From the NCBI RefSeq assembly GCF_003336875.1, contig NZ_QGNJ01000023.1:1-36757 (forward strand): a DNA stretch of 36,757 nucleotides. Direction: 5' to 3'. The DNA is from Oleisolibacter albus. GTDB taxonomy: Bacteria; Pseudomonadota; Alphaproteobacteria; Azospirillales; Azospirillaceae. Positions 1 to 36,757 of the stretch are shown piece by piece (the stretch's first letter is position 1; each line of letters starts with the position of its first letter). The notes under the pieces are model-generated. The model did not search any database. It was not told where the DNA came from and worked only from the letters and a program-made list of their open reading frames with translations. The translations under genes and the position numbers were made by a program.

Positions 1-253
1 GCTGCGTCTCCGGGTTCGTCCCGATGTGGCTGGCAATCACCTTGCGCACCAGCTTGGCGTCGATCAGCTTGCCGATCCCGACACCCGGCCGCGCCGTGTC
101 GTTGGCGATCACCGTCAGATCACGCCGGCCCGCCGAAACCAGCGCCTCAACCAGCCCGTCCGGCGTCCCAACACCCATAAACCCGCCGATCATCAGCACC
201 GCCCCATCCGGGATCCGGGATACCGCGTCGGCGAAATCGATCACTTTACTCAT
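1..253 (-). CDS. CoA-transferase subunit A (AtoD/ScoA-like), 3' end cut by window edge
   Basis: Only the N-terminal 84 residues are visible; the gene runs off the left edge. The translation carries the family I CoA-transferase alpha-subunit hallmarks: an early GGFMGVGTPDGLVEAL glycine-rich segment, then IANDTARPGVGIGKLI and VRKVIASHIGTNPET. These align closely with AtoD-type acetate/3-oxoacid CoA-transferase alpha subunits. Such enzymes move CoA from an acyl-CoA to a free carboxylate and need a beta subunit, which should lie just outside the window. The start ATG at 253 follows a GAGAG stretch. It is the last visible gene of the minus-strand module with the transporter and AtuA proteins, so it probably activates the imported acid to its CoA ester. 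The exact substrate cannot be read from the sequence. Confidence 0.88.
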   Translation of the reverse strand, partial: MSKVIDFADAVSRIPDGAVLMIGGFMGVGTPDGLVEALVSAGRRDLTVIANDTARPGVGIGKLIDAKLVRKVIASHIGTNPETQ

Positions 254-285
254 CACGGTTCTCTCACAGCACAGCCGCTCCCGTT

Positions 286-308
286 CGGCCCCGCGCGGAG
301 CGGGGCCG
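286..308. other. Intergenic hairpin
   Basis: A perfect 9-bp stem (CGGCCCCGC / GCGGGGCCG) with a 5-nt loop lies in the 125-nt gap between the small AtuA-like gene and the CoA-transferase gene. There is no T tract, so it may be a processing or partial-attenuation element rather than a full terminator. Confidence 0.4.
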
Positions 309-378
309 TTGCCGTGGGCAGGCGGTTAGAAAGGCGCGGCGGGAACGGGGAGGAAGCGGCCGTTCCCGCCGCGGACGC

Positions 379-693
379 TCAGGCCGTCCGGTCCGGGATG
401 TCCAGGTTCAGCAAGGCCGAAGCCAGGCATTTGCCGTGGGCATCCAGGGCCAGCGAACGGGTCACCCCGCCGCCGAGCGCTTTCTGCATGACGAAGTTCA
501 GGGCGCCGACACTGGGGATGGCGTAACGGACGACCTGGCCATGCACGACCCCGGCGAAGAGGTCCTTCACGCGCTCCGGCGTGACATAGGCCTCGATCAG
601 CGGGTAGTCCTTGGCATCGAACGCGATGACCGAGATGTTCGAGATGTCGCCCTTGTCGCCGGTGCGGGAATGGGCAATGTCACGGAGTTTCAT
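379..693 (-). CDS. Small AtuA-like protein (AtuA-related ferredoxin-fold domain)
   Basis: A protein of 104 residues beginning MKLRDIAHSRTGDKGD. It resembles the small AtuA-related domain that occurs either as the C-terminal part of long AtuA proteins or as a separate downstream gene; here it is separate. The start at 693 is chosen because a GGAGG lies six bases upstream, inside the end of the atuA-like gene, whose TGA ends only one base before this ATG. An upstream in-frame ATG at 708 would overlap the previous gene and has no ribosome site. The tight spacing implies translational coupling and joint function with the AtuA-family protein. The biochemical role of the domain is not established. 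Family assignment is fairly sure; function is unknown. Confidence 0.8.
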   Translation of the reverse strand: MKLRDIAHSRTGDKGDISNISVIAFDAKDYPLIEAYVTPERVKDLFAGVVHGQVVRYAIPSVGALNFVMQKALGGGVTRSLALDAHGKCLASALLNLDIPDRTA

Positions 694-694
694 G

Positions 695-2038
695 TCAGGC
701 CTCCACATAATCGACGACGGGGGTCACCAGCGTGCGGGGCAGCAGGGCCGACAGCATGGCCACCACTTCCTTGGCCGACTTGGTGGCGCCGCCGCCGCTG
801 GCCGGGCCGTTGGTGTAGAGCGTTTCCACTTCGTTTCCGATGCGGACCGCTTCCTTCAGGGTCTCGGTCCGGCCGACGACGCGGACGCGGACCTCATACG
901 GCTCCATGCCGGCGGCGTTGGACAGCCCTTCACCATGGATGGAGTCGATACCGATGAGGTCGAAGCGCAGCTCGGTGGTCTTCACGCCCATCAGCTTCAG
1001 CCGCTCGCGCACGATCTCCAGGGCCAGACGGCCGCGGGCAACGGCTCCCGGCCCGGCATAGGACATCTGGCCCTCGCCGATGAAGCAGTCGATGTAGCCC
1101 ACCGACACCTTCAGCGTCTCCGGCCGGGCGCGGCCGGTGGCACCGGCCACGCGCACGCGGTCCGGCCCGTCCTGGGTGAAGGTCACGCCGGAGAAATCGG
1201 CGATGACGTCGGGCGTGAAATAGGTCGTCGGGTTGTGGATCTCGTAGAGCAGCTGCTCCTTGCAGGTGGCCGTGGTGACGGCACCGCCCGAGCCCTTGAC
1301 CTTGGTGATGACGGCCTGGCCGTCTTCCTGCACCTCGGCGATGGGGAAGCCCAGCCGGGCCAGATCGGCCACATCCTTGACGCCGGGATCGGCGAAATAG
1401 CCGCCGGTGACCTGGCCGGCGCATTCCAGTAGATGGCCGACCACCGTGCCCTTGCCCAGCCGGTCCCAATCATCCATGGCCCAGCCGAACTCGAAGATCT
1501 GCGGCGCCAGGAACAGGGCGGGATCGGCGACGCGGCCGGTGATGACCACATCCGCCCCGGCCTTCAGCGCCTCGACGATGGGGCCGGCACCGAGATAGGC
1601 ATTGGCCGAGACCAGTTTCCCCGCCATGGCAGAGGCCGGCTCACCCGTTTCCTCAATGCGGTGCGGACCGGACTTCAGCTCGGCCAGGACGTCGTCGCCG
1701 GAAACGGCGGCGACCTTCAGACCCTTGAGGCCGAGCGCCCGGGCGATCTCCTGGATCTTGGCGGCACCGGCGGCCGGGTTGGCCGCCCCCATGTTGGTGA
1801 TGATCTTGATGCCCTTGCCGTGGCAGAGCTTCAGCACCGCCTGCATGCGGTCGGCCAGCAGGGGATCATAGCCCTTGGTCGGATCCTTCAGCTTCGCCCC
1901 TTGCGCGATGGCGATGGTGCGTTCAGCCAGGCATTCGAACACCAGATACTGGATGTCGCCTTTTTCGGCCAGTTCCACGGCCGGCTCGATGCGGTCGCCG
2001 GAATAGCCGGCGCCAGAACCGATGCGGATCGTTTTCAT
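695..2038 (-). CDS. AtuA-family protein (DUF1446)
   Basis: A soluble protein of 447 residues. The N-terminus (MKTIRIGSGAGYSGDRIEPA, then YLVFECLAERTIAIAQ and NMGAANPAAGA) is typical of the AtuA/DUF1446 family, named for acyclic terpene utilisation in Pseudomonas. Many relatives sit in unrelated acid-degradation clusters, and no geranyl-CoA carboxylase genes are visible here, so a terpene role should not be assumed. An AGGAG lies eight bases before the ATG. The gene follows the transporter by 31 nt and is coupled to the small AtuA-like gene, then to the CoA-transferase. I infer that it acts on a CoA ester or free acid brought in by the transporter. Catalytic residues are not known well enough for me to point to them. 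Confidence 0.85.
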   Translation of the reverse strand: MKTIRIGSGAGYSGDRIEPAVELAEKGDIQYLVFECLAERTIAIAQGAKLKDPTKGYDPLLADRMQAVLKLCHGKGIKIITNMGAANPAAGAAKIQEIARALGLKGLKVAAVSGDDVLAELKSGPHRIEETGEPASAMAGKLVSANAYLGAGPIVEALKAGADVVITGRVADPALFLAPQIFEFGWAMDDWDRLGKGTVVGHLLECAGQVTGGYFADPGVKDVADLARLGFPIAEVQEDGQAVITKVKGSGGAVTTATCKEQLLYEIHNPTTYFTPDVIADFSGVTFTQDGPDRVRVAGATGRARPETLKVSVGYIDCFIGEGQMSYAGPGAVARGRLALEIVRERLKLMGVKTTELRFDLIGIDSIHGEGLSNAAGMEPYEVRVRVVGRTETLKEAVRIGNEVETLYTNGPASGGGATKSAKEVVAMLSALLPRTLVTPVVDYVEA

Positions 2039-2069
2039 GATTGGCTCCTGGTTACGGAGACCCCGGCGT

Positions 2070-3383
2070 TCAGAAGGGGAACACGCCGAGGAGGGCAGCC
2101 GCGATGGTCATGACCACGGAGGCTGCGAAGAGGAAGGGAATGGCGAATTTCTGATGTTCGCCGAGGCCGATGCCGCAGAGACCGACGACCAGGAAGGTGG
2201 CGGGGGTCAGCGGGCTGACCGGGAAACCGACCGTCATCTGGCCGAGCACGGAGGCCTGGGCCACCTGGATCGGGTCGCCGCCCAGGGTCTTATAGACCTC
2301 GGCGATGACCGGCATCATGCCGAAGTAGTAGGAGTCCGGGTCGAACAGCAGGCTGAGCGGCATGGAGAGGATGCCCAGCGCGAAGGGGATGTGCTGCGCC
2401 ATATCCGCCGGAACGAAGGCCACCGCCGACTGGGCCATGGCCGCCAGCATCTTGCTGTTGGACATGATGCCGGTGAAGACGCCCGCGGCCAGCAGGATGC
2501 TTGCCATCATCAGCGCCGCCTTGGCATGGGCGTCGACTCGCTCCTTCTGTGCCTTGACGTTGGGATAGTTGATCATCAGGGCCAGAACGGTGCCGATCAT
2601 GAACATCACGACCGGATCGACCACGCCATCGATCATCACGCCCATGATGAAGATGGTCAGGATGAGATTGACCCAGAACAGCTTGGGACGACGGATCTTC
2701 TGCTGCTCCGGCGTCAGCACCCGGGCGGCCGGACCAATGGGGGCCCCACCGGCAGCGACGGCACCCGAGGTATAGCCCAGACGACGTTCCTCACGCTTGC
2801 CCAGGAAGTAGGCGACGGTGAAGACGAACACCAGACCGACGCACTGCACGGCGATCAGCGGGTTGAAGATGTCGGTCACCGGCACCTTCAGCGCCGCGGC
2901 CGAGCGGATCATCGGGCCGGTCCAGGGCAGGAAGTTGACGCCGGCCGCCATCGACACGCACAGCGCCAGCACCCGCTTGTCCATGCCCAGGCGCTCATAA
3001 AGCGGCAGCATGGCCGGAATGGTGATGAGGAAACACACGGCGCCCGAGCCGTCCAGATGGATCAGCAGGGCCAGCAGCGCCGTGCCCACGGTGATGCGGG
3101 CCGGCTTGGTGCCGACCAGCCCCAGGATGCGGTCGATGATGGGGTCCATCATCCCGGCGTCGGTGACGATGCCGAAGAAGATGATGGCGAATACGAACAT
3201 GCCGGCCGTCGGCGCGATCGAACGGATGCCGGCAATGATGAACTTGCTGGTCTCAAGACCGAAGCCGCCCACCAGGGCCGCGATGATCGGCACGGCGATC
3301 AGCGCCACCAGTGGCGACATCTTATTGGACATGATGACCACCAGCAGGACAAGAATGGTGGCCAACCCGAGAAGGGCGAGCAT
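2070..3383 (-). CDS. CitMHS-family citrate/carboxylate transporter
   Basis: An inner-membrane protein of 437 residues that is hydrophobic throughout, with about a dozen predicted membrane spans. The opening MLALLGLATILVLLVVIMSN, the SPLVALIAVPIIAALVGGFG span and the NFLPWTGP and DPDSYYFG segments are characteristic of the CitMHS family, which takes up metal-citrate complexes or related di/tricarboxylates with protons. The start at 3383 has a GGAGG five bases upstream; the 19 extra in-frame residues before it are charged and unlike the family. It is the first gene of the minus-strand module, divergent from a LysR regulator, so it is probably induced by its substrate. Citrate is the best-known substrate of the family, but the AtuA and CoA-transferase neighbours leave room for another carboxylate. 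Confidence 0.9.
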   Translation of the reverse strand: MLALLGLATILVLLVVIMSNKMSPLVALIAVPIIAALVGGFGLETSKFIIAGIRSIAPTAGMFVFAIIFFGIVTDAGMMDPIIDRILGLVGTKPARITVGTALLALLIHLDGSGAVCFLITIPAMLPLYERLGMDKRVLALCVSMAAGVNFLPWTGPMIRSAAALKVPVTDIFNPLIAVQCVGLVFVFTVAYFLGKREERRLGYTSGAVAAGGAPIGPAARVLTPEQQKIRRPKLFWVNLILTIFIMGVMIDGVVDPVVMFMIGTVLALMINYPNVKAQKERVDAHAKAALMMASILLAAGVFTGIMSNSKMLAAMAQSAVAFVPADMAQHIPFALGILSMPLSLLFDPDSYYFGMMPVIAEVYKTLGGDPIQVAQASVLGQMTVGFPVSPLTPATFLVVGLCGIGLGEHQKFAIPFLFAASVVMTIAAALLGVFPF

Positions 3384-3694
3384 GGGGACCTCCGCTAAGT
3401 CGAGTTTATTTTTGTTTCTTCGTTGGACAAGGAGATTCACGGATGTGAACCGGCCCTCAGGACACCAGGCAATATCTCCCGTTGTCCGGGAATAAATCCC
3501 CGGACTGTCTCTCTATTTCCTTGCTTTCCGACACTTGCGTCGGAGGACCACGTGCAGGGTTTCGGGGTGTTTCTCCCCTTACCGCCGTCCGTTGTTCCGG
3601 CGTCCTTGATTGACATGGTAGGGGGGGCGGATCAGATTATGGAATTGAATTTCCTAAATCATGGTAATCCAACTTTTTTATAACAAGGACCGTC
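3384..3694. promoter_or_regulatory. Divergent promoter region between CitMHS transporter and LysR regulator
   Basis: This 311-nt gap must hold the promoters of the transporter module and of the LysR gene. It contains a 7-bp hairpin with an 8-nt loop (GTCCGGG / CCCGGAC, 3484-3505) in the leader of the transporter. An imperfect dyad GGAATTGAATTTCC (3641-3654), just before the LysR gene, is a reasonable place to look for autoregulatory binding. No site can be assigned with certainty. The stretch is clearly richer in A and T next to the LysR start. Confidence 0.5.
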
Positions 3695-4609
3695 ATGCTC
3701 CAGGGATTCAGGCATATCAAGGCTTTCATGGCCGTCGCCCGCCTGGGCAGCTTCACCAGGGCTGCTCTTGAGGTCAACGTGTCGCAGCCGGCGCTCACGG
3801 TGCAGATCCGCCAGCTGGAGGAGGCGCTGGGGGTGCGCCTGTTCGACCGCAACAAGCGGCAGGTGGTGCTGACCGAGGCCGGGCGTAACCTGATGCCATC
3901 CCTGCAGCGGGTGCTGAACGAGCTGGAAACCATCATGGATGTCAGCCACGATCTGGCCGGTCTGCGCCGTGGGCGCGTTTCCGTGGCAACCCTGCCCTCG
4001 GTGGCAGCCGGGCTGCTGCCGCTCGCCATTCGCCGCTTCATGGCCGACCACCCCAAGATCGACATTTCCGTCAGCGACGTGGTGGCCGAGCGCATCGTGC
4101 AGATGGTCAAGGCGGAGGAGGTCGATTTCGGTATCGGCAGCCGCATCGGACCGGATCGTGACATCATCATCACGCCCTTCCTGTCCGACCGCATGTGCGC
4201 CTACATGCCGGAGGATCATCCGCTGGCCAACCAACGCCCCTTGCTGCTGAAGGACGTGGCGGCCTTCCCGCTGATCCTGACCGGGCCGAGCACCAGCGTG
4301 CGCCAGCTGATCGACCGGGCGCTGGAAAAGGAGGGGACCCCGGCCCATGTGGCCTGCGAAGCCAGTTACATGTCCACCGCCATCGGCATGGTCCGGGCCG
4401 GTCTGGGCATTTCAGTCCTGCCGGAATCGGCGGTCGATGCCGCGTCTTGCGCCGGTCTGCGCGTGGAGCCGCTGCACACGCCGGGTCTGACCCGCAAGAT
4501 CGGGCTGATCCGCAAGGCCAACCGGACCCTGTCGCCGGCGGCGGAGCAGTTCGTGCTGCTGCTGCGGGAGGTGGCGAACTCCCCCCTGGCGCATTTCTCC
4601 AAGGGATAA
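3695..4609 (+). CDS. LysR-family transcriptional regulator
   Basis: A protein of 304 residues, the usual LysR length. The N-terminal winged helix-turn-helix covers about residues 1-60, with the recognisable GSFTRAALEVNVSQPALTVQ and QLEEALGVRLFDR segments; a periplasmic-binding-protein-like effector domain follows from about residue 90. AAGGA sits seven bases before the ATG. It is divergent from the transporter/AtuA/CoA-transferase genes, the standard arrangement for a LysR activator of a neighbouring catabolic operon, with the imported acid or its CoA derivative as likely inducer. It could instead affect the downstream ubiM-like gene, which is co-directional 84 nt away, but that is less likely. 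Confidence 0.93.
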   Translation: MLQGFRHIKAFMAVARLGSFTRAALEVNVSQPALTVQIRQLEEALGVRLFDRNKRQVVLTEAGRNLMPSLQRVLNELETIMDVSHDLAGLRRGRVSVATLPSVAAGLLPLAIRRFMADHPKIDISVSDVVAERIVQMVKAEEVDFGIGSRIGPDRDIIITPFLSDRMCAYMPEDHPLANQRPLLLKDVAAFPLILTGPSTSVRQLIDRALEKEGTPAHVACEASYMSTAIGMVRAGLGISVLPESAVDAASCAGLRVEPLHTPGLTRKIGLIRKANRTLSPAAEQFVLLLREVANSPLAHFSKG

Positions 4610-4693
4610 GCAGCGGCCTCCCTTGACAGGGGGGCGGCCGCGATGTGCCAATCCGGGGCGCATGGAACGGAACAGGCTTGGGACGCAGACGAT

Positions 4694-5878
4694 ATGAGCA
4701 GCGGCACGGGACACGGCTTCGATATCATCATTGCCGGCGGCGGCCCGGCAGGTCTGGCCTTCGCCCGCGCTCTGGACGGCAGCGGTCTGCGCATCGCCCT
4801 GGTCGAGCGCCAGCCGCTGGAAACTCTGGCCGATCCCGCCCCCGACGGGCGGGAGATCGCGCTGACGCACCGGTCCGCCGGCATCCTCACCTCCATGGGA
4901 GTCTGGTCCCGCTTCAACGACGACGATGTGGCCCCGTTGCGCGAGGCGCGGGTGCTGAACGGCCCGTCCCCCTTCGCCCTGTCCTTCGCCAGCGGACAGG
5001 CCGCGGACCGGCTGGGCAACCTCGTTCCCAACCACCGCATCCGTCAGACCCTGTTCCAGTCCGTACAGGGGCAGGAAGGGCTGACGCTGCTGGCCGGCAC
5101 CGGGATTGCCGGCGTGCGGACCGGAACCGAGGCCGCCACGGTGACGCTGGAGGATGGCCGCACCCTGTCGGCCCGGCTGCTGGTGGCCGCGGATTCCCGC
5201 TTCTCCAAAATCCGCGACCAGCTGGGCATCGCCACCCAGATCAAACGCCTGGGCAAGTCGATGCTGGTCTGCCGCGTCGCCCATGAGGGCGAGCATGGCG
5301 GCGTCGCCACCGAATGGTTCGGCTATGGCCAGACCATGGCCATGCTGCCGCTGAACGGCCGGCTGTCCTCGGCCGTGCTGACCCTGCCCGCGGCCGAGAT
5401 CGAGCGGCTGGCCGCGCTCGACCCAACCGCGCTCAGCGATGAGTTGACCCGCCGCTATGACCGGCGGCTGGGCGCCATGACCGTGGTGGGCCGCGCCCAT
5501 GTCTATCCGCTGGCCATCACCTATGCCCACCATTTCGCCGCCCGGCGGGCGGCGCTGATCGGCGACACGGCCGTCGGCATGCATCCCGTCACCGCCCATG
5601 GCTTCAATCTGGGCCTGCAGAGTGCAGCGACCCTGGCCGGGCTGGTGACATCGACCGCCGCGCGCCGCGGCGACATCGCCGGATCGCTGCTGCTGCGCCG
5701 GTATGAAGCAGCACACCGGCTGGCCAGCGCGCCGCTCTATGCCGCCACCCGGCTGATCGTCGAGCTGTACACCGACGACCGGCCGCCGGCCCGTCTGGCC
5801 CGGACCCTGACCCTGCGCGCCGGTGCAGCCCTGCCCTTCGTCCGGGGCTCGGTCACCCGCATGCTGATGCAGCACTGA
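4694..5878 (+). CDS. ubiM: UbiM-like FAD-dependent ubiquinone-biosynthesis hydroxylase
   Basis: A flavoprotein monooxygenase of 394 residues related to UbiH/UbiF/UbiI. The dinucleotide fold IIIAGGGPAGLAFARAL is at residues 13-29, followed by ADPAPDGREIALTHRS, typical of the UbiM branch. A GDTAVGMHPVTAHGFNLGL segment near residue 295 carries the second FAD-binding GD motif. UbiM enzymes hydroxylate ring positions of demethoxyubiquinol precursors with O2, and some hydroxylate several positions. An earlier in-frame ATG at 4643 would add 17 residues unlike the family, so I prefer 4694, although its ribosome site (GGGACG) is weak. The gene is convergent with the TonB receptor and separated from it by a hairpin. 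UbiM versus another UbiH-family member rests on recalled family sequence similarity. Confidence 0.82.
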   Translation: MSSGTGHGFDIIIAGGGPAGLAFARALDGSGLRIALVERQPLETLADPAPDGREIALTHRSAGILTSMGVWSRFNDDDVAPLREARVLNGPSPFALSFASGQAADRLGNLVPNHRIRQTLFQSVQGQEGLTLLAGTGIAGVRTGTEAATVTLEDGRTLSARLLVAADSRFSKIRDQLGIATQIKRLGKSMLVCRVAHEGEHGGVATEWFGYGQTMAMLPLNGRLSSAVLTLPAAEIERLAALDPTALSDELTRRYDRRLGAMTVVGRAHVYPLAITYAHHFAARRAALIGDTAVGMHPVTAHGFNLGLQSAATLAGLVTSTAARRGDIAGSLLLRRYEAAHRLASAPLYAATRLIVELYTDDRPPARLARTLTLRAGAALPFVRGSVTRMLMQH

Positions 5879-5922
5879 CCCCGGCGGGCGGAGCGGCCCG
5901 GCCGGACAGCGCGGAAACGAAA

Positions 5923-5964
5923 GGGCCGCCATCCGCCGCCCCACACGGCAGGAGATGGCGGCCC
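5923..5964. terminator. Probable bidirectional terminator between convergent genes
   Basis: A perfect 10-bp inverted repeat (GGGCCGCCAT / ATGGCGGCCC) with a 22-nt loop lies between the convergent ubiM-like and TonB-receptor genes. A second, nearly perfect GC-rich dyad (CCCGGCCCGGC / GCCGGGGCCGGG) follows just before the receptor stop codon. Neither has a long T tract, but position and symmetry suggest transcript ends for both genes. Confidence 0.55.
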
Positions 5965-5994
5965 GGCCCGGCCCGGCTTGCGCCGGGGCCGGGA

Positions 5995-8277
5995 TCAGAA
6001 CGACGCGGTCAGGCCCAGAGAATAGGCCCGGCCCGGCTCGTTATAGGTGGCGGCACCGGCAGCGGTACCGGTGTCCTGGCGATACAGGCGACGGTCCAGC
6101 AGATTGCTGATGCCGGCGTTGAGGCGCAGGGACTGGCTGATCTCATAGCTGGCATTGATGCCGAACAGCGCGTAGGCCCCACGCTCGTCGAGGGCGGCGC
6201 CCGTGGCGGCGGACCCGTTGCTGGTCAGCTTGCGCGGCTCCTGCTTGCCATAGAGCGTCATGCTGAAGACCAGATTGAGATCCTGCGTGGTCTGCCAGTC
6301 CAGGGTGGAGTTCAGCGTGTATTTCGGAATGATCGAGAGCGGCTCGCCGGTCTCCTTGTTCTTGCTTTCCGTCATATAGGTGATGTTGGTGTTGAAGGAG
6401 AGCGTCTCCAGCACGGGCACCAGCACATTGCCTTCCAGGCCGGAGACCACGGCCTTGGGCGCATTCTCCCAGCGGAAGACACGGCCGACCGAGGTGCCGC
6501 CGGTGGTCGTGCCCACCGGAACCATGCCGGAAACGATCTTATTCTTGTAGTCGTTGTGGAAATAGGTGGCGCTGGCGTTCCAGCCATCCTTGTCGAAGGC
6601 GAGGCCGATTTCCTTGTTGACGCTGGTTTCCGCATCCAGGTCGTCATTGCCCAGGATATAACAGCCGCCGCCCAGGCTGGGATAATTGTACGGGCAGCCA
6701 TTGCCGCGCGAATAATAGAGATAGTTCGGATTCGACTGGTACAGGTTCGGGGCCTTGAAGGCGCGGGCGATGCCGCCCTTCAGCTGCAACCCGTCCAGCA
6801 GATCGTAGGAGGCGTTGAGCGACGGACTCCAATTGTCGCCGAACTGGCTGTGGTGGTCGAAACGCACACCCGGCGTCAGCAGGAAGTCCGCGGTGACGGC
6901 GATATTGGCCTCGGCAAAGGCGCCGACGTCATCGGCGTCGGCCTTGCCGCTGCGCGCCCCGCTGCCGATCCCGGGAATGGTGCTGCCGTTGGCGACCGAC
7001 TGGCTCATGGAATAGGGGTCGTCCAGTTCCTCGCGCTTCCAGTCGGTGCCAAGGGTCACCACCATGTTCAGCGGCGCGGAGACCGGGATGTTGATCTCGC
7101 CACTGGCATTGTAGTTGTTCAGCTTCGACGTGACGAAGGTGGCGGCGGCCGGGGTGGCGCCGCTGATGGCGCCCTCGCCGCCGCCGGCCAGCCCTTCCTG
7201 CATCCGGGTATTGTCGGTGTGTTCGTACTGGAACAGCAGCTTCGAACTGGCCCAGTCCCACTCGCCCTTGTGCGTCAGCGAGGCCGTGCTGCGCTTCATG
7301 ATGTTGGTCTCGGCCCCGTCTTCCGCCAGCGCCCCGGTGGTGGCGCTGCCATTGGCAACGGCACGGTCGCCGGCATAGATGTTGCCCTGACGGGAATAGC
7401 CGGCATCGGCCTCCAGCACCTGCTCCGGCGTCAGCTGCCAGCGCAGCAGGCCGTTGATATCTTTGTTCTCGACACCCTCGCGCCCGGCCGGCGGGTTGAC
7501 ACCGGCCGCCGTACCGGCCGCGCCGCGGTTGATGTCGGGATCATCGCCATCGGTCTTGTTGTAATTGCCGTAAACGCGGAAGCTCACGCCATCGGCAATG
7601 GGGCCGCGCAGATTGAAACCGATGCGCCTCGTGTCGCCTTCATCGCTGCTTTCCGGCTGGCTGGTGAACAGGGTGACCGACCCGGCCAGCGTGTCCGTGG
7701 GCTGCTTGGTGATGATGTTGACCACGCCGCCGCTGGCACCGGAGCCGTAGCGGGCCGCCGCCGGGCCGCGGATGACCTCGACGCGTTCGACCTCCTCGGC
7801 CGGCACCCAGTTGCTGTCCCCGCGGGTGTTGCGTTCACCGCTGCGGCCCATGCGGATGGAATCGCGCGACGAGACGGGCTTGCCGTCGATCAGGATCAGC
7901 GTGTTCTCCGGCCCCATGCCGCGCAGATCGATCTGACGGTTGTTGCCATATTGGCCGGACGCGCTGTTGCCGGTCAGGTTGACGCCGGGCATGCGCCGGA
8001 TCACCTCGGCCAGATCATTGACCGGCGGACGCTTGGCGATGTCCTCGGCCGTGATGATGGATACGCCGGGCGCCTGCTTCAGCTCCTGTTCGGCGGTTTC
8101 CGTAACCTGCAGGGTCGGCAGCACCTTGGCAGTGCTGGCCGGCGCGCTGGCAGCCGGATCGCTGCTGGCCGGGTCTTTGCCCGTGGCGACGGTCTGAGCC
8201 TGGGCGGCAAAAGCGGTACAGGCCAAGGCCAGCCCGAAGGCGGTTCCCTGGTTCAGGCGGAGCAGCAGGCGCGGCAC
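5995..8277 (-). CDS. FepA-like TonB-dependent ferric-siderophore (catecholate) receptor
   Basis: An outer-membrane receptor of about 760 residues, close to E. coli FepA (746). A signal peptide rich in Leu and Ala ends near AQAQ at residue 28, followed by a TonB-box-like TLQVTE. The plug domain has RRMPGVNLTGNSASGQYGNN, RGMGPENTLILIDGKPVSSR and RGPAAARYGSGASGGVVNII, each nearly the same as FepA/PfeA. The barrel follows, with RFDHHSQFGDNWSPSLN, and ends with a terminal Phe. It imports ferric enterobactin or a similar catecholate with TonB-ExbBD energy. I chose the GTG at 8277 because AAGGGG lies seven bases upstream and the signal peptide starts right there; in-frame ATGs at 8295 and 8424 are possible but add charged residues. 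A Fur box lies upstream. No siderophore synthesis or ABC uptake genes are adjacent. Confidence 0.93.
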   Translation of the reverse strand: MPRLLLRLNQGTAFGLALACTAFAAQAQTVATGKDPASSDPAASAPASTAKVLPTLQVTETAEQELKQAPGVSIITAEDIAKRPPVNDLAEVIRRMPGVNLTGNSASGQYGNNRQIDLRGMGPENTLILIDGKPVSSRDSIRMGRSGERNTRGDSNWVPAEEVERVEVIRGPAAARYGSGASGGVVNIITKQPTDTLAGSVTLFTSQPESSDEGDTRRIGFNLRGPIADGVSFRVYGNYNKTDGDDPDINRGAAGTAAGVNPPAGREGVENKDINGLLRWQLTPEQVLEADAGYSRQGNIYAGDRAVANGSATTGALAEDGAETNIMKRSTASLTHKGEWDWASSKLLFQYEHTDNTRMQEGLAGGGEGAISGATPAAATFVTSKLNNYNASGEINIPVSAPLNMVVTLGTDWKREELDDPYSMSQSVANGSTIPGIGSGARSGKADADDVGAFAEANIAVTADFLLTPGVRFDHHSQFGDNWSPSLNASYDLLDGLQLKGGIARAFKAPNLYQSNPNYLYYSRGNGCPYNYPSLGGGCYILGNDDLDAETSVNKEIGLAFDKDGWNASATYFHNDYKNKIVSGMVPVGTTTGGTSVGRVFRWENAPKAVVSGLEGNVLVPVLETLSFNTNITYMTESKNKETGEPLSIIPKYTLNSTLDWQTTQDLNLVFSMTLYGKQEPRKLTSNGSAATGAALDERGAYALFGINASYEISQSLRLNAGISNLLDRRLYRQDTGTAAGAATYNEPGRAYSLGLTASF

Positions 8278-8754
8278 GGTGTTTCCCCTTGTCATCCATA
8301 GTCGTGTCGGCGCGTCACTCTCATCGGCGTTCCCGCCGGTCGCCCGGCTTCGCTTCAGCACCAACCCCCTCTTGCCCGTCGGCGCCCGGTCAAGCCGGAC
8401 AGTCATGCCAGCAAACAGAATCAAAGGCCTGGAACACTGTTCGGTCAGGAACTAATAATGATAATGACTCGCATTAGCTTTCCTCCGATAGCGCAGGACA
8501 ACGCTTCACTCATCCCTCTTTCTTGCATGGCGAATATGCAGACCTGCGCAGACACCCCCCCGCCGGGCAGGAGACCGGGCGCGACAGTGGGCACGCGCAC
8601 TGCCTGTTCCCTGCAAGGCAGCAATTGCAACGCGTGGGTCGACATCCCCGGAACGTTGGGCGTCAAATAGGTAATCCTTGCCCCGTGCTGCCGGCCCGGC
8701 CCGGACCGCGCTCCGGTGCCGGCGGCCTATTGCCGTCGAAGAGCGTCCCGGACC
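8278..8754. promoter_or_regulatory. Intergenic region with divergent promoters of the receptor and the ClC gene
   Basis: Some 477 nt separate the preferred starts of the receptor (minus) and the ClC antiporter (plus). The only site I can name is the Fur box at 8457-8475, which leaves a leader of about 180 nt before the receptor GTG. The remainder towards the ClC gene contains short open frames with no family resemblance. Confidence 0.5.
8457..8475 (-). promoter_or_regulatory. Fur box
   Basis: On the minus strand the sequence AATGCGAGTCATTATCATT matches the classical Fur operator (AATGAGAATNATTATCATT-like) at most positions, including the intact CATTATCATT half. It lies upstream of the FepA-like receptor, in a local AT-rich island within GC-rich DNA. 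Iron repression of the receptor is the expected outcome. The site could also influence the divergent ClC gene. Confidence 0.8.
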
Positions 8755-10074
8755 ATGCCCGACCAGCATCACCGCACCCGCCTGCGCCTCCGTCTGGCCG
8801 GACTGCGCTCACGCCGGGAGTTGGTGTTCTGGGTGGGATCGGCGCTGGTTGGCTTGGCTGCCGTTCTGTTCGCCCAGGCCTCGGACTTGGCCCAGCATCT
8901 GGCGGCGCAATTGCGGCAGCAGCTGCCGCTGGCACCGCTGCTTCTGCTGCCGGCGGCGTTCGCCCTGGCCGCCGCCATGACGGTACGCTTCTTCCCCGGG
9001 GCCCAGGGCAGCGGCATTCCCCAGGTCATCGCCGCCCGCACCAGCGAGGGCTGGGGCAGCCGTTTCAGCCTGCTGACCCTCAAGGTGGCGACGGGCAAGA
9101 TCCTGGCCACGCTGCTGGTGATGCTGGCCGGCGCCAGCGTCGGCCGCGAGGGGCCGACAGTGCAGATCGCCGCGGCCATCCTGCTGACCGTGGCGCTGCG
9201 GGCCAGACTGCCGGCACAGCCGGGACTGCCGCTGGCCGGCGGGGCCGCCGGCGTGGCTGCCGCCTTCAATACGCCCTTGGCCGGAATCGTCTTCGCCATC
9301 GAGGAACTTGCCCGTTCCTATGAGCAGAAGGCCAGCGGGCTGGTGCTGACGGCCGTCATCATCGCCGGCCTGTGCAGCCTGGCCCTGCAGGGCAATTACG
9401 TCTATTTCGGACGCCATCATCTGGAGCCGCACCTCCATGAATTCCTGGCCCTGCCGCTGGCCGCCATCCTGGGCGGGCTGGTGGGCGGCCTGTTCAGCCG
9501 GGTGGTGCTGTGGAGCGGCGGGGCACCGGCCCGTCTGTTCGGCGGCGCCTTCCGGGGCCGGCCGGTGCTGTGGGCAGCGGCCTGGGGACTGGTCGTGGCT
9601 GTCGCCGGGCTGTTGTCGGGCGGGGAAGCCTTCGGCACCGGCTATGCCCAGTCCAGGGCCGCCATCGAAGGCGGCGACCTGCCACTGCTGTATATGCCGC
9701 TGAAGCTGGTGACCACCATCGGCTCGGCGGCCAGCGGCGTTCCGGGCGGTATCTTCGCCCCGTCCCTGTCGATCGGCGCCGGGGTCGGCGACCTGCTGGC
9801 CCGGCTGCTGCCGGCCTGCGACCGCGGCGTGCTGGTGGTCATGGCCATCGCTGCCTGTTTCGCGGGTGTGGTCCAGGCCCCGATCACCGCCTTTGTCATT
9901 GTCATGGAGATGGTGGACGGCCATGCCCTGCTGATCCCGCTGATGGCCGCGGCGGTGCTGGGGGCGCGGACAGCCCGGCTGATCTGCCCGGAGCCGCTGT
10001 ATCACGGGCTGAGCCGCCGCTTCCTGACACGGCCGGCGCCCGTTCCGGCCCCAATGGAACAGCCCTCGCCCTGA
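8755..10074 (+). CDS. ClC-family chloride/proton antiporter or channel
   Basis: An inner-membrane protein of 439 residues with all three selectivity-filter motifs of the ClC family: GSGIP (residues 85-89), GREGP (130-134, gating Glu132) and GGIFAPSLSIGAGVG in the C-terminal half. The intracellular proton glutamate of bacterial exchangers is conserved in IVFAIEELARSY (Glu184), and a PLY near the C-terminus supplies the inner-gate Tyr. These residues favour a 2Cl-/H+ exchanger over a passive channel. There is no C-terminal CBS domain. The ATG at 8755 is preferred to a GTG at 8716, which would add a short Arg-rich extension; neither has a strong ribosome site. The gene is convergent with the amino-acid permease, with only 11 nt between their stops. 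Confidence 0.92.
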   Translation: MPDQHHRTRLRLRLAGLRSRRELVFWVGSALVGLAAVLFAQASDLAQHLAAQLRQQLPLAPLLLLPAAFALAAAMTVRFFPGAQGSGIPQVIAARTSEGWGSRFSLLTLKVATGKILATLLVMLAGASVGREGPTVQIAAAILLTVALRARLPAQPGLPLAGGAAGVAAAFNTPLAGIVFAIEELARSYEQKASGLVLTAVIIAGLCSLALQGNYVYFGRHHLEPHLHEFLALPLAAILGGLVGGLFSRVVLWSGGAPARLFGGAFRGRPVLWAAAWGLVVAVAGLLSGGEAFGTGYAQSRAAIEGGDLPLLYMPLKLVTTIGSAASGVPGGIFAPSLSIGAGVGDLLARLLPACDRGVLVVMAIAACFAGVVQAPITAFVIVMEMVDGHALLIPLMAAAVLGARTARLICPEPLYHGLSRRFLTRPAPVPAPMEQPSP

Positions 10075-10083
10075 GGCACGGCC

Positions 10084-10103
10084 CGTCAGGCCTTGGCCTG
10101 ACG
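10084..10103. terminator. Inverted repeat at the convergent gene ends
   Basis: CGTCAGGCC, a 2-nt centre, then GGCCTGACG: a perfect 9-bp dyad that includes the stop codon and last codons of the permease and the end of the 11-nt gap after the ClC gene. It may serve as a terminator for one or both genes; the small loop and absence of T residues make this tentative. Confidence 0.35.
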
Positions 10104-11483
10104 CCGGCGCCAGAGGCGGTTGGCGGCATAGACCAGCAGCCCGATCCCGTGCCACAGGGCGAAACGGTCCAGTGTCAGCTGCGGCAGGCTCAACAGCAGA
10201 TAAAGACACCCCGCCGCCGCCAGCGGCGCCAGCAGCCAGGCCAGGGGATAGCGGAATCCACGGCGGGCTGCGGGGTAGCGCCGGCGCAGCACCAGCACCG
10301 TGATCGACACGGCGACGAAGGCGGTCAACGACCCGGCATTGGTCAGCTCGGCGATCTCGCCCAGGGGCAGGAACCCGGCCACCAGCGCCACGGCCAGGGC
10401 CGTCAGCAGGGTGACCAGGCGCGGCACGCCGGCCCGGGGATCCACCCGCGACAGCCGCTCCGGCAGCAGACCGTCGCGGGCGATGGAATAGAGCACCCGC
10501 GTCTGGCCATACATCATGACCAGGATCACCGTGGGCAGGGCCAGCACGGCCGCCAGGGAGATGACCGAGGCCGCCAGCGGATGGCCGATCAGGATCAGGA
10601 TGTCGGCCAGCGGTGCCGCCCGCCCGGCGAACCGGGTGAAGGGCACGGCCCCCACCGCCGCCGCCGAGATCACCATATAGATGACGGTGCAGACGGCGAT
10701 GGAGCCGATGATGCCAATGGCCACGTCGCGCTCCGGCCGCTTGGCTTCCTCGGCCGCGGTGGCGACGGCGTCGAAGCCGAAAAAGGCGAAGAACACCACG
10801 GCGGCGGCCGTCATCACGCCCCGCGTCTCGCCGCCGATCTCCTGGGCGAACAGCCCGTAGGGCGTGAAGGGGGCGAGATTGTCCGTACTGAACACCGCAA
10901 AGGCCAGCAGCGCGAACAGGGCCAGCGCCGACAGCTTCACCACCACCAGCGCCACATTCCAGCGCGCGCTTTCATGCACGCCGCGCATCAGCAGCGCCGC
11001 CACCAGCAGCACGATGCAGACCGCGGGCAGATTGATGATGCCGCCGGCATGGGGGCCGGCGGTCAGGGCCGTGGGCAGCGCCAGCCCCAGATGCCCCAGC
11101 ATGGCGACGATATAACCCGACCAGCCCACCCCCACGGCCGAGCAGGCCACGGCATATTCCAGCACCAGGCTCCAGCCGACGAACCAGGCCACGGCCTCGC
11201 CGAACCCGGTCTGGGCATAGGCGTAGGCCCCGCCGGCATCGGGGATCATGCTGGCCAGCTCGGCATAGGCCAGCGCCGACAGGGCGCAGACGGCGCCGGC
11301 GATGGCGAAGGCCAGGATGATGGCCGGCCCGGCCCGCTCCGCCCCGACACCGATCAGGGTGTAGATGCCGGTGCCGACGATGGCGCCGACACCCAGCGCC
11401 ACCAGATGCGGCCAGCCGAGCCGGCGGTGCAGCCCGGAGGGCGGCTGGGACTGGTCCAGGGGACGCGCCGTGAACAGCGACAT
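10086..11483 (-). CDS. APC-family amino-acid permease (cationic-type, CAT-like)
   Basis: An inner-membrane transporter of 465 residues with about 12 hydrophobic spans. The first span has the APC signature VGAIVGTGIYTLIG, followed by AGPAIILAF and DAGGAYAYAQTGFGEAVAWFVGW; FFAFFGFDAVATAAEEAKRPERDV is typical of the CAT/YfnA-type branch. APC permeases of this kind carry amino acids with protons or by exchange; the substrate cannot be read from the sequence. GGGGGCG lies a few bases before the ATG. The gene stands alone on the minus strand, 361 nt downstream of the glycosyltransferase and convergent with the ClC gene, and has no clear functional partner here. Confidence 0.9.
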   Translation of the reverse strand: MSLFTARPLDQSQPPSGLHRRLGWPHLVALGVGAIVGTGIYTLIGVGAERAGPAIILAFAIAGAVCALSALAYAELASMIPDAGGAYAYAQTGFGEAVAWFVGWSLVLEYAVACSAVGVGWSGYIVAMLGHLGLALPTALTAGPHAGGIINLPAVCIVLLVAALLMRGVHESARWNVALVVVKLSALALFALLAFAVFSTDNLAPFTPYGLFAQEIGGETRGVMTAAAVVFFAFFGFDAVATAAEEAKRPERDVAIGIIGSIAVCTVIYMVISAAAVGAVPFTRFAGRAAPLADILILIGHPLAASVISLAAVLALPTVILVMMYGQTRVLYSIARDGLLPERLSRVDPRAGVPRLVTLLTALAVALVAGFLPLGEIAELTNAGSLTAFVAVSITVLVLRRRYPAARRGFRYPLAWLLAPLAAAGCLYLLLSLPQLTLDRFALWHGIGLLVYAANRLWRRRQAKA

Positions 11484-11844
11484 TCAGCGCCCCCGGAACA
11501 GGCAAGGACAAGCGGACACGGACGACACCTTTGACAGACCCTCTGACGAAACAATCCCCGACAGCGGGGGTGCGGAGGGTGAACCGGTGCGCCGGTCAGA
11601 TCAAGTCCCGGATGGCCGCCCAGACATGCGCGAAATGTCCCATCATCTCAAAGCACTGATAATTTTATTGCGACTACCGGTGGCGGGGCGGAGCGGCCAC
11701 GCATTGCATCTGTCAGGTCCTTGAAGGACACCACCAGCCGCGATATCACAATTTCAGGGTCCGTCGTGCCATGGGGTTTGCGTCGGCCAACGCACCGCCC
11801 ATGGAGGCCCTGCCGGCCCCACCTCAATCTTTCTCAGCGTCCTG
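11484..11844. other. Intergenic region upstream of the permease
   Basis: A 361-nt gap between the glycosyltransferase stop and the permease start, both on the minus strand. It should contain the permease promoter. I see no conserved gene, RNA structure or recognisable operator apart from the inverted repeat at 11839-11856. Confidence 0.4.
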
Positions 11845-11856
11845 CTAGAGCAGGAC
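11839..11856 (-). other. Near-palindrome spanning the glycosyltransferase stop codon
   Basis: GTCCTGCT and AGCAGGAC flank a 2-nt centre, and the TAG stop of the glycosyltransferase lies inside this dyad. It may form a transcript-end hairpin; without a T tract termination is uncertain. Confidence 0.35.
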
Positions 11857-12999
11857 GGCCCCATCGGTATCGGCATAGGAACGCGCCCAGGACGCCGCCG
11901 CCCGCGACAGGGAGGCGATCCGCTCCGGCTGTCGCAGCAGATCAACAACGGCGCGCGCCAGTTCGTCTGTGGTGCCACCCACGATCAGCCCCTGCTCTGC
12001 GGAACACGGAATGCCTTCGGCCCCAACCGGCGTGGTGACAACCGGGACCCCGGCGGACAGGCACTCCAGAACCTTGATCTTGACACCGCCCCCGAATTGC
12101 AGGGGAAGCACGGCCAGATGCAACGACCGCAGGACCTCTCCGGGATCGTCCACGAACCCGGTCACCTCAACCTTCTCCTTTGGGAACTGGCCGAAGGATG
12201 CCGGGGGATGGGCACCCGCGATCTTCACTTTCACAACCGCGCCCTGCGCCTCAATGGCCGGCAACACCGTGTGGACAAGGGTCCTGGCGGCATCGACATT
12301 TTCCATTCTCGAATAGGCCCCCCAAAAACCCAGAATCGGAGTGCCATTGAATTCGGCCGAACGACGAGAATAAATCTTGAAACTGAGCTTGGAGACTCGG
12401 CAGTGTTCTTTCAAGGAGCTATCAAGCTTTTCAAGCAATTCCATATCTTTTTCTGAAGGAATAAATATTCTATCCATACACCCGAACGCCCGCGCCTCCC
12501 ATGTTTTCAGCCGTAGGAATTCGATTTTATAAAAAATCCGCTTCAACCAGTTCTCGGTCTGTGATTTGCGAAAGCTTGTCTGGTGGTAAATATCATGGGC
12601 ATAGGTCGTGAATTCTGCCCCCTCGAACAAATCAGCATAGCTTGCCATGTGATGCCATTCAAAGTGAACCCGATCGAACGAATGTATTGACATCAATTTC
12701 CGAATATATGCGCGGCATTCATGCGATGCGCGCGCAGCTACTGTCATCGGCAAAAATGGATTACGCAGAATCCACGCCATGCGGCGGGGGATATCGACCT
12801 TAAACAGCTTGACGGAAGCACACCGCTCTAACAATGGCTCTACATTCCAGTCCGCCGAAATATTACCGCGGAATCCAACGAAATGAACTTCGTATTTACG
12901 CGTTAGTACGTCCAAATGACGAAAGGCGCAAACATGTCCAGCTTCGGTCGCATTCAGCGATGGCATATGCGCAGACAAAAAAAGTAGCTTTTGCTTCAT
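11845..12999 (-). CDS. Glycosyltransferase (GT4-like, surface polysaccharide)
   Basis: A protein of 384 residues, starting MKQKLLFLSAHMPS at 12999. Open frame continues 60 codons upstream, but that stretch has no family resemblance. The C-terminal half has the nucleotide-sugar-binding signature of GT-B retaining transferases: LHLAVLPLQFGGGVKIKVLECLSAGVPVV, where the Glu of KVLEC fits the conserved acidic position. GT4 enzymes transfer a hexose or similar sugar from a nucleotide donor to a lipid-linked or growing glycan at the inner membrane. The N-terminal half (about 12300-13000) is visibly AT-rich compared with flanking genes, suggesting horizontal transfer. It lies downstream of rmlB-rmlA with a 427-nt gap. 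Donor and acceptor are unknown. Confidence 0.85.
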   Translation of the reverse strand: MKQKLLFLSAHMPSLNATEAGHVCAFRHLDVLTRKYEVHFVGFRGNISADWNVEPLLERCASVKLFKVDIPRRMAWILRNPFLPMTVAARASHECRAYIRKLMSIHSFDRVHFEWHHMASYADLFEGAEFTTYAHDIYHQTSFRKSQTENWLKRIFYKIEFLRLKTWEARAFGCMDRIFIPSEKDMELLEKLDSSLKEHCRVSKLSFKIYSRRSAEFNGTPILGFWGAYSRMENVDAARTLVHTVLPAIEAQGAVVKVKIAGAHPPASFGQFPKEKVEVTGFVDDPGEVLRSLHLAVLPLQFGGGVKIKVLECLSAGVPVVTTPVGAEGIPCSAEQGLIVGGTTDELARAVVDLLRQPERIASLSRAAASWARSYADTDGAVLL

Positions 13000-13426
13000 G
13001 CTAATTCTGCTCTCGCATTCAAAATCACCAAAACGCCCTGAAGAGCAGAGAATCCATTTTCCGCCACTATTTTCAACGCGAATCTGCCCCATCCAAGGCC
13101 CGACCAGCCAACGCCATGACAGGAGCGTCGGATCCGGCATCGCCCTGGAGCCGCCGACTTCCATGCCACGCCTGTCCAAATCGACGGGCGCTTTCGAGCC
13201 CCGCCTACATCGAGCGCATCGCCGCGTTTTCGGAACTCACCGGCAGCCGGCGGCGGCGTGAGATCCGCGCCCCCGGCGCCTTGGATAGCGACGCGGTGCG
13301 GAAGGAGGTCCCGCGCACCATCACGCGCCGGAACTGAATAGTCACGGCCGACGCGGTGAACATCCTGGAGCCGCGGCCAGCACGCATCAGCCCCGGCCCC
13401 CAGCCCCGTCCGCCGCCGGGAAGGCA
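13000..13426. other. Unassigned 427-nt gap in the polysaccharide locus
   Basis: The space between rmlA and the glycosyltransferase, both on the minus strand, has open frames on both strands. The longest are a 144-codon minus frame and a 73-codon plus frame starting at 13116. Neither shows a family motif, a good ribosome site or convincing composition. It may be a decayed gene or inserted sequence; I cannot identify a parent. Confidence 0.4.
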
Positions 13427-14308
13427 TCAATTGGAGAAGACCGGGAGATCCAGCATACGCAACAGATACTGCCCGTATTCAGTTTTCCGCAGCATATCGC
13501 CCGCTTTCTCGACCTGCCCGGAGGAGATCCACCCCTGGTGATACGCGATCTCCTCCGGGCAGGCGATCTGCAGGTTCTGTCGATCCTGTACAGCGCGGAC
13601 GAACTCCCCCGCTTCCAGCAGTGATGCATGCGTGCCGGTGTCGAACCAGCAATAGCCACGGCCCAGACGCACCACCTGACAATCACCCCGCTCCAGATAA
13701 GCGTTGTTGATGCTGGTGATTTCCAGTTCGCCGCGGGCTGACGGCACCACATCCGCGGCGATATCGACTACATCGTTGTCATAGAAATAGAGACCCGTTA
13801 CCGCCCAGTTAGACCGTGGCCGCGCGGGCTTTTCCTCAATGGTGAGGGCTCGCCCCTTGGCATCAAACTCCACCACCCCATAGCGTTCGGGATCACGCAC
13901 GTTATAGGCAAAGATGCAAGCACCCTTCTCCAGGGCGGCAGCCTGCGACACAGCCTGACTGAAGTTATGGCCGTAATAGATGTTGTCACCCAGGACCAAA
14001 GCGCATGTATCTTGGCCGATAAAATCCCGCCCGATGATAAAGGCCTGCGCCAAGCCATCCGGCGACGGTTGAACCGCATAGGATAAATTCAGCCCCCACT
14101 GCCCGCCGTCCCCCAACACCCTTTGGAAGGCCACTTGATCGTGCGGAGTCGTAATCACTAAAATATCCCGAATTCCCGCCAACATCAAAGTAGTCAATGG
14201 AAAATAAATCATTGGCTTATCATAAATCGGGAGCAGCTGCTTGCTGACGCCAATTGTAATTGGATAAAGCCGGGTACCAGATCCACCGGCAAGAATGATA
14301 CCCTTCAT
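13427..14308 (-). CDS. rmlA: Glucose-1-phosphate thymidylyltransferase
   Basis: A protein of 293 residues, the standard RmlA length. It begins [20 protein letters not shown] with the nucleotide-binding GGSGTRL and the [17 protein letters not shown] substrate loop; [11 protein letters not shown] carries the metal-binding Asp, and [17 protein letters not shown] follows. It makes dTDP-glucose from dTTP and glucose-1-phosphate in the cytoplasm. Its ATG is one base after the rmlB stop, so the two are translationally coupled. rmlC and rmlD are not adjacent, so the end product could be dTDP-rhamnose (with rmlCD elsewhere) or another sugar derived from dTDP-4-keto-6-deoxyglucose. Confidence 0.97.
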
Positions 14309-14309
14309 T

Positions 14310-15389
14310 TCAGTTATCCTTTTTATCTTGCCGCTTTTCCAAGCCCAATCGATCGGCGCGGTACCCCCCGCTCAGGATCGCCTCCCACCATCCACGGTTT
14401 TCCAGATACCAGCGCACGGTCTCGCGCAGCCCGGTCTCAAACGTGTGGCGCGGACGCCATCCCAGATCCCGACCGATTTTGGCGGCATCAATGGCATAAC
14501 GCCGATCATGCCCAGGGCGATCCGTCACAAAGCGGATCAGTGACCGGCGGGGCGACTGGAGCGGGCCAGCCAACTCATCCAGCAGATCACAAATGCCATG
14601 AACGACCTCGAGATTGCTCTTCTCGTTATGACCGCCAATATTGTAGCGAGCACCTGGAGCCGCGGCGTCCAGCACCAGCCGCAGCGCAGCCGCATGATCC
14701 TCCACATGCAGCCAGTCTCGGATATTATCTCCCGCACCATAGACCGGAAGATTTTCACCCTTAAGGCCCTTTAGCACCATCACCGGAATCAGCTTTTCCG
14801 GAAACTGGTAGGGGCCATAGTTGTTCGAGCAGTTGGTCATAACCACCGGGAGACCAAAGGTCTCTTGCCAAGCCCGCACCAGATGATCAGATCCGGCCTT
14901 GGTCGCAGAATAGGGGGAATTGGGAGCGTAGGGCGTATCTTCGGTAAAAGAGCCGGCATCCCCCAGGGACCCGAACACCTCATCGGTGGAGACATGGTGG
15001 AACCTGAACCCCTCCTTCTTTGCCCCGTCCGGCAGGGTTCGCCAGTACGCCAGGGCTTCCTGGAGCAGGGTGAACGTGCCGACAACGTTGGTCTGGACAA
15101 AGGCGCCCGGCCCGTCAATCGAGCGGTCAACATGGGATTCCGCCGCCAGATGCATGATCGCATCCGGCTGCTGTTCGGCCAGGACCCGCCGGACTTCCAT
15201 CGCATCGCAGATATCAACCCGCTCCAGACGATGGCGTGGGTGCGTGTCATAGCCAGGAATTGAAGACAGGTTCGCCGCATAAGTGAGCTTATCGAGCGTC
15301 ACGATGCGAAAATCAGTTTCCGACAAATACTGACGCACCACCGCCGAGCCGATAAACCCGGCGCCCCCAGTTACAATAATCGTCCGCAT
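14310..15389 (-). CDS. rmlB: dTDP-glucose 4,6-dehydratase
   Basis: An extended short-chain dehydrogenase of 359 residues. The NAD-binding [14 protein letters not shown] is at residues 7-20, the catalytic [10 protein letters not shown] supplies the Thr-Asp-Glu triad, and [15 protein letters not shown] supplies the Tyr-x-x-x-Lys pair. [14 protein letters not shown] and [13 protein letters not shown] are RmlB-specific. It converts dTDP-glucose to dTDP-4-keto-6-deoxyglucose. GAGGGGG precedes the ATG at a good distance. It is first in an rmlB-rmlA pair and divergent from the O-antigen ligase gene, consistent with a role in O-antigen or exopolysaccharide precursor supply. Confidence 0.97.
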
Positions 15390-15760
15390 CCAAACGACCC
15401 CCTCTCAGTCCCCGTCCGCCGCTTACAGCACAAGCATGCGTACATGTCGACGTCGATTATAGCCAGTCCCCCGGAGTGTCCAGAGACCACATGTCGAAAC
15501 AGCCCTTCCCCTGGAGAATCGGCGGCCTGGGGAAACCTTGCCTGGGCATTTCTGCCCCCCCAACCCGACGATTTTCATTCGGCCTGGTGGCGCCAGACAG
15601 GCGTCACTGCTCCATCCATATACACTGCGCACGGGGCCCTGCGAAGCCATTCCCTGAATTGACCTGACGAGGTTTGGCTTGCCCTGCCAAGCCGGGTTCC
15701 CGTACATAACTGCCCTGGCCAAACCGGTCGAAAGCCATTCCCAAGGGCGGAAACCCGAGA
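15390..15760. promoter_or_regulatory. Divergent promoter region of the polysaccharide locus
   Basis: This 371-nt gap separates rmlBA (minus) from the O-antigen ligase gene (plus) and must contain both promoters. I see no JUMPstart-like element, strong hairpin or recognisable operator in it. Confidence 0.45.
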
Positions 15761-17017
15761 ATGTCATTGAGCACCGCATCCTATCAGGCTGACGCACAGA
15801 TCTCGCACAAGGCGTCGCCGGGAAGCGTCGGCTTTACGGTATTTTTCTTCTTTTCCTTTTTGACCTTGTGTACTCGAGGCGTTTTTGAAGTGGCGGCGGG
15901 GAAGATTGTCGGGTACGGAACACAGTTTGCGCTGTGGACCATATTCACCCTGTCGCTTTTGCTTTTTTTTAAAGTAAAAACGACACCTCACCTTCGATAT
16001 AGCGTTGTATTTACGTGCATATTTGGAATATCATCTCTAATATCAGCAATACTCACAATGGAAAGAGATGGGTTTGTTTTTGGAATAGTTGGAAGTTTAA
16101 TTAATATTTATATTCTTTATTTGTTTATTGTCGGTTGTGGATTTGAAATTTATGCGATATCGGCACGCAGAATCCTTCTTGTTCTGGCGTTTGCCGGCAT
16201 CGGCATGACGGCAGTGGCACTGCTGCAGTTGGTCGGCATCGCAACCCTGCCCGGACAGTCCATGTTCCGACCACCCTCGACGACGGGCAGCTATCTGCAT
16301 TTCCCCTTGCTGGTGATCATCATTGCCGGATGTCTGGCGCAGGGGGCCATATCGCTGCGCAGCCCCCTTTATTTTCTGGTTGCCCTGTTCTGCATTGTCG
16401 GACTGGCCGTCAGCGGCTCACGTTCCGGGGCAGTCGTGCTGCTGGGAACCATCGGCTTTTATTCGATGATGCAGTTTTTTCGACTGTCCTGGCGCCTGCG
16501 CGTACGCTTCCTGCTCGGCTGGTGCCTGTGCATAACCGTCGCCGCCATTGTCCTTGCGACACTGTACAATGAGTCGGAAAGCCTTCAACGCATAGCCCAG
16601 TTCGGCAGCCTCCAGGAAAGCGGAAACTCTTCAAGAATTGAAACCTGGACCTGGGTAATAAATCACTGGCTGGATACGCAGTTCTTCTTTGGAGAATACA
16701 CAGGACAAGTCGGCAATGCCGTCGGCAACCTATCCGATGGAGACCAAAGGGTCGCAGAATCCGGCGTCCTTCAGCAGCTTATCAATTTTGGCATTTTTGG
16801 AATGCTGTCTTTTTATATGACTATATTTGCAGTATACCCAAGCCTTAGCAAAAACCACCTGATACTTCGCTCCTTGTATATTTCAGCACTGATCCAGACG
16901 TGTTTCTATCAATCCACAGAGGTCTTCCCCTATATGGCGCTCCTTGCTTTTTTACCGATCTTCTCAAGAGCGCTGGCGCGGGACGTCGAATCAAAGCAGC
17001 GACCGAAAGCCCCTTGA
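15761..17017 (+). CDS. O-antigen ligase / polymerase family membrane protein (Wzy/WaaL-like)
   Basis: An inner-membrane protein of 418 residues with roughly ten to twelve hydrophobic spans and a large external loop between about residues 280 and 335. The SGSRSGAVVLLGTIG segment (about residues 223-237) is the conserved motif of the O-antigen ligase (Wzy_C) domain. Members either polymerise repeat units or ligate the finished glycan to lipid A-core or another acceptor; sequence alone does not separate these roles. Codon use is uneven: the first 130 codons, especially 15960-16160, are AT-rich, while the central part is GC-rich like the chromosome. That is a mosaic pattern often seen in transferred polysaccharide genes. 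It is followed 171 nt later by an epimerase gene. Confidence 0.88.
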   Translation: MSLSTASYQADAQISHKASPGSVGFTVFFFFSFLTLCTRGVFEVAAGKIVGYGTQFALWTIFTLSLLLFFKVKTTPHLRYSVVFTCIFGISSLISAILTMERDGFVFGIVGSLINIYILYLFIVGCGFEIYAISARRILLVLAFAGIGMTAVALLQLVGIATLPGQSMFRPPSTTGSYLHFPLLVIIIAGCLAQGAISLRSPLYFLVALFCIVGLAVSGSRSGAVVLLGTIGFYSMMQFFRLSWRLRVRFLLGWCLCITVAAIVLATLYNESESLQRIAQFGSLQESGNSSRIETWTWVINHWLDTQFFFGEYTGQVGNAVGNLSDGDQRVAESGVLQQLINFGIFGMLSFYMTIFAVYPSLSKNHLILRSLYISALIQTCFYQSTEVFPYMALLAFLPIFSRALARDVESKQRPKAP

Positions 17018-17188
17018 CGGGATTGTGGCCGGGATCCACAGAAGGGCTGGCATTCGGCTGCGGCTGATCCATGCAGAGGACGCTTTACCATCTATAGCGT
17101 TCCGGCGGGGAAGTGGCATGCGCAGTCCAAGTTCATGAACTCTGCGAAGCGAGACGGGCTTCCAGTCCCGGCAACAAGAGGAATTGCA

Positions 17189-18127
17189 ATGTCCGAACGT
17201 ATTCTGGTTACTGGTGGGGCCGGCTATCTCGGCTCGGTTCTGGTTCCCCAATTGCTGGCTGCCGGCAAGAGCGTGACCGTCCTCGACCGCTTCCCTGACG
17301 GCCTGCCCCATCTGGCGCCTTGCTGCGCCTATGAGGGGTTCGAGGTTGTGAAAGGCGATGCTCGTGACGAGCGGATCCTCAAAGATCTGGTGGCCAAGGC
17401 TGATGCGGTGATCCCCTTGGCGGCCCTGGTCGGGGCCCCGCTGTGCGCCCAGGATGCCATTGGTGCCACCACCATCAATCGCGATGCCATCATCACCCTG
17501 GTCCGTCTGCTGAGCAAGAATCAGAAGATCGTCTATCCGACCACCAACAGCGGCTACGGTATCGGCGAGAAGGGCAAGTTCTGCGACGAGACCACTCCGT
17601 TGCGGCCCATCTCGATGTACGGCACCACCAAGTGTGACGCAGAAAAGGCGGTGCTGGATTCCGGAAACGGCATCACAACACGCTTGGCCACGGTCTTCGG
17701 CGTTTCCCCGCGCATGCGTGTCGATCTGCTGGTGAATGACTTCACCTACCGGGCAGCCACCGACCGGGCGGTCCTCCTGTTCGAAGGCCATTTCAAGCGG
17801 AACTACATCCATGTCCGTGACGTGGCCAAGGCCTTCATGCATGCCCTGGACAATTACGAACGGATGAACGGCGAGCCGTACAATGTCGGCCTTTCCGACG
17901 CCAACCTGTCGAAGATCGAGCTTTGTGAAAAGATCCGCGAGCATGTGCCGTCCTTCGTATTCGTGGAAGCCCCGGTGGGCGAGGATCCGGACAAGCGGGA
18001 TTACATCGTCTCGAATGCCAAGCTTGAGGCGACCGGCTTCAAGCCCGACTGGAGCCTTGACCGCGGCATCACCGAGTTGCTGAAGGTCTATCAGATGATC
18101 AACAACCGGCGCTTCAGCAACGTCTGA
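17189..18127 (+). CDS. NAD-dependent nucleotide-sugar epimerase/dehydratase
   Basis: An extended SDR protein of 312 residues. ILVTGGAGYLGSVLVPQLLA near the N-terminus is the NAD-binding fold, and MYGTTKCDAEKAV carries the catalytic Tyr and Lys. FKRNYIHVRDVAKAFMHAL and PYNVGLSDANLSK are typical of nucleotide-sugar epimerases and reductases. The start at 17189 has AGAGGA seven bases upstream; an earlier ATG at 17135 lies in a 12-bp palindrome (AGTTCATGAACT, 17131-17142) and is unlikely. The gene is followed by a fused nucleotidyltransferase/heptose phosphatase, so its substrate may be an NDP-heptose or NDP-hexose. The precise reaction cannot be told from the sequence. Confidence 0.88.
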   Translation: MSERILVTGGAGYLGSVLVPQLLAAGKSVTVLDRFPDGLPHLAPCCAYEGFEVVKGDARDERILKDLVAKADAVIPLAALVGAPLCAQDAIGATTINRDAIITLVRLLSKNQKIVYPTTNSGYGIGEKGKFCDETTPLRPISMYGTTKCDAEKAVLDSGNGITTRLATVFGVSPRMRVDLLVNDFTYRAATDRAVLLFEGHFKRNYIHVRDVAKAFMHALDNYERMNGEPYNVGLSDANLSKIELCEKIREHVPSFVFVEAPVGEDPDKRDYIVSNAKLEATGFKPDWSLDRGITELLKVYQMINNRRFSNV

Positions 18128-18138
18128 CCCTCAGATAC

Positions 18139-18167
18139 GGACCGGCCCGGCGACTCCGGGCCGGTCC
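18139..18167 (+). terminator. Hairpin terminator candidate after the epimerase gene
   Basis: A perfect 12-bp stem (GGACCGGCCCGG / CCGGGCCGGTCC) with a 5-nt loop starts 12 nt after the epimerase stop. Only two T residues follow, so it may attenuate rather than end transcription into the fused heptose gene 47 nt further on. Confidence 0.6.
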
Positions 18168-18213
18168 TTGATGAGGACTCCCCGCCCCTTCCGACGTCTG
18201 CCCAGGCTCTTCC

Positions 18214-19431
18214 ATGCTGACCCAGGCCATGATTCTCTGTGGGGGCCTTGGCTCCCGCCTCGGCTCGCTGACGGCGAAAACCCCGAAGCCGCTGCTCCCG
18301 GTGGCCGGTGCGCCCTTCCTGGACGTTCTGCTGCTGGAACTTGCACGCCACGGCTTCCGCGACATCATCTTTCTGGCCGCGTTCGAGGCACAGCAGATTG
18401 AGGCCTATATCGAGGACCACCCGATCGCCCGTCAGTTCGGGCTGTCCTTGTCACTGGTGGTCGAGCCGGAACGGGCGGGGACCGGTGGGGCCATTCATAA
18501 CGCCCGCGACCGGATCACCGGTGATTTCCTGTTGATGAACGGGGATTCCTGGTTCGATATCAACCTGCTGGAATTCCTACGCCAAGCGGCGAATCATCCG
18601 GCCGCACCCGCCGTCCTGGCGCTGCGGCATGTTGCCGATGCCTCGCGCTCAGGTGTCGTCACCCTGGATGGCGACCGGATCAGCGAATTCCTGGAACGTC
18701 CGCCGGGTCCCGGCCCCGGTCTGGTGAATGCTGGTATCTATGTGATCCGGCCGGCTCTGCTCAATCGGCTGCAGCCGGTCTGCTCCTTCGAGCGCGACAT
18801 CCTGCCGACACTGGCGGCGGAAGCCAGCTTGGCGGGATTCCGCCACGAAGGCTACTTCATCGACATCGGCATTCCCACCGACTATGAACGGGCCCAGACG
18901 GAGATTCCGCAGCGTCTGCGGCGCCCCGCCGTTTTCCTTGATCGTGACGGGGTGATCAATCACGATGATGGCTATGTCGGCAACTGGGACCGGTTCCGTT
19001 GGATCGAGGGGGCTCCCCAGGCCATCGCCGCTCTGAACGATGCGGGCTTTTCCGTTTTTGTCGTCACCAACCAGGCTGGAGTCGCGCGCGGCTACTACGA
19101 CGAGTCCGCCGTTGGCACGCTGCACGCCAGGATAAACCAGGAACTGCGGAATTTCGGTGCCCATATCGATGATTTCCGCTATTGCCCACACCATCCTGAC
19201 GGCGATCTGCCCGGCTATCGCCAAACCTGTTCCTGGCGCAAGCCAGAGCCGGGTATGTTGCAGGATCTGATGGCGCATTGGAGCGTCGATGCTGCCCGCA
19301 GTTGCATGATCGGCGACAAGGATCTGGATGTCGAAGCGGCCCGGCGGGCCGGAATTCCCGGTCATTTGTTCACAGGCGGAAATTTGCGGCAGTTCATTTC
19401 CACCCTGGGCCTGATTCCGGCGGCGACCTGA
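18214..19431 (+). CDS. Fused sugar-1-phosphate nucleotidyltransferase / D,D-heptose-bisphosphate phosphatase
   Basis: A protein of 405 residues with two domains. Residues 1-232 are a nucleotidyltransferase: CGGLGSRLGSLTAKTPKPLL holds the NTP-binding loop and Lys, and MNGDSWFD has the metal Asp. This resembles HddC, which makes GDP- or ADP-activated heptose. Residues 238-395 are an HAD-IIIA phosphatase like GmhB: FLDRDGVIN (Asp243 nucleophile, Asp245), VTNQAGVARG (Thr285), RKPEPGM (Lys343) and MIGDKDLD. The zinc loop has Cys324, His326 and Cys339, but the usual fourth ligand (Cys109 in E. coli GmhB) is Trp341. The fusion joins two steps of the NDP-heptose pathway in one polypeptide; the isomerase and kinase are not here. 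The gene is convergent with the lipoprotein gene, 3 nt away. Confidence 0.88.
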   Translation: MLTQAMILCGGLGSRLGSLTAKTPKPLLPVAGAPFLDVLLLELARHGFRDIIFLAAFEAQQIEAYIEDHPIARQFGLSLSLVVEPERAGTGGAIHNARDRITGDFLLMNGDSWFDINLLEFLRQAANHPAAPAVLALRHVADASRSGVVTLDGDRISEFLERPPGPGPGLVNAGIYVIRPALLNRLQPVCSFERDILPTLAAEASLAGFRHEGYFIDIGIPTDYERAQTEIPQRLRRPAVFLDRDGVINHDDGYVGNWDRFRWIEGAPQAIAALNDAGFSVFVVTNQAGVARGYYDESAVGTLHARINQELRNFGAHIDDFRYCPHHPDGDLPGYRQTCSWRKPEPGMLQDLMAHWSVDAARSCMIGDKDLDVEAARRAGIPGHLFTGGNLRQFISTLGLIPAAT

Positions 19432-19434
19432 TAT

Positions 19435-19983
19435 TTAAGGCATATTCACGTCCGTCTGCTCTTGCCTTGCCGGGGTCCATTGCCTCTCCGGACTAAGGGA
19501 CCGCTGTCCATCCGAAGACCGCCGGATCTGTGCGATGGCAGAGTCGTGGCCAATGCCGTCCTGGCGCAGCACGATATAGGCCTGCAGCACAGCACCGAAG
19601 GACACGTCGTGCCCCGTGCGCTGGCCTGAGTCGAGCATGAGGTCCGCCAGGATGCTCTCGGGGCAGCGCATCTCCCCCCGCTGTGCAAGGAAGTCCTCCA
19701 CCTGGGCCAGCCTGTTCGCGATCATCCGCCGGGATTCCCGGTAGACCCGCGTTGCCGCATCCAGCCTCTCCGCCAGCAGGGCCTCGCGCCCATCTCCAGC
19801 GCAGGGGCGCCGGTCCGCCAGCCAGCGGGCCGGGGATTGCGGATCGTCCGGTGCCAGCCAGGATGGGAGCGTCTGCTGCTGCGTGGCGGACGGGCCGGCC
19901 GGCGCCGGCGCCGGTGGATCGTCACAGGACAGCAAGACCAGGACGGCAGCGGCGAGGCAAAACCGCGAGCGGCGGCCGGCCAC
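19435..19983 (-). CDS. Small putative lipoprotein of unknown function
   Basis: A protein of 182 residues that I do not recognise. Residues 1-20 form a lipoprotein signal (basic MAGRRSR, hydrophobic LAAAVLVLL, then LLSC as a good lipobox, Cys20), so the mature protein is probably lipid-anchored. The rest is helical and charged, with a Pro-rich linker after the lipid Cys and two further Cys residues (CAG near 62 and RCPES near 107) that could form a disulfide. It starts at a GTG one base after the stop of the response regulator, which implies coupled expression. It may be an accessory of the two-component system or of the methanol-oxidation machinery; that is inference from position only. Confidence 0.65.
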   Translation of the reverse strand: MAGRRSRFCLAAAVLVLLSCDDPPAPAPAGPSATQQQTLPSWLAPDDPQSPARWLADRRPCAGDGREALLAERLDAATRVYRESRRMIANRLAQVEDFLAQRGEMRCPESILADLMLDSGQRTGHDVSFGAVLQAYIVLRQDGIGHDSAIAQIRRSSDGQRSLSPERQWTPARQEQTDVNMP

Positions 19984-19984
19984 G

Positions 19985-20653
19985 CTATGCCCTGCCCGCC
20001 CGCGGGCTGCTGCGAGCCTGGGGCGGAATGGTGAAGCGCTGGACGGCTTTGTAGATGAGGTCCGGCAGCGTCTCGGCCTCCAGCTTCGATTTCAGGATGG
20101 AGCAGATGTTGGCGATGGTCTTGTAGCTGACGCCCAACTCGTCGGCGATGGCGCTGTAGGACCGCCCTTCGGCCAGAAGACCGAGCACATCCGCCTCCCG
20201 ACGGGTCAGATCCCGCAGGTCCGGCCGTTCATGCAGGCGGGAGAGCAGGGCGACCTCCATGGCAAGGTCGGGGCCGATGAAGGGCTGTCCGGCCTTCACC
20301 GTCGTGAAGGCCCGGTCGATCTCGGCGGGTGGCGCGTCCTTGTGGATGTACCCCGTCGCCCCGGCCGCCAGCGCCTTGCGCACGATGACGGGGTCGTCAT
20401 GCATGCTGAAGATCAGGATCGGCGTGTGCTTGTCCACGCTGCGGAAGCGGCGCAGGAAGCCCACGCCGGCCAGCCGGCGCCGTCCGATCGACAGGTCCAG
20501 GACCAGGATGTCGGGGAACGTCCTGCGGTAGATCCGGAACGCCTCCAGCAGGCAGGAGGTGGTGAAGACCTGTCCGACGCCATGGCTTTCCACCAGCCGC
20601 CGGAAGCCCTGGAGCACGATGGGATGGTCATCAATGATCAGAACACCACTCAT
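19985..20653 (-). CDS. NarL/LuxR-family response regulator
   Basis: A protein of 222 residues. The receiver domain (1-118) has the acidic pair Asp8-Asp9, phosphorylatable Asp53 in ILVLDLS, and Lys105 in GYIHKDAPP. The C-terminal LuxR helix-turn-helix (about 148-205) reads LTRREADVLGLLAEGRSYSA then LGVSYKTIANICSILKSKL. AGGGGA lies seven bases before the ATG. It follows its kinase by 39 nt in the same direction and sits at the end of the mxa gene series. By analogy with the MxaY/MxaX kinase-regulator pair of Paracoccus denitrificans, it may activate mxaF transcription. The palindrome at 33327-33344 is a candidate target. The analogy is functional; orthology is not established. Confidence 0.92.
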   Translation of the reverse strand: MSGVLIIDDHPIVLQGFRRLVESHGVGQVFTTSCLLEAFRIYRRTFPDILVLDLSIGRRRLAGVGFLRRFRSVDKHTPILIFSMHDDPVIVRKALAAGATGYIHKDAPPAEIDRAFTTVKAGQPFIGPDLAMEVALLSRLHERPDLRDLTRREADVLGLLAEGRSYSAIADELGVSYKTIANICSILKSKLEAETLPDLIYKAVQRFTIPPQARSSPRAGRA

Positions 20654-20692
20654 GGAACATCCCCTTCGCCGCAGCGCTGTTGACGTGGCTGT

Positions 20693-22171
20693 TCACAACC
20701 CCCGCTGCTCGCTGATCCGGTTGCCATCCACCGGCAGCACAATCTCCGTCATGGTCCGGTCCCCGATCCGTGTCGGCGGTGTCCACTCGCCCCGCAGGGC
20801 ACGCAGACGCTCGGACAGGCCGGACAGGCCATAGCCCGGCTTGACCGGCAGGGCGATTCCGGCCGCACCGTCATCGGTGACACGGGCCCGGACCAGGGTT
20901 TCGCCCCGCCCTCCCCGCTCCTGCGCCAGGATGATGACGATATGCCGGGCCTGCCCATGGCGCAGCGCATTCAGCACACTTTCCTGAACGAAACGGTGGA
21001 CGGTCAGGTCGATCAACGCGCCATAGGGGACCGGCCCCGTCGTCGCCTGCAGTTCGATGCGGGCATCGGGGGTGATGCGCTGCATCGTGGCCACGATGTC
21101 CTCGACCAGTTCGGCCACCGGCACCTCGCCCAGCGACATGGGTTGCAGGGTCGAGATGATCCGGCGCGTCTGTTGCTGAACCGCCTGTGTCATCTCCGCC
21201 AGCGTACCCAGCCCGTCCCGGAGCCCGCCCCGGTCCGGTCCCTTGCCGTCCTGCAGGGAGCGGCTGAGACTTTCGATGACGGTCCGCAGGCCGAACAGAT
21301 GCGGCCCCAACTCGTCATGCAGATCATTGGCGATGCGCCGCCGCTCCGTATCCTGCGTCACCAGCAGCCGGCGGTTGAGATCGCGGTTCTCCGCTTCCTG
21401 GTCGGCCAGCCGCTCGGCCAGTTCATTGAAGCGGTCGGCGATATAGGCCAGTTCGGGCACGGCCAGCCGTCCGATACGGACATCCGGCCGGCCGGTACCG
21501 AGGTGGCGCATCTTCTCCGCCACCATCAGCAGCGGCGAGAAGATGCTGTTCAGCCCGATAACAGCACTGCCGACGACCAGCGCCGACGACAGGGCCAGCA
21601 GCAGAAGGACGAAGCGGACATCCCCCCAGACCTCCAGGATCTCGTCATGGGCATGGCTTTCCAGCACCAGCGTCCAGGAGCGGTCCGGGGGGCGGTCCTG
21701 GACCATGACGGGGAACTCGGCCCGCAGCGTGGGAACATCGATCAGGCTGGCGAACCATAGCGGCACCGCCTCATCGCCGGTGCCGGCCGGAATCAGGGGC
21801 GGCTGCACGGGAACCGTCTCCCCCCCGGGGCCGACGGCATAGATCCGGACATGGCGGGGGGGAACCATATCCGGGGGCAAGGCCGTGGGTGAAAAGGGGA
21901 GCCCTGCGGGCGTGGCCCGGTCCATCTCCCTTTCCCTGGACTGGAGATAGTGACGTGCCAGACCAAAGGATGCGGTCACCTCCCGTTCCACCGCCGTCCG
22001 GGCATTCACCAGCAGACCCACGGCCATCAGGGTCCAGACCAGCAGGCCGAAGCCGCTCAGACACAGGATGACCCGGACGCGGAAGCTCATTCCCAGTCGG
22101 CGGGCCACATGCTCCCGCCGGGACCGCCCCTGCCGCACGGGGCCGGACAGCCAAGACGCGCTGATGGACAT
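20693..22171 (-). CDS. NarX/UhpB-type sensor histidine kinase
   Basis: A membrane kinase of 492 residues. The first span is at about 29-55, a periplasmic sensor segment of about 130 residues follows, and the second span is at about 185-207. A HAMP region to about 257 and a coiled coil lead to the HisKA_3 dimerisation site TERRRIANDLHDELGPHLFG (phosphorylated His285). The ATPase part contains FVQESVLNALRHG (N box) and PGYGLSGLSERLRALRGEW (G box). This is the kinase class that pairs with NarL-type regulators, and such a regulator is the next gene. The start at 22171 is preferred to 22195 or 22090 on the basis of the GGGGGGAA upstream. A periplasmic sensor fits detection of methanol-oxidation status, but the ligand is unknown. 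Confidence 0.92.
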   Translation of the reverse strand: MSISASWLSGPVRQGRSRREHVARRLGMSFRVRVILCLSGFGLLVWTLMAVGLLVNARTAVEREVTASFGLARHYLQSREREMDRATPAGLPFSPTALPPDMVPPRHVRIYAVGPGGETVPVQPPLIPAGTGDEAVPLWFASLIDVPTLRAEFPVMVQDRPPDRSWTLVLESHAHDEILEVWGDVRFVLLLLALSSALVVGSAVIGLNSIFSPLLMVAEKMRHLGTGRPDVRIGRLAVPELAYIADRFNELAERLADQEAENRDLNRRLLVTQDTERRRIANDLHDELGPHLFGLRTVIESLSRSLQDGKGPDRGGLRDGLGTLAEMTQAVQQQTRRIISTLQPMSLGEVPVAELVEDIVATMQRITPDARIELQATTGPVPYGALIDLTVHRFVQESVLNALRHGQARHIVIILAQERGGRGETLVRARVTDDGAAGIALPVKPGYGLSGLSERLRALRGEWTPPTRIGDRTMTEIVLPVDGNRISEQRGL

Positions 22172-22266
22172 GGATGGCGTTCCCCCCACAGGCACCCTTC
22201 CAAGCGAGCCTTTCCAAAGGCGCCATCAGCGTATGGTGATGCGGGGCGAAGACACCAGCAATTGGG

Positions 22267-23244
22267 CTAAGGTAGCATGCCTGCCGGCACCGTGGCGATC
22301 TGCCGGGGACCGGCCGCCATCGGCAGTTCGGTGGTGGCCTCTGTCCGCAGATCGACCAGTGTAACTGTATCGGAGAACCAGTTGGCGACCACCGCCCGGC
22401 CGCCGTCGGGCTGGACCACGACCCCCTCGGGATAGCGGCCAACCCTGACGCTCCCCACCACCGCTCCCAAGTTTCCATCAACCCGGACCAGGCGGCCGCG
22501 CTCCTGGTCGGTGACCAGAACCTCGCCGGTTCCCGGCACCACCGCAACCCCGTAGGGCATGCCGCCAACGGGAATGCGGGCCGCCTCCAGCCCGGCGGCG
22601 AGATCCACCACCGACAGATCGCCGCTGCGGATATTGGCCACGAACAGTCGGGTTCCATCGGCGGACAGGGCGGCGGCGAACGGAGCCTGCCCCACGGCAA
22701 TCGTTGCGATGCGGACCGGCGCCGCAAGATCGACAACCGACACGGCATCACTGTCACGGTCGATGCTGTAGGCCCGGCCGCGGGCGGCATCGACCAGAAC
22801 CGCGGACGGCGCCCTGCCAACGGAGATGCGCTGCGGCGGCCGGTCACCTGCCACATCCAGCAGCAGCAGGGCATCGCCGCTCCAGTCGGAGACGAGCAGA
22901 CGCCCATCGGGGACCAGGGCCAGTCCGAAGGGCTGGCCCCCCGTGGCGATCTCCGTCACCACCCGACCGGCGGACAGGTCCACCACGCTGATGCGACCGA
23001 GATCAGGATGTCCGACATAGGCGGTGCCCCCGTCCGCAGTGAGGGCGACACCGGCGGGGGCCGCCGCCAGCGGAATCGTCGCGCACGGGGCCGGACGGTC
23101 CGGCGCCGGAACGGTCAGCCCCAGAACGGTCAGCCGTGCCGCCCCCTGGCTGACCACGGCAAAGGCGGGCGCGCAGCCGGCGGCGGCGGCCCCGGGCAAC
23201 AGCAGGGCGGCCACCAGCAGCAGGACTGGCACAGCGGGCGACAC
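22267..23244 (-). CDS. Periplasmic YVTN-type beta-propeller protein in the mxa operon
   Basis: A protein of 325 residues with an N-terminal signal peptide (hydrophobic VPVLLLVAALLLPGAAAA) and then about six or seven repeats of some 40 residues. These have the pattern I/V-x-V-G-x-x-P-x-x-V/L-A-L-x-x-D-G-x-x-L/A-x-V-x/D, for example TGGQPFGLALVPDGRLLVSD and VGRYPEGVVVQPDGGRAVVA. This is the YVTN/YncE beta-propeller fold, common in the periplasm. GTG at 23244 is the likely start, five bases after the MxaL-MxaD stop; it needs no extension into the preceding gene. It occupies the place of mxaE in the canonical mxa order, but I cannot confirm that it is MxaE. A scaffold or sensor role in the dehydrogenase system is inferred. 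Confidence 0.82.
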   Translation of the reverse strand: MSPAVPVLLLVAALLLPGAAAAGCAPAFAVVSQGAARLTVLGLTVPAPDRPAPCATIPLAAAPAGVALTADGGTAYVGHPDLGRISVVDLSAGRVVTEIATGGQPFGLALVPDGRLLVSDWSGDALLLLDVAGDRPPQRISVGRAPSAVLVDAARGRAYSIDRDSDAVSVVDLAAPVRIATIAVGQAPFAAALSADGTRLFVANIRSGDLSVVDLAAGLEAARIPVGGMPYGVAVVPGTGEVLVTDQERGRLVRVDGNLGAVVGSVRVGRYPEGVVVQPDGGRAVVANWFSDTVTLVDLRTEATTELPMAAGPRQIATVPAGMLP

Positions 23245-23249
23245 CGGCC

Positions 23250-24779
23250 TTATTCCATGGCCTTGGCCAGACCGGCCAGACCGGTCTGGAAGAACCGTGT
23301 CATGGCGGTGACCGCCGCCTCGTCCGACAGCTCGGGCGGCGGTTCGTTGGTGGTGTCTCCCCGATAGAAGCGGCCATCCCAATCGACGCGGCAACCCCGG
23401 CCGTCCTCGGAGCGGGTGACGCCCATGCGGGCCGTATAGAAGCTGACGGGCAGCGCCTTGAGATTCTCCACCGACAGCCGGTAGCTGAGGGACTGGCTGG
23501 TGCCATCGACATCGTCCAGCCGCTCCGTGATCGTCTCGCCATTCTCCAGCGTCAGCTCCCGCGTGCTGCCCGGCGCGCTGGCGCCACTGGCGCGGACGGC
23601 CCGGACGGCGCTGTGCCATTGCCCGATGGCGCCGAAATCCTTGAGCTTCGTCCAGACCAGTTCGCACGGCGCCCGGATATCGACATGCTCCGCCACCTTC
23701 TGCGGTGTGGGGCCATGCGCCGAGGCCGGAAGCGGCGCCAGACCCGACCCGGCCAGCGCGGTGACGAACAGCAGTATTCGGAAGGAGGACACGGGAACAC
23801 CTCTTGCCGTTGGAATTGCAGACTGGAAGACGGACGGCCGCCCACCGCCGGGGGACCGCATACGAAGGTACGAGAGCAGCAGCGCCAGCAGGGCGGCGGC
23901 ACCGGGCAGGGCCGAAAGATCCCGCATGGCCGGCACCGCCAGGGGGCGTGCCTGGGTCCGGATGGCCTGGACCAGGGCATCGGCCGTTTGCAGGCGGGCA
24001 TAACCCAGGCCGAAATGCCGGGCCAGCAGCCGGAGATGCTCCTCCCGCAGCTGTGTCAGATGCTCACTGCCGGCCCCGGCCTCGCCATAGGGGTTGTTGC
24101 GGGGATGCCAGCCGGGGCGGCCGGCGGCATCCGGCGGCGGCGCACCCGTGCGGGACTCGTGGGGCACATCGGTGGCGGCATAGACGCCGATCTCCCGGCC
24201 GCGCTCGTCGTATTTCGGAATCGGCACCGGCGCCGCCCCGCCGACACCGATCAGCAGCCCGGCGCCCGGTCCCGGATGTACCGGCGGTCGCCAGTCCCAG
24301 GGCAGCGGCGGCGCCTCCTGGCCGTCGGTCAGGAAAAGGATGTCGGAGGACTGCGCCGCGGCGAGATCCAGCCCATCCCGTACCCCTTCGGCGATGCGGC
24401 TGTCCCCCTCCCAGGCCATGCGCCAGTCGAGTCCGCGGATCGCATCGGTCAGCGGGGCGAAATTCTCGCAGACCTCGACGGGGGTGAAGAGGGAGACGCT
24501 GCGCCGCTCGGTGAAGATGGCCAACCCCACCCACGACCCGCAGGGCAGCCGGGCGACCACCTCCGGCAGGACCGTGCGCACCCTGTCCAGCCGGCTGACC
24601 GCCGCGTCACCGCTGCGCTGGTCACGAGCATTCATGCTGCCGGTGATGTCCACCACCACGGTCAGGCTGTAGGTGATGCGCTCTCCCGGCAGGCTGGGCC
24701 GCAGCGATGCCAGCAGCGCGGCCAGAAGGCTGGCGGCCAGGAGCAGGGAGCGCAGGGCCGGAAAGCGCCCCCGCCTCAC
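23250..24779 (-). CDS. mxaLD: MxaL (VWA) joined in frame to MxaD (SRPBCC), methanol dehydrogenase maturation
   Basis: One open frame of 509 residues covers two normally separate proteins. Residues 1-329 are MxaL: an N-terminal membrane anchor (SLLLAASLLAALLASL), a von Willebrand A domain with the metal site DITGSMN (Asp44), ILFLTDGQEAPP, and a second span near 290. Residues 330-509 are MxaD: a signal-peptide-like RILLFVTALAGSGLAPL ending PASAHG, then TPQKVAEHVDIRAPCELVWT of the SRPBCC/polyketide-cyclase fold. MxaL is implicated in calcium insertion into methanol dehydrogenase, and MxaD in MxaF-cytochrome cL interaction or maturation. The start is a GTG overlapping the mxaK stop. At the junction a GTG at 23792 has AGAGG seven bases upstream, so MxaD may also be made separately (23250-23792). 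Confidence 0.9.
   Translation of the reverse strand: MRRGRFPALRSLLLAASLLAALLASLRPSLPGERITYSLTVVVDITGSMNARDQRSGDAAVSRLDRVRTVLPEVVARLPCGSWVGLAIFTERRSVSLFTPVEVCENFAPLTDAIRGLDWRMAWEGDSRIAEGVRDGLDLAAAQSSDILFLTDGQEAPPLPWDWRPPVHPGPGAGLLIGVGGAAPVPIPKYDERGREIGVYAATDVPHESRTGAPPPDAAGRPGWHPRNNPYGEAGAGSEHLTQLREEHLRLLARHFGLGYARLQTADALVQAIRTQARPLAVPAMRDLSALPGAAALLALLLSYLRMRSPGGGRPSVFQSAIPTARGVPVSSFRILLFVTALAGSGLAPLPASAHGPTPQKVAEHVDIRAPCELVWTKLKDFGAIGQWHSAVRAVRASGASAPGSTRELTLENGETITERLDDVDGTSQSLSYRLSVENLKALPVSFYTARMGVTRSEDGRGCRVDWDGRFYRGDTTNEPPPELSDEAAVTAMTRFFQTGLAGLAKAME
23798..23804 (-). promoter_or_regulatory. Internal ribosome-binding site for MxaD
   Basis: AGAGGTG on the minus strand lies at ideal spacing before the GTG at 23792, in frame within the joined mxaL-mxaD reading frame. 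The codons after that GTG encode a typical cleavable signal peptide. This supports internal initiation of a stand-alone MxaD of 180 residues. Confidence 0.6.
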
Positions 24780-25357
24780 GGCAGCCCTCTCGGCCGGCCG
24801 GGAAGATCGGTCCAGACGCTCATGGGCTTGGCATCCTCGTCCGGCTCGCCCTGCTGCCGCGGGAAGTCGCGCACCAGCCGCATGGCCAGATCCAGATTGA
24901 ACTTGGCATCATAATCATCCGGCACGACAGCGAGCGCGCGCCGGTAATGGTCCTTGGCAACGCGGATATTGGCCGCGGCATCATCGATCTTCTGCGCCTC
25001 CATGGCGGCGAAAGCCGTGCGCAGCCGTCCGTTGCCCAGATTGTAGAGCAGCATGGCCAGGCGCTGCGGCTGCTGCCGCTGCTGCATCGGCTCGATCAGG
25101 GCTTCCGCCTCTTCCACCCGGCCTCGGTCGAGCAGGAAAGCGGCGCGGGCCAGAAGCAGGTCCGGACGGGCGGACTCCGGCACCGGCCGGTCCTGTCCGG
25201 CGGCCAAGGCCAGCACCTCCGCCCGGGTGCGCCGCCCGTCCCAGGCCTGCCAGCCGAACAGGCCGGCGGCCAAGGCGAAACCGGCAGCCAGCAGCCCCAG
25301 CAGCAGGCTGCCGGGATCGGAGGGACGGAACGGAGCGGGGCGGCGGGCGGGGTTCAT
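24776..25357 (-). CDS. mxaK: MxaK, methanol dehydrogenase assembly protein
   Basis: A protein of 193 residues with one N-terminal membrane span (about 16-38, LLLGLLAAGFALAAGLFGW) and a helical, TPR-like periplasmic part containing ARAAFLLDRGRVEEAEALIE and DDYDAKFNLDLAMRLV. MxaK belongs to the MxaA-C-K-L group, which in Methylobacterium is required for calcium insertion into the dehydrogenase. The ATG at 25357 overlaps the mxaC stop as ATGA, and the gene's own stop overlaps the mxaL GTG, so it is translationally coupled on both sides. Identity rests on the family pattern and on the exact canonical position between mxaC and mxaL. Confidence 0.88.
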   Translation of the reverse strand: MNPARRPAPFRPSDPGSLLLGLLAAGFALAAGLFGWQAWDGRRTRAEVLALAAGQDRPVPESARPDLLLARAAFLLDRGRVEEAEALIEPMQQRQQPQRLAMLLYNLGNGRLRTAFAAMEAQKIDDAAANIRVAKDHYRRALAVVPDDYDAKFNLDLAMRLVRDFPRQQGEPDEDAKPMSVWTDLPGRPRGLP

Positions 25358-26415
25358 CGCCGCTCCCATCGGGACCGGACCAGTGGGAGGCGCCCGGCGC
25401 CGGCCGGAACCAATGTCCGCTCGGCCAGCGCCGCCAGCAGCAGCAGGCCGGTGAAGACGGCCGCCAGCCGATAGAACAGCGGCGCCAGATCCCGTCGCGG
25501 CAGCATCTCGCGATAGGTGATCGGCTTGGCTTCCAGCCGGTCGATCTCGGCGATCGCATCCGCGACCGCCTGCGGGCTTTGTGCCTCCAGGGCGCGATAG
25601 GGCACACCCAGTGTCTGCAGGAACAGGTGCAGGTGGCGCTCCGGTCGGGTCTGCGGCGTATCGGCGGTGCCATCGGCCGGTGCGTCCTGCAGGCCGTTGC
25701 TGCCCCTGGAGCGGATGAACAGCCAGTAGAGATTGACAGGCATGCGGGCGAAGGCGCTGCGCAGCATGGCCTGCACCTCGCGCTCGATGACGCCCGCCCC
25801 GTCGGAGACCAGGATCAGCGCCCGGGATTCACCGGCGGTCCGCTCGTCGAACAGGCCGATGGCCAGGGCAAGCCCGCGGCCCACATCGGTATAGGCGAGG
25901 CCGGGCCTATCCATGGCGGAAATGGCGGCGCGCACGGCGTCGCGGTGGTCGGTCATCGGCAGGATGCGCAAGGGAGCGGTCGAAAACGCCGCCACACCGA
26001 TACGGTCGCGTGGCCGGCGGTTGACGAAGTCGAGAAGCAGCCGCTTGGCGGTGGCGGATTTCGCCTCCTCTCGCCCGTCGGGCTGCTGGTCGGCGAAGCT
26101 GTTGTCCATGCTGGACGACCGGTCCAGCAGCAGGACGATATTGGCCCCGGTGCCCTGGCGCGTCACCGTCTGCCCACCGCCGACCGGCCCGGCCAGCGCC
26201 AGGATGAGGCAGGCTCCGGCGCAGAAACCGGCAGTCCGCAGCCCCAGATCCACCAGGCGGGACAGCCCGTCCGGCGGCACCTGATCGAGGGCCGGATGGT
26301 CGCTGGCCCGGTACGGCCACCGCAGCAGTGGCACGGGCAACAGCACCAGCAGCAACAGGACCCACGGATGATCCAGCGTCAGGGACAGCGGCAGGGCTGG
26401 GTGCAGCGGGATCAT
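25354..26415 (-). CDS. mxaC: MxaC, VWA-domain methanol dehydrogenase assembly protein
   Basis: A protein of 353 residues. Two spans lie in the N-terminal part (about 18-34 and 60-78); a von Willebrand A domain starts at about 92, with an intact metal-ion site LLDRSSSMD (Asp98, Ser100, Ser102) and LILVSDGAGVIE. A final span near the C-terminus is LAAVFTGLLLLAALAE. This layout is that of MxaC, part of the calcium-insertion apparatus. The start at 26415 is chosen because it makes the ATGA overlap with the mxaA stop; open frame upstream merely runs antisense-like through mxaA. It probably works with MxaL and MxaS, the other metal-site proteins of the operon. Confidence 0.92.
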   Translation of the reverse strand: MIPLHPALPLSLTLDHPWVLLLLVLLPVPLLRWPYRASDHPALDQVPPDGLSRLVDLGLRTAGFCAGACLILALAGPVGGGQTVTRQGTGANIVLLLDRSSSMDNSFADQQPDGREEAKSATAKRLLLDFVNRRPRDRIGVAAFSTAPLRILPMTDHRDAVRAAISAMDRPGLAYTDVGRGLALAIGLFDERTAGESRALILVSDGAGVIEREVQAMLRSAFARMPVNLYWLFIRSRGSNGLQDAPADGTADTPQTRPERHLHLFLQTLGVPYRALEAQSPQAVADAIAEIDRLEAKPITYREMLPRRDLAPLFYRLAAVFTGLLLLAALAERTLVPAGAGRLPLVRSRWERR

Positions 26416-27326
26416 GGCCGTCCCCGTTCGGCCCGGGCCAGACGGCGGGCAAGGCCGGCCAGGGCGGCGGTGGAGGAGCGGGCGAGCGCCTGCTCCGGGG
26501 CTCGGCCGAAGAACAGGCTGCGCGATGCCGTGAAGAAGCCGGCGATCTCCGCCGACAGGGGCCGGTATTGCGGGCGCACAGCCAGGAATCCGGCCACATC
26601 CGCGGCGACGAGGCGATGACCGGAGGCACGGTCGAAGGCCCGATGCAGCGCCAGGAAGGCCGCCCGCTGCGCCTCCGCCCCTGCCCCGCGCCGGTTCAGG
26701 CGGCGGATGGCCGCCGCCGCCGCAGCGAACGGACGATCGGGCCGGGCGAACGGTCCCCAGGCCCGGTGCCGGGCCAGGAGCAGCAGGGCCACCAGGGCCA
26801 GGCCAGCCGACAGGGCGGCCCGCCACTCCTGGGGGCGGACATTGATCACGGCCGCGACAGCGTCCGGCTTCATAGCCTCCGGCCGGCTCGACGCCATGAT
26901 CTCACGCAGCGGCGAGGTGACGAAGCTCCAGGCCGGAACGGTGACGCTGAGGCGCTGCCCGTCGCGCACGAACGCCAGGGTGCGCGGGGGAATGGTCATG
27001 GCCCGCGGCTCCAGCGGGGCATAGAAGGTCTGATAGGTGAACTCGATGCGGTGGAGGCGGCGCCCGTCCCGCCCCTTCTCGTCCACGACCGTCACCCCGC
27101 GCAGATCGAGCCAGTAGTCCAACGCCCCCGGCTGTGGCAGCGAGGCAGGATCGATCCGGAAGCCCTGCTCCAGCAGCACCGTGGCCCGCACCGGGATGAC
27201 ATCCCCGATCCACCAGCCATGGCTATGCGCCGGTGCCAGGATGGCCTGCTCCGCCGCCGTGGCTGACCGCGGCGGAGACAGCAGTAACAGGGCCAGCAGG
27301 GACAGGACGGGCGCGGCCGGCGTCAT
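26412..27326 (-). CDS. mxaA: MxaA, methanol dehydrogenase calcium-insertion factor
   Basis: A protein of 304 residues. A signal peptide (about 1-25, LSLLALLLLSPPRSATA) is followed by a periplasmic domain with HSHGWWIGDVIPVRATVLLE and YQTFYAPLEPRAMTIPPRTL, one membrane span near 170-185, and a cytoplasmic helical tail rich in Arg and Ala. In Methylobacterium, mxaA mutants make an inactive dehydrogenase that can be rescued by high calcium. The ATG overlaps the mxaS stop as ATGA, and the stop overlaps mxaC in the same way. Identity is supported by the sequence and by its canonical position. Confidence 0.92.
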   Translation of the reverse strand: MTPAAPVLSLLALLLLSPPRSATAAEQAILAPAHSHGWWIGDVIPVRATVLLEQGFRIDPASLPQPGALDYWLDLRGVTVVDEKGRDGRRLHRIEFTYQTFYAPLEPRAMTIPPRTLAFVRDGQRLSVTVPAWSFVTSPLREIMASSRPEAMKPDAVAAVINVRPQEWRAALSAGLALVALLLLARHRAWGPFARPDRPFAAAAAAIRRLNRRGAGAEAQRAAFLALHRAFDRASGHRLVAADVAGFLAVRPQYRPLSAEIAGFFTASRSLFFGRAPEQALARSSTAALAGLARRLARAERGRP

Positions 27327-28201
27327 GCCGCCCCCCCCTGGTCCCCCAGGGCGTCGAACAGGGCATCGACATCGATCTGATCGGTGATTTCGATCGGGGC
27401 CAGACCATGCTCGATCAGCGTGCGCCGGACCGCCTGCCGCTGCTCGTCCGCCGCCGCCCGCCAGCGTTCAGCCACGGACGGACGCATCAGCATCAGCCGG
27501 CGGCGGCCGGTTTCGAGATCGTGCAGGGTCACCAGCCCGAAAGCCGGTGATGGCGCATCGATGGCGCTGTCGCGCAGCAGAATCGGCCGGACATCGTGAA
27601 TGGCCAGCTTGTCCAGCACCAGGTCCAGCTGGTCGCGGGGAAAGGTGAAGTCGGACAGCAGCAGCACGATGGAGCGGGCGGCGGGCAGAAGATCCACCGC
27701 CTCCAGCAACCCGGCCGCTCCCGCCCCCTGCGGCTCGACGGCGGCGGTCAGCGCCGCGACGGTGGCCGCAGACCCGCGCCGCCGCAGCGCCGGCAGCAGA
27801 CTGTCGGGAAACACGCGCTCCCCGGCCAGGATCAGGCCGAAGCGGTCGCCGGACCGCTCGACGGCCGTGGCCAGACCGATACAGAGCGCCCGCGCCAGAT
27901 CGGCCCGTGACGTCCGCCCGACCGAACCCATGGAGCCGGAGAAATCCACCAGCAGGATGACCCGGGCATCCACGCTCTGCTCGACATCCCGCACCCAGAG
28001 GGTGCCGAACGGATCACGGGCCGAGGCGCGCAGGTCGAGACGGCGCGGGTCGGGCCGGTCCAGCAGGGGCACAAGCCCGGTGAAAGCGCCGCCGGCACCG
28101 CTGGCACGGCTGCGATGACGCCCGGGCCGGGCGCCGAACAGACGCCCGCGGACGCGGTAGGCGATGTCGGCGAAGCTGTCGGCCAGTCTGTCGCTGTCCA
28201 T
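27323..28201 (-). CDS. mxaS: MxaS, DUF58/VWA-like methanol oxidation protein
   Basis: A cytoplasmic-looking protein of 292 residues without signal peptide. DLRASARDPFGTLWVRDVEQ and ARVILLVDFSGSMGSVGR are typical of DUF58 proteins, and the metal-ion site is intact (Asp86, Ser88, Ser90). DUF58 proteins commonly pair with MoxR ATPases in chaperone-like assembly systems, and here the MoxR partner MxaR lies immediately upstream (10-nt gap). The ATG at 28201 has GAGGGG at good spacing; an in-frame ATG at 28273 would overlap mxaR and begins with unrelated residues. It likely forms part of the MxaR-dependent assembly machine. Confidence 0.91.
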   Translation of the reverse strand: MDSDRLADSFADIAYRVRGRLFGARPGRHRSRASGAGGAFTGLVPLLDRPDPRRLDLRASARDPFGTLWVRDVEQSVDARVILLVDFSGSMGSVGRTSRADLARALCIGLATAVERSGDRFGLILAGERVFPDSLLPALRRRGSAATVAALTAAVEPQGAGAAGLLEAVDLLPAARSIVLLLSDFTFPRDQLDLVLDKLAIHDVRPILLRDSAIDAPSPAFGLVTLHDLETGRRRLMLMRPSVAERWRAAADEQRQAVRRTLIEHGLAPIEITDQIDVDALFDALGDQGGAA

Positions 28202-28211
28202 GGCGGTCCCC

Positions 28212-29354
28212 TCAGCGCGGCGTCGGCACGGCATCGAAGACGGCCCGGCAGAGCGCGGGCATGATCTGCTCACGCCGCGCCTCGTAGGCCGGTGCCAGGA
28301 AGAGCCGGTGCGCCATCACCGGCACGAACACCAGCCGCAGATCCTCCGGCACCACATAGTCGCGCCCGTCCAGCCAGGCCGCCGCCCGTGCCGCCCGCAC
28401 CAGCGCCGAGACACCACGGGGGCTGGCACCGCCGATCACCAGCCGGTCCATGGCCACCCCGGGAAGCGAAATGCCGTGGCGATGGGGAAATTTCAGCGCC
28501 TCCCACAGGGCGAAGGTATAGGCCTCCACCTCCTCGCCGGCCTGGACATGATCCTGGATGGCGGCGGCGACGGCATTGAGCCGGCGGAAATCGATGACGG
28601 CATCCGGCAGGCCGGCGATCAGCCGGTCGGCATCATGGAACCGGGGGCTGAAGGCCAGTTGCCGGCGCAGATGCGGATCGGCGGGCGCCTCGATGCCGAT
28701 CTCCATGAAGAACCGGTCCCGCGCCGCCGCCGGCAGTTCGAAGGTCTCCTCCCGCTCCACCCGGTTGCGGTCGGCGAAGACCAGAAGGTCGGGAAAACCG
28801 TAATCCTGCTGGAAGGCACTGACGCTGCGTTCCGCCATGATGCGCAGCAGCAGCGCATGCACCTGCGGCCGGGCCCGGTTGATCTCGTTGAAGAAGAACA
28901 CGGCCAGATCCCCGCCCCGGCGCAGGATCGGCCCCGGCTGGATGCGCGGCCGCCCGTCCTCGGCCACGAAGGCAGAATACAGGATGTCGTTGGGCATCAG
29001 GTCGATGGTGCCCTCGATCCGCTCGAACGGCCCGCCGAGCGCGCGGGCGACAGCCCGCAGCAGGGTGGTCTTGCCGACACCCACATCCCCCTCCAGCAGC
29101 ACATGCCCGCGGCAGAAGACAGCAAGAACCAACAGCCGCAGCGCCTGCGCCTGACCGATGACCGCCTGGGCGACGGTCTGCTCGAAGGCCAGCGCCTGCT
29201 GGCGCCAGTGGGCGAGGTCGATGACCGGCGGTACCGGACCGGGAACCACGGGATCAAGGGGAGGATCGGAGGGCAAACGCATCGGTCCCATGCAGCAGAC
29301 GGGCCTCGGGAAAAGGGGACGAGATGCCGCCCGTGCTGATGACACGGGCAGCAT
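28212..29354 (-). CDS. mxaR: MxaR, MoxR-type AAA+ ATPase
   Basis: An AAA+ protein of up to 380 residues. Walker A is GDVGVGKT (89-96), followed by RIEGTIDLMPNDILYSAF, typical of MoxR proteins. The Walker B position reads FFFNEINRARPQVHALLL, with Asn156 where most AAA+ proteins have Asp, while Glu157 is kept. The C-terminal lid has SPRGVSALVRAARAAAWLDG. MoxR ATPases were named from this operon and act as chaperones in enzyme maturation, here of methanol dehydrogenase together with MxaS. The start is uncertain: 29354 fits the spacing after mxaI (21 nt), but ATGs at 29291 and 29282 lie before the region conserved in the family. Ribosome sites are weak for all three. Confidence 0.92.
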   Translation of the reverse strand: MLPVSSARAASRPLFPRPVCCMGPMRLPSDPPLDPVVPGPVPPVIDLAHWRQQALAFEQTVAQAVIGQAQALRLLVLAVFCRGHVLLEGDVGVGKTTLLRAVARALGGPFERIEGTIDLMPNDILYSAFVAEDGRPRIQPGPILRRGGDLAVFFFNEINRARPQVHALLLRIMAERSVSAFQQDYGFPDLLVFADRNRVEREETFELPAAARDRFFMEIGIEAPADPHLRRQLAFSPRFHDADRLIAGLPDAVIDFRRLNAVAAAIQDHVQAGEEVEAYTFALWEALKFPHRHGISLPGVAMDRLVIGGASPRGVSALVRAARAAAWLDGRDYVVPEDLRLVFVPVMAHRLFLAPAYEARREQIMPALCRAVFDAVPTPR

Positions 29355-29375
29355 CTTCCGCCGGCAGGGCGCCGG

Positions 29376-29663
29376 TCATTTCGGGATCTTGGAGACGTCG
29401 TAGACGAAGCTGCCGGTCTTCTTGAGATGCGCCACCCGCTGGGCATTGCGCTTTTCCATGGCGGCGATGGACTGCGCCTGCTTGTTCAGCTCCATCGGGT
29501 CATGCTGGGGATCGTATTTCGAACCCTGGATCTTCTCGGGATAACCCGGCTTCGGCTCCCAGCAGTTTCCCGGGGCCTTGCATTTGGTGCCGTCATAGGC
29601 CAGGGCGCCCGGCGCCAGTCCGGCGACAAGGATCGCCGCCGCAACAGCAAGATATGTCCGCAT
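29376..29663 (-). CDS. mxaI: MxaI, methanol dehydrogenase small (beta) subunit
   Basis: A protein of 95 residues: a 22-residue signal peptide ending PGALA, and a mature chain starting YDGTKCKAPGNCWEPKPGYP. The Cys28/Cys34 pair corresponds to the conserved disulfide. The Lys-rich helix MELNKQAQSIAAMEKRNAQR wraps the large subunit in known structures. The mature length of 73 residues equals that of known MxaI. GGAGGAG precedes the ATG at 29663. Presence of MxaI, which lanthanide XoxF enzymes do not need, supports an alpha2beta2 calcium-type enzyme. Confidence 0.97.
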   Translation of the reverse strand: MRTYLAVAAAILVAGLAPGALAYDGTKCKAPGNCWEPKPGYPEKIQGSKYDPQHDPMELNKQAQSIAAMEKRNAQRVAHLKKTGSFVYDVSKIPK

Positions 29664-29713
29664 GATCGCTGCTCCTCCCACAGGGTTATGGTTGAAAGAT
29701 CGATCGACGGCCG

Positions 29714-30247
29714 TCATTCGGCCGAGGCCGTCGTCTTCGGGAAGGGTTTGAAGCCTTTCCGCTGTTCCGGCGTCAGCCAGATCGCCGTGTCCGGGGCGCC
29801 GGTGTAGAAATGCCGGACCCAGCTCATGCCCAGCAGCATCTCGTCCAGGGTCAGATGGCCGTATTGCGGCCCCATCTGGCCTTTCGCACCGCCGAAGACC
29901 GTCCGGAACAGCCCGGCATCGGTGTCGTTGCCGGGATAGGTCCAATAATCGTCGTTCAGGCCGGGGCCGATCTTCCCTTCCCCGACGTGACCGTGACAGC
30001 CGGAACAGGCGGTCAGGTAGATCTCCTCGCCGCGCTTCAGCGTCGCCGGGTTTTCATTGTAGATGTTGACCCCGGTTGCCAGGAACGTCTTCACCGCCTC
30101 CGTATCCTTGCCTTCGGGAAGCGCGGAGCTCAGATCAAGCGTCTCCCCGGTGACGACATTGAAGAGCTGGATGTCGGCGACGGCGGGAAGCGACAACGCG
30201 ATTGCTGCGGCGGCACAGGCCAGACCGTAGACTCCCTTTTTCTTCAT
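29714..30247 (-). CDS. mxaG: MxaG, cytochrome cL (electron acceptor of methanol dehydrogenase)
   Basis: A periplasmic c-type cytochrome of 177 residues. The signal peptide covers about 1-24 ([20 protein letters not shown]); one haem site CSGCH lies at Cys81-Cys84-His85. Met125 in [11 protein letters not shown] is the likely sixth ligand, and [19 protein letters not shown] is characteristic of cytochrome cL. It takes electrons from PQQ in MxaF and passes them on to a class I cytochrome c and oxidase. The ATG at 30247 follows AAGGACG; upstream open frame overlaps mxaJ and is spurious. It lies 25 nt after mxaJ. Confidence 0.96.
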
Positions 30248-30272
30248 TGCTTCGTCCTTCTGCGAAGGGGCA

Positions 30273-31142
30273 TCAGCTGCCCAGGGGCAAGAGGGGGATG
30301 CCTTCCTCCTCCAGGATGCGGCGGATGTCGGCGCGCACCTTGGGCAGGGCCGCGTTGATCTCGGCCAGCAGGGAGGCATCGTCCTTGCGCACCCCGATGG
30401 CCTGGGCATAGTGCAGCGGCACGATCTTTCCGTCCGGCCGGGGGATGTCGTTGTCGATGAGCTGCATGCGCACCGGCACGCCGGAGGCCTTGACATAGCG
30501 GGCCACGTCGGGGGCGAAGGCGATGGCAAGATCGGCCTCGCCGCTGGTGACTTCGCTCACCAGCCGGGCGGCTTCGACATTGTTGTAGCTGTTCCGCCGC
30601 GACTGGAAGTTGATCAGGCTGTACAGGTAGGCGGCATTGTCCTCCCATTTGCCCGTATATTTGAGGATGGTCTCTCCCGGACCATGGAAGCGGATGGCGA
30701 AGCGGCCGAGATCCGGCCGGCCGGCATCCTCCCACTTCGTCCCGGCAAACTGCCGGTCCTCGCGGCTGACGAAGACATAGCCGGTGCGGTAGATGGCATC
30801 GGTGGTCAGCATGCGCTCGTCATCCACATCGACACCGACCACCACATCGCAGGCACCGGCGTTGAGAGAGTCGCGGACCAGATAGATGGCGTACTTGTCG
30901 GTGAAGACGAACTCGGCCTTGCGGCCCATGGCCTTGGCCAGGCTGGCGGCGATCCGGTTCTCGAAGCCGGTGCCGTCGCCGCTGGAATAGGGCGCCTCCT
31001 TCGTCGAGGCACAGATGCGCAGGGCCGGCTCCTTCGCGGCGCTCGCCGCCAGGGCGGCCGAACCGCCGGTCAGGATGGCACTCAGGGTGGTGGTGACGGC
31101 AAGGCCGGCAAGCCATCGCGCACGCAGGACGGGCGCACTCAT
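30273..31142 (-). CDS. mxaJ: MxaJ, periplasmic solute-binding-like methanol oxidation protein
   Basis: A protein of 289 residues. The signal peptide starts at [16 protein letters not shown] and ends around ALAAS; the mature part is a type II periplasmic binding-protein fold with [40 protein letters not shown] and [15 protein letters not shown]. MxaJ is required for an active dehydrogenase, probably as an assembly chaperone for MxaF/MxaI. The ATG at 31142 has GGAGGA upstream and starts directly at the signal peptide; an ATG 45 nt further upstream is unlikely. It is preceded by a strong stem-loop after mxaF. Confidence 0.95.
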
Positions 31143-31228
31143 GGATCGGGTCCTCCACTGGGCAGGGTGGGCGCTAAGCTGAAGCAACGGTTGGGCGGGG
31201 ATTGGGCGGCGGCTGTGCAGGGGCCGGC

Positions 31229-31266
31229 GGGGCGACGGCCGGTGCGCGGAGCACCGCCGTCGCCCC
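31229..31266 (-). terminator. Strong stem-loop between mxaF and mxaJ
   Basis: The arms 31229-31245 and 31251-31266 pair over 16 bp with one bulged base and a 5-nt loop. The hairpin starts 11 nt downstream of the mxaF stop and lies about 87 nt before mxaJ. There is no T tract. It can protect the mxaF transcript end and reduce readthrough, which would give much more MxaF than assembly factors. Confidence 0.7.
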
Positions 31267-31277
31267 CTTCCCGACCG

Positions 31278-33173
31278 TCAGCCGCCCTTGCGGGGCGCCC
31301 ATTCACCAACGTTGATGTCCTCGGTGTACGGGCTCTTGCCATCCAGCGAGAACACCATCACGCCGCCCCCCATCTGCGTGTAGTTCGCCAGCTTCTTGAA
31401 GGCGCCCACGGCCCCCAGACCGGCGGTCGGGTCGGTCAGGTCGAAGACCAGCCCCACACCGGGCCAGCCACCCACCCCGTAATTGATGGCCACATACTGC
31501 ACGCCCTTGTGCTCATAGGTCATGGGATGGCCGATGACGCCGGAGGGCAGCTTGAACTTCCACAGCAGCTCGCCCGTGTCGGCATTGCGGGCCTTGATGA
31601 AGCCGTCCAGCGTTCCGTAGAAGACCAGACCGCCCGCCGTGGCCATGGTCCCGCCCCAGACGGCGAAACGCTCCATGACCTCCCATTTGTAGCCGCCGGT
31701 GATGGCGTTGTAGGCCTTGACCTGCCCCAGCCCTTCATAGCCCTGACGGTCGCCCTTCGGCCCCGGATACATGTCGAGCGTGGCGCCGACGAAGAACTGG
31801 CCGGCCCGGTAGGGCAGCATGAACGGTTCCCAGTCCATGCAGATATGGTTGATGCCCATGAAGAACAGGTTGCGGGCGGGATCGAAGCTGTCGTGCCCCT
31901 GGTTGTGGTAGCCCATGGCGGAGGGACAGATATCGCGCCCCTTATGGTCCATGCGGGTGCCGAACTCCGGGTCACGCTGCGGCAGCCCGGTATCGAGCCG
32001 GACCTGTTTGACCCAGTTCACCGTCTCGTCCAGCTTATCGGCGGAGATCAGGTCGCCGCGTTCGCGGTCAAGCGTGTAGACGATGCCGTTGCGGTCGGGA
32101 TGGGTCAGCAGCCTGCGGTCGCGGCCATCCTTGTCCTTCTGTTCCGACAGCATCATGACGTTGACGCCGGCATAGTCCCATTCGTCGTGGGGGGTCTTCT
32201 GATAGCCGAACTTGGCCAGTCCGGTGTCGGGATCGCGGCCCCAGATGGTCATGGTCCATTTGTTGTCGCCCGGCCGCATCGTCTCGTTCCAGGGCGCGGG
32301 ATTGCCGGAACCGTAATAGAAGAGATCGGCCTTGGGGTCGTAGGCATACCAGCCCCAGTTGGTGCCGCCGCCGATCTTCCAGGCCTCGCCTTCCCAGGTG
32401 TTGGTGCCAAGCCCCTTCTGGCCGAAATGCGGGTTGTGGATATTGAAATCGTCGGCCAGCAGCAGTTCCTTGTCCGGACCAGTGGCATAGGCGCGCCAGA
32501 CCTGCTCCCCGGTCTTGACGTTATAGGCCGTGACATAGCCGCGGACACCCAGTTCCGCGCCGGATGAGCCGACCAGGACCAGATCCTTGACGACATAGGG
32601 CGCGATGGTCAGGGTGGAGCCGACCTTGATGTCGGAATTCTCCATCTTCCAGCGCTCGGCGCCGGTCTCGGCATCCAGCGCCACGATGTGGCCGTCCAGC
32701 TGTGTGCGCAGGATCAGCGGCCCCACATCCTTGTCGCCCGGCCAATAGGCCAGACCGCGGTTGACCACATCGCAACAGGCCACCGCCCGCGCCGTCGGGT
32801 CCTGCTTGGGCTTGTTCTGCCACAGGATCTTGCCGGGCTGGTCCAGCGACAGGGCGAAGGTGGTGTTGGGATAGGGGGAATGCACGTACATCTTCCCGCC
32901 AACGACCAGCGGCGTGCCCTCATGGCCGTGCAGAACACCGGTGGAGAACGACCAGGCGGGCCGCAGCTGCCTGACATTGTCCCGGTTGATCTGCGTCATC
33001 GGGCTGAAGTTCTGTTCGCTGTAGGTCCGGCCGGGCAGTATCCAGTTCTCATTGCTCTTCGACAGCTCGACGAGCTTGTCATTGGCCTGGACCTGGGATG
33101 ATAGAAGACAGACTCCACCGGCGAGAAGAGCTGCAACAGCGGCGTGTGACGCCGCAGTCCTGGGCAGACTCAT
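31278..33173 (-). CDS. mxaF: MxaF, PQQ-dependent methanol dehydrogenase large subunit (calcium type)
   Basis: A protein of 631 residues with a 30-residue signal peptide ending SSQVQA. It is an eight-bladed PQQ quinoprotein that oxidises methanol to formaldehyde in the periplasm. All landmark residues of M. extorquens MxaF occur at exactly +30: the vicinal disulfide Cys133-Cys134 ([10 protein letters not shown]), Glu207 and Asn291 as calcium ligands, catalytic Asp333 in [10 protein letters not shown], and Arg361. Residue 335 is Ala; lanthanide XoxF enzymes have Asp there, so this is the calcium form. GGAGG lies seven bases before the ATG. It is the first gene of a long minus-strand series and has the promoter region 33174-33529 upstream. 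PQQ synthesis genes are not in the window. Confidence 0.98.
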
Positions 33174-33529
33174 CAGATTTCCTCCCCATTGTTTGTGATC
33201 TGTCCGCTCGGTTATTGGAGCGTCAGTGGCGTTCGCCCGCGATACGACGGTCCTCTCGGTGTTTGCGCCTGGGGAATCGGTGACATGGGGATGCGGGGAG
33301 TGTCTAGAGCACTATTCCGGGAGTATTCGGGAACTAGTTCCCGACTGCAGAAGGGGTGTGCATTCTTATATGTGAATACCGCCGGATGCTCGCCCCTTCG
33401 GCCATGGCAACGGGCTGCCGCGGCAAGGGGCATGCTTGTGAAGACACCGCGGATACGGTGCAGAGGGTGAGTACAGACGGGGACGACAAAACCGGATTTT
33501 TCGGGAGGGCATGAACGTAAAATGAACAA
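33174..33529 (-). promoter_or_regulatory. mxaF upstream control region
   Basis: This stretch of 356 nt without a gene lies between the porin terminator and mxaF. It ends with a strong GGGGAGGA ribosome site and contains the palindrome and repeats described separately. I could not place a convincing -35/-10 pair. Confidence 0.6.
33313..33344. promoter_or_regulatory. Palindromic operator candidate with extra half-site upstream of mxaF
   Basis: TCGGGAACTAGTTCCCGA (33327-33344) is a perfect 18-bp palindrome. A further copy of the half-site stands 11 bp away in direct orientation (TATTCCGGGA at 33313-33322 against TATTCGGGAA at 33324-33333). The three half-sites would lie on one face of the helix about 140-170 bp before the mxaF start. 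This is the form of a cooperative activator site, possibly for the NarL-type regulator encoded at the end of the operon. Confidence 0.6.
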
Positions 33530-33555
33530 GGCCGCCGGATTTCTGTCCGGCGGCC
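33530..33555 (-). terminator. Terminator of the porin gene
   Basis: A perfect 10-bp stem (GGCCGCCGGA / TCCGGCGGCC) with a 6-nt loop begins 33 nt after the porin stop. On the minus strand it is followed by TTGTTCATTTT, a fair T-rich tail for intrinsic termination. Confidence 0.75.
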
Positions 33556-33588
33556 TGTCCTGGGTCCGGGCGGTGTGCCGCCGGCCGA

Positions 33589-34950
33589 TCAGAAGGAGAT
33601 CTGCGCCCGGGCGGTCACGGTCTGGCCGTCATCCTTGCCGACGAAGCTGCCGACGCGGTTGTCGGTTTCCCACAGGATACCGTTCAGCATCAGCCGGATG
33701 AAGTCGTTGAGGTACCAGTTGACCCCCGCCGTCGCGGCCCAACCGTCGCCGCGGCTGGCCGCGTCGCCGAAGTCCAGATGCTCGTAGCGGGCCGTCAGCT
33801 CCCAGGCCCCGATGCCGCCATCCAGGACGGAGGCCTTGACCTTCGGCTTGCCGAAGGCGCCGGTGCGGGTGCTCAGCGGCGGCTTCTCACCGGTGACGAA
33901 CCAGCCGGCCGACAGGCTGGCGGCATCATAGGTGGCGTCAGGCTGCGCCGAAAGCCTGACTTCGCGCTGACCGGCCTCCGCCATGGCCCAGACCGGCCCG
34001 GCATAGCCGCCCAGTTCCGCGCCATAGCCGAGGCTGCCGGCCGCATCCAGCAGCGGCCCGCTGCCGATGCGCAGATTGCTGTTGAAGCGGCCGCCGATGG
34101 CGGTGTTGCGCGTGACGGCCAGGTGGGCACTGTCCGGCAGGTCCTCCTCGAAGGCCCAGAGACCCAGATGCAGGGCGGCGGTCTGGGTCACCACCGGATT
34201 CCAATGGCCGCGGGCCATCAGCACGAAGGCGTCGCTCTGGCTATGGTCGCCATCCACGTCGTTGCCCGTGGCGCTGACCGAAACGTGCCAGCCCTTGCCG
34301 AACAGGCGGCCCATGGTGCCGACGCCGAAGAAGCCCCGCTGCGGGATGATGGCGGTGGCGACCACATTGCGTTCCAGGAACGGGGTGGCGTCCGACGAGG
34401 TGGAACCATCGACGCTGCGGTCGTTGAACAGGTTACCGACACGGGCATCATAGCCGAGGTCGCCCATCTTGCCGCGCCAGCCCAGATAGGCCGCGACCAC
34501 GTCGATCTCGTTATCGGCGAAGTCGGCCTCGAACTGGTAGAAGAAGTGGGCGCCGATCTCACCCTCGGCACCCAGGCGCAGCGCGCGGGTGCCGGTGGTG
34601 GTCAGGTTGCGCGCGTCATAGCGGGAGCCGCTGGTGTTGTTGACATCCACCAGCACGCGGCCACGCGGCTTGAAACTCCAGGAGCCGTCCTCGCTGGTGA
34701 GCGTGGGGGCACCCTCGCCCCACACGGCCTTGATGTCGGCACTGCCGGCGGACTTGGCCGGCGCGGGTGCCGGCTTGGCGACCTTGCCTTCCACCGTGTC
34801 CAGCCGGGCACGCAGATTGGCGATCTCCTCCGCCTGGGCGCGGACGAGACGCTCCAGCTCCGTTGAGGAACTGGTGCTCTGAGCGAGTACGGGAGAGACA
34901 AGACAGGCCAAGGGCAGGGCACACCCCGCCAGGAGCAGGTATCGACGCAT
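33589..34950 (-). CDS. OprP/OprO-type outer-membrane porin
   Basis: A protein of 453 residues. The signal peptide MRRYLLLAGCALPLACLVSP ends at LAQ (24), followed by a short coiled coil (ELERLVRAQAEEIANLRARL) typical of trimeric porins with an N-terminal helix. The beta-barrel part has alternating polar/hydrophobic strands, FKPRGRVLVDVNNTSG, LRLGAEGEIGAHFFYQFEAD, and ends in Phe. The family is annotated as phosphate- or polyphosphate-selective porin, but many members carry other anions, so phosphate is not certain. The ATG at 34950 has GAGGAA upstream. Its position directly before mxaF is notable, although the terminator argues against co-transcription. Confidence 0.88.
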   Translation of the reverse strand: MRRYLLLAGCALPLACLVSPVLAQSTSSSTELERLVRAQAEEIANLRARLDTVEGKVAKPAPAPAKSAGSADIKAVWGEGAPTLTSEDGSWSFKPRGRVLVDVNNTSGSRYDARNLTTTGTRALRLGAEGEIGAHFFYQFEADFADNEIDVVAAYLGWRGKMGDLGYDARVGNLFNDRSVDGSTSSDATPFLERNVVATAIIPQRGFFGVGTMGRLFGKGWHVSVSATGNDVDGDHSQSDAFVLMARGHWNPVVTQTAALHLGLWAFEEDLPDSAHLAVTRNTAIGGRFNSNLRIGSGPLLDAAGSLGYGAELGGYAGPVWAMAEAGQREVRLSAQPDATYDAASLSAGWFVTGEKPPLSTRTGAFGKPKVKASVLDGGIGAWELTARYEHLDFGDAASRGDGWAATAGVNWYLNDFIRLMLNGILWETDNRVGSFVGKDDGQTVTARAQISF

Positions 34951-35192
34951 GGGTCGTTCCTCGGAATGACGTTCTTTGATGGATGGGGGACGGAACCGCC
35001 CCACGCCATCATTGCCGCCAGACCTGTCGCGGTTCTGTCATCTCCGCGGCCGCGAGGACTGATTACTTGCCGCTTTGCCGTCGATCCCCTTGCCCACCCG
35101 CGCCATCCTGTCGCGGCCGACCGCGGGCCGGGCACGCAGCATCGGCATGGCGAAGGCAGGAAAAGCCGCAAACCGTTGGGATGGCCTGAAAC

Positions 35193-35233
35193 GCCAACGG
35201 CCAGCCCGGTCGGGGACCGGGCTGGCCGTTGGC
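35193..35233. repeat. 19-bp perfect inverted repeat, 3-nt loop
   Basis: GCCAACGGCCAGCCCGGTC and its exact complement flank GGG. It is far more stable than needed for a normal terminator and has no T tract. It is the most distal of three hairpins following the pflB stop. Confidence 0.75.
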
Positions 35234-35249
35234 TGTCGCCACCCTACCG

Positions 35250-35278
35250 GGTCCCGATGAGCCGAACCCATCGGGACC
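35250..35278. repeat. 10-bp inverted repeat, 9-nt loop
   Basis: GGTCCCGATG / CATCGGGACC, the middle one of the three hairpins. Its arms are unrelated in sequence to the neighbouring two. Confidence 0.6.
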
Positions 35279-35291
35279 TGGCATGAGCCGT

Positions 35292-35319
35292 GGCCGTCCA
35301 TCGCGGAGGATGGACGGCC
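35292..35319 (-). terminator. Hairpin directly after pflB
   Basis: A perfect 10-bp stem (GGCCGTCCAT / ATGGACGGCC) with an 8-nt loop, beginning 8 nt after the pflB stop codon. It is the likely transcript end of pflB, helped by the two further hairpins; no T tract follows. Confidence 0.6.
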
Positions 35320-35326
35320 GATGGCC

Positions 35327-36757
35327 TTACATGTGCTCGTGGAAGGTGCGGCTGATGACGTCGAGCTGCTGCTCGCGTGTCAGCTTGACGAAGTTGACGG
35401 CATAGCCGGAGACGCGGATGGTGAGCTGGGGATAGAGCTCGGGATGTTCCATGGCGTCGAGCAGCATGTCGCGCTTGAAGATGTTGACGTTGACATGGAA
35501 GCCGCCGGCGGCGGCGAAGCCGTCGAGGCAGTTGGCGAGGTTTCGGGTCCGTTCGGCCTCGGTATGGCCCATGGCGTCGGGGGTGGCGGAGGCGGTCCAG
35601 CTGATGCCGTCGAGGGCGGAGTCGTAGGGCAGCTTGGCCACCGAGGCGCCGGCGGCGACGAAGCCCTTGCGGTCGCGGCCGTTCATCGGGTTGGCCCCGG
35701 GGGCGAAGGGCTCGCCGGCCCGGCGTCCGTCCGGCGTATTGCCGGTCTTCTTGCCATAGACGACGTTGCTGGTGATGGTCAGCACCGACTGGGTCGGCAT
35801 GGACTTGCGATAGAAGTGCGGCTGGGCCGCGACCTTGTCCATGAAGGTCTTGGTCAGCCACACCGCGATCGTGTCGGCGCGGTCGTCATTGTTGCCATAG
35901 GCCGGGTACTCGCCCTCGATCTTGTAATCGACGGCGCGGCCGGACTCGTCGCGGATGACCGAGACCTTGGCGTATTTGATGGCCGAGAGGCTGTCCGCCG
36001 CCACCGACAGGCCGGCGATGCCGCAGGCCATGGTGCGCAGGATGTCACGGTCATGCAGCGCCATCTCGATCCGCTCGTAGGCGTACTTGTCGTGCATGTA
36101 GTGGATGGTGTTCAGCGCCTTGACATAGGTCTTGGCCAGCCAGTCCATCATCTTGTCGAACTTGGCCACGACCTCGTCATAGGACAGCACGTCGCCGGTG
36201 ATCGGCTCGAAGCCCTTGGCCACCACGGCGCCCGACTTCTCGTCCACGCCGCCGTTGATGGCGTAGAGCAGGGCCTTGGCCAGGTTGGCGCGGGCGCCGA
36301 AGAACTGCATCTGCTTGCCGATGCGCATGGCCGAGACGCAGCAGGCGATGCCGTAATCGTCGCCCCAATGCGGCCGCATCAGGTCGTCGTTCTCGTACTG
36401 GATGGCGCTGGTGTCGGCCGAGACCTTGGCGCAGAAATCCTTAAAGCCGCGCGGCAGCTGCGTGCTCCACAGCACCGTCAGGTTCGGCTCCGGGGCCGGA
36501 CCCAGATTGTACAGGGTCTGCAGCATGCGGAAATTGTTCCGGGTCACCAGCGGACGGCCGTCCATGGCCATGCCGCCCAGGCACTCGGTCACCCAGGTCG
36601 GGTCGCCGGAGAACAGCTGGTCATATTCCGGCGTGCGCAGGAAGCGGACAATGCGCAGCTTGATGACCATGTCATCGATCATCTCCTGCGCCTGCTCTTC
36701 GGTCAGGACGCCGGCCTCGATGTCGCGCTGGATGTAGATGTCCAGGAAGGTGGAGAC
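35327..36757 (-). CDS. pflB: Pyruvate formate-lyase (formate C-acetyltransferase), N-terminal part outside window
   Basis: The visible 476 C-terminal residues run to the window edge, reading [20 protein letters not shown] at the left of the fragment. Active-site Cys-Cys is present in [20 protein letters not shown], and the glycyl-radical loop is [15 protein letters not shown] near the C-terminus; both match E. coli PflB (Cys418-Cys419, Gly734). The enzyme splits pyruvate with CoA to acetyl-CoA and formate under anoxic conditions. It needs an activase (PflA), which is not in the window; in many genomes pflA is downstream, but here the gene is followed by hairpins and a porin. This indicates a fermentative or microaerobic capacity in a methylotrophic background. 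Confidence 0.97.

Follow-up and report, generated by a model that had tools for sequence, protein, structure and literature searches.

In the window analysed here (the whole stretch of 36,757 nucleotides from Oleisolibacter albus, contig NZ_QGNJ01000023.1), an MxaL-type VWA protein and an MxaD-type SRPBCC protein are joined within a single frame at 23250-24779 on the minus strand. Does this frame make one tethered protein, or does the cell still make two? The available text of PMC6028718 assigns calcium insertion to MxaACKL, and that of PMC7391723 assigns to MxaD a stimulation of the methanol dehydrogenase-cytochrome cL interaction. An earlier note on this DNA had allowed for a fusion, a free MxaD or both.

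Layout of the fused frame

The frame starts with GTG at 24779 and runs through 509 codons (509 aa) with zero internal stops; both Pfam domains score above cut-off, and the earlier claim that no stop separates the two parts was confirmed. All coordinates below are on the minus strand. The MxaL part consists of an N-terminal membrane helix (residues 9-25, 24705-24755; a helix in the model, hydrophobic segment 6-28), a VWA domain (residues 40-154, 24318-24662; Pfam VWA_2, 35.3 bits, cut-off 27) and a C-terminal membrane helix (residues 290-308, 23856-23912; a helix in the model, hydrophobic segment 287-307). A VWA_2 domain with these two helices is what was looked for in MxaL. It is followed by a linker (residues 309-329, 23793-23855) of low GC3, which is basic in all three fused proteins found (K+R/D+E of 5/0, 10/1 and 9/4). 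The Shine-Dalgarno-like AGAGGTG (23798-23804), recognized from its sequence and anti-Shine-Dalgarno pairing, precedes an internal GTG at residue 330 (23790-23792, first base 23792). The MxaD signal peptide occupies residues 330-354 (23718-23792), with a predicted cut at A354/H355 (ASA/HG), and mature MxaD (16.9 kDa) has the SRPBCC fold and covers residues 355-509 (23253-23717; Polyketide_cyc2 match at residues 360-509, 84.5 bits, cut-off 27.4). The AGAGG, GTG start and signal peptide that had been read at the junction are thus all in place, and the second part has the SRPBCC domain behind a putatively cleavable signal peptide, cleavage being judged from the -3 and -1 residues, that was taken to define MxaD.

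The fused protein was modelled with AlphaFold2 from 45 hand-picked rows drawn from 23 loci or the window (mean pLDDT 85.7, pTM 0.60). The SRPBCC part exceeded a pLDDT of 90 and the VWA part was mostly good, with a weak stretch near residues 151-240; the join, mostly below 50 from residue 313, is predicted to be unstructured. Solved relatives were distant SRPBCC chains by sequence and, among the 50 best by structure, PYL/Bet v 1-like folds; neither search returned anything bearing on an MxaL-MxaD fusion.

The mxa cluster around the fusion

The cluster comprises the PQQ methanol dehydrogenase large subunit (31278-33173), a solute-binding MxaJ-like gene, a cytochrome c and the dehydrogenase small subunit, followed by a MoxR-type ATPase, a DUF58 gene, genes in the MxaA, MxaC (VWA) and MxaK positions, the fusion and a beta-propeller gene. 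The mxa letters are assignments from position and domain. Neighbouring genes and synteny with Methylobrevis place the MxaL part between mxaK and mxaD, and both Methylobrevis operons show an identical gene order from the cytochrome through to the propeller gene. The mxaC/mxaK and mxaK/mxaL pairs overlap as ATGA and GTGA, respectively. The possibility that this genome encodes an additional MxaD was rejected: an MxaD search gave one match only at E 0.001.

The propeller gene after mxaD (22267-23253) is of the YVTN/NHL type and lies in the same place in M. pamukkalensis, M. albus and locus L124. Beyond the cluster stand a histidine kinase (HisKA_3) and a LuxR-type response regulator (19985-22195), for which no match was found within the compared flanks of those three loci. 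The mxa cluster (22267-30529) is closest to Pleomorphomonadaceae (Methylobrevis). The group of the window's own family holds Azospirillum halopraeferens, and the other mxa pairs of that family are placed elsewhere in the tree; together these placements suggest horizontal transfer of the operon into the window's genome.

The open frame is genuine

A sequencing or assembly error that conceals a stop codon would remove the question altogether. The window gene is known from a single assembly, and among 11 genus members searched no other had an mxaL match at 1e-10, which leaves some room for such an error. The same fusion is, however, open in Methylobrevis pamukkalensis (L031; 55% identity over the best segment) and M. 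albus (L044; 57%), and these two nearest fused relatives stem from other assemblies, so that a lone error is unlikely. At the join in the window all frames are stop-free from 266 bases before the internal GTG to 238 bases after it. An erroneous single-base indel in this stretch could therefore not mask a stop ahead of mxaD; only a substitution error could. In each of the two Methylobrevis fused genes a stop does occur in one other frame shortly ahead of the start, at -17 and -7. Sequencing error was rejected as the main explanation, and we regard it as very improbable.

Distribution and ancestry

The first comparison covered 90 loci with both genes, in which the fused cases were the window (counted twice), M. 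pamukkalensis and M. albus. Loci were added from 397 genomes of the order of genome G361 (75 matching, 30 loci compared) and from the Methylobrevis family (20 genomes); the entries L116 and L117 duplicated the two Methylobrevis loci already in the comparison. The full sample comprised 146 loci, 122 of them with both genes, and removal of 22 duplicates left 100 distinct pairs. From the scan of the genome collection the best 80 of 181 relatives were used; because the ranking was by similarity to the fused query, the sample favours fusions.

The join is not confined to the window: comparison of mxaL-mxaD junctions across mxa operons, a check named in the earlier note, gave 3 fused genes among the 100 distinct pairs (the window, M. 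pamukkalensis and M. albus), all in one clade, and fusion arising in many lineages was not seen. Within the Methylobrevis family the pair was present in 3 of 20 genomes, fused in two and split in one (L124). In the family of O. albus, 6 of 82 genomes had an MxaL match at 1e-10, and the remaining five have separate genes. A class-wide search matched 6 of 385 genomes at 1e-30, with no further open fusion among them, and 11 plasmid records gave a match.

The window, M. albus, M. pamukkalensis and the split L124 form a clade in the 100-row tree (SH-aLRT 99) and again in a second tree of 39 chosen rows of the 100 (support 100/100); the trees did not resolve the branching order within it. In L124 the two genes overlap by TTGA, which contains both the mxaL stop and the mxaD start and is preceded by an identical AGAGGTG. 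A clade of the three fused genes without L124 was not rejected (p-AU 0.334), so a single fusion with a later split and several fusions are both compatible with the tree. The mxaL tail of L124 (L124:2401-2460) extends 59 codons beyond the equivalent of residue 292, against a median of 33 in separate pairs; long tails may thus have preceded fusion in this clade.

Start signals and cut site at the join

An internal start that shares frame and stop with the long product is indicated, from the sequence, by a start codon and start-region signals. All three fused genes retain the Shine-Dalgarno-like site, the start codon, the lowest-GC3 stretch of the frame and weak RNA structure. The lowest-GC3 12-codon windows overlap the internal start or sit just before it (GC3 of 0.33 in both the window and M. 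albus, and of 0.50 in M. pamukkalensis); in M. pamukkalensis the 12 codons strictly upstream have a GC3 of 0.75, with no deep dip. Among the other listed genes of the window, 7 of 4573 windows were as low, all confined to codons 1-15 of two listed ORFs. Anti-Shine-Dalgarno pairing in the three genes was -7.1, -7.1 and -7.6 kcal/mol, equalled by 5-6% of 234 background codons, and RNA structure was as weak in 5%, 8% and 1% of the codons of the three frames (weaker than at 92-99%). Each single signal is modest and the background was the window's own genes only; jointly, pairing and structure of the window's site were matched by 0 of 234 background codons at thresholds set from that site. In base composition the join is like a start region. 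These signals indicate that mxaD would still be started independently and are silent on the amount of precursor.

The three fused proteins also keep a full signal peptide ending in AxA/HGPTPQK, which is the cut site of the separate MxaD proteins. HGPTP starts the predicted mature end in 99 of 100 rows and HGPTPQK in 84; Ala occupies both -3 and -1 in 84 rows, including all three fused, and small residues do so in 99, the exception (L002) reading ASAE before HGPTP. The signal peptide core of M. pamukkalensis MxaD (L031:7030-7066) contains LAAC upstream of the AxA site, which resembles a lipobox motif.

A merger that would leave two proteins

Because mxaD retains a start signal and a cut site of its own, two separate proteins are probably still produced. 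The reading that we consider probable is a genuine merger of the two genes, specific to this clade, that hardly alters either product and supplies MxaD by two routes, a cut precursor and an internal start. Translation from the mxaL GTG encounters no stop and would produce a 54.5 kDa MxaL-MxaD precursor. The C-terminal helix of MxaL would return the chain to the cytoplasm and the MxaD signal peptide would then act as an internal signal; the topology (helices flanking the VWA part, basic linker, signal peptide) permits a cut by signal peptidase I at A354/H355. The products of such a cut would be a 37.6 kDa MxaL that stays in the membrane with one additional helix and a 16.9 kDa MxaD free in the periplasm. 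Alongside this route, the internal Shine-Dalgarno site and GTG at 23792 would give an ordinary pre-MxaD (19.4 kDa), probably the larger share, and this supply would keep MxaD in excess over MxaL. As far as the final products are concerned, the fusion probably changes very little. That it was kept in three of four clade members speaks against this and could hint at a use. A further reading, which we hold possible but doubtful, is that internal start and signal-peptidase release together bring each MxaL to the membrane with an adjacent MxaD, at the site of methanol dehydrogenase maturation, while the extra MxaD is set independently.

In Methylosinus trichosporium OB3b, the available text of PMC3615186 lists expression values of 1137 and 1077 for mxaD and of 191 and 201 for mxaL, an excess of 5-6 times, and its authors think that mxaD likely has its own promoter. 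Under lanthanides, MxaD protein of M. trichosporium decreased more than MxaL (available text of PMC12482762). Both observations fit an independent supply of MxaD, and the listed ratio is not what a strict 1:1 fusion would produce.

In a rival reading, a stable, membrane-tethered MxaL-MxaD is itself the working form and holds MxaD beside the metal-insertion complex. The frame has stayed open in three of four clade members despite wide divergence, and the topology would place both domains in the periplasm. Against it, the signal peptide and cut site are fully preserved, as is the mxaD start region, the join is unconserved and predicted unstructured, and L124 is split; we think a lasting tether improbable. 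Of the outcomes allowed by the earlier note, production of both forms is best supported, by the open frame and by start features in all three genes, and a lasting tethered form is not favoured. Its further proposal, that a lasting fusion would couple calcium insertion with the MxaF/cytochrome cL step, found no support, given the cleavable signal peptide, the start-region composition of the join and the mxaD excess in the available M. trichosporium data.

Neutral read-through is somewhat less remote, though still unlikely. Here the stop would have drifted off, the long product would be minor or degraded at its tail, nearly all MxaD would come from the internal start and the precursor route would have no role. 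The preserved start signals and the split member agree with it, and so does the ease of fusion. Among the 97 separate pairs, 34 lie in a shared frame (33 with exactly one intervening stop) and 63 in different frames (61 with the mxaD frame open back into mxaL), so that in 94 of the 97 a single mutation, either loss of the stop or an indel of the appropriate sign, would be enough for fusion. Free tolerance predicts fusion in more lineages, however, and it was seen in one clade only, in a sample ranked by likeness to the window gene. This single occurrence despite easy fusion suggests that fusions are usually lost or disfavoured, or simply rare.

If, as the two-product merger predicts, the precursor is indeed synthesized and processed, it would be a natural example of a bacterial membrane/periplasm polyprotein, as the rhizobial cytochrome b/c1 precursor reportedly is, and would be a hint at a shared site of action for MxaL and MxaD. 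For annotation, a single call of the fused frame hides mxaD.

Comparison with known systems

Searches of titles and abstract openings in the open-access literature found no description of an mxaL-mxaD fusion, and the available text of the Methylobrevis paper PMC11237726 does not mention one; publications naming both genes, in their available text, include PMC13300288, PMC12482762 and PMC3615186. A search of the open-access literature for polyprotein precedents gave nothing useful beyond the title on Bradyrhizobium fbcH. Canonical alphaproteobacterial mxaL and mxaD share domains, order, MxaD cut site and expected products with the fused gene; they are two genes, the mxaL stop lying near or overlapping the mxaD start, whereas the fused gene is one frame with no stop. 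Bradyrhizobium fbcH, in work attributed to Thony-Meyer et al. in 1991, is said to encode a cytochrome b/c1 precursor in one frame, a membrane protein followed by a periplasmic domain that carries a signal peptide and is released by cleavage. The fused mxaL-mxaD likewise joins a membrane protein and a signal-peptide domain in one open frame; the proteins are unrelated, mxaL-mxaD has an internal start in addition, and its cut is predicted. Two-polypeptide phage endolysins use in-frame internal starts and a single shared stop (PMC9430671, available text). Like them, mxaL-mxaD is predicted to give a long and a short product with a common frame and stop; unlike theirs, its short product would be a secreted protein that is encoded by a separate gene in relatives.
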